A stretch of 64,000 nucleotides of DNA from the NCBI RefSeq assembly GCF_000296775.1, contig NZ_AJLE01000002.1, forward strand, positions 124,001-188,000, given 5' to 3'. Made by a program: the position numbers and the translations under genes. Source of the DNA: Sulfurovum sp. AR. GTDB taxonomy: Bacteria > Campylobacterota > Campylobacteria > Campylobacterales > Sulfurovaceae. Within the stretch, counting starts at the first letter, position 1. Every line of letters starts with the position of its first letter. The notes below the pieces were generated by a model. That model had not been told where the DNA came from. It was given only the letters and a program-made list of their open reading frames with translations, and did no database searches. Positions 1 through 64,000 of the stretch are shown piece after piece.

Positions 1-402
1 GCTGGCCCTCTACCTCTACTTGCTAAAAATAATGATGAAGAAGACACTCTAATTGAAAACCCTTTTGAGGGATGGACTGAACTTAGGTCAGGATTTGATG
101 ATAGTTGTCCCTATTTTGGCCCAGGTCATACAGCCATTTTTGAGTTTAACGTGAAACTAAAAAGTAATAATGGAATCGGGATGTCAACATTTGGATGGAT
201 TGGTAATCATTATTCAATTTTAGGAAATTCTGCTCCTGATGTCGCAAAAAAATGGTGGGGAAGGCTTGGAAGATGGGTTCGAAAAGAAGCAACAAAAATA
301 CCAAGAAATGATACTTGGGCTAAAGAAAAACCTGAGATATATGCATTCCAAAATGCCTTATACGAAATACAGAATGGAACTGAGAGATCTGAGAATCCAT
401 AA
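1..402 (+). CDS. Partial hypothetical protein, C-terminal part
   Basis: The frame is open from the first base of the window and closes at 402, so at least 133 residues are coded and the start lies outside. The internal GTG at 151 is not needed as a start, because the residues before it (through FDDSCPYFGPGHTAIFEF) read as normal protein. The end is basic and rich in Trp (KKWWGRLGRWVRKEA). I do not recognise the family. It is the first payload of the repeat-flanked array and ends 31 bases before the first repeat. Confidence 0.6.
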   Translation, partial: AGPLPLLAKNNDEEDTLIENPFEGWTELRSGFDDSCPYFGPGHTAIFEFNVKLKSNNGIGMSTFGWIGNHYSILGNSAPDVAKKWWGRLGRWVRKEATKIPRNDTWAKEKPEIYAFQNALYEIQNGTERSENP

Positions 403-432
403 TAGAAACAAGAAGAACAAATATATTGTTTA

Positions 433-466
433 AAAACCTTATAAAATATATAACTTTATAAGTTTT
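433..466. repeat. Array site S1 (palindromic repeat)
   Basis: This is the first copy of the repeat AAAACCTTATAAA, then ATATATAAC, then TTTATAAGTTTT. The two arms are complementary and the centre is asymmetric, so orientation can be read. It has the same orientation as S2 to S6. In RNA it would fold as an AT-rich hairpin followed by T residues, so a terminator role is possible as well as a recombination role. Confidence 0.8.
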
Positions 467-504
467 CTATACATTAGTGATTAGCCCTAGTTTTCAAAGC
501 TTTG

Positions 505-798
505 CTAAACATCACTTAGCTCCCCGTATCTTAAATACATAAGATTTTCACCATTATTAATTTTCCAAGGCAGATCACTATTCTTTTCAATTTTTTCTTT
601 TATTTTTGTATTCAAAGGACAGGCAGATGATACCTCTGTTAATACACAATTAGCTGATTCTATATGATCCTCGGTGGCATCATCTGTAAAAACAGCATGG
701 AAATTTAACTGATCTCCATTAAATGAAACATACAAAAATCTAAGGGTGGGTGGAACCTCACCCAATAATGCTATTTGAACTCTTCTTGCAATATCCAT
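505..798 (-). CDS. Small hypothetical protein, possible immunity protein
   Basis: A 97-residue soluble protein. Its start (ARRVQIALLGEVPPTLRFLYV) and its end (NLMYLRYGE) resemble a small, widespread family whose members open with LLGEVxPxLRxV and close with YLRK/YLRYGE. From memory those proteins are often found as orphan immunity-like genes, but I cannot confirm this here. It is the only gene between sites S1 and S2, reads on the minus strand, and has the shared cassette leader upstream at 799-855. No signal peptide or membrane segment is seen. Confidence 0.6.
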   Translation of the reverse strand: MDIARRVQIALLGEVPPTLRFLYVSFNGDQLNFHAVFTDDATEDHIESANCVLTEVSSACPLNTKIKEKIEKNSDLPWKINNGENLMYLRYGELSDV

Positions 799-855
799 TT
801 TAGTCTCAATTATGTTATTTTAGTATTAAGAGTATATCAGAAATATTTAGTTGTT
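799..855 (-). promoter_or_regulatory. Cassette leader with TATACT -10 box
   Basis: On the minus strand the segment reads TTTCTGATATACTCTTAATA (the GATATACT box is at 831-838) between site S2 and the gene start. The same block precedes the genes starting at 3601, 4135 and 28391. This copy lacks the downstream hairpin of the other leaders. A promoter function is inferred from the TATACT box and its position. Confidence 0.55.
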
Positions 856-890
856 AAAACCTTATAAAATATATAACTTTATGAGGATTT
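856..890. repeat. Array site S2
   Basis: This copy differs from the consensus in the right arm (TTTATGAGGATTT). The left arm and the centre are identical to S1. It lies 423 bases after S1 and separates a minus-strand gene from a plus-strand gene whose leaders face away from this site on both sides. Confidence 0.8.
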
Positions 891-919
891 CTCACCTGTT
901 GTATTTCTTGTAATAGCTG

Positions 920-1001
920 GACATTTTTTGTATACTACAAATGCTTCAAAAAGGGGAGAAAGTACATTTAGTTCCTCTAATAACATAGTTAGGAAAACAT
1001 A
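920..1001 (+). promoter_or_regulatory. Cassette leader of the SoxZ-like gene
   Basis: A block GGACATTTTTTGTATACT (TATACT at 931-936) is followed by a short self-complementary stretch around 955-977 and a purine-rich ribosome site (AGGAAAA) 5-7 bases before the ATG at 1002. Nearly the same order of elements occurs at 2131-2223. Confidence 0.6.
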
Positions 1002-1955
1002 ATGAGCTCCATGATACATCCAATAAGAGTAATACTTTTAATTGCCATCTTATTCGCCACTCTTTACTCAGACACCTGTAGTCATGATGTGAGATTGAAA
1101 GCAAAAAGCATTGGTGGTTCAATGTACGTAAAGTTTAGAATGAGAGATGCCAATAACTATTATAAAATAAAGCAAAAAAAAGCAACGGAACTACGTTATA
1201 TCACACACATTTTACTTAAAAAAGGTGAGAATGTCCTCTATGATGCATCGACATCTGATAGTGTATTCCCACTGCAAACAATCTCTTTATATGCCGATAA
1301 TACGAATGAATCAAATACACTGCAAGCCATTATCACCTACAATACAGGTGAGCAGCTCAAATGTTCTAAGCCAATCAATCAAAGTACTCTAGAAAAGCCT
1401 AAACTTGTACAAAATCCCTCTAATGTCAAAGAGGATCATAGATCTGTCGATTATCACACTACTCACCCAAATCTTTGGGAAGCAACCAGTTTCGAAGAGG
1501 CCATTAAAATACTCTACGGCACTTCTGATGTGATAAAAACAAAGAATAAGGCCTATTCCCCTTGGGATCACGAATCAGACGACCCTAAACTCGCAGTAAG
1601 CGGAGATGGTGAATACTTTCATATATCTGCTGTACCTGAAGTAGAATCATTAATGGTTCTAGCCTCTTATAGGGAAAAGGTTGTCCAATACATCATAAGA
1701 ATTCCGGAAAATAATGGTATCGGCTTTCCCATAACTGTACCAATTAACGAAAAGAATTTTACATCCGATCTGCGCTCGTTTACAACACCAACTAGCCAAT
1801 TTAAATTTACAGGATATACTAAACCTTCTACAGTTTCCATTGTATATCGTTTACGAAATGGCAAAGTGTATCGGCAGGATTTTTCGACATCTGGAATATC
1901 GTTTTGTGAACCGCAAAGAACGTATCTTTATGTTGAACTGAAGAATGCAAATTAA
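1002..1955 (+). CDS. Secreted protein with a possible SoxZ-like domain
   Basis: A 317-residue protein. Residues 8-24 form a hydrophobic signal segment. Residues about 30-125 can be laid on the SoxZ carrier fold: a VRLKAKS strand, a KFRMRD strand, a THILLKKGENVLYDA segment like the SoxZ NGK strand pair, and an aromatic end. The second half (160-310) has the general strand pattern of SoxY but no C-terminal GGCGG arm, which in SoxY carries the sulfur substrate. No sox genes are next to it. The SoxZ link is inference from pattern only; the protein could be another immunoglobulin-like secreted protein. It is the single gene between S2 and S3. Confidence 0.6.
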   Translation: MSSMIHPIRVILLIAILFATLYSDTCSHDVRLKAKSIGGSMYVKFRMRDANNYYKIKQKKATELRYITHILLKKGENVLYDASTSDSVFPLQTISLYADNTNESNTLQAIITYNTGEQLKCSKPINQSTLEKPKLVQNPSNVKEDHRSVDYHTTHPNLWEATSFEEAIKILYGTSDVIKTKNKAYSPWDHESDDPKLAVSGDGEYFHISAVPEVESLMVLASYREKVVQYIIRIPENNGIGFPITVPINEKNFTSDLRSFTTPTSQFKFTGYTKPSTVSIVYRLRNGKVYRQDFSTSGISFCEPQRTYLYVELKNAN

Positions 1956-2001
1956 AATATTTATAAATAGTATTTTAAACGTTAACTCACCTTTTAGTTA
2001 G

Positions 2002-2070
2002 AAAACCTTATAAAATATATAACTTTATGAGGTTTCTTCCCCGTCATATTATAAGGTTTTTGTTTTCTAG
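2002..2070. repeat. Array site S3 with an extra half-site
   Basis: The core palindrome is at 2002-2035. An additional right-arm-like half-site, ATTATAAGGTTTTTG, follows at 2048-2062 and runs into GTTTTCTAGG. Site S4 has the same extension, so the full element in these two copies is about 70-80 bases with three arms. It lies 1146 bases after S2. Confidence 0.75.
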
Positions 2071-2130
2071 GCAATTATACAAGCATTTGCTAAGTTCACA
2101 TGATCACTAATACTTCCCTTAAAGATAATA

Positions 2131-2223
2131 GGACATTTTTTTTGTATACTACAATGCTTTAATAAAAATAATAGAGAACATTTTGTTCTTCTAATAAATA
2201 ATCAGGTTACAAAAGGAGCAAAA
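2131..2223 (+). promoter_or_regulatory. Cassette leader of the membrane-protein pair
   Basis: A block GGACATTTTTTTTGTATACT (TATACT at 2145-2150) is followed by a perfect small hairpin AGAACA-TTT-TGTTCT at 2175-2189, then CTAATAAATA and a strong ribosome site AAAAGGAG before the GTG at 2224. It is clearly related to the leader at 920-1001. Confidence 0.65.
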
Positions 2224-2655
2224 GTGAAAAAAGAAAAATCGGCTACAAGTATTGTCGTACATCACATACTACATACAACTATTATATTTCCATTCTTTGG
2301 ATTACTTACGGGGTACTTTGTACTCAAATTTTTAGGTAAATCTCTTGATGTTACAACACTTATGATTCTCAAAGATTTGGTAAGTATTGGTTTCGTCTTT
2401 CTTGGTGTGAAATATTCACTTTCGTACATTAACAAGAAATTTACCGTTTCAAACCCTCAACGTAGTTCAAGAATCTCGATAATAGTCTTTGGAGTTTTAG
2501 CTGCATGTATGTGGGCACTTAGTATTTTCAATGGTTTCAATATCATCGGAATTGTTTACAATACTGTCTTTTTCGGAATTATTTTTACAATTTTCTTCGT
2601 TTTTACAAAAAAATATTTTTCGAACTTGAAAATTCTACAAACAGCCGTAGCCTAA
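2224..2655 (+). CDS. Small four-helix membrane protein
   Basis: A 143-residue protein with about four hydrophobic segments (roughly 13-35, 44-68, 82-105 and 108-130). The GTG start is supported by AAAAGGAG just upstream. I do not recognise the family. It is the first of two membrane-protein genes in the S3-S4 interval; the second follows after 23 bases and is broken. Confidence 0.65.
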   Translation: MKKEKSATSIVVHHILHTTIIFPFFGLLTGYFVLKFLGKSLDVTTLMILKDLVSIGFVFLGVKYSLSYINKKFTVSNPQRSSRISIIVFGVLAACMWALSIFNGFNIIGIVYNTVFFGIIFTIFFVFTKKYFSNLKILQTAVA

Positions 2656-2678
2656 TAAGACTCTACACACCAATAAAA

Positions 2679-3127
2679 ATGGAAAATGTTTATGAACAAC
2701 AAGCTCAAAAAATAAAAGTTCCTGTAGTAGCTTGGATTATTTTTATAATCTCTTTTCTTGGGATAGTTGGGCTCCTATCTTTTTTAGCTGTCATACTTGG
2801 ATATCTTTCTGTAGATGATCCACATATGAAAGAATACTACGCTTCACTTGGAGTTATTGATCATTTAAAAGTAATAATCAATCCAATTTTAGCCTTTGTA
2901 GCCTCATTCATGTTGATACGCAAAAAACTTATTGCGGTAAAACTCTTTTGGGCGTATGCTTTTTTTATATAATAAGCCAAATTTACAATCTTATGAAATC
3001 TGGAACAAATATTATGTCATTATCCGAGAGTGGTGGCATTGCTGCTCATGTCCTTGGACTACTTTGGGTTATCTTCCTTGTTTACTATTCTAATAGAATG
3101 GCAAAACAAGGTTTACTGAAACCATAA
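2679..3127 (+). pseudogene. Frameshifted small membrane protein
   Basis: The frame starting at 2679 (MENVYEQQ...) stops at 2972, just after a run of seven T at about 2960-2966. With one more T the frame continues as AFFYIISQIYNLMKSG and so on to a stop at 3127, adding a fourth membrane helix (HVLGLLWVIFLVYYS) and giving about 152 residues. The continuation reads like real membrane protein. This can be a decayed gene, slippage in the T run, or a sequencing error. It has no clear ribosome site and may be translated with the upstream gene. Confidence 0.6.
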
Positions 3128-3179
3128 CACCAATCATAAACCCACTTGCAGCTTTTTGATTAGTCAGTTTTTTAGTTTG

Positions 3180-3260
3180 AAAACCTTATAAAATATATAA
3201 CTTTATAAGGACTTCATCCCTGTTATATTCTATGTTAGATTATAAGGTTTTGGTTTTTAG
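3180..3260. repeat. Array site S4 with an extra half-site
   Basis: The core is at 3180-3210 and an extra half-site ATTATAAGGTTTTGG begins at 3239, as in S3. A CCCTGTTATATTCTATG-like spacer is partly shared with S3 and S2. It lies 1178 bases after S3 and in the same orientation. Confidence 0.75.
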
Positions 3261-3340
3261 GATATAAAAAGTTTATAACGTTTGACTTGAGACATAGTTG
3301 TACCCACAGGACAACTATGTCGCTGCAAGGTTTTATTATC

Positions 3341-3601
3341 TTATTTGATTAATGTTAAGATGAGAACAATTGGAACGGCAAGTATTAAATAATATACAAA
3401 TAATCTATTATCGAAGAGTGGCATATTTTTGATTTCATCTTCAAGTTTGTCATATTCCTCTATAAAACTAGTATCTTCAGATTCAGAACGTAGATGGGCA
3501 AGCCGTATCCGCTCCCTCCATTTAACTAAATAATACATAACTCTAGCACCAATATAGATTAATCCAATTAAAATAATAGTTGTAATAATGATTTCAATCA
3601 A
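3341..3601 (-). CDS. Small two-helix membrane protein
   Basis: An 86-residue protein with membrane helices at about 3-25 and 66-84 and an acidic, charged stretch between them (RSESEDTSFIEEYDKLEDEI). The start is TTG, with AAGGTAAAG upstream on the minus strand. The family is unknown. It is the only gene in the S4-S5 interval and reads against the plus-strand genes to its left. Confidence 0.55.
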   Translation of the reverse strand: MIEIIITTIILIGLIYIGARVMYYLVKWRERIRLAHLRSESEDTSFIEEYDKLEDEIKNMPLFDNRLFVYYLILAVPIVLILTLIK

Positions 3602-3713
3602 AGTGTCTTTACCTTGTAGTTGTTTTTTGAGTATAACTATTTATTAAAGGAACAAAGTGTCCTCTTATTGAGTTATTTCAGTATTAAGAGTATATCAAAA
3701 ATGTCTTGTTCTG
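3602..3713 (-). promoter_or_regulatory. Cassette leader with hairpin
   Basis: On the minus strand, ACATTTTTGATATACTCTTA (GATATACT box at 3689-3696) is followed by a hairpin-prone AGGACACTTTGTTCCT at 3648-3663 and TTAATAAATAG. Almost the same text occurs on the plus strand at 28292-28355, which ties the two islands together. Confidence 0.65.
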
Positions 3714-3746
3714 AAAACCTTATAAAATATATAACTTTATTGGGTT
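3714..3746. repeat. Array site S5
   Basis: The left arm and the centre are identical to the other copies; the right arm is weaker (TTTATTGGGTT). It lies 534 bases after S4 and has the same orientation. Confidence 0.75.
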
Positions 3747-3769
3747 ATCTACTAACTATATTTTATACC

Positions 3770-4135
3770 TCAATTTAACTCTACACATACCTGTTGATAC
3801 CAGTCTGAAATATTTTTCCACTTTTCATCAGTAGTGCCATTGTGAGACCAAAACACAACTTCTCCCGACTTGTTTAGACAATAGTAGTCACCATTGTCTT
3901 CCACAATAGGGAGCAAGTCTCTTGATAATCCCATTTTACTCCAAGCAGTATCCGAAATTTCATAAATATCTAAATGACATGAACCAGACAAAATTACTGC
4001 TGGTTCAAAACAAGCATTAGCAACATCACTTCCAGATTTTAAAAATTCAATGTAATCTGGATGAAATTTATAATTTAATTTCTCTTGGGCTTCTTGTATT
4101 TCCTGATCAGTTGGAACTCTGAATGGATTTTCCAT
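3770..4135 (-). CDS. SMI1/KNR4 (SUKH) family protein
   Basis: About 121 residues. The sequence PTDQEIQEAQEKLNYKFHPDYIEFLKSG is the typical SUKH opening: a helix, then a YxEFL core. A strand-rich middle and a W-containing end (DEKWKNISDWYQQVC) follow. SUKH proteins are known as immunity proteins against secreted nuclease toxins and as general partner-binding proteins. I place the start at the ATG at 4135, because AAAAAGGACACAT precedes it; the longer start at 4162 has no ribosome site. No matching toxin is in the window, so it is an orphan. It is the last gene of the array. Confidence 0.8.
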   Translation of the reverse strand: MENPFRVPTDQEIQEAQEKLNYKFHPDYIEFLKSGSDVANACFEPAVILSGSCHLDIYEISDTAWSKMGLSRDLLPIVEDNGDYYCLNKSGEVVFWSHNGTTDEKWKNISDWYQQVCVELN

Positions 4136-4236
4136 ATGTGTCCTTTTTCGAGAATAATTCATTTAATTAAAGAAAGAAAATGTCTTGATTATTATGAAAT
4201 TAAATATTAAGAGTATACCAAAAATATATTCTTCTC
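4136..4236 (-). promoter_or_regulatory. Cassette leader of the SUKH gene
   Basis: On the minus strand, ATTTTTGGTATACTCTTAATA (box at 4212-4219) matches the other leaders, followed by AAGACATTTTCTTTCTTTAA in the hairpin position, although its pairing is weak here. A promoter is inferred. Confidence 0.55.
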
Positions 4237-4271
4237 AAAACCTTATAAAATATATAACTTTATAAGGTTTT
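4237..4271. repeat. Array site S6, boundary with chromosomal genes
   Basis: This is the best copy of the palindrome, with complete arms AAAACCTTATAAA and TTTATAAGGTTTT. It stands only 20 bases from the end of the conserved ABC transporter operon, so it marks the edge of the array. In either strand it could serve as a terminator for that operon. Confidence 0.8.
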
Positions 4272-4291
4272 CTTTCTATGAGTTGATAATG

Positions 4292-5083
4292 TTATTCGTC
4301 TTCTTTGGCAAATTTTTCATAAAAAAATGCCACAATGGCTTCTCTGCATCTGATATACTCAGGATCATGTTGAAGTTCAACTCTGTTTCTTGGACGCTCC
4401 AGATTTACTTCGAGTATCTCTCCGATAGTCGCTGCAGGGCCATTGGTCATCATGACAACTCTATCACTGAGCAGTACGGCTTCATCTATGTCATGTGTCA
4501 TGATGATCATGGTTGTATTCACAGTTTGCTGTATATGCATTAAAAGTTCTTGCAGCGTTGTTCTTGTTAACGAGTCAATCGCTGCAAAAGGTTCATCCAT
4601 CAGTAAAACATCGGGTTCGATAGAAAGCGCTCTTGCGATATCTGCACGCTGGTTCATACCTTCGGAGATATCACAGGGAAGTTTATCTTTAGCCGCATCC
4701 AAGTTTACCATGGAGACAAATTTTTCTACACGTTCACGTAAGGTGAGGGCATCAAGTTTAGGCATTATTTTTCTAATGGCCATCTCTATATTTTCATATA
4801 CGCTTAACCATGGAAGTAAAGAGCCATGCTGAAATACGACTGCTCTGTCCGGTCCCGGTTCACTCACTGCATTTCCATTTAGAATAATCTCACCTTGAGA
4901 CTGTTTCTCAAGTCCCAAGATGATATTCAGTAATGTTGATTTACCGCATCCTTTGTGTCCAATGATAGAAATGATTTCATTTTTGTTAATGTCTAAATTG
5001 ACATCGGTCAATGCAATATACGCTTCTTTCCCAGACGTAGGAAATCTTTTTTCAATATTTTTTAAACTTAGAAATTCACTCAT
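4292..5083 (-). CDS. ABC transporter ATP-binding protein, nitrate/taurine type
   Basis: A 263-residue cytoplasmic ATPase of the NitT/TauT class, closest by eye to nitrate transporter subunits (NrtD-like). It has a Walker A GHKGCGKST at 42-50, a Q-loop at about 85, Walker B LLMDEP at about 160 and an H-loop in THDIDEA near 196. The signature is ISEGMNQR at 139-146 instead of the usual LSGGMxQR, so the second residue of the glycine pair is changed; this may lower activity. It overlaps the permease gene by four bases (ATGA), which shows one operon. The substrate is inferred only from the family. Confidence 0.85.
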   Translation of the reverse strand: MSEFLSLKNIEKRFPTSGKEAYIALTDVNLDINKNEIISIIGHKGCGKSTLLNIILGLEKQSQGEIILNGNAVSEPGPDRAVVFQHGSLLPWLSVYENIEMAIRKIMPKLDALTLRERVEKFVSMVNLDAAKDKLPCDISEGMNQRADIARALSIEPDVLLMDEPFAAIDSLTRTTLQELLMHIQQTVNTTMIIMTHDIDEAVLLSDRVVMMTNGPAATIGEILEVNLERPRNRVELQHDPEYIRCREAIVAFFYEKFAKEDE

Positions 5084-5898
5084 GATGCTCTACCTTTTTT
5101 TGTGTAATCAAAGAAATCAGATACTTTTCTCATCATGAGATCTAAAATAAACCCGATGATACTAACAAGGAACATACCAATAATGACATGACTATAAGCA
5201 AGGTCATCGTATGCATTCCAGATCCATGTTCCTATACCAATCCCACCGGCCAACATTTCAGCACCAATGATCACTAACCATGAAAGTCCCAGTGAGAGTC
5301 TCATACCGGAAAAGATGTATGGTACAGCAACAGGAAGTATGATCTGTACGACTTTTTCAAGTGCATTAAATCTTAAGACCCTGGCCACATTCATATAATT
5401 TTCACTTACACTGCGTACACCCAAGACCGTATAGATCATGACCGGCCATAGTGAGGTAAGGAAAATGGTTGAGATCACTGTCATATTACTATCTTTGAAG
5501 ATAAAAAGTAACAGGGGTAACCATGCCAATGGGGATACAGGCTTTAATAGATGAATAATAGGATCAAAGGCATATTGAAGATTTTTGCTCATACCTATGT
5601 GTAAGCCCAATGGGATCCCTATGATCAGTGAAAGTGCAAATCCACCAAAAACCTTTTTAAGCGATGCTAAGAGATGCCAAAAGATCCCTTTATCCTCTTC
5701 ACTATCTATATAAAAAGGGTTAGCAAATATACCATCGATTTCATCTCCTTCAGCATCTTCCCCACCAAAAGCTGCTAGATAGGTATTGGCAGGAGTTGGG
5801 AATCCGTCCACCACACTAGCGATGCCACTCCATATACCCCAGATCGTGCTCAATACCAATAGTGGTAATATGATCTTTTTTATAAGCTCATATTTCAT
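5080..5898 (-). CDS. ABC transporter permease, nitrate/taurine type
   Basis: About 272 residues with six or so membrane helices and the inner-membrane coupling loop in the region FNALEKVVQIILPVAVPYIFSG. An N-terminal periplasmic insert (EDAEGDEIDGIFANPFYIDSEEDKG) is like that of nitrate permeases (NrtB). The ATG at 5898 is chosen because AAAGGAGAAAAG precedes it. No substrate-binding protein gene lies upstream; the next 480 bases are non-coding, so the system must use a binding protein from elsewhere or have lost it. Confidence 0.85.
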   Translation of the reverse strand: MKYELIKKIILPLLVLSTIWGIWSGIASVVDGFPTPANTYLAAFGGEDAEGDEIDGIFANPFYIDSEEDKGIFWHLLASLKKVFGGFALSLIIGIPLGLHIGMSKNLQYAFDPIIHLLKPVSPLAWLPLLLFIFKDSNMTVISTIFLTSLWPVMIYTVLGVRSVSENYMNVARVLRFNALEKVVQIILPVAVPYIFSGMRLSLGLSWLVIIGAEMLAGGIGIGTWIWNAYDDLAYSHVIIGMFLVSIIGFILDLMMRKVSDFFDYTKKGRAS

Positions 5899-5924
5899 CT
5901 TTTCTCCTTTAATGTGCACGTTTA

Positions 5925-5942
5925 AAAAAACTATAGTTTTTT
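5925..5942. promoter_or_regulatory. Perfect palindrome upstream of the ABC operon
   Basis: AAAAAACTATAGTTTTTT is an 18-base perfect palindrome 26 bases upstream of the permease start. It could be an operator for the ABC operon. A TTGACA at 5940 on the plus strand is probably chance, because nothing is coded after it for over 400 bases. Confidence 0.35.
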
Positions 5943-6010
5943 GACATAGTTATACTTTCATATGGGTCCACCCCTATGACATATGGAGATCTTTAAGAGT
6001 TAATACCTTT

Positions 6011-6097
6011 GTATTTACAGGTACCTGAAGTGAGATAAGGAGATTACATTGTATTCAAAAAGGAGGATTTAATTCACTTCAGGCACTTGTAAATACA
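6011..6097. repeat. Long inverted repeat in a 480-base gene-free stretch
   Basis: Two 24-base arms, at 6011-6034 and 6074-6097, are complementary with two mismatches (TGTATTTACA at the outer ends, CCTGAAGTGA at the inner ends) around a 39-base loop. The outer motif TGTATTTACA recurs alone at 6111-6120. The stretch 5899-6382 otherwise holds no gene that I can see. It may be a small insertion remnant or a regulatory hairpin. Confidence 0.6.
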
Positions 6098-6290
6098 GAA
6101 CATTATGCTTTGTATTTACATTTTTTTAGTGACAAATGTAGGATTTTTAAATTCAGCCGGTCCATGAGTACAAATATACTCTGGCTGTTTGGTTTTAACT
6201 ATCCCTCTATTTGTTTTAGATAACTCTTTTTAAATTCCTTTTAACTATGTGTGATTCAAGTATAACAGCAATGGAGTAGTTTATATATCT

Positions 6291-6317
6291 ACTGTTGATT
6301 AAATTTTAATCAACAGT
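6291..6317. promoter_or_regulatory. Palindrome upstream of fetB
   Basis: ACTGTTGATTAAA and TTTAATCAACAGT form 13-base arms around a single base. It lies 66 bases before the fetB start. It is either an operator or a terminator-like hairpin; there is no T run. Confidence 0.45.
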
Positions 6318-6382
6318 CTAGAAATGATCCTGAGTATTTCTGTAGATAGTAAGACGTAGTATGAGTTTGCTATAATAAACAG

Positions 6383-7090
6383 ATGAATACATCCATATAC
6401 ACTATCTCATTTCTCAATCTTTTGTGGGTGATGATCCCCGTTGCTATAGTGATCGTGATCTATATACGTTGGACTCAGGATAAGGTTACGCTTTTTTATG
6501 CACTTTTCAGGATGTTGATACAGTTGATACTGATAGGATATGTGTTGACCTATATCTTTAATGTGGATTCTCCGTATCTCGTACTATTGATACTTTCGGT
6601 TATGCTTATTGCTGCAAGTATCATCTCTATGCGGCCTCTTGAAAAACGGCAAAACAAATTCTATCTTTACGCTTTTCTTTCTATATGTATTGGTAGTATT
6701 TTTACACTGTTGATGGTTGTGTTTGGTGTACTGAGTCTTGATTCTTGGTATGAACCCAGATATATTATTCCGCTTGCTGGGATGATCTTTGCAAATGCGA
6801 TGAATGCTGTAAGTATTGCTGCTGAAAGAGTTGAAAGCGAGATCAATAGGGGAAATGCTTATATCAATGCCCGGGTCATATCTTTTAAGGCAGCACTGAT
6901 TCCTAGGATCAATATGCTTTTTGCCGTGGGTCTTGTATCTTTGCCTGGCATGATGACAGGTCAGATACTATCAGGGGTCGATCCTTTGATAGCTGTACGG
7001 TATCAGATCATGGTCATGCTGATGATCTTAGGTTCTGCGGGTATATCTGTAGTGATCTATTTGATGCTTTTGAAAAAAAGATACTCTTAA
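6383..7090 (+). CDS. fetB: FetB-like iron export permease (UPF0014)
   Basis: A 235-residue inner-membrane protein with about seven helices and the family landmarks RMLIQLILIGYVLTYIF near the N-terminus and LPGMMTGQILSGVDPLIAVRYQI near the C-terminus. In Escherichia coli FetA (ATPase) and FetB form an ABC exporter linked to iron and oxidative stress. No FetA gene is adjacent, so the ATPase must be elsewhere or the protein acts alone. It converges with the desuccinylase-like gene, with ten bases between the stops. Confidence 0.85.
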   Translation: MNTSIYTISFLNLLWVMIPVAIVIVIYIRWTQDKVTLFYALFRMLIQLILIGYVLTYIFNVDSPYLVLLILSVMLIAASIISMRPLEKRQNKFYLYAFLSICIGSIFTLLMVVFGVLSLDSWYEPRYIIPLAGMIFANAMNAVSIAAERVESEINRGNAYINARVISFKAALIPRINMLFAVGLVSLPGMMTGQILSGVDPLIAVRYQIMVMLMILGSAGISVVIYLMLLKKRYS

Positions 7091-7097
7091 ATAAAGA

Positions 7098-7115
7098 GGA
7101 TTAAATATTTAATCC
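7098..7115. terminator. Bidirectional terminator-like palindrome
   Basis: GGATTAAATATTTAATCC is a perfect 18-base palindrome between two convergent genes, overlapping the stop codon of the minus-strand gene. There is no long T run, so termination strength is uncertain. Confidence 0.5.
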
Positions 7116-8129
7116 TTGATAGTCTTCCAATAGATAACAGAGGCAATCTTGTACAATAATTTTTTTATCCAGAGTGATCATCGCCGGCATGAGCGATTTT
7201 TTAAGAGAGATAGAACCGTTATTGTTGGATATCAATTCATCTGTTAGATCCGTCCCATCTTCTGCTGTAACGATAAGGGGTCTCTCCAGGGTGGTATGTG
7301 CAAAAACCTCTGAGATGTTAAGCTGGGTGAAGTTGTGACGGTCAAAGTTGGCTACCAGCGTGAGATCAAAACTTCCCTCTTCATCTTCAAAGCCAAATTT
7401 GACACCTTCGGCTATTTTAAGCACGGCACTGTTCTGTACCAATTGTAGATCATGAGAAGGAAGGGCTTTATCGGGGAAATGGTCCATATGCATCAGATCA
7501 TCAATCAGGGCCACGGCTTTGTCTATCCCAAGCTGATTGCCGGGAGTAGAACACTCGAGGGTAATAGCAGGACAGATATCATCAAAGGCCATCGTTGAGA
7601 CCCCTTTGGGTGTATGGAATACCATCGCAATATGGTTAAAAAAGCTGCTTAAGTACTTGTTCTTCTCATTGACAACGGAGATACAGCCATAAGGCGGGTT
7701 TTTCCCTGTATTATTGTGCAGATCAATGGCTGCGAAGAGTTCATCCTCTGTGATCTTCTGCATCACTTGGGCAATAAGTTTTGCTGTAGGTGCATCTGGT
7801 TCAGTCGTTCCCGGCCAGCCGCGGTTAAAGTCCAGTTCATGATCAAGTCTACGAACTCCTTGTGATGCTGCTTCTATATTTCCCACAAAAAGCCAGATCG
7901 ATCTTGGTAGAGTATATCCCTGTGGATCTTTGTACTTTTTGAGGATCTCCTGCATGATCATCAAGCCACTGAACTCATTTCCATGAAGCAGTATAGATAT
8001 AAACAGGGCAGGGGCTTTATGACCTTTTAGATTTACTAGTGTAGGTCTGTCGAATACTTGTTTAATATCCCGGTAGGAAATATCTAAAAATGCATCGGGT
8101 AGTTTGTTCACTATGTTCAGCTTGTTCAT
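7101..8129 (-). CDS. Succinylglutamate desuccinylase/aspartoacylase family
   Basis: A 342-residue zinc carboxypeptidase-type protein. The zinc-binding pair is H49 and E52 in LLHGNEFSG, and a third histidine lies in AIDLHNNTG near 138. Family members hydrolyse an acyl-amino-acid amide bond. The stop codon of the upstream gene directly abuts its start, so the two are co-transcribed and probably work on the same molecule: one makes an amide bond, the other could break or trim it. The natural substrate is unknown. Confidence 0.8.
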   Translation of the reverse strand: MNKLNIVNKLPDAFLDISYRDIKQVFDRPTLVNLKGHKAPALFISILLHGNEFSGLMIMQEILKKYKDPQGYTLPRSIWLFVGNIEAASQGVRRLDHELDFNRGWPGTTEPDAPTAKLIAQVMQKITEDELFAAIDLHNNTGKNPPYGCISVVNEKNKYLSSFFNHIAMVFHTPKGVSTMAFDDICPAITLECSTPGNQLGIDKAVALIDDLMHMDHFPDKALPSHDLQLVQNSAVLKIAEGVKFGFEDEEGSFDLTLVANFDRHNFTQLNISEVFAHTTLERPLIVTAEDGTDLTDELISNNNGSISLKKSLMPAMITLDKKIIVQDCLCYLLEDYQGLNI

Positions 8130-9551
8130 CTATAGACCCCACTTATGTACGGGAATATTTTGCTCAGAGTTTTTCATATAATCCTCCATAAGTTTTGGTA
8201 TGCTGTTATATTTTTTAAAGTGTTCAAGTTGCCATACAGCTCCATTTTGTCCACAGGAGGTTCTCTGTTTGATGATATCCAGATATCCGTCGGCTTTATC
8301 TATGCCTAAAACATCAAGCCCCATTTTAGTCATCTTCAATCCATCGTTTAAGATCCACTCTTTCAAAGAAATTTTCTGTGCATTTACAGGTTCATGAAAT
8401 TTCGTTTGTAATCCTTTCTTTGCTACAGAGTAAAAATCATCTTTTACTGTTTCAAAAGGTATTTTTGTAAGGTTGATCTTTGACTTTACCAAGCCATGGA
8501 TGAGACCTATAAAGAACCATAGGTTTACTTCTGTATCTATCAGTGTCGGTCCAGAGGGAAGTACACGAAGTTCAAGTCTGAGAGTATGTCTACCATCCTT
8601 GTCCTTGCCTAATATAGGACGGATCCATCTCCAGATCGTCCCATTATGGAGATTGAAATGGTGGAGGTCACTTGCAGGTTGGTTTTTTACATCGGCAAAA
8701 ATAATTTTAAACATTTTGTTCTGTTCAAACAGCTCTTGCCAAGAATCTATATACCCATGTGCAAAATGTACTCTCCTCTCTTCACCATGCTCTCTTCTCT
8801 CTTTGTCTCTTGTATCGACAGATTGTTCAAAGATGGTGATACGAGATTCATGCCAGGCCCTTTTCCCCAGCACCAAAGGAGAGTTTGCCCCGAACCCTAC
8901 CAGTACAACAGAGGCAAGCAGTGCAGCATGATAATATGCGACTGCTTTATCAAAAGGGATCTGTAGATGGATCTGTAGAGATGTTCCGAGTGCTTCAAAC
9001 ATCACATCATCTTTTTGCAAAGAGACTTCATCCTCTCCATGAAACAGGATCTTGACACTTTCATGTCTTAACTCTTTAATACGTTGGGATACCAGGGTAT
9101 ATCTATGCATATCAGATTGGTACAACTCTTTGTTGAAGTGTTCAAGCCTCAGACTTGGAAGCACTCCAAAAAGCCCGATCTTCGCATCAAATTTTTTAGC
9201 AGCGTTTTGAGCCTGTTCCCAAAGTGCAACAAGGTCATTGTTTAACGCTTCAGGCGCCCCGGAACCAAGCTCAAAAACATGACCATTGATCTCCATATCA
9301 TATTTTGCAAGTTCATTGGTAAAAAGAGGGGAGTCTATCGTTTCAAGTATGTTTTTATTGATAGGGTTGGGCTGGTTGTCATTGGTGAGTAGACACACTT
9401 CAAGTTCATACCCTATACGGTACGCATTGGAAAAAACTTCGCAACCTTTATCAAAAAGAGTTTTTACATATGCAAACTCAGCATCCAATGCTTTTTGAAA
9501 GGCTATAAAATCTTTTTCAGTAAACTCTCTGTGGCTTATCTCACTACCCAT
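8130..9551 (-). CDS. Glutamate-cysteine ligase-like (GCS2) protein
   Basis: A 473-residue protein of the carboxylate-amine ligase type. ELEVCLLTNDNQPNP near residue 50, FELGSGAP near 110, a FGANSPLVLGKRAWHESR segment and LRLELRVLPSGPT are the conserved active-site stretches of the GCS2 fold, which joins glutamate or a related acid to an amine with ATP. Such stand-alone proteins often make small peptide-like compounds rather than glutathione. It is the first gene of the two-gene operon. The start ATG at 9551 has AAGGTATCC before it. Confidence 0.75.
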   Translation of the reverse strand: MGSEISHREFTEKDFIAFQKALDAEFAYVKTLFDKGCEVFSNAYRIGYELEVCLLTNDNQPNPINKNILETIDSPLFTNELAKYDMEINGHVFELGSGAPEALNNDLVALWEQAQNAAKKFDAKIGLFGVLPSLRLEHFNKELYQSDMHRYTLVSQRIKELRHESVKILFHGEDEVSLQKDDVMFEALGTSLQIHLQIPFDKAVAYYHAALLASVVLVGFGANSPLVLGKRAWHESRITIFEQSVDTRDKERREHGEERRVHFAHGYIDSWQELFEQNKMFKIIFADVKNQPASDLHHFNLHNGTIWRWIRPILGKDKDGRHTLRLELRVLPSGPTLIDTEVNLWFFIGLIHGLVKSKINLTKIPFETVKDDFYSVAKKGLQTKFHEPVNAQKISLKEWILNDGLKMTKMGLDVLGIDKADGYLDIIKQRTSCGQNGAVWQLEHFKKYNSIPKLMEDYMKNSEQNIPVHKWGL

Positions 9552-9861
9552 TGGATACCTTGTTGTGGATTAACTTCTATAAGTATAACAGAAACAACCC
9601 GAATGAAGTAGGGGAGGATGAAAAATATTTTTCTTTCTCATACTTCTTACAGCACTTGAAAATGAAAACATACATAAGTAGGAAGCAGCGTTTCATACTG
9701 AATAATGACAAATAAGTGATGAGATCCATATGTTAGATATTTATTAATATTAACAATATTATTCTTGTAGTAACTTATTTGATGTTCTAGTATATTAAAA
9801 AATATATTATGACTTAAATAATGCTATACCCCCTATAAATAGGAATTTGAAAGAGTTATTT

Positions 9862-9909
9862 AAAAGTTACTACATTTTCTTGACATATGTAGTAACTTTT
9901 GTGTACAAT
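9862..9909 (+). promoter_or_regulatory. Promoter embedded in a 13-base inverted repeat
   Basis: AAAAGTTACTACA (9862-9874) and TGTAGTAACTTTT (9888-9900) are perfect inverted arms, 13 bases apart. A -35 TTGACA (9880-9885) starts between the arms, and a -10 TACAAT (9904-9909) follows the right arm with an 18-base spacer. A third half-site TGTAGTAACTT is at 9766-9776. This looks like an operator over the promoter of the signalling gene at 9985. The stretch 9552-9984 holds no other feature that I can see. Confidence 0.6.
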
Positions 9910-9984
9910 AGAATTATAAGGTTTAGAGTTTTACACTTTAGAAAACTCTCTAAGAAAAAAGTTTCATGGAGATCGGAGGAAAAG

Positions 9985-11544
9985 ATGCCAATCAGAACTA
10001 TCACTGACAAGCACTATAAAGGTGTCAGTGAACTCTATCGTAAATCTGATGGGCAAGTCACAGGTTACTATGTGACCTATAGAGATGCTGATGGCAAACC
10101 GATCAAAAAAAGAGTAGATGCTCAGACCAGAGATGAAGCTCTACTTAAACTGATGGAAATTAAACATCAAGTCGACTTAGACAAAAAAGGAAAGAACATG
10201 GGTGCAACTCTTTCTCAACCAGATAAAAAAATATTGGCCGATGAAAACAAAAAGAGACAAGTTTCTGCTATATCATCAGGGAAAACGATGCAGGATCACC
10301 AAAAAATGATCTCCAGATACAATGATGTTGCTATCGTTTCACTGATCGACATCGTTGCCTTTGATGATATCAATATCCTCTATGGATATGAAACAGGTAC
10401 ACGCATTGTGAGTGAAATGCAAACGATGATCAAAGGTACCCTTCAAGAGATGGAGTCTAAAGAGATATTTAGAACATAGGGTGTTGGGGTATTATCCTAC
10501 GATATCTATCATGTCTATGCAGATAAACTCTGTTTGTTCATCAAAAATGATCTAAATCATCGTCTGCTTGAATATGTGGTAAAACAGCTTTCCCAAAGTA
10601 TTGCAAATCATAGGTTCGTTATATCTGACGATAGCCATATTCATCTCAATGCGACGTTTGGTGCAACAAAGGCAGATAGTTCTGTTAGTTTGCTCTATGC
10701 GGAAAAAGCACTGCAGGAAGCAAAAAGATCACAAAAGAACTATGTTTTTTATGACAGTTATGCGATTGATAAGAATGAACATATCGTCAATAAGGTCTAT
10801 GAGACACTGCTTAACAATATTAAACAAGAGACCGTCACACCATATTTTCAGGGGATATTTGATGCGGATGACAACCATGTCCCGAACAAGTTTGAAAGCC
10901 TTATGCGACTGATGGACAGTGAAGGGCATGTATTATCCCCAGCGGCATTTATGGAAAAATCAAAAGAGTACCGTTTATATACACAGTTGATGTCTCAAAT
11001 GATCGAAAAAGTATTTGATGTCATGGATAAACATGATGTTGCCATGACATTGAACCTCTCTTATCTAGATATCAATAACTCTGAACTTTGTCATACTTTG
11101 ATGCAACAGATCAAACAAAAGAAAGTCGGTAGCCGTTTAACAGTTGAGATCGTAGAGAGTGAACAGATAGAGGATATTGAACAGGTCAATGAATTTATCT
11201 TTTCCCTTAAAAAAAAGGGTGTGCTTATCGCGATAGATGATTTTGGCAGTGGCTTCTCGAATTTTGACAATATCGCTAACCTTGATATCGATTTTGTAAA
11301 GCTCGATGGTTCATTGGTATCAAAAATAGATGATGAAAAATACAGGATCATTCTAGAGAATATGGTCAAGATCTGCCATGATCTCGGGATCAAAACCATT
11401 GCTGAATATATTAGTGATGAAACTATTATGAGACTGGCAAAAAGTATCGGTGTAGATTATCTGCAAGGGTATCATTTGCATAAACCGGAGCATTGGGAGA
11501 GTGTTAGCGCAACATTTGGGCCGAAAGGGGGCAACATTGCATAA
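9985..11544 (+). pseudogene. Integrase-arm/GGDEF/EAL protein interrupted by a TAG
   Basis: One reading frame from ATG 9985 (ribosome site GGAGGAAAAG) to 11544 is broken only by TAG at 10477-10479. Residues 1-65 (GVSELYRKSDGQVTGYYVTY, then a KKRVDA-x-TRDEAL helix) resemble the arm-type DNA-binding domain at the N-terminus of phage integrases. Residues about 105-250 are a GGDEF fold without the motif (YADKL at 178-182), so inactive. The EAL domain keeps its catalytic residues: ESL at 304-306, LNLS, VEIVE, IDDFGSG, VKLDG, IAEYI and YLQGY. If the stop is read through or is an error, it would be a DNA-binding c-di-GMP phosphodiesterase. Otherwise the two halves are separate. Confidence 0.7.
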
Positions 11545-12289
11545 CAATAACGATAAATTGGTACAAATCACTGAAAAAACAAAGCTTAGGGCGTTAAAGC
11601 ATGACATCATCCTACCTTCTACATATCTTGAGATATTTATGGAAGAGATGAAAAAAATAGATGATCAACAGCAAGAAAAAAGTATTCACAGTGTTGCAGC
11701 AGATGAGGATGAGATCATAAACACTATGCAGTCACTGAAACAAATGGAGCAACATTGGTTTGATTCAGGTAGAGACTATATGAAGGAGCTGAATGTTCTG
11801 CGGTCTGCTATGGACACTCTGCGTACACAACTCTTTTCAGATGATATTTCGAAGAGTAAAAACCGATTATGGATCTTTAAAGATAAGCTTAATAATAATG
11901 AAACATTTAATGATCGCGGATTTTTGATCAGTATCAAGATAACCGATTATGACAGGATCATTAGTGAGTATGATACGAATATAGGTAATAGACTCTTAAA
12001 ACAGGTCAGTGACTATATGATTGGTTATCTGGACCAGAAGCATTGCCATTATGAGATCGTGCGTTATTCGGAGGATAACTTTCTGATCTTTTTACATGGG
12101 TTGAATGAAAATGAAGCAGAAGAACATCTACACAATATGCAAAATGAGATGTCAAATTACAGCTTCAAACACCGTAATAGGGTATTTAACCTGACATTTA
12201 ACGCTGCACTTATGCACTATATAGAAAATGAATCTTTTGCATCGGTACTGGGTCAGTTAGATGACAAACTTTTTGAAAATAGTTTGTAA
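11537..12289 (+). CDS. Degenerate GGDEF-domain protein
   Basis: About 250 residues from a TTG at 11537, supported by AAGGGGGCAACA and an eight-base overlap with the upstream EAL gene. Residues about 20-100 are charged and helical, and probably coiled-coil. Residues about 115-245 follow the GGDEF fold (GFLISIKITDYDRI, then VRYSEDNFLIFLHG where the GGDEF motif should be). The catalytic motif is absent, so it is more likely a partner or regulator of the preceding protein than a cyclase. Confidence 0.65.
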   Translation: MHNNNDKLVQITEKTKLRALKHDIILPSTYLEIFMEEMKKIDDQQQEKSIHSVAADEDEIINTMQSLKQMEQHWFDSGRDYMKELNVLRSAMDTLRTQLFSDDISKSKNRLWIFKDKLNNNETFNDRGFLISIKITDYDRIISEYDTNIGNRLLKQVSDYMIGYLDQKHCHYEIVRYSEDNFLIFLHGLNENEAEEHLHNMQNEMSNYSFKHRNRVFNLTFNAALMHYIENESFASVLGQLDDKLFENSL

Positions 12290-12306
12290 CCATCTTTGAT
12301 GGTTAC
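12286..12306 (+). terminator. Terminator-like hairpin after the GGDEF gene
   Basis: GTAACCATC-TTT-GATGGTTAC has perfect 9-base arms and overlaps the stop codon of the gene. No T run follows, so it may be only a weak terminator. Confidence 0.45.
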
Positions 12307-12509
12307 AATATACCTAGAAACATACAAGTAAATAAAAATCACTCCTAACCATTTTCAATTTTTTATTCTTTAAATTAGTCTAATGTATTACTTGAATCAC
12401 TCTTATTTATAGTTTGTATTGATTAATAATTATACAATATTTTGTATATATAGGATTCATAATAGTAATATAATAATATATATTCAAACAATAAAATAAA
12501 GGAAAAGCA

Positions 12510-12938
12510 ATGGTACTCTCAGAAAAAACAGTTGAGATATGTAAAAAAACAGCACCGTTACTAGTAGAATATGGAGAAGCTATTACTACGAGAATGTATG
12601 AGATCTTGTTTATGAATTATCCTGAGACAAGAGCTCTTTTTCCTGAAGCACTTGAAGCGCAGTACAAAAAACTTGCAGGGGCTATCGTTGCATACGCAGC
12701 CAATATAGATAAGCTTCATGTGTTAAGTCATACGGTAGATGACATTGCAAAAAGGCATGTAACAAGCAATGTGAAGTCTGAGCACTATCCCATGGTGGGT
12801 GCTTCTTTACTACAAGCCATTAAAGATGTGCTGGGTGATGTAGCAAGTAAAGATGTCATTGATGCCTGGAAAGAGGCGTATTTCTTTTTGGGAGATATAC
12901 TGATAGGAAGAGAAAAAGAGCTCTATGCTGCTAGATAG
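12510..12938 (+). CDS. Single-domain globin
   Basis: A 142-residue globin without reductase domain, like Campylobacter Cgb and Vitreoscilla haemoglobin. Visible haem-pocket residues are Tyr30 (B10), Phe44 (CD1), Gln51 (E7) and the proximal His83 (F8) in AKRHVTSNV. The Tyr-B10/Gln-E7 pair is typical of nitric oxide dioxygenase globins, so protection against nitrosative stress is likely. AAAGGAAAAGCA precedes the ATG. It stands alone, with an AT-rich 220-base upstream region in which I see no certain operator. Confidence 0.9.
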   Translation: MVLSEKTVEICKKTAPLLVEYGEAITTRMYEILFMNYPETRALFPEALEAQYKKLAGAIVAYAANIDKLHVLSHTVDDIAKRHVTSNVKSEHYPMVGASLLQAIKDVLGDVASKDVIDAWKEAYFFLGDILIGREKELYAAR

Positions 12939-13051
12939 ACTGTCTTTGTCTGTTACGTACCTCAATTGAGCGAATTTTCAACGTATAATGAGTTTTGGCA
13001 TTTCTAAAGACCATACCCATGCAGATATATTTGACGAAGATATCGATAGAA

Positions 13052-13795
13052 TTAGAGATCCTCATCGTCATTGAAGAATGCATCCTCTTCAGCTTGCTCT
13101 TTTGCTGCTTGTATCGCATCAAGTTCCGCCTGACTCATCATCATCGTTTTCATCTTTTGGACAAACACAGTTCTGTCGGGTAGTTTGGTAAAATAGGCAT
13201 AGATACCGTATCCCATGACCAGTACCGTGGAGATAAGGATAACCTTTTGAGCTACTGAAAAGGTTTGGATAGGCTCTTTTATCTTCATTTCACATACACC
13301 GCCTGGACAGTACTTCGGATCTTTTCTTTTGACCCATTCGAAGATCTTACAGCCCAGGCAGATAGAGAAGGCCGCCTCGAAGAAGAGCAGTGCCATACAG
13401 ATCAAACACACCAGTGCTTTAAGCGGGTTAGGCTGGAAATCAATGACCAGATAGTAGAACATTGGCCATGCCAGTATAAATCCCAGTACCCATGCAAAAC
13501 GTTTTTGTGCAGCTCCGACATACTCAGGTCTCTGGTTCTGTACAAAAAAACGTCCGAGCATCAAACTGGGCGCATATCGTGGCTGAATGATACGCATCGT
13601 AAAGTCGATAGCAAAAAATGTTACAAAATATTTAGAAAAGACTGCCGTATGCAGCATGATCCCGTTCATTAGTCCAAGAAATGCACCGACAAACAGTATA
13701 GCTGCTGCCGCACGTGCTTCTCTTTCATTCAGCATACCTATCTCATATCCTGGTACCTTTTCGCCATAGGCAAAAAACTCTTTTAGATTTATCAT
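13052..13795 (-). CDS. DUF4395 membrane protein in the arsenic locus
   Basis: About 247 residues with four membrane helices and the DUF4395 landmark region RAAAAILFVGAFLGLMNG, then PRYAPSLMLGRF. A conserved CLGCKIFEW and KYCPGGVCE give four cysteines facing one side, which suggests thiol or metal contact. The C-terminus is acidic (EEDAFFNDDEDL). I choose the ATG at 13795 over 13834, because only the former has a purine-rich upstream stretch. It follows arsB on the same strand by 46 bases, so it is probably co-expressed. Function unknown. Confidence 0.75.
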   Translation of the reverse strand: MINLKEFFAYGEKVPGYEIGMLNEREARAAAAILFVGAFLGLMNGIMLHTAVFSKYFVTFFAIDFTMRIIQPRYAPSLMLGRFFVQNQRPEYVGAAQKRFAWVLGFILAWPMFYYLVIDFQPNPLKALVCLICMALLFFEAAFSICLGCKIFEWVKRKDPKYCPGGVCEMKIKEPIQTFSVAQKVILISTVLVMGYGIYAYFTKLPDRTVFVQKMKTMMMSQAELDAIQAAKEQAEEDAFFNDDEDL

Positions 13796-13841
13796 ATTTT
13801 TCTCTCTTTCTTTACGTTTTACATGAGTAGTCATAAAAAAT

Positions 13842-15104
13842 TTATATTAGACCGAGTAAGGCTATCAGTAATACAGGCGGTGTGATCACAAGTCCCACTT
13901 TCATATATTCTCCCCAGCCTATTTTTACACCTTTTTGTGCAAGAACATGAAGCCAAAGGAGGGTGGCCAGTGAGCCGATAGGGGTCATTTTAGGACCGAG
14001 GTTTGAGCCAAGTATATTGGCATAGACCAACGCTTCATTTCCTGTATATCCTACCTGATTGATGGCGATGTCCATCACCATGATGGTCGGCATATTGTTC
14101 ATCACAGAGCTGAGACCCGCAGCAAGAAAACCTGTACCTATGACCGCCATGGCTTCACCCTGTGTCTGGAGTGCACTGATCCATGAGGCTACGGTGTCGG
14201 TAAGTCCTGCATTTTTAAGTCCGTAGACCACAACATAGAGTCCTATGGAGAACCAAACCACCTGCCAAGGCGCAGCTTTGATGGTCATGAGGGGTTTGGT
14301 CGCTTTATAATGGTTTGCTATGGCTAAAAATATCAGTGCTCCGCCAAGTGCAAACACAGAGACGGGAAGGTCATAAAAGTCACCGATAAAGTAACCCGTC
14401 ATCAACAATCCCAAAAACCACCAGCTCAATTTAAACATGGTCTGGTTTTTAATGACTGAAGAGGCCTCTGGAAGTGTAGATACATCAACTTTTAATGGAA
14501 TTTCCTTACGGAAATAGATCCACAAGACGACAATAGAAGCGAAGATTGACAGAAGATTAGGCAGGAACATATTTTTTGCATATTCGATAAAACCGATGTC
14601 AAAGTATCCGACAGTTACGATGTTGGTAAGGTTTGAGATCACCAGAGGGTTGGATGCACTGTCACCGATAAATCCTCCAGCCATCAAAAATGCAAAGATA
14701 GCCAACGGATTCATTTTTAAGTACTTCATCTTGGCCAGTAGAATAGGGGTTAAGATGAGTGCTGCTCCATCATTGGCGAAGAATGCGGCAACAAGTGCAC
14801 CAAGAATTAAGATATAGACAAACATCCTGTTCCCACTGCCTTTGCTTAATTGTGCCATTTTAATCGCTGCCCATTCAAAAAAGCCTATCTGGTCCAGTAT
14901 CATGGAGAGAATGATGATACCTATAAATGCCAATGTGGCATCCCATACAATGTCTATCACGGTAAAAACATCCGTATAACTCACTACACCCAGAAGCAGG
15001 GCGGCTACTGCACCGATGACAGCTGTTGTACCTATTTGAAGACCACGAGGCTGCCAGATCACAAAAACCAAGGTTATTAAAAAGACTGAAATTGCCAAAA
15101 ACAT
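13842..15104 (-). CDS. arsB: Arsenite efflux permease ArsB (ArsB/NhaD type)
   Basis: A 420-residue inner-membrane protein with 11-12 helices. Landmarks are FFANDGAALILTPI near 110, GGFIGDSASNPLVISNLTN near 145, VMNNMPTIMVMDIA near 335 and ANILGSNLGPKMTPIGSLATLLWLH near 365, all typical of the ArsB branch of the ion transporter superfamily. It pumps arsenite or antimonite out. It is divergent from arsR, with the palindromic operator in between, and AGGAAG precedes the start. Confidence 0.9.
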   Translation of the reverse strand: MFLAISVFLITLVFVIWQPRGLQIGTTAVIGAVAALLLGVVSYTDVFTVIDIVWDATLAFIGIIILSMILDQIGFFEWAAIKMAQLSKGSGNRMFVYILILGALVAAFFANDGAALILTPILLAKMKYLKMNPLAIFAFLMAGGFIGDSASNPLVISNLTNIVTVGYFDIGFIEYAKNMFLPNLLSIFASIVVLWIYFRKEIPLKVDVSTLPEASSVIKNQTMFKLSWWFLGLLMTGYFIGDFYDLPVSVFALGGALIFLAIANHYKATKPLMTIKAAPWQVVWFSIGLYVVVYGLKNAGLTDTVASWISALQTQGEAMAVIGTGFLAAGLSSVMNNMPTIMVMDIAINQVGYTGNEALVYANILGSNLGPKMTPIGSLATLLWLHVLAQKGVKIGWGEYMKVGLVITPPVLLIALLGLI

Positions 15105-15157
15105 ATAAACTTCCTATAAATTTAATTTGGTAACTATATCGAAAGTTAAATAAATAT

Positions 15158-15197
15158 ATCAAGATATCTTGATTTAGTAATTAAAATCTGCTACAAT
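15158..15197 (+). promoter_or_regulatory. ArsR operator over the arsR promoter
   Basis: ATCAAGATATCTTGAT (15158-15173) is a perfect 16-base palindrome. TTGATT at 15169-15174 serves as -35 and TACAAT at 15192-15197 as -10, with a 17-base spacer, so the operator overlaps the -35. The same palindrome sits 54 bases upstream of arsB on the other side and could control both directions. Transcription would begin near 15204, which excludes the ATG at 15201 as the start of arsR. Confidence 0.7.
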
Positions 15198-15221
15198 TTT
15201 ATGAATATGCTAGGAGTGATG

Positions 15222-15545
15222 ATGGAAGTTTTTTTAAAAAGTGTTGCTGCACTTAATGATGAAACAAGAGTGTTGATCCTGCGTTTTCTTGATAAATACG
15301 GGGAGACATGTGTATGTGACATGCAGATATCATTTGACATGATACAGTCCCGCCTTTCACGCCACCTTAAGATTCTAAAAGATGCAGGATTTTTACGAGT
15401 AGAGCGTAAAGGAACCTGGGCATATTACTCCATTCGAAAACCGTTGGACCGCTTTCGCAGTGAAGCATTGGAAGAGATCCGTTATTTGGATATGAATCTT
15501 CCTGAATTAAAGAACATATCACAAACACAAGGATGTAAAGTATGA
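15222..15545 (+). CDS. arsR: ArsR-family arsenic-responsive repressor
   Basis: A small winged-helix protein of about 107 residues. The metalloid site CVCDM lies in the recognition region, and a further cysteine is near the C-terminus (QGCKV). The helix-turn-helix spans the stretch MIQSRLSRHLKILKDAGFLRVER. Arsenite binding would release it from the upstream palindrome. The start at 15222 fits AGGAG at 15212-15216. Its stop overlaps the start of arsC (ATGA). Confidence 0.9.
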   Translation: MEVFLKSVAALNDETRVLILRFLDKYGETCVCDMQISFDMIQSRLSRHLKILKDAGFLRVERKGTWAYYSIRKPLDRFRSEALEEIRYLDMNLPELKNISQTQGCKV

Positions 15546-15946
15546 AAAAAAATGTATTGATCTTATGTACGGGAAACAGTTGTCGTTCTATTATGGGAGA
15601 GGCACTGATCAATGCTAAACTCGGTGATTGTGTCTTTGCTCAAAGTTCTGGTGTCAAAGCAAGTGGAAAAGTTAATCCCAATGCTCAGGCACTGTTGGAG
15701 TCAAAAGGGTTCTGGAGGGATGAATATCACTCAAAAGTGATCGAAACAGTGCTGAATACACCTTTTGATCTGGTTGTGACTGTATGTGACCATGCAAATG
15801 AGACATGTCCTATGTTCCCAAAAGCAGTGAAGACGATACATGTAGGATTTGAAGATCCAAGCGGCAAGGCGGTAGAAGAGTATGAAAAAACACTCAATCT
15901 TATTGAAAAAGAACTCCTTCCTATCATCAAAAATGAGCTTTGCTAA
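15542..15946 (+). CDS. arsC: Arsenate reductase, thioredoxin-coupled type
   Basis: A 134-residue protein of the low-molecular-weight phosphatase fold. Cys9 and Arg15 form the CX5R loop (CTGNSCR), and Cys82 and Cys89 (VCDHANETC) form the relay pair, matching the known three-cysteine mechanism of the Staphylococcus-type enzyme that uses thioredoxin. It reduces arsenate to arsenite for export by ArsB or the next permease. It is translationally linked to arsR and to the permease gene, whose ATG follows the stop directly. Confidence 0.93.
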   Translation: MKKNVLILCTGNSCRSIMGEALINAKLGDCVFAQSSGVKASGKVNPNAQALLESKGFWRDEYHSKVIETVLNTPFDLVVTVCDHANETCPMFPKAVKTIHVGFEDPSGKAVEEYEKTLNLIEKELLPIIKNELC

Positions 15947-16891
15947 ATGTGGTATGAACTCACCAAAGAGTTTATCTACGGTATTGTAGGGCTTGAAGGA
16001 AAGTTGGCGGATGCCTTACACTTTTTTATCTATGATACTGCCAAGATATGGTTTTTACTGCTTACGATCATTTTTGCCGTTTCCTTTTTGAGAACATGGG
16101 TCAATACAGAATACGTTCGTGCACATCTTCAGGGTAAATCTGCGCTTTACGGGCATGTAGGTGCTTCACTGTTCGGGATCATCACACCATTTTGCTCCTG
16201 CTCTGCGATCCCTCTTTTTTTAGGTTTTATTCAAGCAAGGATCCCGGTAGGGGTTACCTTTAGTTATCTTATCTCTGCTCCTATGAACAATGAGATTGCC
16301 ATAGCAATGCTTTTTGGGCTTTTTGGATGGAAGGTTACAGCTATATATATCGGTTTTGGGCTGATGGTTGCCATCATCGGCGGTTACTTTATCGGAAAAA
16401 TGGGTGCTGAAAAAGAGATACTGTTGGATGTGAAACCAATTGATTCTGAACTGGAAGCCGGGCTTGTCTCGCTGACAGTCAAAGAGAGAGCAAATGAAGC
16501 ATGGGGCTATACCTTGGATATTTTTAAGAAAATTTATCTGTATGTATTACTTGGTGTAGGTGTAGGAGCGTGGATACATGGGTATATCCCGACTGATTTT
16601 ATTGCTCGTTATACAGGGGAAGGTAATCCGTTTGCCGTGATCATCGCTGTGATGATGGGTATACCTATGTATTCTAATGCGGCAGGTGTTATGCCTTTAG
16701 TAGAAGTACTCACCGGCAAAGGGATGCTTTTGGGCACGGCACTCAGCTTTATGATGGCTGTCACAGCATTGAGTTTACCCGAAGCACTGATACTAAAAAA
16801 GATCATTTCAATAAGACTTATTGGATTATTTTTCGCCATAGTCGGAAGTGGTATCATCATCATCGGGTATCTTTTTAATACTATTTTATAA
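15947..16891 (+). CDS. ArsP/DUF318-type permease
   Basis: A 314-residue membrane protein with about eight helices. The core motif is ITPFCSCSAIPLFLGFIQARIPVG with paired cysteines, and the second half repeats the fold with GIPMYSNAAGVMPLVE. Proteins of this family export trivalent organoarsenicals (ArsP) or act on other metalloids. The placement right after arsC suggests an arsenic substrate; the exact species is inference. A ribosome site for the next gene lies just after its stop. Confidence 0.85.
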   Translation: MWYELTKEFIYGIVGLEGKLADALHFFIYDTAKIWFLLLTIIFAVSFLRTWVNTEYVRAHLQGKSALYGHVGASLFGIITPFCSCSAIPLFLGFIQARIPVGVTFSYLISAPMNNEIAIAMLFGLFGWKVTAIYIGFGLMVAIIGGYFIGKMGAEKEILLDVKPIDSELEAGLVSLTVKERANEAWGYTLDIFKKIYLYVLLGVGVGAWIHGYIPTDFIARYTGEGNPFAVIIAVMMGIPMYSNAAGVMPLVEVLTGKGMLLGTALSFMMAVTALSLPEALILKKIISIRLIGLFFAIVGSGIIIIGYLFNTIL

Positions 16892-16901
16892 AGGAGAAAT
16901 A

Positions 16902-17000
16902 ATGTTTAAAGTCAATCATACCAACCGATGTATAAAAGCTTTTCTTGGTGGCTTGAATGCTAAAGAGTTAGAACCAATAATGAAGGAGTGTTTGTTATGA
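16902..17000 (+). CDS. Very small protein, 32 residues
   Basis: An ATG at 16902 with AAGGAGAAATA directly upstream opens a 32-codon frame (MFKVNHTNRCIKAFLGGL, then NAKELEPIMKECLL) that overlaps the next start by four bases (ATGA). The two cysteines are of interest in a thiol-redox operon. The strong ribosome site and the overlap argue that it is translated, perhaps to couple translation of the downstream gene. I know no family for it. Confidence 0.5.
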   Translation: MFKVNHTNRCIKAFLGGLNAKELEPIMKECLL

Positions 17001-17230
17001 AGATCGAAGTATTAGGAACCGGATGTGCCAAGTGTGTTGCCTTGGAAAAGGTTGTAAAAGAAGCTGTTGCGAAAAGCGGAAAGTTCGCCCAAATAGAAAA
17101 AGTCGATGATATCATGAAGATCATGGAGTATCAGGTAGTGAGTACACCTGGACTTGTGATAGATGGTAAAGTTGTAAGTACAGGAAAACTATTGAGTGTA
17201 GATGAAGTTGTTGCACTGATAAACGGATAA
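16997..17230 (+). CDS. Small thioredoxin-fold redox protein (CAKC)
   Basis: A 77-residue glutaredoxin/thioredoxin-like protein with the active-site pair Cys10 and Cys13 in GTGCAKC and the cis-proline region VVSTPGLVIDGKVV, as in the redox-active disulfide protein 2 family. Such proteins often accompany DUF318 permeases. The start at 16997 follows AAGGAG by eight bases. It may pass electrons between the cytoplasm and the next gene product, or deliver a thiol-bound metalloid. Confidence 0.85.
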   Translation: MKIEVLGTGCAKCVALEKVVKEAVAKSGKFAQIEKVDDIMKIMEYQVVSTPGLVIDGKVVSTGKLLSVDEVVALING

Positions 17231-17934
17231 TGATGCAAGAGAGTATACTTGCCTTACTAGAATCAAATTCTCTTCTGGCATTTCTCGGTGCTTTCGGTGC
17301 AGGGAGTATTACAGCTATCGCTCCATGTTCTTTGGTGTCTGTACCACTTTTAGTAGGAAGTTCTGTAGCTCTGAATAAAGATTTGGAAGGTAGAAAAAAA
17401 GCATTCTATACCTATGCCTTTGCAACTTTGTTCGCTTTAGGTGTCATGATCAGTTTTTCTATTTTGGGATTTATTGTCGCCAAATTTGGAGGTTTTTTTT
17501 CAGTTGCACCAGTTTGGGCATATTTAGCTGCCTCATTTTTGAGTATATCAATCGGTTTGTATGCTTGGGGAGTTTTTGGTCAAATTGATAAATCTTCACT
17601 TATGATGCATCTGATCAAGTTTCGCCTCTTTGGAGGGTTCCTGATAGGAGTTATCTTTGGTCTAGTGAGTACACCATGTGCATCAGCACCTCTTGTTTCG
17701 ATCATTACCATTGCGGCAAACAGTGGATATATGTATGCTTATGCCCTTATTCTGACATTTGCTTTAGGACATTCAATGCTTCTTTTGATTGCAGGTATTT
17801 CAGTTGGTTTTGCACAAAGTATATCATCAAGTGTAGTAGTTGCAAAAGTGTCGAATTCCATCAATAAAGGCTTTGCGTTGATGCTTATAGGTATAGGTTT
17901 CTATTTTGCCTGGCAAGCCGTTTTACAGTTTTAG
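17230..17934 (+). CDS. CcdA/DsbD-type transmembrane electron carrier
   Basis: A 234-residue protein with six helices. The two conserved cysteines lie in APCSLVS near 33 and STPCASAPL near 150, the pair that moves electrons across the membrane in CcdA. It overlaps the stop of the small redox protein and is followed after eight bases by a secreted thioredoxin-like protein, so the three genes form a complete relay from cytoplasm to periplasm. Confidence 0.85.
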   Translation: MMQESILALLESNSLLAFLGAFGAGSITAIAPCSLVSVPLLVGSSVALNKDLEGRKKAFYTYAFATLFALGVMISFSILGFIVAKFGGFFSVAPVWAYLAASFLSISIGLYAWGVFGQIDKSSLMMHLIKFRLFGGFLIGVIFGLVSTPCASAPLVSIITIAANSGYMYAYALILTFALGHSMLLLIAGISVGFAQSISSSVVVAKVSNSINKGFALMLIGIGFYFAWQAVLQF

Positions 17935-17942
17935 GAGATAAA

Positions 17943-18323
17943 ATGAAATTAATCATAACAGTTTTTTTAGTGTTTTGTGTATCAATGGCTTTTGGTGAAG
18001 ACCATATGCTTAAAGAGAGTTCATACAAGAAGATACAGCAAAGTATCGGTAAGGGGAAACCTTACTTCTTAGAAGTAGGTTCAGATACTTGTCATAGCTG
18101 CAAGATCATGGGCAGTATGCTGTATAAAATAGTACAGGAAAACCCTGTGTACAATATCCATTTCATCAATGTAAAAAAAGAGCGTGAAGCCGCTTCAATC
18201 CTTAATATAATGATGATTCCAACTCAAATTATTTATGATAAAGAAGGTAAAGAGGTTTACAGACATATCGGTTTGTTAAGTGAGGATGAACTGGTTCAAT
18301 TATTTATTAGGTATCAGTTTTAA
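17943..18323 (+). CDS. Periplasmic thioredoxin-like protein (CHSC)
   Basis: A 126-residue protein with a signal peptide at 1-18 (ending in MAFG) and a thioredoxin fold: active site DTCHSCKIMG near 52-55 and cis-proline in MIPTQIIYD. It is the likely periplasmic acceptor of electrons from the CcdA-like carrier. TAGGAGATAAA precedes the ATG. It ends the arsenic/thiol operon; the next gene is 160 bases away. Confidence 0.85.
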   Translation: MKLIITVFLVFCVSMAFGEDHMLKESSYKKIQQSIGKGKPYFLEVGSDTCHSCKIMGSMLYKIVQENPVYNIHFINVKKEREAASILNIMMIPTQIIYDKEGKEVYRHIGLLSEDELVQLFIRYQF

Positions 18324-18483
18324 ATCTAAAAATTTTACACCTTTTCAAATTCGTCATGTAAGTTAAATTTTAGAGTCTTTTTGAGTCACTGACCTTGGAT
18401 ACAAGATATAATGATATACAAATGTTTTCAGGTTTTATTTATGGGAATAAAGTTATACATGTATAAATATTTTAAGGAAATCT

Positions 18484-19566
18484 ATGGAATACATCACTGA
18501 ATTTATCACTGCACTGATAGAGCTTAGCAATGCGATGGCTCCCTACATACTTTTTGGTCTGATATTTGCAGGTATTTTGCATGAGTTTGTGCCCGATACC
18601 CTTGTAACCAAACATTTAGGGAAAGGCAATATATTCTCTGTGATCAAAGCCACGCTTTTTGGTATTCCCCTGCCTGTATGTTCATGCGGGGTGATCCCTT
18701 TGGCGACTAGTATTAAAAAGAGTGGTGCAAGCAAAGGATCGACACTTTCATTTTTGATATCCACACCTATAACAGGAGTAGATTCTATTATGGCAACCTA
18801 TGGGATATTTGGATGGATATTTACGATTTACCGTGTCATTACTTCTATGATCATAGCAATGGTGTCAGGTATTCTGGCCAATCTTTTTGATAAAGAGGTG
18901 GCAGCCGTAAAACCTGCATTTTCTGCTGTGAAAGCACCTAATACCTTCTCTCCTGTATTTTCTATGGCAAAAAAAGAAGAGGAAAGCTGTTGCTCTGAGT
19001 CAGCTTCATGTTGCGCGACAGAAACAAAAAGTTTTTGGCTCACGGGTGCCTTACGGTATGCTTTTATTACCCTTTTAGGTGACATTGCCAAGCCGCTTAT
19101 GTGGGGTCTGCTTTTGGGTGCACTGATCAGCGTAGCGATCCCTCAAAGCATCAGCGATATCCTTATAGAGTATTCATGGCTCTCTTATATCATTGTGATA
19201 GCGATTGCGGTGCCGATGTATGTCTGTGCTACGGCATCCTTGCCTATCGCTGCCGGGTTGATGCTCTCAGGTGTGAGTGCAGGAGCAGCTTTTGTCTTCC
19301 TCTCTGCAGGTCCTGCAACCAATACCGTGACCATAGGGGTAGTAAAAAAAATGCTTGGAACACGCTCGCTTACGATCTATTTGGGAAGTATCATTGTGGG
19401 GAGTATTGTGTTTGGCTTAGGATTGGACTATATCTTTTCTACATCTGAGATCAATCCTGCTTCTTTAGTGCATATAGAGGAAGAATCAGGAATAGTCGCG
19501 ATAGGGAGTTCTATAATACTGTGGGGGCTTGTGGGGTATCTTCTTCTCATACGAAAAGCTAGATAG
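18484..19566 (+). CDS. SO_0444-type Cu/Zn efflux permease
   Basis: A 360-residue permease related to ArsP. The first motif is GIPLPVCSCGVIPLATSIKKSGASKG near 60, the second VPMYVCATASLPIAAGLMLSGVSAGAA near 240. Between the halves lies a cysteine-rich soluble loop (ESCCSESASCCATE near 160), a feature of the SO_0444 group, likely to bind soft metals. The metal specificity is inferred from the family. It stands alone, with AAGGAAATCT before the start. Confidence 0.8.
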   Translation: MEYITEFITALIELSNAMAPYILFGLIFAGILHEFVPDTLVTKHLGKGNIFSVIKATLFGIPLPVCSCGVIPLATSIKKSGASKGSTLSFLISTPITGVDSIMATYGIFGWIFTIYRVITSMIIAMVSGILANLFDKEVAAVKPAFSAVKAPNTFSPVFSMAKKEEESCCSESASCCATETKSFWLTGALRYAFITLLGDIAKPLMWGLLLGALISVAIPQSISDILIEYSWLSYIIVIAIAVPMYVCATASLPIAAGLMLSGVSAGAAFVFLSAGPATNTVTIGVVKKMLGTRSLTIYLGSIIVGSIVFGLGLDYIFSTSEINPASLVHIEEESGIVAIGSSIILWGLVGYLLLIRKAR

Positions 19567-19647
19567 ATTAAAGATAAAATAGATACAATAGTAAATATTA
19601 TATTTTATTATACACAATAATCCTTTCGTTTCAAAAGGTTGACAATA

Positions 19648-20538
19648 TTGAAAAATAACTTTATAGTGTTTGCTTTTGTTATATTTTCTATAGTAATCGG
19701 TTGTACCATTTCTATTTCTCAGCCATTACGTATCTCTACAAATTTATGGATCGGCTATTCTCCATTTTTTTATATGCAACAAAAAGGGTGGCTGAAAGAT
19801 CACAACATAGAAATCGTTAATGTGGTTTCACTCTCTGAAAATATGCAAATGTATGAATCAGGTTTTGTCAATGCATTTACCGGAACACAATATGAATTTG
19901 AACAAATGCAGAAAAAAACGCCAGATTTAGAGCCTATAATACTACTTGATCGTTCTATTGGCGGAGATGTTATCATGGGAAACCGTGATATAGAAACATT
20001 GCAAAAGGCTCAAAAAATAAATGTCTATTTAGAGATAGATAGTGTCAATAAAGTATTGCTTGATAATTTTACAGAGTTATATGGTATTAACCTATCAGTG
20101 TTACACTTGATCAATAAAGATTCAGATAATAGTTCCATGCTTGAAATGAAAGATGAACCTACACTTATCATTACCTATACACCTTATGACATTCTGTTGA
20201 AAAAAAATGGATATAAAGTAGTGGATACGACAAAAAATCTCTCTTTTTTTGTGATGGATGCACTCTATACCGATCTGAAAACAAGAGAAAAATATGCAGA
20301 AGAACTGGCCGTATTGAACAAATTGATCTCTAAAGCATTGAATCATTTAAAAGAAGACCCGGAAGAGTATTTTTCTACGGTTCAGATCTACTTTAATTAT
20401 AAAGATAAAAATGCGTTTTTGCAGGCACTTACTTCTATACAGTGGATCTATGATGACCGTTCATTACCTCTTATGAAGCAGCTGGAATTACATCACATTC
20501 CAGCCCACAATATATTGGAACCGGTAGATGAGTTTTAA
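19648..20538 (+). CDS. Periplasmic substrate-binding lipoprotein, NitT/TauT-like
   Basis: About 296 residues. A lipoprotein-type signal (VFAFVIFSIVIGC) is followed by LRISTNLWIGYSPFFYMQQKGW, the standard opening of nitrate/taurine-type binding proteins (strand, then WxGYxPxxxA/MxxKG). The TTG at 19648 has AAAAGG nine bases upstream, while the TTG at 19639 has none. The gene overlaps the GGDEF-EAL gene by eleven bases and has no transport genes beside it, so it probably acts as a sensor that reports a small ligand to that enzyme. Confidence 0.75.
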   Translation: MKNNFIVFAFVIFSIVIGCTISISQPLRISTNLWIGYSPFFYMQQKGWLKDHNIEIVNVVSLSENMQMYESGFVNAFTGTQYEFEQMQKKTPDLEPIILLDRSIGGDVIMGNRDIETLQKAQKINVYLEIDSVNKVLLDNFTELYGINLSVLHLINKDSDNSSMLEMKDEPTLIITYTPYDILLKKNGYKVVDTTKNLSFFVMDALYTDLKTREKYAEELAVLNKLISKALNHLKEDPEEYFSTVQIYFNYKDKNAFLQALTSIQWIYDDRSLPLMKQLELHHIPAHNILEPVDEF

Positions 20539-22513
20539 AAAATTAAATTTGACATTCATGGTATTGTTTGTTGGATTTTTTGTTATAACAATACTTTTAC
20601 ATTATACCCAGACCGTAAAACATATCCATACTATTATGATCGATAATTTACGAGAATCAGTGTCGGATATGAAGTTTGATATTAAAGCGATACTAAATAA
20701 TCAAGATACGATTAACCTAAAAGCGTATCTTGATCGACAAAAAGCAGGATCACGTATGATCAAAGAGATTTATGTAGTTAAAGAGGACGGCACACTTTTA
20801 CGTACATCAGATTATTTATATGAAAAGAATTATTTCAAAGAGGAAAATACTATCTCTTTACGTCAACTGAATACAGATAATATATCGAATATAGATCTGT
20901 TACGTTCAGATATTAAAGTGATCGATCATGATAATATAGTTCATTATAGTATGTATGTAAAGATGGACAAAAAATATATAACTAATAGTGTTCAACAGCG
21001 TATTGGAGTACAGATTATCTATCCATTACTCTTTTTTATCGGGGTAGTAATATTTTATTTACTCTATATTAAAAATCTTATCATGAAGCCGATCATGATC
21101 GTCGACGATTTTTTACGTGGAATTGTCCAGAGAATTCCAAAATTTTACATACGGGAGTTTAATCATCTCTCCCAAAATTTACAGAATAATCTAAAAGAGT
21201 TAAAAGAACTTGCCTATTTTGATACTTTAACAGGTGTATATAATCGAAAGGCAATTGAAGAGATCTTGAAAAAAAAGATCATTGAAGCAAAAAAAAATAA
21301 ACATCCTTTTGCTGTAGTAATGATCGATCTTGACCACTTTAAAAAGGTCAATGACAATTATGGTCATGATATAGGTGATCTACTGTTAAAAGAGATAGCT
21401 AAAGTATTACAATCTGAGATACGCACACTAGATCATATTGGACGATTGGGTGGTGATGAGTTTCTAATCATTATTGATACAATCAATAATGTTGATATTT
21501 TTTTGAAACTTCAGAAACTAATTGCAAAATTTAAAGAACCATTCCATATAGAAGGAAATGATATTATTATCGGTATGAGCATTGGTGGTGTGATGTATCC
21601 TGAAGATGGTAATGATGTGATAACTTTGCTTAAAAATGTAGATATAGCAATGTATCAGGCGAAACACGAAGGACGTAATAGGGTCGTTTTCTTCTCAATA
21701 GAGCTTGGAAAGAAAATTCAATCAGAGATAGAACTTGAAAAAGAGATTAGATATGCTTTTGAACATAATGAATTTAGTTTAAAATATCAGCCTATTATTG
21801 ACATTAGCAGTGGGAAAGTAGTAGCTGTGGAAGCATTGATACGCTGGGAACATCCAGTCAAAGGGACAATTTATCCAACTGAATTTATTCCTTTTGTTGA
21901 AAAAGGATGTTGCGTGAAAGAAATAGGGGTATGGGTATTTGATAGAGCATGTAAACAGCAAAAAGAATGGTCGAAGAATGGGATCGATGTTAATATGTCT
22001 ATTAATCTTTCTGTCAAGCATATGCATGCAACCAATTTTTATGATGTGATGAATGCCATTATAAAAAAATATGATGTAGATATAAAAAAAATAAGTTTAG
22101 AGATCACAGAATATACATTAATGCAGTATAGAGAAACCACTATGGCAATGTTGAATAAAATGCAGCATGATGGTATGACTTTCCGTTTGGATGATTTTGG
22201 AACAGGCTATTCCTCATTAACGTATTTGAAAGATACACCCATTTCTTCGATAAAGATAGACAAAAGTTTTATTGATGGAATTACACCAGATAAAAAACCC
22301 GTTCATTTATTGAATGCGATCATAAATCTTTCACATGCCATAGATGTGACGACTATCGCAGAAGGAGTAGAAGAAGCATATCAGGTAGAGTATCTTAAAG
22401 AAATAGGATGTGATATGATACAAGGATATTATTATTCAAAAGCTTTGGATGGTAAAGCATTTGAATCCTATTATCAGTCTAGAGAGTCTGATAAAGAGAA
22501 AAGTATTGAATGA
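20528..22513 (+). CDS. Membrane GGDEF-EAL c-di-GMP enzyme
   Basis: A 661-residue protein: membrane helix 8-28, periplasmic sensor region 30-160, helix about 164-182, linker, GGDEF domain with an intact RLGGDEF (308-312) and EAL domain with VEAL (435-437), LDDFGTG (555-560) and MIQGY near 631. Both enzyme motifs look complete, so it could make and break c-di-GMP. The upstream overlapping binding protein is the likely periplasmic partner of its sensor region. Confidence 0.9.
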   Translation: MSFKKLNLTFMVLFVGFFVITILLHYTQTVKHIHTIMIDNLRESVSDMKFDIKAILNNQDTINLKAYLDRQKAGSRMIKEIYVVKEDGTLLRTSDYLYEKNYFKEENTISLRQLNTDNISNIDLLRSDIKVIDHDNIVHYSMYVKMDKKYITNSVQQRIGVQIIYPLLFFIGVVIFYLLYIKNLIMKPIMIVDDFLRGIVQRIPKFYIREFNHLSQNLQNNLKELKELAYFDTLTGVYNRKAIEEILKKKIIEAKKNKHPFAVVMIDLDHFKKVNDNYGHDIGDLLLKEIAKVLQSEIRTLDHIGRLGGDEFLIIIDTINNVDIFLKLQKLIAKFKEPFHIEGNDIIIGMSIGGVMYPEDGNDVITLLKNVDIAMYQAKHEGRNRVVFFSIELGKKIQSEIELEKEIRYAFEHNEFSLKYQPIIDISSGKVVAVEALIRWEHPVKGTIYPTEFIPFVEKGCCVKEIGVWVFDRACKQQKEWSKNGIDVNMSINLSVKHMHATNFYDVMNAIIKKYDVDIKKISLEITEYTLMQYRETTMAMLNKMQHDGMTFRLDDFGTGYSSLTYLKDTPISSIKIDKSFIDGITPDKKPVHLLNAIINLSHAIDVTTIAEGVEEAYQVEYLKEIGCDMIQGYYYSKALDGKAFESYYQSRESDKEKSIE

Positions 22514-22539
22514 TATATAGTCAAGGGGGGGATAAAACT

Positions 22540-22725
22540 TTAAAGCCCCAAAACTGTACCCATAGAAACACTTCCATGGACACCGCTTTCACTGTCTGCA
22601 TATACTTCTGTAGTAGCGATACTGTCAGATGAGGCGACGCCTCCTCCCACACCTACACCTATACGAGGTGAGCATGCAGTGAAACATAGAAGCAGTAAAA
22701 AAGCCAGAGTGATCATTTTTAGCAT
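22540..22725 (-). CDS. Small lipoprotein
   Basis: About 61 residues with lipobox LLLCFTAC and a glycine/valine-rich mature part (RIGVGVGGGVASSD). I start it at the ATG at 22725, one base after the znuB stop; longer forms would only extend into znuB. It is probably co-expressed with the zinc uptake genes. The role is unknown. Confidence 0.65.
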   Translation of the reverse strand: MLKMITLAFLLLLCFTACSPRIGVGVGGGVASSDSIATTEVYADSESGVHGSVSMGTVLGL

Positions 22726-22726
22726 C

Positions 22727-23527
22727 TTATTTTTCTTTATGAAAAAGTAAAAAAGTACCCAGAGAAACAGCAGATACGATAATAATAGAAGCACCTGAGG
22801 TCAGATTATAGGTATAGGAGAACCATAAGCCCACAAGTGTAAAAAGTGTTGCAATGGCTCCTGAGAGGAACATCATAGAAAACAGAGAGCTTGAAAGCTT
22901 TTCTGCGATATATACAGGAATGGTAAGCATCGCTATGACCAGGATCAGTCCTACCACTTTAATGGCTATGACAACCGTAAGTGCTGAGAGTATCAGTATG
23001 AGTGTGTAGAAAAATCTGACATTGACATCACGTAGACCTGCATATTCGCTGTCATAGGAGACGGCTAAAATATCTCTATACCAGAAGGTGATAACCATAA
23101 GTATAAGTACAAGTAAAGTACCCATAAAGTAGAGATCTTCAGAACTTACTGCTAGTATAGAACCAAAAAGATAACTCATAAGATCTACATTATATCCGGG
23201 GGTAAGGTCAACAAATATTACACCGATCGCCATACCCACTGCCCAAATAAGACCGATAAAGGTATCCATACGATGACGTTTTTTGAGTGTCAGTCCTGCT
23301 ATAAGCAGGGCAGCACCTACGGCAAAGAGGGAAGCACCCAGAAAAATAGGCAATCCGAAATAGACAGCAAGACCGATACCTCCATAAGAGGTATGTGCAA
23401 TGCCCCCTGCCAAAAAGACCATCCGATTGACCACGATGAGCGATCCGATGATACCCGCAGCAAAACTAACCAGTAATCCTGCTAAAAGTGCATGCTGTAT
23501 AAATTCAAACTGGAGCGCTTCTATCAT
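22727..23527 (-). CDS. znuB: Zinc ABC transporter permease ZnuB
   Basis: About 266 residues with eight or nine helices. FAAGIIGSLIVVNRMVFLAGGIAHTSYGGIG near the N-terminus is the typical start of metal-type ABC permeases. The ATG at 23527 overlaps the znuC stop (ATGA), with GGAG nine bases upstream. It works with ZnuC and ZnuA to import zinc, although manganese or iron cannot be excluded from sequence. Confidence 0.87.
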   Translation of the reverse strand: MIEALQFEFIQHALLAGLLVSFAAGIIGSLIVVNRMVFLAGGIAHTSYGGIGLAVYFGLPIFLGASLFAVGAALLIAGLTLKKRHRMDTFIGLIWAVGMAIGVIFVDLTPGYNVDLMSYLFGSILAVSSEDLYFMGTLLVLILMVITFWYRDILAVSYDSEYAGLRDVNVRFFYTLILILSALTVVIAIKVVGLILVIAMLTIPVYIAEKLSSSLFSMMFLSGAIATLFTLVGLWFSYTYNLTSGASIIIVSAVSLGTFLLFHKEK

Positions 23528-24312
23528 TTTTTTGTTCTCCATTTTGGTGTAGGTTCGGGTTCACAACTGTCGCAGTTCTCACGGCCTAACATTTGCAGCA
23601 GCTCTACTTCACAGAAATGGTCCTCATCACCATGAGTATGGAAAGTCTTTGTTTTGTCTGAAATGTCGTGATAGGAGAGACTTTTATTAACATGGGCTGC
23701 TTTGTTAGCATATTCTAATATGACAGAGATATCGTGGCTGACTACCAGTATGGTAATACTTTCATTGAGTTTTTTTATCAACTCATAGATCTCTTTTTGT
23801 CCTGAGATATCTATGCTTGATGTTGGTTCATCCAGTATGAGTATTTGAGGATGTGCACAGAGAGCACGGGCTATCATCACTCTTTGACGCTGTCCGCCGG
23901 AGAGTGCCCCTATCTTGGTTTGGGCAAAGTTCTCCATACCTACTTGAGTCAAGGCACCCATAGCACAGAGTATTTCCTCTTTACCGTAACCAAAGAGAGG
24001 TTTTTTACCTCCCACATGTCCCATCATGACCACTTCAATGACCTTGATAGGAAAGTCAGTGTTCACATTTGTGTTTTGTGGAACATAGCCAATTTGTGTA
24101 AGACTCTTTGATGGTGCTTTACCTAAGACAGAGATAGAACCTTTTTGTGGTTTAAGGAGACCTAAAATGAGTTTGAGCAGGGTAGATTTACCTCCGCCAT
24201 TTGGGCCAATGATGGCTAAGAAATCTTTCTCTTCTACATTTAGGTTAATGTTTTCCAAGATCATCTGCTTGTCATAAGCAAATGAAACATTTTTGATATC
24301 AATGACTGACAT
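23524..24312 (-). CDS. znuC: Zinc ABC transporter ATPase ZnuC
   Basis: A 262-residue ATPase. Walker A is GPNGGGKST near 36-44, the signature is LSGGQRQR near 139, Walker B is ILILDEPTSS near 160 and the H-loop is VVSHDIS. The C-terminus carries a metal-binding type tail (FHTHGDEDHFCE) and a CDSC pair, as seen in many Campylobacterota ZnuC proteins. It lies one base from znuA and overlaps znuB. Confidence 0.9.
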   Translation of the reverse strand: MSVIDIKNVSFAYDKQMILENINLNVEEKDFLAIIGPNGGGKSTLLKLILGLLKPQKGSISVLGKAPSKSLTQIGYVPQNTNVNTDFPIKVIEVVMMGHVGGKKPLFGYGKEEILCAMGALTQVGMENFAQTKIGALSGGQRQRVMIARALCAHPQILILDEPTSSIDISGQKEIYELIKKLNESITILVVSHDISVILEYANKAAHVNKSLSYHDISDKTKTFHTHGDEDHFCEVELLQMLGRENCDSCEPEPTPKWRTKK

Positions 24313-24313
24313 C

Positions 24314-25174
24314 TCAGTGCTTACCTGCGATCGCTTTGGCGATATTTATGAGGTTTTCAGACCAGTTGGGTGCCAGGGGTGATACTTTCACTACAGGTAT
24401 TTGTAACTCTTTGGCAATGATCTTGGCAACAGTATCTGAAAACTCCGGTTGGGTAAAAATGGCTTTGACTTTCTCTTCTTTTGCCTCTTCGAGTAGATGT
24501 ATCAGTTCTTTGGGCTTGGGCTCTTTACCTTCCACTTCTACAGCTATTTGTTTTAGATTATAGGCTTTAGCAAAGTAGCCCCATGAGGGGTGAAATACCA
24601 TGAACTTCTCGCCATCTTTTAAAGGTGAAAGTATGTCGGTGATCTCTTGATCAGTCTCATCAATAGAAGTTAAAAACCTATCAAGGTTTTTTTTGTAGTA
24701 GTCACTGTTCTCAGGATCTTCTTTCTTTAAGGCGTTATAAATGTTTCGTGCGATGATCTTGACATTTGCAGGGGCTGTCCAGACGTGTGGATCTTCACCT
24801 TCATGTTTATGTGCACTGTGATGATCATGTGTCTCTTCTTCATGTTCTGCTTCTATCTCTATTTTGCTGATATTGTCTGCAAGATCAATGATCTGCATAT
24901 TAGGGTTCAGGTTTTTAAATTTAGATAGCCAAACATCTTCGAATTCCACATCAATGGCAAAGTAAAGATGTGCTTTTGCGATCTCTACCATCTGTGAAGG
25001 CTTTGGCTCATAGGTGTGTGGTGAATTACCAGGCTCTACCATAAGGGATACATTCACCTTATCGCCTCCTATCGCTTTGACAAATGTCTGTTCAGGTAAA
25101 ATGCTTACTACAGCATTGATATTAGAAAATATATATGTAGTTGATAGTAAAAATATTAGCGTGATCTTTTTCAT
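24314..25174 (-). CDS. znuA: Zinc-binding periplasmic protein ZnuA
   Basis: A 286-residue cluster A-I binding protein. It has a signal peptide at 1-20, SPHTYEPKPSQM with the first metal histidine, a His/Glu-rich loop (EHEEETHDHHSAHKHEGEDPH) near 110-130 that is typical for zinc, HPSWGYFAKAY and the late ligand region QPEFSDTVA. A TATAAT stands only six bases before the ATG on the minus strand with no ribosome site, so the message may be leaderless. Confidence 0.9.
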   Translation of the reverse strand: MKKITLIFLLSTTYIFSNINAVVSILPEQTFVKAIGGDKVNVSLMVEPGNSPHTYEPKPSQMVEIAKAHLYFAIDVEFEDVWLSKFKNLNPNMQIIDLADNISKIEIEAEHEEETHDHHSAHKHEGEDPHVWTAPANVKIIARNIYNALKKEDPENSDYYKKNLDRFLTSIDETDQEITDILSPLKDGEKFMVFHPSWGYFAKAYNLKQIAVEVEGKEPKPKELIHLLEEAKEEKVKAIFTQPEFSDTVAKIIAKELQIPVVKVSPLAPNWSENLINIAKAIAGKH

Positions 25175-25292
25175 GCAGACATTATAGCAAAAGTGTAATG
25201 ATATCTTAGTGTATTGCGTAGTGAAAAATTTATATAAATTTGTTATAATTGAAAATAATGCAGTTTTATTATCTTAATGCGAAAGGTATAGT

Positions 25293-25784
25293 ATGCTTAC
25301 ATTTGAAAGAAGAAATAAAAATGACCTGTCATTTCATGAAGATGAGATTAAATTAGCACAAAAAATGATGGATAGATTAAGAAGTACAGTGGAATTTCTT
25401 TATTATCTTATGGATCGTAAAGAGGGGTTGTCCTTTACGATGATCCTATTTTCATCTGATGATCTGAAGCTGGAGAGCCTCCTTGATAAGTGGAAGCGTC
25501 AAACTGATATTTTGTATGAGATCGATAAAACCAATAATATCTATGTACTTCTTTGCCAGTCCACAGACATGGAGGGTGGAGAACAATTTGCAGAGATCCT
25601 GATGTCCAATGTACGTATGCACGGTGGAAAATCCAGCTACTGTGTCCAAACAGAGGTTAAAACAACATCCTACACAATTCAGGAAATTATTTTTACCATG
25701 GTGGAAAAATACATTGACATCAGACAGGAGAAAGCATTCAATAAAGTATTCTTTACCAAACTTGGAGAGATCGAATACTTATAG
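25293..25784 (+). CDS. Small degenerate GGDEF-like protein
   Basis: A 163-residue soluble protein. After a helical start (DEIKLAQKMMDRL), a strand pattern FTMILFSSDD, then YEIDKTNNIYVLLCQSTDMEGGEQFAEIL and YCVQTEVKTT, follows the GGDEF fold but without the motif. It stands alone between divergent and convergent genes. A GGDEF relation is inferred from pattern only. GCGAAAGG-type purines precede the ATG. Confidence 0.55.
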   Translation: MLTFERRNKNDLSFHEDEIKLAQKMMDRLRSTVEFLYYLMDRKEGLSFTMILFSSDDLKLESLLDKWKRQTDILYEIDKTNNIYVLLCQSTDMEGGEQFAEILMSNVRMHGGKSSYCVQTEVKTTSYTIQEIIFTMVEKYIDIRQEKAFNKVFFTKLGEIEYL

Positions 25785-25831
25785 TCTGGGTTGAGAGTAT
25801 AGACTGCGGCAAGAGAGATCATCTACCTTAT

Positions 25832-26899
25832 CTAATACAATACTCCTAAGCCAATATCTTCAGAGAGCCTGATCTCACTTTCATTAAAAACAATGGATGT
25901 CTTTACGGGATGAGAAGCCAATAAACTCACAGCATCCAGATCAAGCATCGTAATGATATCTGCCTTGGCAGAAGCGACATGAACTCCGGCAGCTACAGAG
26001 ATGGGACCTTCAAGCATACATCCGATCATACATTTGACACCGAATGTTTTAGAGAGATCTGCCAATGCCAAAGCTTGCGTGATACCTGCTGTCTTCGCCA
26101 ATTTGATATTGACATAGTCTATAGCCTCCATTTCAAGCAATCTTTTTGCATCTTTTACAGAAAATATGGATTCATCTGCAAGTAGGGGGGTCTGGACTCT
26201 CTCTTTGATGTAACGTAGTCCCTCTATATCATCTGCTGCAACTGGCTGTTCTATAAATTCAGCGATAATGCCCTGTTTTTCCAAAGCATATAAGAGATCT
26301 ACACTCTCTTCTGCTGTCCAGCCCTGGTTTGCATCAAGTCTTAGTGTGATATTCTTATCCAGTGCCTCATGTATAGCAATGACGCGTTCCACATCTTTTT
26401 TGGGATCATCTCCTATTTTTATTTTCAGTGTATCATAGCCCAGATTCACCGCATTAAGACTGTCTGACACCATTTTGTCAATGTCTCCCATGCTGATGGT
26501 AATATCCGTTTTGAAATTTCTTTTTGTACCACCAAGCATTTGATAAAGAGGCTGCTTGAGAGATTTGGCTTTCAAGTCGTAAAGTGCTATCTCAAGGGCA
26601 GATTTGGCCGTAGTGTTTTTCAGAATGGATGTGTGTATATTATTTAATATAACATCAAACTCTTCTATATCAAGACCTATGATAAATGGCTTGATATACT
26701 CGACAGCAGCGATCATAGAGCCCATGGTCTCGCCTGTAATGACAGGTGTGGGAGCACCTTCACCATAACCTATGGATCCGTCATCACATTCAATGAGAAC
26801 CACGAGATCCTCCAGAGCATCTACACGACGCAAAGAGGTGACAAAAGGATTTTTAAGCGGTGCTTTGAGTGTCATTGTCCGTATATTGCTTATTTTCAT
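25832..26899 (-). CDS. Dipeptide epimerase (enolase superfamily)
   Basis: A 355-residue enzyme of the muconate-lactonising subgroup. Catalytic features are KIKIG near 160, LDANQGW near 188, EFIEQPV near 216, LLADES near 241 and VNIKLAKTAG near 265. This set fits L-Ala-D/L-Glu epimerases, which act in recycling of cell-wall peptides. The next gene on the same strand is a DUF819 membrane protein, a partnership I have seen described for such epimerases. Confidence 0.85.
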   Translation of the reverse strand: MKISNIRTMTLKAPLKNPFVTSLRRVDALEDLVVLIECDDGSIGYGEGAPTPVITGETMGSMIAAVEYIKPFIIGLDIEEFDVILNNIHTSILKNTTAKSALEIALYDLKAKSLKQPLYQMLGGTKRNFKTDITISMGDIDKMVSDSLNAVNLGYDTLKIKIGDDPKKDVERVIAIHEALDKNITLRLDANQGWTAEESVDLLYALEKQGIIAEFIEQPVAADDIEGLRYIKERVQTPLLADESIFSVKDAKRLLEMEAIDYVNIKLAKTAGITQALALADLSKTFGVKCMIGCMLEGPISVAAGVHVASAKADIITMLDLDAVSLLASHPVKTSIVFNESEIRLSEDIGLGVLY

Positions 26900-26963
26900 G
26901 GAGTGTTCAATTTCCCTTTACATATATTAAATAATTATATCATGGTGTAGTTTATGGCTCTGT

Positions 26964-28130
26964 TTATTGGGCTATCATCTCTAATATCTTACCCACCATC
27001 AGTCCGCCAAAGGTCCCTACGATGTATCCCATCATTGCCATAAGTACACCTATAGGAATGAGTGCTTTTGAGTAAGCTGAGGCCAATATAGGGGCTGAGG
27101 CAACACCCCCTATATTGGCTAAGGACGCTACACCCAAAGAGAAAAGGTCAAGCCTAAAGAGTTTTGCAAAGAGTACCATGATACTGCCATGTATAAGAAT
27201 GATCACAAATCCAGATACGATATAAAGAGGTGCTTCGGTCAGTTCTGTAAAGTTGGCACGTGAAGCGATAAGTGCCACTATCAGGTAGAGCATGATACTT
27301 CCAAGTTGTGAATTTCCAGAGAGCTTTGCCAATGGTGTCATAGCAAAGAGTATGCCTGAGAGTGTAGCGATGATAACCACCCATGTGCTCATTGTAAGAA
27401 ATGGGGTCGTAGGCAGATATATAGCCATAGACTGTGCCAGATAAGAGATGATCAGAGAACTGGCTAGTAAGATAAAAAGAGAGAACAAGCTCATCGGTCT
27501 TTTATGTTTTTCATTAAGAAGAGTAAGTTTCTCTCCTACTTCATCTATGATCGAAGTATCAGCCTTGCTCCATAGGTTGAATGTTCTCGAAAAAGGTACC
27601 AGAGCAAGCAATATCATTACCCAAATGGCGTAATCTATAGAGTCGATGAGCAGTGTGTACCCCATAGAAGAGTCAGGCAGGTCAAGGGCACCCTGTATGG
27701 CTACCATATTTCCCGTACCTCCCATCCAGGAGCCTGAGAGTGCAGCAAAAGCTTTCCATGAACCAGGCTCAAAATAGGTATGGAAAAGAGAAAAAGTACC
27801 TATGAATCCGATGGCAATGCTTACAGAGGCCAGAAAGAAAGTAAGTAACATCTTCTTTCCTAGTTTAAAGATCTGTCTCATATCTGCAGAGAGTAACATG
27901 AGAAAGATCATGGCTGGAAGCAGGTAGGATTTCAGAAATGTATATGTTTCTGTGATAGATTCGGTTTTTTTCCATAAACCAAAGGTTGAAAAAATCATGA
28001 CTGTAAAGTAGATGATCACAATGGCTGGAAGAGACTCAAAAAGTTTGTGTTGGGTCTTTTTTTCAAGAAAAACGATGGATGAGGCAATGATGATAAGTAG
28101 AACCAAGTAAGCAACACCATTTTCCACCAT
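26964..28130 (-). CDS. DUF819 membrane protein
   Basis: A 388-residue protein with about 11 helices. The landmark GSWMGGTGNMVAIQGALDLPDSSMGYTLLIDS (near 130-160) and the C-terminal IGGVASAPILASAYSKALIPIGVLMA are typical for DUF819 (YjcL type), likely a transporter. Because it precedes a dipeptide epimerase in the same operon, uptake or release of a small peptide is a fair guess. AGGATGAGTGT precedes the ATG. Confidence 0.8.
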   Translation of the reverse strand: MVENGVAYLVLLIIIASSIVFLEKKTQHKLFESLPAIVIIYFTVMIFSTFGLWKKTESITETYTFLKSYLLPAMIFLMLLSADMRQIFKLGKKMLLTFFLASVSIAIGFIGTFSLFHTYFEPGSWKAFAALSGSWMGGTGNMVAIQGALDLPDSSMGYTLLIDSIDYAIWVMILLALVPFSRTFNLWSKADTSIIDEVGEKLTLLNEKHKRPMSLFSLFILLASSLIISYLAQSMAIYLPTTPFLTMSTWVVIIATLSGILFAMTPLAKLSGNSQLGSIMLYLIVALIASRANFTELTEAPLYIVSGFVIILIHGSIMVLFAKLFRLDLFSLGVASLANIGGVASAPILASAYSKALIPIGVLMAMMGYIVGTFGGLMVGKILEMIAQ

Positions 28131-28245
28131 ACACTCATCCTCATACTTTTATGTATTATTATACCGTATGGACTATCAGTTCTAACAAAAACACTAAAAT
28201 CCAATGAAATTCGTTACAGATGCTAAGTATTAAAATACAAAACAG

Positions 28246-28278
28246 AAAACCTTAGAAACTTATATACTTTATAAGGTT
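28246..28278. repeat. Array-type site S7 (second island)
   Basis: A diverged copy of the array palindrome (AAAACCTTAGAAACTT, then ATATACTTTATAAGGTT) 116 bases upstream of the DUF819 start. The right arm ACTTTATAAGG is exact and in the same orientation as S1 to S6. It opens an island of small genes with a shared leader. Confidence 0.65.
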
Positions 28279-28291
28279 ATTAAAACAAGAT

Positions 28292-28390
28292 GTTTTTGAT
28301 ATACTTATAATATTAACTGTTACATTATAAAGGACACTTTACTCCTTTAATATATCGTCGGCTTTCACAGTCAAAATTAGAGGGAGTACA
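28292..28390 (+). promoter_or_regulatory. Cassette leader, second island
   Basis: GTTTTTGATATACT (TATACT at 28300-28305) is followed by AAGGACACTTTACTCCTT at 28330-28347 and TAATATA. It matches the minus-strand leader at 3602-3713 over more than 60 bases with few changes. A ribosome site AGGGAG lies four bases before the TTG start at 28391. Confidence 0.65.
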
Positions 28391-28948
28391 TTGTTTAAGA
28401 TTTCAAACAAAACATACAAATTAGTATGGATTATCTATCCACTTGCCATTATCATAGGGGTACTTTCTCAAGCTACATTTATACCAAGTCACGGTTATGC
28501 TCTTTTTTCTTATGTTTTTATATGGATCTTTGCAATTTGGTTGGTAGTCGTTTCTGTTCCGCATAGGCAAGCGTATATGGAACAGATAAATCTCTTTGGG
28601 AAAACTATATCAAAGGAAATAGTTTTATTGTTAGCGATCCCAGTATTTGCACATTTAAATACATTATTATTTTTTAACACTGTGCCTCTAATAACACAGT
28701 ATATTGATACATCAGACCATACAGCAAAATATACAATAAAGAACAAAGGTACAAGACCTGCGAGAGCTTTTTTAGCCTGTGATCAATATCTTCAACTAGA
28801 GGATTCATTTTATTATGGAAAACTGTGTGTAACAAAAGAGTTTTTTGATAGTAAAAGGGCTTTTAACAGACTAAATCATTATTGGGATGATGTTGAAGTT
28901 TCTGGACAGAAAAATGTGTTTGGATTTTACATTCATAAGTATCACTAA
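28391..28948 (+). CDS. Hypothetical membrane protein with exposed C-terminus
   Basis: A 185-residue protein with about three helices (10-33, 37-57, 76-98) and a soluble C-terminal half with two cysteines (FLACDQY and YGKLCVTKE). TTG start with AGGGAG. The family is unknown. It is the first gene behind the shared leader. Confidence 0.65.
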   Translation: MFKISNKTYKLVWIIYPLAIIIGVLSQATFIPSHGYALFSYVFIWIFAIWLVVVSVPHRQAYMEQINLFGKTISKEIVLLLAIPVFAHLNTLLFFNTVPLITQYIDTSDHTAKYTIKNKGTRPARAFLACDQYLQLEDSFYYGKLCVTKEFFDSKRAFNRLNHYWDDVEVSGQKNVFGFYIHKYH

Positions 28949-28981
28949 ATGTTTAATAATTAGGAATTAGATGGATGTTAA

Positions 28982-29449
28982 ATGAATAACGTTGTGAATG
29001 ATAGTTGGTGCTTTAAATACCCTAATGATAAAGATTCTATACGGATAAAAACTATATTCCTATTAATGCTTATAGGTGCTCTAGCATATATTATTGTTGA
29101 TAAATTTGATGCAGGCAATATGGGAATTTGGGCTCTTGTTTTTTTGGTCTGTGCAGGAGTTCTTGATGTTGCCGCTAAACTTCATCGAATCATGTCATAT
29201 GATCAAGTTTGTAGAGATGGTGAATACTTGATAATTAAGAAGAATGAAAAAATCCTGAGTAAAATACCTATTTCAAAAATTCATGTTATATCGACTAGAA
29301 ACCCTTTTAATTTTTCTAGAATTACTTGGTATAGGTTATATCACGATGATACTCTTTTGTTCCATTATCAGACAAATGAAATAGATGACATTGATAATAA
29401 AAATATGATTAAAGATGGAATAGTAAATGACAGTAGTATGGTTATATGA
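28982..29449 (+). CDS. Hypothetical protein, two helices and a PH-like tail
   Basis: A 155-residue protein. Two membrane helices (about 23-40 and 46-66) are followed by a strand-rich part (EYLIIKKNEKILSKIPISKI, then WYRLYHDDTLLFHY) that resembles the small PH-like domains attached to membrane anchors. The resemblance is by pattern only. It lies 33 bases after the previous gene. Confidence 0.6.
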   Translation: MNNVVNDSWCFKYPNDKDSIRIKTIFLLMLIGALAYIIVDKFDAGNMGIWALVFLVCAGVLDVAAKLHRIMSYDQVCRDGEYLIIKKNEKILSKIPISKIHVISTRNPFNFSRITWYRLYHDDTLLFHYQTNEIDDIDNKNMIKDGIVNDSSMVI

Positions 29450-29498
29450 GTAACTTTGTCAATACATATTATTAACAATAAATTGGAAAAGGGAAGTG

Positions 29499-29777
29499 AT
29501 GTATTGCATAGGACTTATTAGTATTGTTTTGATAGGGGTAGGGGTATTTTTATTTGTTGTTCAAACAATTTATGCTGGCTGTCACCTAAATAGAACTCAG
29601 TTTAAAGGTTACGAAAAGATCTCTTAAATACCTTTAGCTATACGTACAGAAGATGAAAAAAAACTAATGAAAGAGAATTGGGCTAGATACTTTTTTACAA
29701 AGATTAGAAATATAAGTTTTATGATTGGGTTACCTCTATTGGGTTTAACATTAGTGTTTGATTACATTACTAAATAA
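29499..29777 (+). pseudogene. Small membrane protein with an internal stop
   Basis: The ATG at 29499 has AAAAGGGAAGTG upstream. The frame codes a helix (LISIVLIGVGVFLFVVQTIYAG), stops at TAA 29625-29627, and would continue in the same frame for 49 codons (IPLAIRTEDEKKLMKENWARY, then a second helix FMIGLPLLGLTLVFDYI) to 29777. Without the stop it would be about 92 residues with two helices. Either the first 42 residues suffice, or the gene has decayed. Confidence 0.5.
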
Positions 29778-29800
29778 AAGACTAAATAAAAGGAGTTCAC

Positions 29801-30121
29801 TTGAAAGCTATCCTTTATCTGTTAAATATTATGTTAGTGTTATTAGTTGTAGCGTGGCCGCTTGGTATTTTCTTGAGTATATTCATGTTCGATGCACCAG
29901 TTTCAGGCTCTAATTTTATTACTTTAGGATTAGCATATTCACTTTGGCTTTATCCATTAACTGTACTTTACGGTAGCTATCTTTTCTTTAGGAATCAAAA
30001 GTTAGCTACTAACCTAGTTTTGGCTAAATATACATTAATTTCTTTTGTTGGACCTTGTTGTGTCTTGGTCTTTAGTATCATGCTGGAAATTATTTGTAAT
30101 GGTAAATTTGCTTGTAATTAA
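29801..30121 (+). CDS. Small three-helix membrane protein
   Basis: A 106-residue protein with helices at about 2-27, 38-60 and 75-98 and three cysteines near the end. TTG start with a strong AAAGGAG eight bases upstream. The family is unknown. It is the last gene of the second island before the half-sites at 30152-30245. Confidence 0.6.
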   Translation: MKAILYLLNIMLVLLVVAWPLGIFLSIFMFDAPVSGSNFITLGLAYSLWLYPLTVLYGSYLFFRNQKLATNLVLAKYTLISFVGPCCVLVFSIMLEIICNGKFACN

Positions 30122-30151
30122 ACATGGACTATAGCAGGCAAGAAGAACTCA

Positions 30152-30245
30152 ATTTTATAAGGTTTTAGCTATAACATATACTATATGCTGTATCGGCGTC
30201 TGTAGGAGATAATTTTGTACCTTTCAATAGAAAGCCTTATAAAAT
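30152..30245. repeat. Two split half-sites closing the second island
   Basis: ATTTTATAAGGTTTT at 30152-30166 and AAAGCCTTATAAAAT at 30231-30245 are the two arms of the array palindrome, in reversed order and 64 bases apart. They face outward rather than forming the compact hairpin, as expected if a unit had been inserted in or deleted from a pair of sites. Confidence 0.5.
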
Positions 30246-30351
30246 GTTCTATATGGGAAGTTTCACCATGAAAAGTCACAAAAGTGTTAAAAAACGATTA
30301 ACCTATGTTTTTTATAATTTTTACAACAGTATAGATCATAAGGAGCATAAT

Positions 30352-31002
30352 ATGTTTACAAAAAAAATCTCATTTCTTATTTTGCCATTGATAACCATGG
30401 TTTCACTACAGGCAAATGATCCTTTTTTTGATGATCCATTCGGCGATGATATTTTTAAAGAGATGTATCAGATGCAAAAAGAGATGGATAAGGTCTTTGA
30501 ACGTATGCAAGAGCGTATGAATCAACGTACTAAACTCTGGAATTACCCTACGAAACAAACATTCATACCAGGCAATCGTACGAGAACAGCCACTTTATTG
30601 GAAGACAAAGGTACCCATTATGAGTACCATACACAAATACCCGAAAATCAAAACAATCAGATAGATATTTCCATTAATGACGGTGTTTTACATTTAAAAG
30701 CAACGGTAGATACGATCAAGAAGAGTAACGAGTCGAATATGAAAATGCAACAGCATTACGTGAGCATGATACAACGCAGTGAAACATTACCCCAAGATGC
30801 AGATCCCAGAAGTTTAAAAAGCGAATATAAAAATGGCTTGCTTGTTTTAACACTTCAGAAGAAAAAGAGTCTTGCACAGCCTGCAGGAAATGGAAAAGAG
30901 GTGAAAAAGCCTAATGAGAGATCAGAAACAGAAAAAATCAAAGAGAAAATTGAAAACAATGGAACAAAGATCAAAGTACCACATACAAGTTCACAGGTTT
31001 AA
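30352..31002 (+). CDS. Periplasmic Hsp20-like chaperone
   Basis: About 216 residues from the ATG at 30352 (AAGGAG six bases upstream). A signal peptide ending in VSLQA is followed by DPFFDDPFGDDIFKEMYQMQKEMDKVFERM, a common start of small heat-shock proteins, and an alpha-crystallin-like strand region about 95-180 (QIDISINDGVLHLKA, then LKSEYKNGLLVLTL). A charged low-complexity tail closes it. Export would place this holdase in the periplasm, which is unusual for the family at large. Confidence 0.75.
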   Translation: MFTKKISFLILPLITMVSLQANDPFFDDPFGDDIFKEMYQMQKEMDKVFERMQERMNQRTKLWNYPTKQTFIPGNRTRTATLLEDKGTHYEYHTQIPENQNNQIDISINDGVLHLKATVDTIKKSNESNMKMQQHYVSMIQRSETLPQDADPRSLKSEYKNGLLVLTLQKKKSLAQPAGNGKEVKKPNERSETEKIKEKIENNGTKIKVPHTSSQV

Positions 31003-31152
31003 TGGATCATAAGAGATCTAGGCCAGAGGCTTATATCTCTCGATAGTTCTGTTTGATACTTATAAAAGTTTGCTTTCAAAACTTCTCTTTATGTTATAAT
31101 CAATTCATAAAAGGATTGAGGCTTTCAAAACGTATTCAGAGAGGAGTCACCC

Positions 31153-32559
31153 ATCGACGTTACACCTTTACAGTTTATCAGTACTTATTTTCTGGTTATA
31201 CTTGCCGGTATTTTTGTTTTCTCTGCACTCAGTCATATTCTCTATCAAAAACGCTCTCCTACCAGTATGATCTCATGGATGTTGTCTATTTTCTTTTTAC
31301 CTTACATTGTTGTCCCGCTCTATTTTCTTATCGGTATACGAAAGCGTGAAGGAAAAAATAAAAAAGAGTATGTGAAGTTTGATCATGCCTGTGAACATCC
31401 CCTTCATGAATCAGATGATGCACATCATGCTTTTCAAAATCTTTTGCAGAAGAACGGGATGCCTCCTGCAACAACAGGAAATAGCTTTGAACTGATTACG
31501 AATAATACAGAAGCGTATGAACGCATGCTCAAAGAGATCGATCAGGCAAAACAGAGTATCGATATCTGTACCTATATTTTTGAATTTGATACTATGACTA
31601 AAGTCATGTTAGGTGCACTTACTAAAAAGGCCGAAGAGGGCATTAAAGTTCGACTACTCATGGACCTGGTGGGCTCTATGGGGGCCAGCTTCAATCAAAA
31701 AGGCTTTAAAGCATTAAAAGAAGCGGGTGGGGAAGTGGCATTTTTTACGCCTATTTTGAAAAGACCGTTTCAAAACTATATTAACCTTCGAAATCATCGC
31801 AAAATTTATCTCTTTGATCAAACGACCCTGCTCAGCGGCGGTATGAACCTGAGTAATGAATATATGGGAGAAGCGGATGGCACTAAACGCCGGGAAGACC
31901 TGCTTTACTGTTTGAAGGGACCTTCTGTTTACCATTTTTATCATATTTTTCAAAATGACTGGATCTATGCGACCAAAGAAGAGAAGAACATAGAGCTTAA
32001 GATAGAAGAGTCATGCGAGGGAGAGAGTAGGGTACAAGTGGTTCCCTCAGGTCCGGATATTCCAACCGATGCACTTTATGAGGCACTTTTGAATGCTATC
32101 TATAATGCGAAAAAACGTATCTGGATCGTCACCCCTTATTTTGTACCAGATGAAAATATGATACAGGCATTGGTCATAGCCCATCATAAAGGGGTTGATA
32201 TCAAGTTGATCACCCCTAAAAATTCTGATCATCTCCTGGCGGATATGGGAAGAAGTGCATATATGCGTGAACTCGATGAGATAGGTGCGGACGTGGTTTT
32301 GTATGAAGGTGAAATGCTGCATGCAAAGGCCATACTTTTTGATAATGTCGGTGGTATGGTAGGATCGGTCAATTTTGACAATCGCAGTCTTTTTTTGAAT
32401 TATGAGGTGGTCACATTTGTCTACTCTCCACAATTTATAGAGAGTATTGAAAGTTGGATGAATGGATTGATAAACCATTCAAGTAGAGGAATGGAAAAGC
32501 CATCTAAACTGCGTGAAGCTTTTGAAAATGTGATGAAAGTGTTTGCACCACTACTGTAA
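31153..32559 (+). CDS. cls: Cardiolipin synthase-like phospholipase D protein, start unclear
   Basis: Two HxKxxxxD motifs, HRKIYLFD and HAKAILFD, with GG and GS following, identify the phospholipase D superfamily of cardiolipin synthases. An ATG at 31267 gives 430 residues with only one N-terminal helix. The frame upstream continues to code a clear first helix (TPLQFISTYFLVILAGIFVF) but has no ATG, GTG or TTG back to the stop at 31117. An ATC at 31153 stands six bases after AGAGGAG, so a rare ATC start is possible; a mutated start or an error is the alternative. The product joins phosphatidylglycerols at the membrane. Confidence 0.85.
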   Translation: MDVTPLQFISTYFLVILAGIFVFSALSHILYQKRSPTSMISWMLSIFFLPYIVVPLYFLIGIRKREGKNKKEYVKFDHACEHPLHESDDAHHAFQNLLQKNGMPPATTGNSFELITNNTEAYERMLKEIDQAKQSIDICTYIFEFDTMTKVMLGALTKKAEEGIKVRLLMDLVGSMGASFNQKGFKALKEAGGEVAFFTPILKRPFQNYINLRNHRKIYLFDQTTLLSGGMNLSNEYMGEADGTKRREDLLYCLKGPSVYHFYHIFQNDWIYATKEEKNIELKIEESCEGESRVQVVPSGPDIPTDALYEALLNAIYNAKKRIWIVTPYFVPDENMIQALVIAHHKGVDIKLITPKNSDHLLADMGRSAYMRELDEIGADVVLYEGEMLHAKAILFDNVGGMVGSVNFDNRSLFLNYEVVTFVYSPQFIESIESWMNGLINHSSRGMEKPSKLREAFENVMKVFAPLL

Positions 32560-32564
32560 TATTT

Positions 32565-33863
32565 TTATTTTTTTCGTCCTGGTTGCTTCTTCTTTGTTTG
32601 AGCGCTCTTTTTTTGCGCACTTTTCTTCTGCATCTTTTGTTTATGAAAGTCAAATTTTCCTTTTCTCTCGATCAGTGACTTTTTCTTTGGCTGCTTTTGT
32701 CTTGGCTGTTTGTCTGTCAGTTCAAAACCTGGATAGATCTCTCTCTTGATATTCAGGCGTAAATTTCTTTCCATTTTAGAGAAAACATCATAATCTCTCG
32801 TGGTTAAAATAGAAATGACCGATCCCTTATGGTTCGCTCTACCGGTTCTTCCTACACGGTGTGTAAAGTCATCCGTCCCTTCAGGCATGTCATAATTAAT
32901 GACCATAGAGAGTTCTTTGATATCTATACCCCTAGCCGCAATGTCTGTGGCTACCAAAACCTGTGTTTTCCCGCTTTTCAAAAGAGCCAGGGATTTTGCT
33001 CTGGCACCTCTTGTAAGGTCACCGTGTATAATGGAGGTACGTATATTTTGACTTCTTAGGTATTCATAGATCTTATTGGCAGACTCTTTTGTACTGGCAA
33101 ATAACAAGACTTGATCTAAGTGCATATCCTGGATGAGTTTTGCTGTTAGTTCTGCTTTTCTGGCTTTATCAACTTTATAGGCTCTGTGTGCAATGAAATC
33201 AACAACATCCCTTCGTTGGCTTACTTCTACTATAGCCGGGTCACGTAAAAACTCTTTCGCAAGTTTTTTAATATTCTGTGAAATGGTTGCAGAGAACATC
33301 ATAGTCTGTTTGGGTTGCACACAATGCTTGAGTATGCCTTGTATTTCACTTAGAAACCCAAGTTCAAGCATCGTATCTGCTTCATCTAAGATCACAGTAT
33401 TGATGTAATCGAGGTTGATCTTTTTATCTTCTATGAAGTTTTGTAATCTTCCTGGTGTAGCAACAATAATGTCAGCTCCCTGGGAGAGCCTTTCAAGTTG
33501 TGCACTCTTGTGTATCCCACCTTGAATCTTTACATTCTTAATATCCAGATATCTGCTAAAATCGGTGATTGTACGAGAGACCTGGTCTACAAGCTCGATG
33601 GTAGGAACAATGATCAGCGCTCTCACAACTTTTTGGTCATGTTTTACGATTTTCTGCAGTTTATTGAGCAGGGGCAATACATAGGCGGCTGTTTTTCCCG
33701 TACCGGACTTTGATGCACCAAGTATGTCTGCGCCTTTAAGTGCCGGGGGTATGACCTTGTTCTGTATGACCGTTGTTTGCTCATACTTTGCATGAGCTAT
33801 GGCTTTTAAAATATCGGGATGTAAATTGAGTTTTTCAAATGATTTGATGATATTTCCTTTCAA
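32565..33863 (-). CDS. DEAD-box RNA helicase (RhlE-like)
   Basis: A 432-residue helicase: Q motif region, Walker A SKSGTGKT, PTIELVDQV, ATPGRL, DEAD, SAT, then the second domain ending with ARGIDI and HRVGRTGRA. A lysine-rich basic tail (KKSAQKKSAQTKKKQPGRKK) is likely to bind RNA. It unwinds or remodels RNA, probably ribosomal or messenger. It converges with the cardiolipin synthase gene, with five bases between the stops. Confidence 0.9.
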   Translation of the reverse strand: MKGNIIKSFEKLNLHPDILKAIAHAKYEQTTVIQNKVIPPALKGADILGASKSGTGKTAAYVLPLLNKLQKIVKHDQKVVRALIIVPTIELVDQVSRTITDFSRYLDIKNVKIQGGIHKSAQLERLSQGADIIVATPGRLQNFIEDKKINLDYINTVILDEADTMLELGFLSEIQGILKHCVQPKQTMMFSATISQNIKKLAKEFLRDPAIVEVSQRRDVVDFIAHRAYKVDKARKAELTAKLIQDMHLDQVLLFASTKESANKIYEYLRSQNIRTSIIHGDLTRGARAKSLALLKSGKTQVLVATDIAARGIDIKELSMVINYDMPEGTDDFTHRVGRTGRANHKGSVISILTTRDYDVFSKMERNLRLNIKREIYPGFELTDKQPRQKQPKKKSLIERKGKFDFHKQKMQKKSAQKKSAQTKKKQPGRKK

Positions 33864-33969
33864 ATCTATAGAGTAGTGATATAAAAATTAAATAGTTTTG
33901 TTGCCATTATAGCAAAAATGAGAACCACATCATAACCATATGTGTTCTATATAGGATATCATTGGAATA

Positions 33970-34164
33970 TCAGTCACCTTTAAAGTGGGCATGCAAAAGC
34001 CAACCTATTGCGATACCAATAGCAAGCAGGAAAAAAATAAGCAAGGCACGCGACATTTGGAGAGACCAGAATAAAAATGTAATTTCTACTACAGCAATAT
34101 TTTGAACAATAAACAAAACAACCAGCACTATCAGTGCAATGATAGAAATGATTTTAATATTCAT
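33970..34164 (-). CDS. LapA-domain small membrane protein
   Basis: A 64-residue protein with two helices. VLFIVQNIAVVEITFLFWSL followed by ALLIFFLLAIGIAIGWLL is the typical LapA (DUF1049) pattern. Homologues help lipopolysaccharide regulation in enterobacteria; the role here is unknown. It stands alone, with AGAGGAGATTTC before the start. Confidence 0.8.
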   Translation of the reverse strand: MNIKIISIIALIVLVVLFIVQNIAVVEITFLFWSLQMSRALLIFFLLAIGIAIGWLLHAHFKGD

Positions 34165-34338
34165 GAAATCTCCTCTTGGGTTGATAAACTATTTTTTATA
34201 GGTTTTCTTGACCCGGAAAATATATACAGTATACCACAATTTAAAAAAGTGTGTAGAAAAGTAGAGAGTGTCACGGTGTTAAGAACGAGTCAAACTTTAG
34301 CATTGTAGTTTAGATATCAGATGAATGATATTACATAT

Positions 34339-35196
34339 TTAACGTAAAAGTGCATAAAAATCCCTCGGAGCGTCTATTTCAAATGTTATAGGATTTTGCT
34401 TTAGAGGATGGATAATAGTCAGTTTTTGTGAATGAAGTCCCATTATTTCACCTTTGGTTCCATAACGTTCATCACCGATGATACTGTGTCCAAGCCAGGC
34501 CATATGTGCCCGTATCTGGTGCTGTCTTCCTGTCTCTATCCTGACTTCCAGTAAAGAGCGATCAGAGGTGCTTTGTTTTACTTCATAGTGGGTAATGGCA
34601 GGTTTTGCATCGGGATGTTTACCTACATGCATACGGTAGACTTTTTCATCTGTTCTTAAGGGCTGGTCTATGGTCCCCTTTTGCTCTTTTGGACAACCTT
34701 CAACGATAGCCAGATAGATTTTTTCAGAGTCACTCCATTTGTCCATGACAGCTTCTCTCATCTCTTTGGATGTTGCAAAGAGAAGTATGCCCGAGGTATC
34801 ACGATCCAATCGATGTACAGGCCAGAGCTTCACTTCTTTTTTCCCACGGGAGAGTTGATTTCTCAGTATGGCAAGGGCATGGTGCTTGTTTTCTGTCGTG
34901 TTCCCCACAGATAAAAGCCCGGCAGGCTTATTAATAGCAATGATATCTTTATCTTGATAGATGATCTCAACCTTTTGTAGTGTCTGTACCGGTGTCGAAG
35001 CTTTTTTAACGACACCCACTTCTACCACATCATTGAGATGTAAAGAAAAATCATGTTTGGTAATAATCTCACCATTGACTGCAATATTGGAACCTTGTAA
35101 GCGCTGTTTGATAGTTTTTTTGGACCAACCTTTAAGGTGGTTAAAAAGAAAATCCAAGAGTTTGGATCTCTCTTTGACTATGAATTTTTCTGCCAT
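34339..35196 (-). CDS. RluA-family pseudouridine synthase
   Basis: About 285 residues. An S4 RNA-binding domain (LFNHLKGWSKKTIKQRLQGSN) is followed by the catalytic domain with VHRLDRDTSG (the aspartate is the catalytic one) and TGRQHQIRAHMA. It converts uridine to pseudouridine in rRNA or tRNA; the exact site cannot be given. I start at 35196, where AAAAAGG lies eight bases before the ATG, not at 35247. Confidence 0.87.
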   Translation of the reverse strand: MAEKFIVKERSKLLDFLFNHLKGWSKKTIKQRLQGSNIAVNGEIITKHDFSLHLNDVVEVGVVKKASTPVQTLQKVEIIYQDKDIIAINKPAGLLSVGNTTENKHHALAILRNQLSRGKKEVKLWPVHRLDRDTSGILLFATSKEMREAVMDKWSDSEKIYLAIVEGCPKEQKGTIDQPLRTDEKVYRMHVGKHPDAKPAITHYEVKQSTSDRSLLEVRIETGRQHQIRAHMAWLGHSIIGDERYGTKGEIMGLHSQKLTIIHPLKQNPITFEIDAPRDFYALLR

Positions 35197-35281
35197 TGTG
35201 AGTGCCTTTTTATTTTTTTCATATCTAGCTCTTTCTGTAAGGCACAATTAAATGCTTTTTCAGTGATAGTAGATTATGATA

Positions 35282-35770
35282 TTACAGTAATTTTTCCATT
35301 TGATAGTCATCCATGACAAAACCTTCACCGATATCTTTGACTACACTACCGGAAATAACAAAACCAACTTTTTCATACATAGCAATGCTTTCTCTATTAT
35401 ACTTATTGACTGTGAGTGAAATTTTGTTAAGATCTTTTTTTTGAGCCAAAGCTTCCAGATAGGCTATCATTTTTCGTCCATACCCTTTACCACGTTCAGC
35501 CTCTGTTACATAGAATTTACTTAGGAATAGTGTATCGTGGAGAGGTTCCACACTCATGTATCCCAGAGGTACATTGTCATCCAGAATTAAAAAGTATAAA
35601 AAGCCATTTTTAATCTGTTCCGTCATTGCTTCAACGGATTGAAACTTCTTTAACATATACGCCACCTGATACTCTCCTATGATCGGTGTGTAATGTTCAT
35701 ACCATATCTGATAGGCAAGATTTTCAATACTCATGAGCTGCTCTTTTTTTGATACTTTGTTTATCTTCAT
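35282..35770 (-). CDS. GNAT-family N-acetyltransferase
   Basis: About 162 residues of the GNAT fold. The acetyl-CoA loop is AERGKGYGRKMI near 105-116, followed by LTVNKYNRESIAMYEKVGFV, the typical motif B. The start MKINKVSKKEQ at 35770 is more likely than 35806. The closest general match by eye is the ribosomal-protein or small-molecule acetylase group; the substrate is unknown. Confidence 0.8.
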   Translation of the reverse strand: MKINKVSKKEQLMSIENLAYQIWYEHYTPIIGEYQVAYMLKKFQSVEAMTEQIKNGFLYFLILDDNVPLGYMSVEPLHDTLFLSKFYVTEAERGKGYGRKMIAYLEALAQKKDLNKISLTVNKYNRESIAMYEKVGFVISGSVVKDIGEGFVMDDYQMEKLL

Positions 35771-35820
35771 ACGTCTCTCATCACTGTGAATCTGTTTCAA
35801 ATTCAATTATAGAGTATCGT

Positions 35821-38637
35821 TTAGCGTCGTTTTCGGCCGCGATAGCCACCATAGCTTGAAGATCCTGAACCTCTTCTGTTTTGATTATGACACTCATCAC
35901 AAATAGAAAATCTGTAAGAAAAATCAAGTACCTTCCCACACCTGCGACACTGTTTGGTGAAGTGTCCTTGTCTAAGAGAATTTTCGATGAAGTTGTTCAG
36001 TCGTACTCTGGCTGCTACAGCTTTGTCAGTATCCTGAAAAATATCCGGGAATTTGAAAGAGAGCCACAGATAGAGTGAGATCTCTCTTACTCTGTCCTCT
36101 GCATTAAGCAGCATGTCATTGGTCTGTGCAAAAGCAGGAAGGTCTCGTGGCGGTATATAAAGTACTTTCCCTCCCGCTTCGATCTGACGGATATAACGGT
36201 GGAATACGGATTCTATATAGGGTGATGAGATACTTGCCGGTGCACAAGAGAGATAATAACGTGTTTTCAGATCCAGACTGTATTCACTGACAATAGCAGC
36301 TATCTCCAGCATAGAATCAATGTTAGCAGCGACAAAAGGACCTTCAAACTCCATATTTTCAGAAAAAAATGCAAGAATATCCAAAATATTATCTGTTTCG
36401 AGTATTTCACCGATGAGCATGACATGTTCTAAGCTGGCCATGACAGAGACAGGTAATTTAAGGTCTGGAAGCGGCATATGAAAAGCTGAAGTGATGGTAT
36501 CCAGTGCAGTCTCATCCAAAGCACCTACATATCCTTTTTCTTCAAAACCGTAACGTCCTGCCCGTCCTGATATCTGGAGGACTTCTGTAGGAAGAAGTTC
36601 ACGTCTGCGTAAGCCATCAAACTTGTTGTCTTTTGAAAAAAGTAGTGTCTTGATAGGGAGGTTAAGTCCCATAGCTATGGCATCTGTGGCGACGAGTATC
36701 TGGCTTTCACCTTCTCTAAAACGTCTGGCTTCTTCCCGTCTGACCTCAGGAGAAAGGTTACCATATACGACAGAGACAGAATATTTTTCGCTGAGTTGCT
36801 GTTTGAGTGAAAGAACATCTCGTCTGGAAAAAGCTACGACCGCGGTTTGGGGTTCTATATGCTTCATGGAAGTAGGGTTGGGCAGCATGGTGAGTTCATT
36901 TTTCCGCTCAAAATGGACAATTTCCAACTCTTCATCCAGATACTCACAGAGTTCTTTGACCGCGTGAAGTGCATCACTTGATCCTGTAAGTATGACTTTT
37001 CTTGCTGGTACTCCTATGAGTGCATTGGCCCAAGCCCACCCTCTGTCGCGGTCTGCGATCATCTGGATCTCATCTATGACACAGACATCCACATCAACAG
37101 AACCATTCATCATCTCTATCGTGGAAGAGATATGTGTAGACTCTTCGTCTAAGATCTCCTCTTCACCAGTGATGAGTGAAACCGCTATATCCTCTTTTTT
37201 GAGGTTCTCATACCCCTCAAGAGCAAGAAGCCTCAGCGGTGCAAGATAGTAACCTGTAGTCGCAGTTTGTAATTCTTGCATGGCTGCATAGGTTTTCCCT
37301 GAATTTGTTGGCCCAACATGAAAGATGATCTTTCTTTTAAGTTCACGTGCAAGAGGGAAAAGGTTTTTAAAGTCACGGATGGTTTTGGCAAGCAGCTCTT
37401 CACGTTTTTGCTTTTCAAGCAGAGGCCTGATGTATTCTCCAAAGTGAAAAAGTATGCGTCTTTTACTCTTCTCTTTGAATTTCAGAACATTCGAGGAACG
37501 TACCTGCGGTTCTACAAAACGTACAATGAACTCATGCAGTTTCTCATCTTCTATATCCAGTTTATCGCTCTCTTCTCTCATATCCTGCATGACATCATCT
37601 ATGGCGACCCTGAAGTGCGCAAGCAGGTCATCATTGACCCTGTTGATATCCTCTTTTACAGGAAGTTCTTTGCCTCTCCAGATGAGATTATAGATAAATG
37701 GTTTTTCATAGGAAACAGAGGTATTGTAAAAGAGGGTGGTACCAAACAGATCATCGTTTTTCTCTTTCTCTATAATAATATGATCCGTACTTTCAAATAC
37801 TTCATACTTATCACTGATCTTTGTTAATATCTTTTCAATAGTTTCAAATCCTATAGGTGCATGATAAAGTAGCGCCTCTGGGGGCATGCTTTTGAGAGCA
37901 GTGGTGATCTCCTGCTCTGCCAGATAGGGATGTTTACCATCTTGAACATGTTCAAGAAAAGTTTCTATCTCCGCATTTTTTTGGTTGATGGTCACTTCTT
38001 TTAGGGTTTCAAGTTTAGTGATGATCTCTTCATCGTTCAAATTCCAGAGTTCATCCATATTGAGGGTTGGCGTTGTACAGAGAAGCAGTTTATTGAAGTC
38101 AAAACTTTTCAGGGCAAAGGTAAAGCTATGGTAGAACTCCATTTCATTCAGGGAATTGAACACGACTTCCAAGGAGTTTTCAAGTGTATGAAGTCGGCTT
38201 CTCATACGTAAGTAGGTAAGTTTATTGCGTACCTTTTCTTCAGTGATCTTGCTACTTTTAACGTCGATGAATGCTTCAAGGATCAGGTTCTCTTCATGTT
38301 TGGTGTAGGTAGTATCACCTAAGAGTTGGAGGATCTTCTCTACTTTATCTGAGGGACGTTTATGACTTCCGGAATAAGGTACCGCTTTGTAGCGCTGGGT
38401 AAGGTAAGAGACTATCTTTTCTCTAGATACTGCATCACCTTCGCTCCAAACACGTCTGAGTGCACGTATCATCTCTTCTTTGGTATGGGAGGGAAGCCGG
38501 AGTTCAAGAAGCATAATAAGCTCTATGAGTTTATCTTCATCCAGTGTAGTTACACCTTCTTCAAAAGGGAGTCCATTAAAATAGTTTCGTATTTTATTGT
38601 TGAGTTTTATAAAGTATTTTTTCTTTTTCTTTGCCAT
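35821..38637 (-). CDS. Suv3-like RNA helicase
   Basis: A 938-residue protein. The N-terminal 420 residues are helical and of unknown type. A helicase core follows: HVGPTNSGKT (440-449), DEIQM near 515, LTGSSDA, VVAFSRRDV, then VATDAIAMGLNLP and ISGRAGRYG. These are the motifs of the Suv3 family, best known from mitochondria as the helicase of the RNA degradosome. The C-terminus has a zinc-ribbon-like pair (CRRCG, CDEC) and an RG-rich tail (YRGRKRR) suited to RNA. It could feed RNA to a nuclease encoded elsewhere. Confidence 0.85.
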   Translation of the reverse strand: MAKKKKKYFIKLNNKIRNYFNGLPFEEGVTTLDEDKLIELIMLLELRLPSHTKEEMIRALRRVWSEGDAVSREKIVSYLTQRYKAVPYSGSHKRPSDKVEKILQLLGDTTYTKHEENLILEAFIDVKSSKITEEKVRNKLTYLRMRSRLHTLENSLEVVFNSLNEMEFYHSFTFALKSFDFNKLLLCTTPTLNMDELWNLNDEEIITKLETLKEVTINQKNAEIETFLEHVQDGKHPYLAEQEITTALKSMPPEALLYHAPIGFETIEKILTKISDKYEVFESTDHIIIEKEKNDDLFGTTLFYNTSVSYEKPFIYNLIWRGKELPVKEDINRVNDDLLAHFRVAIDDVMQDMREESDKLDIEDEKLHEFIVRFVEPQVRSSNVLKFKEKSKRRILFHFGEYIRPLLEKQKREELLAKTIRDFKNLFPLARELKRKIIFHVGPTNSGKTYAAMQELQTATTGYYLAPLRLLALEGYENLKKEDIAVSLITGEEEILDEESTHISSTIEMMNGSVDVDVCVIDEIQMIADRDRGWAWANALIGVPARKVILTGSSDALHAVKELCEYLDEELEIVHFERKNELTMLPNPTSMKHIEPQTAVVAFSRRDVLSLKQQLSEKYSVSVVYGNLSPEVRREEARRFREGESQILVATDAIAMGLNLPIKTLLFSKDNKFDGLRRRELLPTEVLQISGRAGRYGFEEKGYVGALDETALDTITSAFHMPLPDLKLPVSVMASLEHVMLIGEILETDNILDILAFFSENMEFEGPFVAANIDSMLEIAAIVSEYSLDLKTRYYLSCAPASISSPYIESVFHRYIRQIEAGGKVLYIPPRDLPAFAQTNDMLLNAEDRVREISLYLWLSFKFPDIFQDTDKAVAARVRLNNFIENSLRQGHFTKQCRRCGKVLDFSYRFSICDECHNQNRRGSGSSSYGGYRGRKRR

Positions 38638-38694
38638 AGTCTTCTATCATTCTTTATTTTGACTAAGTATAACATGAAAAAGTAACCCTTGTGT

Positions 38695-39021
38695 CTAGTC
38701 AATGGTTAAAATATCAACCAATTCCACTCCATCACACTCTTTTTTGATACGTTTATGTTTACGGGCATCCTCTTCAGCAAGTACCAACAAGTCTGCAAAA
38801 TCATTTTTATTTACGGTCATTTCATAGATGACTTTGTTTGTTCTTAAGTAAACCTCTGTATCCTCTTTACAAGAGAGAGTAAGATTTCTCAGCCCTTTGG
38901 CAAACTCACCCTTAATGGCTTTTTGAATTTTTTCATTCGCCAGTATATCAACAAGACTCACTGTTTCATTTACATCATTTTGACACATGACCGTATACAT
39001 CACTTTTATCATACCTTCCAC
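38695..39021 (-). CDS. Hypothetical protein
   Basis: About 108 residues. I place the start at the GTG at 39021, because AAAAAGGAG stands six bases upstream; an in-frame ATG at 39012 is the alternative. The middle is strand-rich (LTLSCKEDTEVYLRTNKVIYEMTV) and the end is charged. No family is recognised and no membrane segment is seen. Confidence 0.55.
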   Translation of the reverse strand: MEGMIKVMYTVMCQNDVNETVSLVDILANEKIQKAIKGEFAKGLRNLTLSCKEDTEVYLRTNKVIYEMTVNKNDFADLLVLAEEDARKHKRIKKECDGVELVDILTID

Positions 39022-39195
39022 CTTATGCTCCTTTTTATTGATAGTGTCCAATGATAATATATTTTTTTTAATTGTAGAAAAAACATGTCATATTGTCATG
39101 TTTTTGAACTCAATTAAGACCTTCATGCTTAATTCATACTTCTTTTTTATAATGAAGCAATAAAGAATAATGGAATGCTTAGAAAGGATGTAATC

Positions 39196-39669
39196 ATGAG
39201 TAGTAAGCCAGATTCAACTTCAGTACTAACTGAAGAACAAAAAGATATGCTTTTTTTCATCTATCAAGAAGAAAAAGTGGCCAGAGATGTTTATATTACA
39301 TTGGGTAAGATTTATAATAGTGAAAACACTTTTAGATTAATGCACATTACAGAACAGAGACATTTGGATTGTGCAAAAAAACTTTGTGATATTTATGGTG
39401 TTGATACTTCATCTGTAGATGAGAGTGTGATTGGTGTATTTGAATCACCAGTTTTAACTATGCTTTATGATACTTATATAGAAAAAGGGAAAAGTTCACT
39501 TCGTGATGCATTGGAGATGTCTGAATTTATTGGAGCTTCGGATGTTGATATGCTCGAACATGCCTCAATAGGTATGCCAAGTGATGTGGTATCTGTATAT
39601 GAAAAACTTAAAAAAGGTAATATAAACCACTTAAATACCTTCCATACAGCCATTTCTAGAGCTGCATAA
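39196..39669 (+). CDS. DUF2202 ferritin-like protein
   Basis: About 157 residues of a four-helix, ferritin-like domain. FIYQEEKVARDVYITLG with paired glutamate and histidine further on (RLMHITEQRHLD) is the DUF2202 signature; these positions could bind iron. No signal peptide is visible. I start at 39196, where AAAGGATGTAATC precedes the ATG. It is expressed alone. The function of the family is not established. Confidence 0.8.
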   Translation: MSSKPDSTSVLTEEQKDMLFFIYQEEKVARDVYITLGKIYNSENTFRLMHITEQRHLDCAKKLCDIYGVDTSSVDESVIGVFESPVLTMLYDTYIEKGKSSLRDALEMSEFIGASDVDMLEHASIGMPSDVVSVYEKLKKGNINHLNTFHTAISRAA

Positions 39670-39708
39670 AGGTGTTATGATCTCCTGCTTTAGTTGGCGT
39701 TTTAAGGT

Positions 39709-40623
39709 TTAAAATTTACATTCATCACGATTTAAAATACAAGTGTAATCATCTGCTTCATTTTCGATCTGGATAGTGGCATGTGAAATGTCAAAATGAT
39801 GATGAAGATGTTCTTGTATCTTTTCCAAGAAACAATTGTCAATCAACTCATGGGTCGTTACAAGATGTACGGTCAGGGCAGTTTCTGTAGTACTGAGTGC
39901 CCAAATATGCAGGTCATGTATCTCGGTTACATTTTTTAGACCAGTGAGATAGTTTTTGATATGCTGAACATCTATCCCCTGTGGTACTGCATCGATGGAG
40001 AGATCTATGGAATCTTTCAGCAAACTCCATGTCCCGATCAAGATAAATAATACAATGAAAAGACTGATAACAGGGTCGAGCCAAAGCCAGCCTGTTATCA
40101 TAATAGCGATACCAGCGACTACAACACCTAAAGAGATAGCTGCATCAGCTGCCATATGTAAGTATGCTGCCCGGATGTTAAGATCATGTTTCTGACCTTT
40201 TACAAAAAGTAATGCTGTTGCGGTATTGATGACCACACCAATAGCAGCAACAACAATAATAATCATCCCATTCACAGGTTCTGGAGAAGAGAGTCGTTCT
40301 ATGGATTCCCACGCGATACCACCTAGTGCTACAAGAAGTAATACCGCCGAAACCAAAGAAGCCATGATGGTGACCTTTCGTAAGCCATAGGTTCTTTTGT
40401 GCGTAGGATGTTTTGTTGACAGATAGCTTGCACCCCATGCAAGCATAAGGCTCAGAACATCACTGAAGTTATGCCCGGCATCTGCGATAAGTGCAAGGGA
40501 GTCAGCAAGCAGCCCATAACCGACTTCAATGATCACAAAAATGACATTGAACGCAATGCCTATGGCAAAAGAGCGGTTATAATTGTTTATTAGATGGTGA
40601 TGATGAGAATGGTTGCCTGACAT
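39709..40623 (-). CDS. Cation diffusion facilitator metal exporter
   Basis: A 304-residue CDF protein with six helices. The metal site is made by ADAGHNFSDVLS near 47 and HMAADAAIS near 156. The N-terminus is His-rich (GNHSHHHHLIN), and the cytoplasmic C-terminal domain ends with cysteines (YTCILNRDECKF). It exports zinc or a similar divalent metal by proton exchange. Eight bases separate it from the ankyrin gene upstream, so the two are one unit. Confidence 0.88.
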   Translation of the reverse strand: MSGNHSHHHHLINNYNRSFAIGIAFNVIFVIIEVGYGLLADSLALIADAGHNFSDVLSLMLAWGASYLSTKHPTHKRTYGLRKVTIMASLVSAVLLLVALGGIAWESIERLSSPEPVNGMIIIVVAAIGVVINTATALLFVKGQKHDLNIRAAYLHMAADAAISLGVVVAGIAIMITGWLWLDPVISLFIVLFILIGTWSLLKDSIDLSIDAVPQGIDVQHIKNYLTGLKNVTEIHDLHIWALSTTETALTVHLVTTHELIDNCFLEKIQEHLHHHFDISHATIQIENEADDYTCILNRDECKF

Positions 40624-40631
40624 TTTATCTA

Positions 40632-41006
40632 CTATTTGAAATATTTTAGCATTGATTCACGGCCAAATTTTTGAGCAATCATTCCAGCTGTTCCACCTCT
40701 TTTATTGGCGATAGTAACGTCAGCACCTTTTTCTATAAGAAAGGCACATATTTCTGGCATATCATCCATAACAGCTTCCATAAGCGGAGTCCATCCTACA
40801 CCATCTACTTTATCAATATCAGCACCTTGTTCCAAAAGATATTCAACCATGTCTCTTCTGTCTCTTCTTATGGCAATATGAAGCGGGGTCCATCCGTATA
40901 TATTTTGAATATCAGGATCCATGCCATTTTCAAATTCTCTTTTAAATGCTTCTAGATCATTATTATAGACAATTTCTTCAAGTCTTAAAAAATCTTCATC
41001 TTCCAT
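40632..41006 (-). CDS. Ankyrin-repeat protein
   Basis: About 124 residues from the ATG at 41006 (GAGGAGACGACT upstream). Three ankyrin repeats are visible: YGWTPLHIAIRRDRRDMVEYLLEQGAD, then GVGWTPLMEAVMDDMPEICAFLIEKGAD and a shorter third, preceded by a partial first repeat. Its partner is unknown. It lies directly before the CDF transporter. Confidence 0.85.
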   Translation of the reverse strand: MEDEDFLRLEEIVYNNDLEAFKREFENGMDPDIQNIYGWTPLHIAIRRDRRDMVEYLLEQGADIDKVDGVGWTPLMEAVMDDMPEICAFLIEKGADVTIANKRGGTAGMIAQKFGRESMLKYFK

Positions 41007-41124
41007 AGTCGTCTCCTCATTATTTGATAGTATTATATTGTAGCAAATAAACTGAGAATTGCAGATGGATAATAAAATGTGAAATATCCTGAAATATAAA
41101 ATTATCATTACTATAAAATTACGC

Positions 41125-41289
41125 TATAATATCATACAATTTAAGCGTACATCGGTCAACGACTTCTATTTACCCTGACTATAGGGGAAAATGCCCTTGG
41201 GGTACTACAAACAAATTTAAACAACTAACTTAGCCTAGGACCGACCTCTCATAACAGATGGTAGGCTCGTTCATAAGGTATAAAATACA
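41125..41289 (+). ncRNA. Structured 5' leader of the DEAD-box gene
   Basis: A -10 box TATAAT at 41125-41130 would start a leader of about 150 bases. TCGGTC (41152-41157) can pair with GACCGA (41239-41244) to close a domain containing a G/C-rich hairpin (CCCTGACTATAGGGG). AGCCTA (41232-41237) can instead pair with TAGGCT (41262-41267), which competes with the closing stem. G+C is visibly higher than in the flanks. It may be a regulatory leader, for example cold-responsive or autoregulated by the helicase. I recognise no known RNA class. Confidence 0.5.
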
Positions 41290-42579
41290 ATGTCATTTAC
41301 AAACTTGGGGTTATCTGAACCTCTTTTAAAAGCGATCAAAGAGCAGGGCTATGATACACCTACTCCCATACAACAACAAGCTATTCCTGTCGTGATAGAA
41401 GGAAAAGATGTCTTGGCTGCAGCACAAACGGGTACAGGAAAAACAGCAGGATTTACACTGCCATTGCTAGAAAAACTTTCTAAAACACAGCCAAAAATGC
41501 ATAAAAAACAGATACGTGCTTTGGTACTTACCCCTACACGTGAACTTGCAGCACAAGTGGCTGAAAGCATTAAAACCTATGGGAAACACCTCCCTTACAC
41601 TTCTACAGTGATCTTTGGCGGGGTGGGTATAAATCCTCAGTTGGCTGCTATCCGAAAAGGTGTGGAGATCGTTATTGCCACACCGGGAAGACTGCTTGAT
41701 ATAGCAGGACAAAAGGGTATAGATTTTTCTGCACTTGAGTGTCTCATTCTAGATGAGGCGGACCGCATGCTAGATATGGGATTTATCCATGATATTAAAA
41801 AATTGATGAAACTGATGCCTCAAAAGAGACAAACGCTGCTTTTTTCAGCTACCTTTTCAGCGGATATCAAAGCATTGGCAGAAGGACTTCTCAACGACCC
41901 TATACTGGTAGAAGTAGCACGTCAGAATGAAACGGCAGACCAGATAAATCAGGTGATACACTTCGTAGATAAAAGAAGAAAGAGAGAACTGCTTTCACAG
42001 CTCATTAAGGTAAAAAAGTGGAAACAGGTTCTGGTCTTTACACGTACAAAACACGGTGCCAATAAGCTGACCAAAGAGCTTGAAGAGTCCGGTATATCCG
42101 CGGCGGCGATTCATGGAAACAAAAGTCAGGGTGCAAGAACCAAAGCTCTGGCTGCTTTCAAGGCAAATGGGATCCGTGTACTTGTGGCCACCGATATCGC
42201 AGCAAGGGGGATAGATATAGATCAGCTTCCTCATGTGGTAAACTATGAACTCCCAAATGTACCGGAAGATTATGTTCACCGTATAGGTAGAACAGGCCGT
42301 GCAGGGAAGAGTGGTGAGGCAGTTTCACTTGTATGTATAGATGAACATGAATTGCTCAAAAATATCGAAAAGTTTATCAAGTTGGAGATCCCAAAAGTAG
42401 ATATCCCAGCTTTTAGACCAGATCCGAACATTAAGGCTGAACCTATCCAAAATGGAAGAGGTGGTGGAAAAGGCCGGGGAACTAGCGGTAAAACCTCACG
42501 TAACAAATCTCGAAGCAGCGGTAGTCGTGAGGATGCCAAAAGCAGTAAAAGTAATAGAAATCGCAACAGAAACAAATAA
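41290..42579 (+). CDS. DEAD-box RNA helicase RhlE-type
   Basis: A 429-residue helicase: Q motif [14 protein letters not shown] and [10 protein letters not shown], Walker A AQTGTGKT near 46-53, [21 protein letters not shown] near 160, [17 protein letters not shown] and [10 protein letters not shown], then a Gly/Arg/Ser/Asn-rich basic tail. It is likely a cold-shock or ribosome-assembly helicase. It is the second DEAD-box gene in the window and is more typical than the one at 32565. It follows the structured leader. Confidence 0.9.
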
Positions 42580-42591
42580 TAAGGATTAATT

Positions 42592-42909
42592 ATGAAAAAA
42601 ATATTTAAACTCACAGATGAGAAAAAACATGAAGACCGTGTACTTGAAGCAGTCAAACATGAGATACGCAAGTATGTAAAACGTGAAAAGAAAAAGAAAC
42701 TTGATGATGCACAGAACACCTACTGGGACTTTGATTGTAAAATTGGTGTAACTCCTGATACTGCAAAAGTCGTAGAGTATGATGCACTGATCAAAGAACT
42801 GGATGCAGTAAAAGCAGACGGTGCCACAGATTGTTATATTGAGATACTTGCCAAAGTGGTTCAAAAACCAACAAAAGAAACTGATTTAGAAGAAGATGCA
42901 GCCGAATAA
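42592..42909 (+). CDS. DUF6172 protein
   Basis: A 105-residue soluble protein. MKKIFKLTDEKKHEDRVLEAVKHEIRKYVKREK, then NTYWDFDCKIG and CYIEILAK, matches the pattern of small proteins annotated as DUF6172. It is basic at the N-terminus and acidic at the C-terminus. It follows the helicase by 12 bases, so the two are probably co-expressed. The function is unknown. Confidence 0.7.
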   Translation: MKKIFKLTDEKKHEDRVLEAVKHEIRKYVKREKKKKLDDAQNTYWDFDCKIGVTPDTAKVVEYDALIKELDAVKADGATDCYIEILAKVVQKPTKETDLEEDAAE

Positions 42910-42959
42910 TACTATATAATATAAAGTTAGCTATAATTTCGTAAAAAAGGATCACTAAT

Positions 42960-43103
42960 ATGAAAAAAATTACTATAATAGCACTCTTGATGAGCCTAGG
43001 TATGATCATGTCAGGATGCTCAAAAACGTGGAACGGTATCAAGCAAGATACAGGCGAAGCCTGGGATGCGTCTAAAAAGGCAGTGCATAATGCAACTGCC
43101 TAG
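42960..43103 (+). CDS. Entericidin-like small lipoprotein
   Basis: A 47-residue protein with the lipobox SLGMIMSGC and a mature part SKTWNGIKQDTGEAWDASKKAVHNAT, typical of entericidin/YgdI-type small lipoproteins. AAAAAAGGATCACTAAT precedes the ATG. A stress-related role in the envelope is usual for the family. Confidence 0.75.
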   Translation: MKKITIIALLMSLGMIMSGCSKTWNGIKQDTGEAWDASKKAVHNATA

Positions 43104-43157
43104 TAGAGAGCTATTTGAAGTATAGGTACTAGGTATTTCTACGCAGTACCACTAATT

Positions 43158-44825
43158 TTATGGGACTATAGATACGGTATCCGTTGAGATAGTCTCATAT
43201 CTATTCGTTGTACTGGCATCAAGTGCTTTCATCAGAGCGACTTCAGGCAATTCAGTATTTTTATACAGATCTTGAGCAAAACCATAAGAGAGTGTTTGAT
43301 AGTGTAATGTAGCAGTGATAGTATACCTGTCTACTGGTAGTGCTATTTCATACCCTACAGTATCACTCCCCCCAATAAAGTCATTGTCGATTTCCGCTTT
43401 ACCATGTGGATTAATAGTTTCAGGTAAATTCACATCATTTTTATCAAGTCCCTTTGGCAAAATACGGTTGTCTTTTAGATAATGCAGGGCATGTAAGAGA
43501 ATGTAGGTCATATTATCGTCTGTATCCTGTAAGATCGTTTCATAGATCTGCACTTGTGAAGGATCAGTGATCTTCTCATAATGGGGTTCATAGGTATTGG
43601 TTGCTGTGTCGTATACCACACCAGTAATCTGACCTTCACTGTTAATGGCACCTGATTCAAACACAATATCATCGACACTGTTTTTGACTGTCACATGAAT
43701 CCAGGCACGGCGTGAGGGAAAACCTGTCGGGAACTTGTGACCACTGTGGTTTGTGATCTGAACATCAAAATTGAGCAAGCCATTTTCAAAGCTCCATTGT
43801 GTGATATTGAGATCAGCTGCGGCCTTAAGAAACTCTCTGGTATCAGTGATGCTCTCATTAAATCTTGCTTCATCTGCCAAAACCCCTAGTTTAACACGGT
43901 TGTTCTTGAGGATCTCAAGCATATAGGTGTTGGCACCAAGGAACTTGTGCTGAAAGAATGGGGCCCTTTGTGCTAAATTATTACCTTTTGTAGAAATGAC
44001 CACACTACCTTCAGCTTTTGGCATGTGGCAGTCTTGACAGCTTTGTGTTCCATTGAAGTCACTGTACTCCCATTCGGTATAAGCAGCTTGTTCTGGGAAA
44101 GTCTCATCAGTGATCGTTCCATCTGTAGCAATGACGGGAGTCTCGAGGCTATGGCAGCTGGCACAGAGCTTGGATTCATTCATATGGGGACTATATTCTG
44201 GTGTAAATTGGACACTATTCTGCATAGGTCCAGTTCTAGGATTCATAAATGGGCCATAGATCTTACGATCAGTACCTGTATTATTTGTATCTATAACAAA
44301 GCCACCGGTAAAGCCTTCAGTTGTACCCAATTGGGGAGTGTTTTCTATTTGATGACAGAGTGTACAGCTGACCCCTTGCATTGCAGCATCGTAATAGTAG
44401 TTGTCATGGTTCAAAAATCCATCTCCTGACAGTGAAACCGTATCACCATTATAGGTTGCTTCTACATTGGCCATAGGCGTGTGGCATCGGCTGCATTTAC
44501 CTTCGATAATTTCTTTATACTCAGGATGTTCTTTGACCTCGGTGGCCACTTTTGCCTTCCATAGCGGATCGGTCGCTGCATTGGCCATCATTGTACCTTG
44601 CCATGCTTTGACGATAGAGACATCTGTACCATTGGCATCAGTTATACCATTATGACACTGTGCACAATTCTGTGAACCGCTAAAGTGTGTTGTGGTAAAA
44701 GAATCATTATGTAGAAGAGTATCAGGTAGAGATGAAGGGGTATCTCCACTTGAACCACCACCACAGCCTATAAGCATGAGATTACTGAAAACTATAAGAA
44801 AATATGCTGTTTTTTTACCAAACAT
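43158..44825 (-). CDS. Five-haem cytochrome c lipoprotein
   Basis: About 555 residues from the ATG at 44825 (AAAGGAGTGTCATC upstream). The lipobox is SNLMLIGC. Five CxxCH sites are present: NCAQCH, KCSRCH, SCTLCH, LCASCH and SCQDCH, like the cytochrome c554 group. A strand-rich C-terminal domain starts with FDVQITNHSGHKFPTGFPSRRAWIHV, a motif often found next to such haem domains. It probably carries electrons at the outer face; the partner is unknown. No other cytochrome gene is near. Confidence 0.85.
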   Translation of the reverse strand: MFGKKTAYFLIVFSNLMLIGCGGGSSGDTPSSLPDTLLHNDSFTTTHFSGSQNCAQCHNGITDANGTDVSIVKAWQGTMMANAATDPLWKAKVATEVKEHPEYKEIIEGKCSRCHTPMANVEATYNGDTVSLSGDGFLNHDNYYYDAAMQGVSCTLCHQIENTPQLGTTEGFTGGFVIDTNNTGTDRKIYGPFMNPRTGPMQNSVQFTPEYSPHMNESKLCASCHSLETPVIATDGTITDETFPEQAAYTEWEYSDFNGTQSCQDCHMPKAEGSVVISTKGNNLAQRAPFFQHKFLGANTYMLEILKNNRVKLGVLADEARFNESITDTREFLKAAADLNITQWSFENGLLNFDVQITNHSGHKFPTGFPSRRAWIHVTVKNSVDDIVFESGAINSEGQITGVVYDTATNTYEPHYEKITDPSQVQIYETILQDTDDNMTYILLHALHYLKDNRILPKGLDKNDVNLPETINPHGKAEIDNDFIGGSDTVGYEIALPVDRYTITATLHYQTLSYGFAQDLYKNTELPEVALMKALDASTTNRYETISTDTVSIVP

Positions 44826-45025
44826 GATGACACTCCTTTTAATAGAAATGAGATTGAAAGAAATGGATAATCGCAATAATATCAGTCTCTTTCAAATTAT
44901 TAAAACATATGAATAGACAAATGTTTCACAGCATTTCTATCATTATAACAAATCAGTGTTAAGTGAGTATAAAAGTTCAAATAAGGAAAAAATTTGGATC
45001 TAGTAGTAGTTGTTGTTTAGAATAA

Positions 45026-45066
45026 AAATGAAGGGAAAAAGTATTTAACTTCTTTCCCTTCATTTT
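45026..45066 (-). terminator. Terminator after the PilT-like gene
   Basis: AAAATGAAGGGAAA and TTTCCCTTCATTTT form a 14-base stem with a T-rich flank on both sides. On the minus strand it begins five bases after the stop of the gene at 45071, as expected for an intrinsic terminator. Confidence 0.75.
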
Positions 45067-45070
45067 GTGA

Positions 45071-46213
45071 TCACTCCTCTTTGAGCATAGGGGCATCATC
45101 TTTTGATTCAGGATGGAATTTCTCTTCATACTCTGTACTGACTGTGAACATTAATTTAAGATCAGCTGCGCTGCTTGCATACTGGTATGCCTGTTCTTCA
45201 GTGATCTTTTCTGCCAATGTAAGATCAAAAAGTGCACGATTAAAGCTAATGGAATCAAAACTGATACGTTCTTTTTCAAGAGCATCCGGGATTTCATGAT
45301 CACGTTTATTTCGAATCAGTTCTTGGATTTGAGGACTTTTAAACATGAGTTCCACAGCAGGAACCATTTCTCCAGAAATCCCTTGGATAAGACGTTGAGA
45401 AATAACGGCTTCCAGGGTTGCAGCAAGTGTTTCACGTACACGATTTTGCTCTTCGTTCGGGAAAATAGCGATAATACGGTCAACAGTTTCTCTGGCATCT
45501 AGTGTATGAACCGTAGTAAAAACAAGGTGCCCTGTATTAACAGCTTGTAAAATACTTTCAGCCGTTGCCATATCACGCATTTCCCCAACGACAATAATAT
45601 CAGGGTCCTCACGCATTGCTGCACGTAAAGCAGCAGAAAAACTGTTCGTATGCAAGCCTAGTTCACGTTGTTCTACGATTGATTTTGCATCATTGTGTAC
45701 ATACTCTATAGGATCCTCAATAGTGATGATGTGACGTGGATATATTCTATTAATCTCTTCTATGATACTTGAAAGGGTTGTAGATTTACCACTTCCCGTT
45801 GTCCCTGTAATGAGAACAAGACCACGTCTGAGATGAGTGAGCTTGTGTAAGGCTGTCGGGAGGTTCAGCTCTTCTATGGTTTTAATATAGGAAGGTATAA
45901 GACGGAAGGCTAGTGCAAAACCACTAAGGTTCATTGAGATGTTGATACGGAAACGGTAGTTTTCATCAAGTGCATAAGCACCATCAAATTCTTTAGTTTC
46001 CATAAATTTTTCATAAGCATCACCCATTAACATCTTAACAATGGATTCAATGGTCTTTGCATCTAATTTCTCATTAGATAAAAGAACGATGTCACTTTTT
46101 ATACGTGCATGAATTTGGCTATTTGATTTAATATGCAGGTCAGCGCCATTGGCTTCAATTAGCATATTTAGCCAAGAATCCAATCTCTCTTTTATATTTT
46201 GTGTTAAAGACAT
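45071..46213 (-). CDS. PilT/PilU-type ATPase
   Basis: A 380-residue hexameric ATPase: Walker A GTTGSGKSTT near 137, Asp box ITIEDPIEYVH, Walker B region DPDIIVVGEMRD and His box TTVHTLDA. The C-terminal acidic tail is more like PilU than PilT. No pilus assembly genes are in the window, so it may assist pili encoded elsewhere. GGAGGGAAACT precedes the start. Confidence 0.85.
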   Translation of the reverse strand: MSLTQNIKERLDSWLNMLIEANGADLHIKSNSQIHARIKSDIVLLSNEKLDAKTIESIVKMLMGDAYEKFMETKEFDGAYALDENYRFRINISMNLSGFALAFRLIPSYIKTIEELNLPTALHKLTHLRRGLVLITGTTGSGKSTTLSSIIEEINRIYPRHIITIEDPIEYVHNDAKSIVEQRELGLHTNSFSAALRAAMREDPDIIVVGEMRDMATAESILQAVNTGHLVFTTVHTLDARETVDRIIAIFPNEEQNRVRETLAATLEAVISQRLIQGISGEMVPAVELMFKSPQIQELIRNKRDHEIPDALEKERISFDSISFNRALFDLTLAEKITEEQAYQYASSAADLKLMFTVSTEYEEKFHPESKDDAPMLKEE

Positions 46214-46350
46214 AGTTTCCCTCCATTTTTTATATCTATTTATATTATACTACTGCTTATTTGCTTATATTATAGAGAAAGATGAAAAAAAGATAAATTA
46301 GAGTATAGATGGTAAAATATACTATTTACTAAAAACAGAAGGTCAGAGTG

Positions 46351-46776
46351 ATGAAAATAATGAAATATATACTATTTGCACTGCTTTTACTCGGATTATG
46401 GATCACAGAACCTTTATGGTGGAAATCCAATACTAATCCAAGTACATTGCCAGTTGATGTTCAGATTCTTAATGAGGAGGAGAAACCAAAAACTAAAGTT
46501 GTTTCTTTAGAAGCAAAAAATGAAATGGAGTTAGAAATAAAATTTGGTCCAAAACCTTATGGCAAATACAGTACGGGTGTTCCTTCTGAAGTCTATGAAT
46601 ATTGGAATAATACACTTCAATATCCGGATTCTTTGGAAGAAGAAAGATGCGGTCCGATCAGAGCAGGTGAGAAAGGTTGGACTACTGTCTGCCGATATAG
46701 AGCAAAAAATAGTGCTGGAACTTTAGAATTAATGCAGGATACTTTCATTATTAACAATGGTAAAGCTTCTAAATAA
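46351..46776 (+). CDS. Hypothetical membrane-anchored protein
   Basis: About 141 residues with a single N-terminal helix (MKYILFALLLLGLWI) and a soluble part with two cysteines (EERCGPIRAGEKGWTTVCRY) that could form a disulfide. The family is not recognised. The start at 46351 follows GGTCAGAGTG. It converges with the aldo/keto reductase gene. Confidence 0.6.
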   Translation: MKIMKYILFALLLLGLWITEPLWWKSNTNPSTLPVDVQILNEEEKPKTKVVSLEAKNEMELEIKFGPKPYGKYSTGVPSEVYEYWNNTLQYPDSLEEERCGPIRAGEKGWTTVCRYRAKNSAGTLELMQDTFIINNGKASK

Positions 46777-46787
46777 ATAGAGATACT

Positions 46788-47813
46788 TTAGCCCATAGGG
46801 TAGAGTATCTCTTCATGTACTTTGTCACACGCGCTTAAAATTTCATCACTGAGTGTAAGGTTAATCGCTGCAAGTGAGGCATCAAGTTGCTCTGAATGGG
46901 TTGCTCCTATGATGGTGGAAGCTACAAAATCAAACTGTTTTGACCATGCTGTAGCGAGTGTGACCGGGTGCAGTCCCGCATCAGCTGCTATTTTTAAGTA
47001 TTTCTGGGTGGATGCCAATGTCTTGACGTTCATGAAACGTTGTGCCATCAGTCGTTGTCTTTGGTTAGGGGACTTGAGGTATGTTGCAAATCTTCCTTTT
47101 GCATCTTCAGGTTTGAGTCCCTGGTTGTATTTTCCTGAGAGTACGCCTCCTGCCAGCGGTGAGTAGGGGAGTAGTGAAACCTGTTCTTTTTCACAAAGTG
47201 TGGAAAGCTCATCTAAAAATCTACGGTTTAACATAGAAAAATTGTTCTGTATAGACTCAAATCGTGCCAATTCTTTATATTGGGAAGTCATCAGTGCTTT
47301 ACTGGTGCCGTATGCAGTGTCATTGGAAGTCCCTATATAACGTACTTTTCCTGATTTTACCAGCCTGTCAAAAGCTTCTAATGACTCTTCTATAGGAACG
47401 ATAGTATCTGGCCAATGCATCTGATAAAGGTCTATATAGTCTGTTTTTAACCGTTTCAAGCTTCCTTCTATGGCACGTTCAATGTGAAATCTGTCGATAG
47501 AGGTCATTCCATGACGGATAGGAGGTACAAACCAGCCGCTTGCAGCCCCTGCAACTTTGGTAGCCAGGATGATGGAATCACGTTCTTTTGTTTTCATCCA
47601 TTCTCCTACCCACTCTTCTGTGATTCCTGCAAGTTTTGCATCAGGTGGAACAGGGTAGAGTTCAGCGGTGTCATAAAAATTGACACCATGATGATAGGCT
47701 TTATCCATGATGGCAAAGGCTTCTTTTTTGTCACACTGTGTTCCAAAGGTCATAGTTCCCATACAGATGGGTGAAACACGAAGTCCGGTTTTTCCTATGT
47801 ATCTATATTCCAT
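46788..47813 (-). CDS. Aldo/keto reductase
   Basis: A 341-residue TIM-barrel NADPH-dependent reductase. FYDTAELYP (catalytic Asp and Tyr, near 47-56), the lysine in ILATKVAG, QMHWPDTIVPIEESL and IIGATHSEQLDAS near the C-terminus match the Tas/YajO-like group. The substrate is unknown. It stands alone. Confidence 0.88.
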   Translation of the reverse strand: MEYRYIGKTGLRVSPICMGTMTFGTQCDKKEAFAIMDKAYHHGVNFYDTAELYPVPPDAKLAGITEEWVGEWMKTKERDSIILATKVAGAASGWFVPPIRHGMTSIDRFHIERAIEGSLKRLKTDYIDLYQMHWPDTIVPIEESLEAFDRLVKSGKVRYIGTSNDTAYGTSKALMTSQYKELARFESIQNNFSMLNRRFLDELSTLCEKEQVSLLPYSPLAGGVLSGKYNQGLKPEDAKGRFATYLKSPNQRQRLMAQRFMNVKTLASTQKYLKIAADAGLHPVTLATAWSKQFDFVASTIIGATHSEQLDASLAAINLTLSDEILSACDKVHEEILYPMG

Positions 47814-48003
47814 ACTGATCCTTGTAAAATGTAGTATTAAATCATAGCTTAAGTTTTCTAAGGCTTTGGTCTCTTGTTTTTCTTCCTGTCTGAATATGTT
47901 TCGGAGGGGATAACAGATTAACTATTTGTTAATGAATAATGAATAGCATATATTATATGGATATATGTTTTTCCATAATCTTATATTAAAGGTGGGAGTT
48001 AAA

Positions 48004-51000
48004 ATGAGAAAAATTTTAAATAAAAAAATTTAAAAATCACGGGTGTATTAAGTGCTGCTTTAATTAGCGGTATGGTTTATATGACCGGCTGTGGCGGTGG
48101 TGGCGGTGGTGGCGGCACCGGAAGCCTAAGTAAATGTAGCACCCCTATAGACGCCTCTTTTACAGATGGATTTGCGGGACAGACACGGATAGGTGGTGCG
48201 ACGACAAGTGCAGAACTACTCAATGTTGCTGATTCTAATTGGACGCTTTATAACACTGCGAATGAACTGCATGCCACTATGGTTGATAATCCTGAAAGTA
48301 ATAGTAGCTTGGAAGTAGAAGGTTATATTCATGATATAGAAATTGTAAAATACGGAGGTAATAATAACACCTATGCGTTGTTAGCCATGGGAGAAGAGGG
48401 GATCGGTGTGGTTGATGTCACAAACCCTGCTGCTATGGTACAAAGGACAGACCTTAGTGTGAAGGTTAATTACGAAAAGACAGGTATTACTATTGCTGAA
48501 GGTAGTGGAAGTCTTGCTGATATTAATATCTCCAGTAGCCGTGCACCTATTAGTTCACTTGCTGTTTATAATGAAGGAACTGACGTCAATCCATCCTGGC
48601 AGTTGATCATTGGTGATGAAGGCTATGGTTTGCACAAGACAGCCTTGGATAATCTCTTCAACCATATACTTTGTCCAGATGATAATGCTACCTTACTTAT
48701 TAATAGTGAAGTATATACCTTGCAGTATGCGGGTGAAAATCCATGGGGTGGTCCAAAGAGTTTAACACTATATGGGGAAGGTACCAGTACTAGACTATTT
48801 GTAGCCCAAGGCTTTCTTGGAATGGGGATCTACGATCCTGTAAATTTAGTAAAGGTTGGACAATATAATCTCTATACAGATGCAACTGAGAACAATAATG
48901 GTGAGGACTGGTTCTATGATATGGATATTTCAGCTATAGCATCTACAGATATTTGTACGGGAATGCCAGATTTCAATCAAGCCAGTGATGAGATTAATGG
49001 TACGACTCCAACACCATGGGCTGATTTCGAGTTCTACGGAAAATATTACTATGATGCGCGAAATGTAGAAGTGGCTACAGTTGGAGCCAATACTTATGCC
49101 TATATTGCCTATGGTTTGGCTGGTCTAGTAGCTGTAGATGTTTCTAACTACAATACAACTACCGCTGCATGTGGGAATACAGGTACGTACCTAGGATATG
49201 TCCCTGCAATGCCGGTAAAAGGACCAACGGATAGACTGATCGGGAATCAGGATGGTTCTACCGTCTTCTCACGTGCGGGGGCTGGTATGCTTCAAGATGC
49301 GGGTGTTGTAGATGTAAAAGTTGATACAAAAATAGATCCAACCAAAGTGTTCTTTACGGACCATTTTGGTGGACTGATGGTGGTTGACCATGCTGAAGAT
49401 CCTGTAACATTTTGGAAAGAAGGTACTGGTGACTGGGGTGCAGTTAATGATACAGATCCTGGAACAGAACATGTACCTTCTTATGATTTTGTTACCTCTT
49501 ATAATATGACTCCTGATCCGCTTGGTGGCGATGAGGCACTTCCGACGTTCACTACTGATGCACCGATCCTCTTATCAACTGGTGAAGTAGGCGGTCATGG
49601 TAATGCCTTGGCTCTTATGGATAGCATGGATCTAAATAATACTAATACTTCACCAGCCGATGTAGTTATGGCAGCAGGAGCAGGTGGTCTTAACTTTATT
49701 GACTTGTATGATGGACCAGCAGTAACACAGTATGACTTCAATGTAACGGACTACTTAGCAACGACGAATGAAATTGGTGCAGCGCCAGTTGGATTGGATG
49801 CACCAGCGATCAGTGTGGGTCATGCTGCAGGTGTCGGGACTTATGACAATATTCTCTACCTTGCCGACGGTCCACATGGTATGATGGCCTGGAAAGTAGC
49901 AGATGAAAGTTGTAACAACATTGATACAGACCTAGTGAGACTTGTGGGCAATACACTGCAAAGTGAAAGTGTAATAGGAGACATTAATCCGACACCGCAT
50001 GCAGATGAAGTAGTAGTTACCAATGATGGAGTGACAAAGTCAGCAATGGTAGCATCTCTGAGTGTGGGACTCCGACGTGTGAATGTCGATGTGCTGGGTA
50101 CAGATGGTGCTCCAGAGCTACTCTATCCAACTGCAGGAGACATTTACGAGCACAGCATTGAAGAAACCAAACTTGGAAATATTTCCTATGAAGATAGGAT
50201 TTATGACGTTGAAGTGAAAGAAAATTTGGCATATACAGCAGATGGTCTTAGCGGTGTAACTGTATACAACTTAGATGAAACACCTGATGGTAGTAATGCT
50301 GCTATCATTGTTGATAATATTAAAGGAACAGGTGGTGATCGTATCAATAATGCAACAGGTATAGCGTTGTCAGGTAATTATGCATTCGTTGCCGGTGGTG
50401 CTACAGGGATTACCGTCATCGATATTAGTGATCCGAGTAATTTGTCAATTATTAAAACATTCCAGCCTATCAAGTGGGAGGATCTAGAGTTAGATCCTAA
50501 GGCTCACAATGCAGATGGTGTAGCGGTGGATGTAACGATTTTGGATGGTTTTGCCTTCTTTACCTATGATAGCTTTGGTGTTTTAGCCTATAGGATATCG
50601 GACTTGATCGATCCTAATTATCAAAATCCAGATGATGTTAGTCGACCTGGTGCACCATCACAAAACCGTCCGAATGCAGTAGGCTATTTCAAGATACAGA
50701 ATACTGCAACATATACAACCAGTCTAGTTGCTGATTTTTCAGATTGGGGCGGTGGTGCTGCTGGAATAGATGCGATTAGTGCCACAAATGGTAAAAAGAT
50801 CATCTATATAGCTTATGGAAATGCTGGGGTTGTAAAACTTGACTGGTCTAATCTATGGACAAGTCCAGCGCCTGCAACTTCTTATGAGACAATAGATCCA
50901 ATCTTGGAGCAACATGCCAATACATCCGGTAAGGCAACGGATGTAGTTGTCTGGAATGGGCGTGTCTATGTAGCAGATGGTGCCGGTGGTTTGGTACTAT

Positions 51001-51008
51001 TGAAATAA
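48004..51008 (+). CDS. Large LVIVD-type lipoprotein with a frameshifted signal peptide
   Basis: The body (from ATG 48072) is 978 residues of repeats such as YALLAMGEEGIGVVDVTNP, YIAYGLAGLVAVDVSN, YTADGLSGVTVYNLD and FVAGGATGITVIDISDPSN: the LVIVD pattern of beta-propeller blades. ATG 48072 would leave out most of the signal. An ATG at 48004, preceded by GGTGGGAG, opens MRKILNKK and runs into TAA 48031-48033. With one extra A in the A7 run at 48022-48028, the frame becomes MRKILNKKNLKITGVLSAA and continues to the lipobox MTGC. So the signal peptide is split by an A-run frameshift. It is likely a surface-exposed adhesin- or scaffold-like protein. Confidence 0.8.
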
Positions 51009-51045
51009 AAATCTTATAATATTTCCTTTTTGGAAGATCAGAGGG

Positions 51046-51067
51046 TACCTTCTTTGATGAAGGTACT
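51046..51067 (+). terminator. Terminator-like hairpin after the LVIVD gene
   Basis: GTACCTTC-TTTGAT-GAAGGTAC has 8-base perfect arms 38 bases after the stop. No T run follows, so its strength is uncertain. Confidence 0.45.
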
Positions 51068-51188
51068 ACCCCTGACTACTTTAAATCTACACATATTTTC
51101 ATTCGGTATACTACTTTAAAAAGATCCTAGGAAACAAATAGTATCGAAATACAATTATAGTAACGTACACATAAAAAGGATACTTTAT

Positions 51189-51956
51189 ATGCAAGATAAA
51201 TATGTAGCAGATGTCGGGGACTTTGGAAAGTTTCATCTTTTTCGTTATCTGTTCAATCATCAAGAGAGTCCGATGCATGGAAAGGAACTTGCACAGATAT
51301 GGTTCATGCATGAAGGTGAGGGGGAAAAGAATAATGACGGTAGACATATAGACTATTTTGACCGTATGACAGGGTGTGATGAATACCTGGAAGGTTCTCT
51401 ACGAAACCTTATTATGAGAGATAAACGTGAAGTGAGAGAATTGGAGTCTTTAGCATTACTCCCCAATGCAAAGTATTTTTATGAAAAAGTTCCCAAGTCT
51501 TTACAAGAGCGTACTATCTGGCTAAACACGGCCCTGACATTTTCAAGTAAAGTACCAGTAGTAGCTGTCGAACCAGACAATGGTATGGCTCTTAAGTGCA
51601 ATAGGAAAGAACAACGTTTTGAGTTTCTTACCTTGGAAGCGCATCATGGACAAAAATCCTCTTCTCAGAAGTATATTTTTGCAGAGGAAGTCAGTTCTTT
51701 TTATCGATTGTCTTCTGTTGAAGTTTGTATCGTTTACCAGCATTTAAGTCGTTGCTTTGCACATAATGGTCAGATAGAGTCTCTCTTATATGATTTACAA
51801 AAAAAGTATTTTCACGTTATAGCTATCAAACACAAGCCTTATTCCCCTCGTGCCTTTTTCTTTATATGCAAATCAGAGGATATTAAAGAGAGTATAGAGC
51901 GAAGACTCGATAAGTTTACTATTGAATTTTCCGAATTTTGGGAACTCTTTAGATAG
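51189..51956 (+). CDS. Hypothetical protein, MQDKYxxDxGDFGKF family
   Basis: A 255-residue soluble protein. The opening MQDKYVADVGDFGKFHLFRYL, an early NNDGRHIDYF and a central VVAVEPDNGMALK are typical of a widespread uncharacterised family. Conserved acidic residues in DxGDFGK, NNDGxH and PDNG could form a metal site, but no activity is established. Its 3' end overlaps the convergent cyclase gene by eight bases. Confidence 0.7.
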   Translation: MQDKYVADVGDFGKFHLFRYLFNHQESPMHGKELAQIWFMHEGEGEKNNDGRHIDYFDRMTGCDEYLEGSLRNLIMRDKREVRELESLALLPNAKYFYEKVPKSLQERTIWLNTALTFSSKVPVVAVEPDNGMALKCNRKEQRFEFLTLEAHHGQKSSSQKYIFAEEVSSFYRLSSVEVCIVYQHLSRCFAHNGQIESLLYDLQKKYFHVIAIKHKPYSPRAFFFICKSEDIKESIERRLDKFTIEFSEFWELFR

Positions 51957-53088
51957 AAAAATTGAGTATTTCAGCCTGCTCTGATGTCTGTGGGCAATCT
52001 ATATCATTCTCTGAAAATGATGCACAACATGTCCGGTTTCTTCCTTCTTTTTTGGCTTTGTAAAGTGCCATATCAGAACGAGAAAACATATCACTAAATG
52101 AAGTGTCTGTTGCATTATTTTGGGCGATTCCAATAGAAGTTCGTACAGACACGTTATAACCTTCATAGTGAACAGTGACATTTTCAACTGCTTTACGAAT
52201 TTTTTCAGCCAAAGTATAAGCATCTTTTTTATCTATTTGAGATAGAAGTATCGCAAATTCTTCACCACCTATACGGGAAAATATGTCACTTTTTCTTAAT
52301 AGGTTTTTGACAGTTTGAACAAAACATATCAATAATTGATCGCCTGTCTGATGACCGTATGTATCATTGACCTTTTTAAAGTGGTCCAAGTCCAGTAACA
52401 GAAGTGTCAAACTCAAATGATCCTGCTGTGCTGTTTTAAAATAGTGTTCGGAAATTTGATTGAACATACGTCTATTCATAATACCTGTCAGGTAATCTGT
52501 AGAAGCCAATACACTTAAACTGCTGTTTTGCTGTTTTAAACTGGTTTCATAATTGATGATTTTATTGGTATATATAAAGGATAAAAAGCTTCCTATGATC
52601 AGCCCCAAAATAGCTGAATGAATAGCTACATCTGATAGATGCAGATCGATAGTGAAATTGGCGATCAGTATAATTGCTATAGAAGATAGTGTATAGAGTA
52701 GTCCACTTATTTTTCCATTGATCATATAGGCAACAAAAATCAACAGATAGAACCATATGATCCTAAACTCATCTTGTGGTACAAAAATAAGTGCTGATGT
52801 AAATGTGATCAATGAGATCACAAGTAGAGCGTGTGATGCAGCTGTATCATTTTGTTTGGAGAGTCTGAGAAAGAATATAAGCATCAGTGTCAGTAAACTA
52901 TACATATAATTTACTTTGGTATGAATAGGGCCTATATCATTCATACCTAAGTCACTCAGTAAAGCAAAAAGAAGAGAAAAAAAAGCGACAATGATCAAAA
53001 TAGAATTCAGCATTTTAAATTTAAACTGTAGAAGGTTTTCCTCACCCGTAAACTTAAAACCACTTTGTAAAAAATTGTTCATATTCAT
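51949..53088 (-). CDS. Membrane diguanylate cyclase
   Basis: About 379 residues. Six hydrophobic segments in residues 25-200 form a membrane sensor region. The GGDEF domain follows with TDYLTGIMNRRMF, the metal site LLDLDHFKKVNDTYGH and an active GGEEF (SRIGGEEFAILLS). A Cys-rich end (CCASF, DCPQ) is present. I start at 53088, where GAGGCAAAAGC precedes the ATG. Confidence 0.9.
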   Translation of the reverse strand: MNMNNFLQSGFKFTGEENLLQFKFKMLNSILIIVAFFSLLFALLSDLGMNDIGPIHTKVNYMYSLLTLMLIFFLRLSKQNDTAASHALLVISLITFTSALIFVPQDEFRIIWFYLLIFVAYMINGKISGLLYTLSSIAIILIANFTIDLHLSDVAIHSAILGLIIGSFLSFIYTNKIINYETSLKQQNSSLSVLASTDYLTGIMNRRMFNQISEHYFKTAQQDHLSLTLLLLDLDHFKKVNDTYGHQTGDQLLICFVQTVKNLLRKSDIFSRIGGEEFAILLSQIDKKDAYTLAEKIRKAVENVTVHYEGYNVSVRTSIGIAQNNATDTSFSDMFSRSDMALYKAKKEGRNRTCCASFSENDIDCPQTSEQAEILNFSI

Positions 53089-53259
53089 GCTTTTGCCTCT
53101 TCCCTTATCAAATAATAGCATATTTCCATAAGAATTATCTACTACAGTATGTGTCAAAAGAAGAAGAGATAGATGAGGTATATACGTGAGTATAGTTATA
53201 TTGAAATAAAAATAAAATCCATTAACCTTATTAGACTATGATATGTGAAAGGATTTTTA

Positions 53260-53700
53260 ATGCATAAACAAAACTTTATCACTTTGACACTGATCATTTC
53301 AGGATTGGCCTTGAATCCAGTGATGGCAAATGCAGTATTCACTACGGTTACCTATAACCAAAATATAAACGATTCTGTTTCATCGGGTATTTCATCATTA
53401 TTATATAGTAGGGGATTGGAGAAAGAGGCAGCAGATGAAATCACTGAAAACCTTGTCAGTGAAGAAGTGGAAGATCTACTGAAAGGACTTATAGAAGATC
53501 TTGAGAGTGAAAAGATTGTAAGTAGAAAAGAAGTTTTGGAGTATTTGAGTACAAAGGCTTTACACAAAGAAAATGTTGATTTTCATTCCTATGATCATCT
53601 GGTAGGTATGGTTTCAAAGATCAAACAACGATCTTTAGAAAATAAAACATTAAAACAACTTCAAAAGATGGCGCAAAACAATAAATACATATTTGTGTAG
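53260..53700 (+). CDS. Hypothetical secreted helical protein
   Basis: About 146 residues from the ATG at 53260 (AAAGGATTTTTA upstream). A signal peptide (FITLTLIISGLALNPVMANA) is followed by an all-helical, charged part (EKEAADEITENLVSEEVEDLLKG). Not recognised. It stands before a long gene-free stretch. Confidence 0.6.
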   Translation: MHKQNFITLTLIISGLALNPVMANAVFTTVTYNQNINDSVSSGISSLLYSRGLEKEAADEITENLVSEEVEDLLKGLIEDLESEKIVSRKEVLEYLSTKALHKENVDFHSYDHLVGMVSKIKQRSLENKTLKQLQKMAQNNKYIFV

Positions 53701-54291
53701 AGATACACAAATACTATATGTTATGGAGTAATAATATACTTTGGTTAACATAATATAAATTCTATCAAAAAAGTAAATCTCTTCTCTCTCATGAATTAGA
53801 GCAAAGGTTAAATGGTTTTTGAAAAAGTCATTTTTATAAAAATCGGTAGATGTGTATCTATGTATAAAATTTCTTATATCAGAACTTTTATATTGTGTTG
53901 TATGAAAAATGAAAAAAATGGTTATACACAGATTTTAATGTATTCAAAATTTAACCGATCTTATAATATGTATCTGATTAGATTTTTTTAACCAAGAGAT
54001 ATAATATAGTTAGAAATTTAACACACCTCATTTTTCAATCAATCCAAACATAATACAAAATGAAATGATCAAAACCCCAAGATACTTTTTTGTGAATGAG
54101 GAATAATAAAATATTCACACAAATGTATTAAAAAGTTATCTTCTCAAGATGATCTAGGGTAATTCACAAGAGAATTCTAATATTTATTAGTATTAGTAAG
54201 ATGAAATACTCCTTCCCGTTTCCAAAAGAAAACATATATCTGTTTCATGTCATTCAAAGTACCGTATATAGGGGCGATGATGGATTATATA
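53701..54291. other. Gene-free AT-rich stretch
   Basis: About 590 very AT-rich bases between the secreted protein and the TetR operators. I see no credible frame, RNA fold or repeat in it. It could hold remnants of a lost gene or a long promoter region. Confidence 0.5.
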
Positions 54292-54438
54292 TGAACAAGT
54301 GTTCATTGTAAGAATCAGTTTAGGGTAAATAAAAGAACATTTGTTCATTTATAATTTATGTAATAAAATTAAATATGAACGTTTGTTCTTTTATGTTGAA
54401 TATCTCTACTTGACAAATGAACACTTGTTCACTATAAT
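54292..54438 (+). promoter_or_regulatory. Four phased TetR operators and the tetR promoter
   Basis: Four 14-base palindromes start at 54292 (TGAACAAGTGTTCA), 54334 (AGAACATTTGTTCA), 54376 (TGAACGTTTGTTCT) and 54418 (TGAACACTTGTTCA), each exactly 42 bases after the last, about four helical turns. The fourth fills the 17-base spacer between -35 TTGACA (54410-54415) and -10 TATAAT (54433-54438). The regulator would bind one face of the helix and shut its own promoter. Confidence 0.85.
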
Positions 54439-54456
54439 GTCACTAAAGGAGCCACA

Positions 54457-55110
54457 ATGAACGAGCAGAGCGTTAGTTCTTCCCCTACTAAAGGAAGTAA
54501 AACCAAAGATAAAATACTCAAAATATCCCTGAAACTCTTTTCTACTAAAGGATATAAGGCAACAACGGTTAGAGATATCGCTGGTGCTATGGATATGAAA
54601 CAAAGTGCACTTTATAACCACTTTAAGAACAAGGATGAGATCCTTGAAACACTGGTAAGTGAGCTTACCTCTTCTGCAATAGTGACTATATTTAGCGATA
54701 AAGAGGCCTCAGAGCTTCATAAACAAGGAAAGTCTTTGTTAATGTCTATTGCCACTACTTTTAAGCTTATAGGCTTTGACGGGCAAAATGAGGCACTTTT
54801 AAAGCTATTGATGCAGGAGATCTATAGAAATGAGCGTATCAGGGAGATCTATAACGAGTATTTCTACCAGGAGAACGTTAAAAAGCTCTCAAGCATCTTC
54901 TTTATGATGATGCAGGATGAGATGATCAAGTCCTCGGACCCTCTTTTACTGGCAAATGAGTTCATTTCTCCCCTATTTTTTTATCAGATGCAGGTTTCTT
55001 TGCTAAAATTAGATAAAAAATCGACCTCTTCAGTCGTCTCAATGTTCGAGAAACATGTAGATTTCTTCTGGGATAATATAAAACTGGAAAAACAAGAGAC
55101 CCTATTTTAG
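54457..55110 (+). CDS. TetR-family regulator
   Basis: A 217-residue protein. The DNA-binding domain spans about 18-65: KDKILKISLKLFSTKGYKAT, then TVRDIAGAMDMKQSALYNHFKNKDEIL. The C-terminal half is helical and would bind an unknown ligand. AAAGGAGCCACA precedes the ATG. The four operators just upstream show strong autoregulation. Methyltransferase and DUF2238 genes follow on the same strand with short gaps, which makes one operon likely. Confidence 0.9.
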   Translation: MNEQSVSSSPTKGSKTKDKILKISLKLFSTKGYKATTVRDIAGAMDMKQSALYNHFKNKDEILETLVSELTSSAIVTIFSDKEASELHKQGKSLLMSIATTFKLIGFDGQNEALLKLLMQEIYRNERIREIYNEYFYQENVKKLSSIFFMMMQDEMIKSSDPLLLANEFISPLFFYQMQVSLLKLDKKSTSSVVSMFEKHVDFFWDNIKLEKQETLF

Positions 55111-55139
55111 GGAAATACTAAATAATATTAAGGATTAGA

Positions 55140-55748
55140 ATGGAAACAAAAGTGGATCATTTCGCTGAAAAATCAAAAACGTGGGATATGAACAGCAAAC
55201 GCGTACAGAATGCACAAGGCATAGCCGAACTAATAGTAAATAATATTAAACTGGATAAATCTATGGAACTTATGGATTTTGGTGCAGGAACGGGGCTTTT
55301 AAGTTACTTTGTCGCCCCCTATGTAGAGAAAATCGTGGCTGTAGACAACTCCCCTTCTATGCTTCGAGAATTTCAAAGTAAATGCGGTCAATTCTCATGT
55401 AATACTGAAGTAATAGAGAAGGATCTGAGTACTGATACACTTGAACGAAAGTTTGATGGAATCATTTCATCCATGACGATCCACCATTTGGAAGATATTC
55501 CTGCCCTCTTCTCAAAATTCTATAAGATGCTGGATGAGCATGGCTTTATTGCTATTGCTGATCTGGATAGTGAAGATGGCACTTTCCATAGTGACAATGA
55601 AGGTGTCTTTCATTACGGTTTTGATCGACATTTGCTTGCAGAGTACGCTCAAAAAGCAGGATTCAAGGATGTGACCTTCAGTTTAGCCAATAAAATATCT
55701 AAACCACATGCCGAATTCACTGTTTTTTTAATGACAGCAAAGAAATAA
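55140..55748 (+). CDS. Class I SAM-dependent methyltransferase
   Basis: A 202-residue enzyme. The SAM site is MELMDFGAGTGLLSYFVAP near 44-60, the acidic residue is in IVAVDNSPSML, and the post-motif is DGIISSMTIHHLED. The substrate is unknown. It lies 29 bases after tetR and 16 bases before a membrane protein gene. The small size fits a small-molecule methyltransferase. Confidence 0.85.
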   Translation: METKVDHFAEKSKTWDMNSKRVQNAQGIAELIVNNIKLDKSMELMDFGAGTGLLSYFVAPYVEKIVAVDNSPSMLREFQSKCGQFSCNTEVIEKDLSTDTLERKFDGIISSMTIHHLEDIPALFSKFYKMLDEHGFIAIADLDSEDGTFHSDNEGVFHYGFDRHLLAEYAQKAGFKDVTFSLANKISKPHAEFTVFLMTAKK

Positions 55749-55764
55749 TATTAGAGAATATTAA

Positions 55765-56376
55765 ATGAAATATCTTTGGTTAGGTATCTTTATACCTGTT
55801 TTAATATGGTCTGCAGCTTTACCTAAAGATCCATTTACATGGTTTTTAGAAGTGTTACCGGTTTTCATAGGTTTGGTCATTTTACTTTTAACCTATAAAA
55901 AGTTTCCGTTAACTTCCCTACTCTATACACTTATATTAATTCATATGATAATTTTGATGGTGGGAGGACATTATACTTATGCTGAAGTCCCTCTGTTTGA
56001 CTGGATCAAAGAGGTTTTTGACCAAAATCGGAACAATTATGACAAGGTAGGTCATTTTGCACAGGGATTCATCCCTGCCATACTCGCCAGAGAGATACTG
56101 ATACGTAAACATATCGTACTAGGCAGTAAAATATGGCTAAATACCATCATTGTAAGCCTTGTTTTGGCATTTTCAGCCTTGTATGAACTTATAGAATGGT
56201 GGGTGGCTCTTGCTATTGGTGAAGATGCTGAAGCCTTCCTGGGAACACAGGGATATATGTGGGATACACAGTCAGATATGGGATATGCACTATTTGGAGC
56301 GATCATGGCGCTTATAATACTTTCTAGGGTCCATGACAAACAGTTAGACTTATTATCGCGGAGTCAAACTGCTTGA
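55765..56376 (+). CDS. DUF2238 (YjdF-like) membrane protein
   Basis: A 203-residue membrane protein with about six helices. YDKVGHFAQGFIPAILARE and LYELIEWWVALAIGEDAEAFLGTQGYMWDTQSDM are the DUF2238 landmarks, with conserved His, Glu and Asp residues inside the membrane region. The function is unknown. It completes the TetR-controlled unit. Confidence 0.85.
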   Translation: MKYLWLGIFIPVLIWSAALPKDPFTWFLEVLPVFIGLVILLLTYKKFPLTSLLYTLILIHMIILMVGGHYTYAEVPLFDWIKEVFDQNRNNYDKVGHFAQGFIPAILAREILIRKHIVLGSKIWLNTIIVSLVLAFSALYELIEWWVALAIGEDAEAFLGTQGYMWDTQSDMGYALFGAIMALIILSRVHDKQLDLLSRSQTA

Positions 56377-56391
56377 GCGTTAGGCGCAGTC

Positions 56392-56413
56392 CTGCCCCAC
56401 GGAACTGTGGCAG
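56392..56413. terminator. Hairpin between convergent genes
   Basis: CTGCCCCAC and GTGGCAG pair, with one bulged base, around GGAACT in the 39 bases between the convergent DUF2238 and Cache genes. The G+C of this spot is high for the window. Confidence 0.5.
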
Positions 56414-56415
56414 TG

Positions 56416-57927
56416 CTACTTCTTCTCATATGGGCGATAGGCTAGAACGACCCGCCATTCACGGTTGTGGAGTCTCACACTCTGCCAGATAGCATTTTTG
56501 ATGGCCTTTTTGTTGGACTCGGGTGAAAGATAGATATAGCTCCCTTCCCCTGCTGGATCAGAGACAATCTTCTTGCTGAGTTTTAGCAGGTTTCCGTAGC
56601 CTGCATAGATAGGATCGCTGAAAAGCATCCTACCGATCTCTCCCTTATCCTGATCGTAGAGTATCATACTGTCTGGCTGCATAATCCAGAGTTCATAATC
56701 ATCGGGGATCGTGGTTTTCTTAAGCAGAGAATCGACCAGCAGTTCAGGGCGGATCAAGAGGTTGATAGAGCCTGAGAATCTCTTCTTATTGTCGTAGATT
56801 GGACGGGATACGACCACTGCCGTAAAATGTTCGACGGCTGTAAATCCGCTGCTGAGCAGTGGTTCAGGTTTTTTCAGCATGGCCTTGATATGCTTCTGGG
56901 AACTTATGTCCGTATTCTCGAAGTTCTTGTATTCACGTGGCTCTACCAGTCGCATTATTCCCTTCGCATCGATAAAAGAGGCTTCGACAATATCGGAGCT
57001 CTCATCAAGAAGGGTGTTGAGAAGTCTTCTGATCTCACTTTCTTTTTTGACATCCACCCTACTTTTCTCGATCAATGTTGCCAGTGATTCGTCAATATGG
57101 TTCAAACGGTTTTGCAGATCGGGTACAAAGCGATCGAGCGAAAGTTTAAGTTGTGGTGGAGTCACTGCTTTTGCCCCCTCAATCTTGGCAAGGAACATCC
57201 ACCATTCCATATTTTGCAGTTTCTGGTAATATCCGTGACGGAGGTTGTCCAGCTCATACTGCACGGGTCCGCTTTCCGTTTTTATTGCTTCTGAAATGGC
57301 ATCATGCAGTGATTCACTCCCCTGTGTGAGAGCATTCATAAAGATAAAATCACTGTCGTTGTCAAGCATCATCATCCCCTCTGAGTTCAGGACAAACCAG
57401 GTGTAGTCATAGGGTAAATCAAATTCGCGGTTGAGTTTATCATGCAGCTCATCCAGGAAGATCGAGGCACCAAGTGCACCTGTCACTTTACCATCTGTCG
57501 CTATGGGAGCAGCCATCAGAGCTGATTTCTTCCCGGAAGAACGGCTGTAGATAGGATAACCCATCACTGTGTTGTCGGCAAAGAGCGACTTAAAATAACC
57601 CCGGTTGCTCAGATTTAGATTGGTGTAGTCAAGTGTTACAGTGTAGTAGTTGCCATCGGGCAGAACATAGAAATAGACCCCCGGCGTAACTTCTTTTAGC
57701 TGTTTCAGGTAGTCTTTGATCCCTTCCCAATCGCCGTTTTTAGCCTCAGGAGTAGAGGCGATCAGTTCAAGAGACGATAGTGTATTCATTAACACAGTAT
57801 CCAGATAGTTCGATGCCGCGTTGAGTGTGGTTTTTGGAACTGCTGTCTGCTGGATTGGAACAGCTTCTGCTGCCAAAGATGCGTTTGCCAAGATGCAAAT
57901 AAACAGTGTTGAAATGATCTTTTTCAT
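56416..57927 (-). CDS. Periplasmic Cache-domain sensor without output domain
   Basis: About 503 residues from the ATG at 57927 (GAAGGAGAAAAA upstream). It has a signal peptide (STLFICILANASLA) and two Cache-like sensor regions: one about 25-230 (GVYFYVLPDGNYYTVTLDYTN, then YFKSLFADNTVMGYPIYSRSSGKK) and a second about 260-500 (EASFIDAKGIMRLVEPREYKN, then AVVVSRPIYDNKKRFSGSINLL). No kinase, GGDEF or chemoreceptor part follows, so it must signal through another protein or act as a ligand-binding protein. Confidence 0.7.
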   Translation of the reverse strand: MKKIISTLFICILANASLAAEAVPIQQTAVPKTTLNAASNYLDTVLMNTLSSLELIASTPEAKNGDWEGIKDYLKQLKEVTPGVYFYVLPDGNYYTVTLDYTNLNLSNRGYFKSLFADNTVMGYPIYSRSSGKKSALMAAPIATDGKVTGALGASIFLDELHDKLNREFDLPYDYTWFVLNSEGMMMLDNDSDFIFMNALTQGSESLHDAISEAIKTESGPVQYELDNLRHGYYQKLQNMEWWMFLAKIEGAKAVTPPQLKLSLDRFVPDLQNRLNHIDESLATLIEKSRVDVKKESEIRRLLNTLLDESSDIVEASFIDAKGIMRLVEPREYKNFENTDISSQKHIKAMLKKPEPLLSSGFTAVEHFTAVVVSRPIYDNKKRFSGSINLLIRPELLVDSLLKKTTIPDDYELWIMQPDSMILYDQDKGEIGRMLFSDPIYAGYGNLLKLSKKIVSDPAGEGSYIYLSPESNKKAIKNAIWQSVRLHNREWRVVLAYRPYEKK

Positions 57928-58275
57928 TTTTTCTCCTTCAATCTCTCTCATAACAAAACATTTATGGCCTGTCACTTATTCTCTAGAAACATCATTGAAC
58001 GATTTAATGTATAACTAACTTATTCTAGCATATTTTTTACTTCAAAATTCAGGTATAAATTTTGAGGTCATTCGATAGCTAAAATTTTTTAGAAACTTAC
58101 TTTAGAACTATTGTAGTACCTGTACTTTTATCTCACTTAGATGATGTACAGCTGAGAACTAGTGCCTTGAGATGAATATAGAGGAAAATTTGATTCAAGA
58201 TTACTTTTTCACAAATGCTTCATGCATTTTTTGTATAATTAAATGATAATAACTCACATAAATAAAGGATCTTAC

Positions 58276-58728
58276 ATGAAAAAAGCATTTTTGACCGTTG
58301 GTACATTAGCATTTTTAGCTTCCCCTTCACTATTTGCAGTAGATGCTATAAAAACACAAACAACGCTTCAAACACAACAAATGTTACAAAATGGTGCAGG
58401 TATGGGTGGTAAAAAACAATATAAACATCTATACAAACATCAATATGAGTATCAGGGTACTAACAGTAAACAGCAAGGTGCAGGAACGGGTCAGGGTAAA
58501 GGGAATATGACAGGTGGTATGGGTCAAGGCAAAGGCCAAGGTAATATGTCTGGTCAAGGTAAAGGCCAAAGGAATATGACAGGTGGTATGGGTCAAGGTA
58601 AAGGCCAAGGGAATATGTCAGGTATGGGCCAAGGCAATAGAGGTGGAAAAGGTATGCAAGGGAATGGTGGTAAAAAAGGTGGAAATGGTATGAGAGGCGG
58701 TAAAGGCGGTGGTGGAGGAAAACGGTAA
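58276..58728 (+). CDS. Secreted Gly/Gln/Met/Lys repeat protein
   Basis: About 150 residues. A signal peptide (MKKAFLTVGTLAFLASPSLF) is followed by KQYKHLYKHQYEYQG and then low-complexity repeats of the type GMGQGKGQGNMSG or NMTG in tandem, ending in a Gly/Lys-rich tail. AAAGGATCTTAC precedes the ATG at 58276. Methionine and histidine residues might bind copper, but that is a guess. A TATAAT-like box (TGTATAATTAAA) lies near 58230. The stretch 57928-58275 holds no other feature. Confidence 0.7.
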   Translation: MKKAFLTVGTLAFLASPSLFAVDAIKTQTTLQTQQMLQNGAGMGGKKQYKHLYKHQYEYQGTNSKQQGAGTGQGKGNMTGGMGQGKGQGNMSGQGKGQRNMTGGMGQGKGQGNMSGMGQGNRGGKGMQGNGGKKGGNGMRGGKGGGGGKR

Positions 58729-58776
58729 TAATATCAGTCTGATACACCTTTCTACATTTATCACACAGCGGCTCTA

Positions 58777-58808
58777 AGGGTGTTTCTTTAAGAGATGCCC
58801 TTTTTTTA
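58777..58808 (+). terminator. Intrinsic terminator of the repeat-protein gene
   Basis: AGGGTGTTTCT pairs with AGAGATGCCCT (counting G-U pairs) around a short loop and is followed by a run of T. It lies 49 bases after the stop. Confidence 0.75.
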
Positions 58809-58986
58809 CTTAGTGATTATATTGTATAAAAGTAACAATAAACAGGTTGAATAGACCCATTAACATCATAGTTATCACAAATGATTTTTCATGTTTTTTC
58901 CAACGATTGACATTTATTACTGTTAATAGTACTTTTTTCATTTTCACCCTTCCCCGATTCTTCATTGAAAATATAACATTTTGATG

Positions 58987-59011
58987 TCATATTTATGTAA
59001 CATAAATATGA
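58987..59011. promoter_or_regulatory. 25-base perfect palindrome
   Basis: TCATATTTATGT, A, ACATAAATATGA is perfectly symmetric. It stands in the 388-base stretch 58729-59117 between the repeat-protein gene and the convergent DUF3365 gene, with no gene start nearby on either side. It may be an operator of a lost gene or a weak hairpin. Apart from the terminator at 58777, the rest of this stretch shows nothing. Confidence 0.5.
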
Positions 59012-59117
59012 ACTATTTGAAATAAAGTGTCAATTGCTAGAGAAGGATATGAATGGATATTATAGTAGTATCACCTTATGGCAGAAAGATGGGTGACATC
59101 TTCCTGTCAGGTTTGTT

Positions 59118-59690
59118 TTAACGTTTTTTGATCTCTGAAACGATGACTCCCCTAAATGCACCTAAAGTGTAGTGACTCGCATTCTCATCAGGATATGATT
59201 CATGTATCACTGCTTGTATCTCAGGAGAGATGTTCTCACCGTGACACTTGAGACATGCTGTTTCTGCTATCAATGGTTTATAGTAACGTGTGGCTTCTTT
59301 GGTGTTCACTTTTCTTACCATCATCGCTGTGGCTCTTTTATTTTGGATTGAATCCTCAATCTCTTTCATGATTTCAATATCTTTTGTATCAGGCTTATTG
59401 ATACTATTTCTTGTTCTCAGAGAAGTTCTTCTTACTTTGGCATAGTCCGGTAGCTGTGTATTGACTTCATTGGTAATAAGTTGTGCTTGTGCTGTACAAA
59501 AACCAATGGCACTCAAACCACTCGGATCCGCCTGAAGTTGTGCTTTCAGTTGACTTTTAAGTGTCCCTCCAAGCATCTTGATATACTTGATACCTTCTTG
59601 TGTTTGACTTAGAGCTTGCGTACCATGGTTCTGTGATGCATGTATACCTGCAGTACACACTAAAGATGCAATAAATAGTTGTAATTTCAT
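59118..59690 (-). CDS. DUF3365 haem protein, secreted
   Basis: A 190-residue protein with a signal peptide (FIASLVCTAGIHA), the LKSQLKAQLQADPSGLSAIGFC region and a single c-type haem site CLKCH near 150. This matches DUF3365 (Tll0287-like) domains, which bind haem in sensors or small redox carriers. It stands alone, with AGGTATCTCT before the start. Confidence 0.8.
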   Translation of the reverse strand: MKLQLFIASLVCTAGIHASQNHGTQALSQTQEGIKYIKMLGGTLKSQLKAQLQADPSGLSAIGFCTAQAQLITNEVNTQLPDYAKVRRTSLRTRNSINKPDTKDIEIMKEIEDSIQNKRATAMMVRKVNTKEATRYYKPLIAETACLKCHGENISPEIQAVIHESYPDENASHYTLGAFRGVIVSEIKKR

Positions 59691-59728
59691 AGAGATACCT
59701 TTTAGTTTGGGATATTTTTAAATTCTAC

Positions 59729-60664
59729 TCAAATAATCTTTGTGGCAGTTAAAAAAATATACTGCTTCCCTGTCAGTGTGACTCTGAACTTCTTCTGCTG
59801 CAGGTACTTTTTGCAAAAAATGATATCATTAAAAAGCAGTGACATTTCACTCATTGCATAATTGGGTGCCTTGGCCCCATAGATCATCTCTCCACCTATC
59901 CATCTACTGTTTGGAAAACCTAAGATGATAGCGGCATCTTTTTCAAGATAGTTTTGCACCAATGACATAAAAAAAGGCTTGAAATTGATACTTGGACTTT
60001 GCAATGTTCCTATGCTTACAAGTAGATCGAATTTCCCTAGATTTAAACGCTCTAAGACATTGATATCATGTGTATGAAATGTCACATTCTCTTCAGGAAA
60101 ACATTTTTCAGCATAGGTAATAGCAGATTTTGAGTGGTCAATACCTACAAGCTTCATTTTTTCATAGGTGAGTGTATCTAAACTATTTTTGATGATCTTG
60201 AACTCATCTCCTGTATTGATACCAAGGTTCAGGATTGATCTTCTTTGAGTGAGCCTGGCATTTTTCAGGGCTTGAGTATAGTAGTAAAGAAATGCTGGCT
60301 CTTCCATTTTTTGTATTTGAGAAAAATGTGACTCCACACCATATTTCTCTTCTTTGGAACTTGGGGATTCACTATGAAAAGAGCGTTGTGTCTCTAGCTT
60401 TTTAAAATGGAGTTTTACTAGAGGATAGGTACTTTTTGTAGGAGTCATCATTTTGCACATTAAAAGTTCTGCCAGGTCTGTCCATGATTTGTAGCCCCGA
60501 TAAACATAGCTTTCTCCTGCTATCTCTAATATCTTACCGGCATACCCTTCTCCAAGATCTGGATCAACTGTTTCAAAGCTGATATATTCCCCTGCTTCAC
60601 ATGCCTTTGACTTTACACTGAGTATTGTGAGGATATCTTGCATTGATTGGGTGGTAAATATCAA
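59729..60664 (-). CDS. SAM-dependent methyltransferase-like protein
   Basis: A 311-residue protein. The first 100 residues are of unknown type. The Rossmann part has ILNLGINTGDEF near 145 (motif I), LVGIDHSKSAITYAEKCFP near 175 and FDLLVSIGTLQSPS near 213. The TTG start at 60664 is supported by ACGGAG seven bases upstream on the minus strand. The substrate is unknown; motif I lacks the usual GxGxG, so activity is likely but not certain. Confidence 0.7.
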   Translation of the reverse strand: MIFTTQSMQDILTILSVKSKACEAGEYISFETVDPDLGEGYAGKILEIAGESYVYRGYKSWTDLAELLMCKMMTPTKSTYPLVKLHFKKLETQRSFHSESPSSKEEKYGVESHFSQIQKMEEPAFLYYYTQALKNARLTQRRSILNLGINTGDEFKIIKNSLDTLTYEKMKLVGIDHSKSAITYAEKCFPEENVTFHTHDINVLERLNLGKFDLLVSIGTLQSPSINFKPFFMSLVQNYLEKDAAIILGFPNSRWIGGEMIYGAKAPNYAMSEMSLLFNDIIFCKKYLQQKKFRVTLTGKQYIFLTATKII

Positions 60665-60886
60665 ATGAATACTCCGTATTTGAATATAATATTATTTAGT
60701 ATTAGGGTAATGTTGGCTTGTAATGGTGTATTTTATCATAGATGTTTGAAAGGTGAGTTTGTATGTTATATGATGACCCATTTCCACAAAAAGTGGGAAT
60801 GGGTTGGACAAGCATCAATTATATATCTCGTCTCTTCATTGACTCTAGACTGTTTCTTGTCTCCTTATAGCTATAGATTTCTCTTG

Positions 60887-61180
60887 TTAGCCAAAGGTGA
60901 CACAGGCTTGAGTATGATGTATCGTTTTATGTAAAAGAAACTCTTTTCTACTGATAGCGCCATCGTTATCGGCATCTATCTCTGTAAATGAATGGGCTTC
61001 TCCTGCATTCTTAAGCATTCGACCTTCTGCGGCCCTCTGTTCCATACGAATAGTACGGGCTTTTTCCAATTCACTTTGGGTGATCTTGCCATCATTGTTA
61101 AGATCAAATTCGGAAAACCTAGGTTGATCTATAGCCCATACACCCGAAGCGAACAGTGCTATGATTATTAGCTTTTTCAT
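60887..61180 (-). CDS. Secreted EF-hand protein, two loops
   Basis: A 97-residue protein with a signal peptide (LIIIALFASGVWA) and two EF-hand calcium loops, DLNNDGKITQSE and DADNDGAISRKE. It is a paralogue of the protein at 61381-62031, sharing the segment NDGKITQSELExAR and the RMLKNAG region. It is likely a periplasmic calcium-binding protein. Confidence 0.85.
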   Translation of the reverse strand: MKKLIIIALFASGVWAIDQPRFSEFDLNNDGKITQSELEKARTIRMEQRAAEGRMLKNAGEAHSFTEIDADNDGAISRKEFLLHKTIHHTQACVTFG

Positions 61181-61380
61181 GGTTTTTTCCTATGAAATTG
61201 GATTTATTTTCTCTGTATCAGAAAATTATCCTACTCTATCACTTTAGTGTGTAAAGTATGTGTATTGAAGAGGATAATATGGTAAAAGATATTGAAGAAA
61301 ATATTGTTTATATCTGCTATTCCCACCACTCTGTGGGAATAAACAGTATATATATCTATTAAAATGTAGAAGTGTTAAGA

Positions 61381-62031
61381 TTAGGGACAATTTCCTGACG
61401 GACAATTTCCTCTGTTTTTCATTCTCTGAGTTTGGTGTACATTGAATTCCTCCTGGCTGATGACTCCATCCTTATTAGTATCGATCTCTGCAAAGCTGGA
61501 TGCATTTCTCATCATACTTTTTCTTTGTCCCATACCTGTGCTTGGACAATTTCCAGTACATTTTTTCATCTGTTCTGTTTGATGTATCTGGAACTCTTCT
61601 TTGTTTAATGCACCGTCGTTGTTTTTATCCATATCGGAAAATGCCGGAGCCTTTCCTGCATTTCTCAACATTTTACCCTCTTTGGCTTTCTGGCTCATAC
61701 GTTTTGCACGTGCTTCTTCCAATTCGCTTTGGGTGATCTTGCCATCATTGTTAAGATCATATTCTTCAAACGTTGGCTGCATAATATGTTTACAACAGTT
61801 ACGCTTACTCGTCATACCCATACCTTTCCCCATACCGTTTGTCCTCATATATTTTTGTCGTTCTTCAGGAGTCATACTCTGCATACGTTTTTGCATCTCT
61901 TGCTGGAAAGCAGGACGATCATCCACAGGTACACTTCCTCGCATGTTCATCATCTCTTCTGTACTCATATTGGAAAAATCTGCAGCCCACGCTACTGAAG
62001 CCAATAGTCCAATCATTATTATATTTTTCAT
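61381..62031 (-). CDS. Secreted EF-hand protein, three loops
   Basis: A 216-residue protein with a signal peptide (IIMIGLLASVAWA), a Met-rich N-terminal part (MSTEEMMNMRGS, MGKGMGM) and three EF-hand loops: DLNNDGKITQSE, DKNNDGALNKEE and DTNKDGVISQEE. Pairs of cysteines occur between the loops and at the end (GNCPSGNCP). The Met-rich part recalls the repeat protein at 58276. Confidence 0.85.
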   Translation of the reverse strand: MKNIIMIGLLASVAWAADFSNMSTEEMMNMRGSVPVDDRPAFQQEMQKRMQSMTPEERQKYMRTNGMGKGMGMTSKRNCCKHIMQPTFEEYDLNNDGKITQSELEEARAKRMSQKAKEGKMLRNAGKAPAFSDMDKNNDGALNKEEFQIHQTEQMKKCTGNCPSTGMGQRKSMMRNASSFAEIDTNKDGVISQEEFNVHQTQRMKNRGNCPSGNCP

Positions 62032-62179
62032 TTATTTGTTCCTTTCATTCCTTGGGTTTGTTTTTTTCTATTAGAATGTGACAATATTGTACTCTATTTT
62101 ATATGTATTATTTGTGAAATTGATGAGGGGTTTATGCGATTTTTTGTTATGATGTTGATTATTTTAGAAGGAATCTTCA

Positions 62180-63415
62180 GTGTCAAAGTATGATCTCATC
62201 GTAGTAGGTTCCGGGGCAGCAGGTATGATGGCTGCCATTACTGCTGCACGTGCAGGCAACTCTGTACTGCTTTTGGAAAAACTCTCCAAGATAGGCGCAA
62301 AACTCAAAGCCACAGGTGGTGGACGCTGCAACCTGACCAACACACTTTCAAATGAAGATTTTATGGCACGTTTTGGACGGGACGGACGTTTTATGACCCC
62401 CGCTCTGGAAGCTTTGGACCATAAAGCACTGATGACATTTTTTAAAGAGATTGGTGTGGAGAGCCATGCTCCCGATGGATATAGGGTTTTCCCTGTAACC
62501 CATAGCTCTTCTACGATCATACATGCAATGGAAAAGGAGATGCAACACCTTGGTGTAAAAGTATTGTGCTCACAAAAAGTTGAGACATTGGAGCATGATG
62601 GTGAGAAGGTTACCGGTGTTAAGACAGTTACAGATACATTCATAGGTGATAATATTGTGATCGCTACAGGCGGGTTGGGTTATCCTGTATTGGGAGCTGA
62701 GGGTGACGGTTACCCCATAGCAAAATCTGTAGGACATAAAGTAACCGATCTCTACCCTGCTATGATGCCACTTAAAACAAAAGAGACCTGGGTAGAAAAC
62801 TGTAGGGCAGATACCATTGCAAAGGTCGCTATGCATGTTAATATGAAAAAATATAAAAGACTCTCTGCCAAAGGAGATCTCATCTTTACCAAAGGTGGTA
62901 TACGCGGTCCGGTGGTCCTTGATTTCTCCAGAGAGATCACTCCTCTTTTGAGTAAATTTGATGAAGTGCCTATACTCGCAAACTTTACCAAAGGGATGAA
63001 TGAAGAGCAGATCCGTGACCATTTCAAGCAGGAACTGCTCAAAGATCCTCACCGTAACACACTACAACTGCTTCAAACCCTCCTTCCTGAGTCTGTCAGT
63101 TTGGAACTCTGCAAACTTGCTGAAGTTGACCCTGCTCTGGCTTTGGGTAAGCAGGCGGGTTCGGCAAGAGATAGACTCATCAGACTTCTGGCATGGACGC
63201 CGCTTACCATAAATGGACATGATGGTTTTAAAATGGCTATGATCACCCGTGGGGGCATCCATCTCAAGGAGATTGATCCTTATACCATGCAAAGTAAGAA
63301 AATAAAGGGACTCTATTTCTGCGGGGAGATCATGAATCTTGATGGCCCCTGCGGCGGATATAATCTACAATGGTCATTTGCCAGTGGATATTTGGCAGGT
63401 ATGTTAAGATCATAG
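62180..63415 (+). CDS. HI0933-type FAD-dependent oxidoreductase
   Basis: A 411-residue flavoprotein. The dinucleotide site is LIVVGSGAAGMMAAITAARAG at 6-26, followed by KLKATGGGRCNLTN, NIVIATGGLGYPV, FTKGGIRGPVVLDFSR and a closing CGEIMNLDGPCGGYNLQWSFASG, all landmarks of the HI0933/YhiN group. The reaction is not established. The GTG start has AGAAGGAATCTTCA upstream. Confidence 0.9.
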   Translation: MSKYDLIVVGSGAAGMMAAITAARAGNSVLLLEKLSKIGAKLKATGGGRCNLTNTLSNEDFMARFGRDGRFMTPALEALDHKALMTFFKEIGVESHAPDGYRVFPVTHSSSTIIHAMEKEMQHLGVKVLCSQKVETLEHDGEKVTGVKTVTDTFIGDNIVIATGGLGYPVLGAEGDGYPIAKSVGHKVTDLYPAMMPLKTKETWVENCRADTIAKVAMHVNMKKYKRLSAKGDLIFTKGGIRGPVVLDFSREITPLLSKFDEVPILANFTKGMNEEQIRDHFKQELLKDPHRNTLQLLQTLLPESVSLELCKLAEVDPALALGKQAGSARDRLIRLLAWTPLTINGHDGFKMAMITRGGIHLKEIDPYTMQSKKIKGLYFCGEIMNLDGPCGGYNLQWSFASGYLAGMLRS

Positions 63416-63462
63416 AACATTAAAATGTCTCAATGTGTAAGCCTCTCCAAGAAGAAAATAGG

Positions 63463-63496
63463 AAACCTTATAAAATTATATATTTTATAAGGTTTT
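63463..63496. repeat. Array-type site S9 near the right end
   Basis: AAACCTTATAAAA, TTATATA, TTTTATAAGGTTTT: full arms and a changed centre, 47 bases after the flavoprotein stop. It could be that gene's terminator. About 160 bases later the composition changes sharply. A small stem TTACAGTT/AACTGTAA is at 63554-63578. Confidence 0.65.
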
Positions 63497-63656
63497 GAAA
63501 ATAAGACTATTAGAAGAAGTCTTAAATTATCTCTAAATTCTGGTTTATATAGATTACAGTTTCTGCTTTGAACTGTAATGTCCACACTGAAATTTGCTAA
63601 ATGGGCTTTACGTGGCAGTTTCCTGTTCGGTATCACAACACTATTCTTTCTCTTCC

Positions 63657-64000
63657 TCAACGCTCAAAGAAAGCGGCTTTGAGTGCTTCGCGCACCTCCG
63701 ACAGCCGCCTTGCGAACCGATCGCGATCATGTTTGGATTCGATGCTGCGATCGGCCAGATCGGCAATATACTGCACCTGTTCGTCGAGTGCGCGTAAGTG
63801 ACTCAGTCTAACCGTGCGACTGGCGATGGTACCGATGGCGCTGAGCATTCGCGCCATAATGGCGACGTTGCCTGTGGCACTAGCCCGAATCTGATCGAAC
63901 GCCTCAGCCAACATACCCTCAAAGGTTGGAACGATGGCGATCAGGCGCAACGTTTCTCCCTCGTAACGGTTCGATGGCGGGAATTGCCGACAAGATAGCG
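63657..64000 (-). CDS. Partial DUF2254-like membrane protein, C-terminal end
   Basis: The minus-strand frame is open from the window edge and ends with a TGA at 63657-63659. It codes 113 residues. LRLIAIVPTFEGMLAEAFDQIR, then TGNVAIMARMLSAIGTIA, has the pattern of the DUF2254 C-terminus (LRxIAPxPTFxxLLDxAFDQIR, then GNPAVLxRLL). The G+C is 56% in the last 100 bases, with codons unlike the rest of the window. The likely start is beyond the window. It is either transferred DNA or a chimeric contig end. Confidence 0.6.
   Translation of the reverse strand, partial: LSCRQFPPSNRYEGETLRLIAIVPTFEGMLAEAFDQIRASATGNVAIMARMLSAIGTIASRTVRLSHLRALDEQVQYIADLADRSIESKHDRDRFARRLSEVREALKAAFFER

Follow-up and report, generated by a model that had tools for sequence, protein, structure and literature searches.

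Upstream of a tetR gene in Sulfurovum sp. AR lie four short palindromes, and the question raised by this locus is why their starts follow one another at such regular distances. The palindromes are found in the window, by which the whole 64-kb stretch of DNA analysed is meant; the source genome (2.1 Mb, 99.7% complete) has its nearest named relatives in Sulfurovum. The original prediction, made for this DNA, was that four TetR operators exactly 42 bases apart, the last one placed inside a promoter spacer, are bound cooperatively along one DNA face and form a steep switch for a unit of TetR, methyltransferase and DUF2238 genes.

Four palindromic sites and a promoter upstream of tetR

The features of the locus are the following (the palindromes have no assigned strand).

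54292-54305, no strand: operator 1, TGAACAAGTGTTCA, a perfect 6+2+6 palindrome, kept in relatives
54334-54347, no strand: operator 2, AGAACATTTGTTCA, kept in relatives
54376-54389, no strand: operator 3, TGAACGTTTGTTCT, kept in relatives
54418-54431, no strand: operator 4, TGAACACTTGTTCA, within the -35/-10 spacer
54410-54415, plus strand: -35 element TTGACA from a promoter-match scan, flanking operator 4
54433-54438, plus strand: -10 element TATAAT from the same scan, flanking operator 4
54445-54451, plus strand: RBS-like AAAGGAG, conserved in the alignment of loci
54457-55110, plus strand: TetR-family regulator of 217 aa (PF00440, E 8e-14), presumed binder of the operators
55140-55748, plus strand: class I SAM-dependent methyltransferase (PF13649 and related families), next after tetR
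55765-56376, plus strand: DUF2238 membrane protein (PF09997, E 5e-60), last gene of the unit

The starts at 54292, 54334, 54376 and 54418 give three steps of 42, 42 and 42 bp, as had been predicted, and operators 1 to 4 differ from the 14-bp palindrome form TGAACANNTGTTCA by 0, 1, 2 and 0 mismatches. The core pattern GAACNNNNGTTC (GAACN4GTTC) has four matches in the 64-kb window, all of them in the array, as compared to 0.93 in shuffled sequences. The predicted position of the last operator was confirmed as well: the 17-bp promoter spacer (54416-54432) is filled by operator 4, and TTGACA-17-TATAAT, with a score of 12/12, is the top promoter-like match within 53650-56500. In a first set of 100 loci, mostly from Sulfurovaceae, both the -35 and the -10 element flank the last operator in 91, and across loci operator 4 is the one nearest to the consensus, with a mean of 0.19 mismatches versus 0.67-0.79 for operators 1-3. 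A minus-strand divergent promoter (CTTACA-17-TATAAT, 54312-54284, with operator 1 in its spacer) was considered and rejected as a general feature, being conserved in only 2 of 87 loci; such a promoter is possible in the Sulfurovum sp. AR genome itself. A search for structured RNA gave no Rfam match at E values up to 0.1.

The TetR protein encoded in the window possesses the TetR_N helix-turn-helix (PF00440, 51.6 bits against a cut-off of 24). Its AlphaFold2 model (mean pLDDT 86) displays an all-helical TetR-family fold including the C-terminal domain, and the top PDB matches obtained with Foldseek are TetR-family proteins with TM-scores of up to 0.74, so that an ordinary TetR fold is predicted, without hint of a special oligomer interface.

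Operator spacing in orthologous loci

For the analysis of related loci, tetR orthologues were fetched and about 240-260 bp upstream of each were scanned by motif alone, with no spacing imposed; the wider scan, covering Sulfurimonas and other families, employed the relaxed motif WKAACRNNYGTTMW with at most one mismatch. Operators were detected at 149 orthologous tetR loci, giving 424 operator-to-operator steps; four operators are present in 127 of the 149 loci and sometimes there are three. The steps fall into classes of 21-24 bp (22 steps), 31-34 bp (143), 41-45 bp (258) and 53 bp (1). Two-turn steps measure 21 (3), 22 (18) or 24 bp (1), three-turn steps 31 (14), 32 (97), 33 (31) or 34 bp (1), and four-turn steps 41 (1), 42 (171), 43 (84), 44 (1) or 45 bp (1). 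Steps of 25-30, 35-40 or 46-51 bp, which would be out of phase, do not occur among the 424, a set from which a fifth site at L252 (step 30) and a site overlapping the start codon at L110 (step 37) were left out by judgement as poor motif matches. The single step of 53 bp probably represents two steps minus a lost site, as sister loci have 31 + 22 bp at this place.

The class means are 21.95, 32.13 and 42.34 bp and are fitted by a line with a slope of 10.19 bp per turn and an intercept of 1.56 bp; as about 1.6 bp are left at zero turns, it is a constant phase between dimers rather than an exact multiple of 10.5 bp that seems to be kept. Across species, neighbouring sites are an integer number of turns apart in every case, all 424 of 424 steps lying within about 2 bp of the mean of some whole-turn class (2, 3, 4 and once 5 turns). 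When TetR proteins from the Sulfurovaceae side were grouped at 80% identity, the resulting 25 clusters gave R = 0.93 at 10.5 bp, a value not reached in any of 20,000 random sets. The search for randomly spaced operators in relatives returned only steps in phase, and the predicted placement of the operators on the same face is strongly supported.

The figure of exactly 42 bp holds in the window but not as a general rule, pitches of about 32 or 22 bp being used in other lineages. Four sites spaced by 42 or 43 bp are present at almost every locus on the Sulfurovaceae side, whereas Sulfurimonas and other families mostly have 32 bp and one group has 22 bp. Mixed pitch exists in some loci beyond the Sulfurovaceae side (for example 33-31-22) and on the Sulfurovaceae side too (43-33-43 or 22-33-42). 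At one locus (L168, genome G028), operators with the altered centres GAACTATTGTTC and GAACAAAAGTTC keep their phase, with steps of 33, 21 and 32 bp; here half-site preference and protein may have co-evolved.

Spacer length and shared ancestry

Common descent might account for the regular spacing without any selection on it, the four-operator array and its spacing simply having been inherited, and 42-42-42 is indeed common to close relatives. Among non-redundant loci, however, operators are 0.84 identical and the inner parts of the spacers, which are about 78% AT, only 0.35, with about 33% expected from composition, so that spacer sequence is near saturation. The DNA around the array is scrambled as well: in relatives whose TetR proteins are 98-99% identical to that of the window, the upstream intergenic DNA is only about 0.5-0.6 identical, yet 42-42-42 is intact. 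The ATG lies at a freely drifting distance of 19 to more than 70 bp from the last operator, without preference for a phase (R 0.08 over distinct values). With spacers almost random in sequence and no quantised distance between operator and ATG, it is the length of the spacers itself that appears to be selected. A quickly built maximum-likelihood tree for 100 TetR proteins, in which some forks are weakly supported, requires at least 24 changes of architecture, some of them representing loss of a detectable site, and at least 6 changes of modal pitch, all by whole turns. Many changes of pitch that are only ever whole-turn ones are not expected from inheritance alone, and we regard shared ancestry without selection on spacing as hardly credible. 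This implies that evolution retains the operator copies on the same side of the DNA helix. An origin of the array by tandem duplication of 42-bp units was also rejected, the three spacers of one locus being unrelated to each other (31% identity in their inner parts, which is chance for their composition).

Compensation between phase errors of neighbouring steps was looked for in the arrays and not seen. A constraint from neighbour to neighbour is therefore favoured over a constraint on the whole array, and global twist sensing, in which such errors should offset each other, is not favoured.

Distribution of the array and genes associated with it

In pattern searches at the genome level, pairs of sites were found in 90 of 175 Sulfurovaceae genomes, a reversed control pattern being almost without matches, and among the matches listed these pairs sit at the tetR promoter. 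The triple-site pattern was detected at no more than one locus per genome in 30 genomes of several families, and in Sulfurovaceae as well as in other families the palindromes and the tetR gene co-occur. In the 2.1-Mb genome of Sulfurovum sp. AR the sole exact GAACANNTGTTC beyond the array is located inside a coding sequence, at chance level, the product of which reads like RNase R; a wider regulon was rejected on the basis of this being the only other exact match. As there is one array per genome searched, located at the tetR promoter, the array is most simply explained as autoregulatory, and conservation supports the view that the protein is an autoregulator of the TetR type, one of whose operators lies within the promoter of its own gene. 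The predicted tetR promoter is conserved across several families of Campylobacterales, and in almost every locus an operator directly precedes a TATAAT. On the Sulfurovaceae side it is the last operator that does so and in most other families the penultimate one, which means that the promoter has shifted along the array by one operator.

The unit of TetR, methyltransferase and DUF2238 was recovered in part: in most Sulfurovum-type loci the methyltransferase gene follows tetR and in many the DUF2238 gene is linked, but the array tracks tetR alone. Arrays without methyltransferase and DUF2238 genes exist, for example at L104, L105, L107, L163, L165 and L168; the next gene at these loci is convergent and helicase-like. 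Since the array stays with tetR when they are missing, both genes are best seen as passengers of the Sulfurovum switch and not as the reason for it. In the L145 operon, genes for TetR, methyltransferase and DUF2238 are accompanied by a second, different methyltransferase gene, and two operators are left, 42 bp apart.

The array is missing from genomes G092 and G145, in both of which tetR is broken. In G092 (locus L135) the 5' half of tetR is interrupted by stop codons and, besides the loss of the array, two identical tandem copies of the methyltransferase gene are present. Some intact-looking tetR orthologues are also without an array (L228, L109) or have a single degenerate site (L100), suggesting that the array is dispensable in places. 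The sequence GGTTAACATAATATAAAT (53743-53760) belongs to a conserved block that Sulfurovum relatives share and that lies about 720 bp upstream of tetR; a similar sequence is found directly upstream of the array-less tetR copies L157 and L171, and one further copy with one mismatch is present in the genome of Sulfurovum sp. AR.

Possible mechanisms behind the constant phase

A constant face combined with a variable linker of whole turns suggests an interaction through the DNA, either by contacts made upon flexing of the linkers or by coherent bends. In our judgement the array probably serves an autoregulatory TetR repressor whose dimers share one DNA face and contact each other pairwise by linker flexing. 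One TetR dimer would occupy each 14-bp site, the dimers would be aligned along one face, and each would touch its neighbour through bending of the AT-rich linker. Such contact between neighbours would explain why linkers of two, three and four turns are interchangeable and half-turn ones are not. A filled promoter-overlapping site would exclude RNA polymerase, and the remaining sites would raise the occupancy of this site, resulting in tight autorepression that a proposed effector would relieve. In Sulfurovum, the co-oriented methyltransferase and DUF2238 genes would come under the same control. We infer cooperative binding and a steep switch, as in the original prediction, from this arrangement of sites. 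As two, three or four turns are freely chosen, the dimers could not all touch each other without bending of the DNA. A more far-reaching version, in which the four dimers join one higher-order complex and the two-, three- or four-turn linkers are folded out of it, only the phase between neighbours being selected and the pitch of a modular array evolving in one-turn jumps, is put forward tentatively.

Coherent bending or wrapping would lead to the same spacing with dimers that do not touch: slight bends at each site would add up in one plane and the curved promoter would hinder RNA polymerase. This accounts for linkers of two, three or four turns and for spacers of about 78% AT, and A-tract occupancy is indeed elevated near the middle of three-turn spacers. 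However, no clear phased A-tract pattern was detected in four-turn spacers, and a global curve might favour compensation of phase errors, none of which was seen, making this explanation rather unlikely. An even smaller probability is given to a third partner, be it RNA polymerase, some other DNA-binding protein or the surface of a membrane, that imposes the common face, in which case the upstream sites might even activate. In favour of such a partner, the phase is constant though linker length varies, and operator 3 would fall near -62, a class I activator position known from CRP-type activators. But the register of the promoter differs by one operator between lineages, so that no activator position is constant; the DUF2238 and methyltransferase genes are missing at some loci, and no conserved divergent promoter is found over operator 1. 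Pairwise contact between dimers by linker flexing thus remains the preferred reading.

Comparison with known systems

The closest documented precedent for helix-phased operators appears to be the NrdR boxes in ribonucleotide reductase promoters, where binding is best at integer turns in vitro and in vivo and the spacing is three turns, four being tolerated (PMC12051234, PMC4009431). In both systems palindromic repressor sites are whole turns apart, but NrdR is a Zn-ribbon/ATP-cone protein and its two boxes bind a tetramer, whereas here a TetR-type protein usually has four sites, with a pitch of two, three or four turns that may be mixed within one array and with its own promoter as sole target. 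Within the TetR family, the operator of EthR from Mycobacterium tuberculosis is single and compact, covering about 55 bp, with a divergent ethA gene, in contrast to the four separate in-register palindromes described here. EthR itself forms a cooperative octamer, that is four dimers, on its own promoter region (PMC5403819). HlyIIR binds as two dimers, and the same article refers to QacR as having two dimers per operator region (PMC1828608). These TetR-family proteins likewise place more than one dimer on an operator region, but it is two dimers on one short operator and not a row of distant in-phase palindromes.

RefZ, a TetR-family protein of Bacillus, binds nearly palindromic motifs (PMC6657595). 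Among NCBIfam models, RefZ (NF037937) matches the TetR of the window best, with 58.6 bits, which is below the cut-off of 180, and the TetR proteins of relatives are also far under this cut-off. RefZ motifs are scattered around oriC and are involved in septum placement, whereas the array studied here is present at one promoter. In view of the low score and the single-locus distribution of sites, a RefZ-like role in chromosome positioning was rejected. In the open-access literature, with most subscription journals outside its scope, no report was found of a four-palindrome TetR array with interchangeable two-, three- and four-turn pitch.

Significance

Repressor sites are usually shown to be helically phased by means of spacer changes made in the laboratory. 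The roughly 150 loci compared here amount to an experiment run by evolution, in which changes of one or two turns were tolerated and half-turn changes were unseen. A rule for DNA-mediated interaction between dimers thereby becomes directly testable, and phased arrays offer a simple predictor of operators and their regulators in little-studied Campylobacterales.
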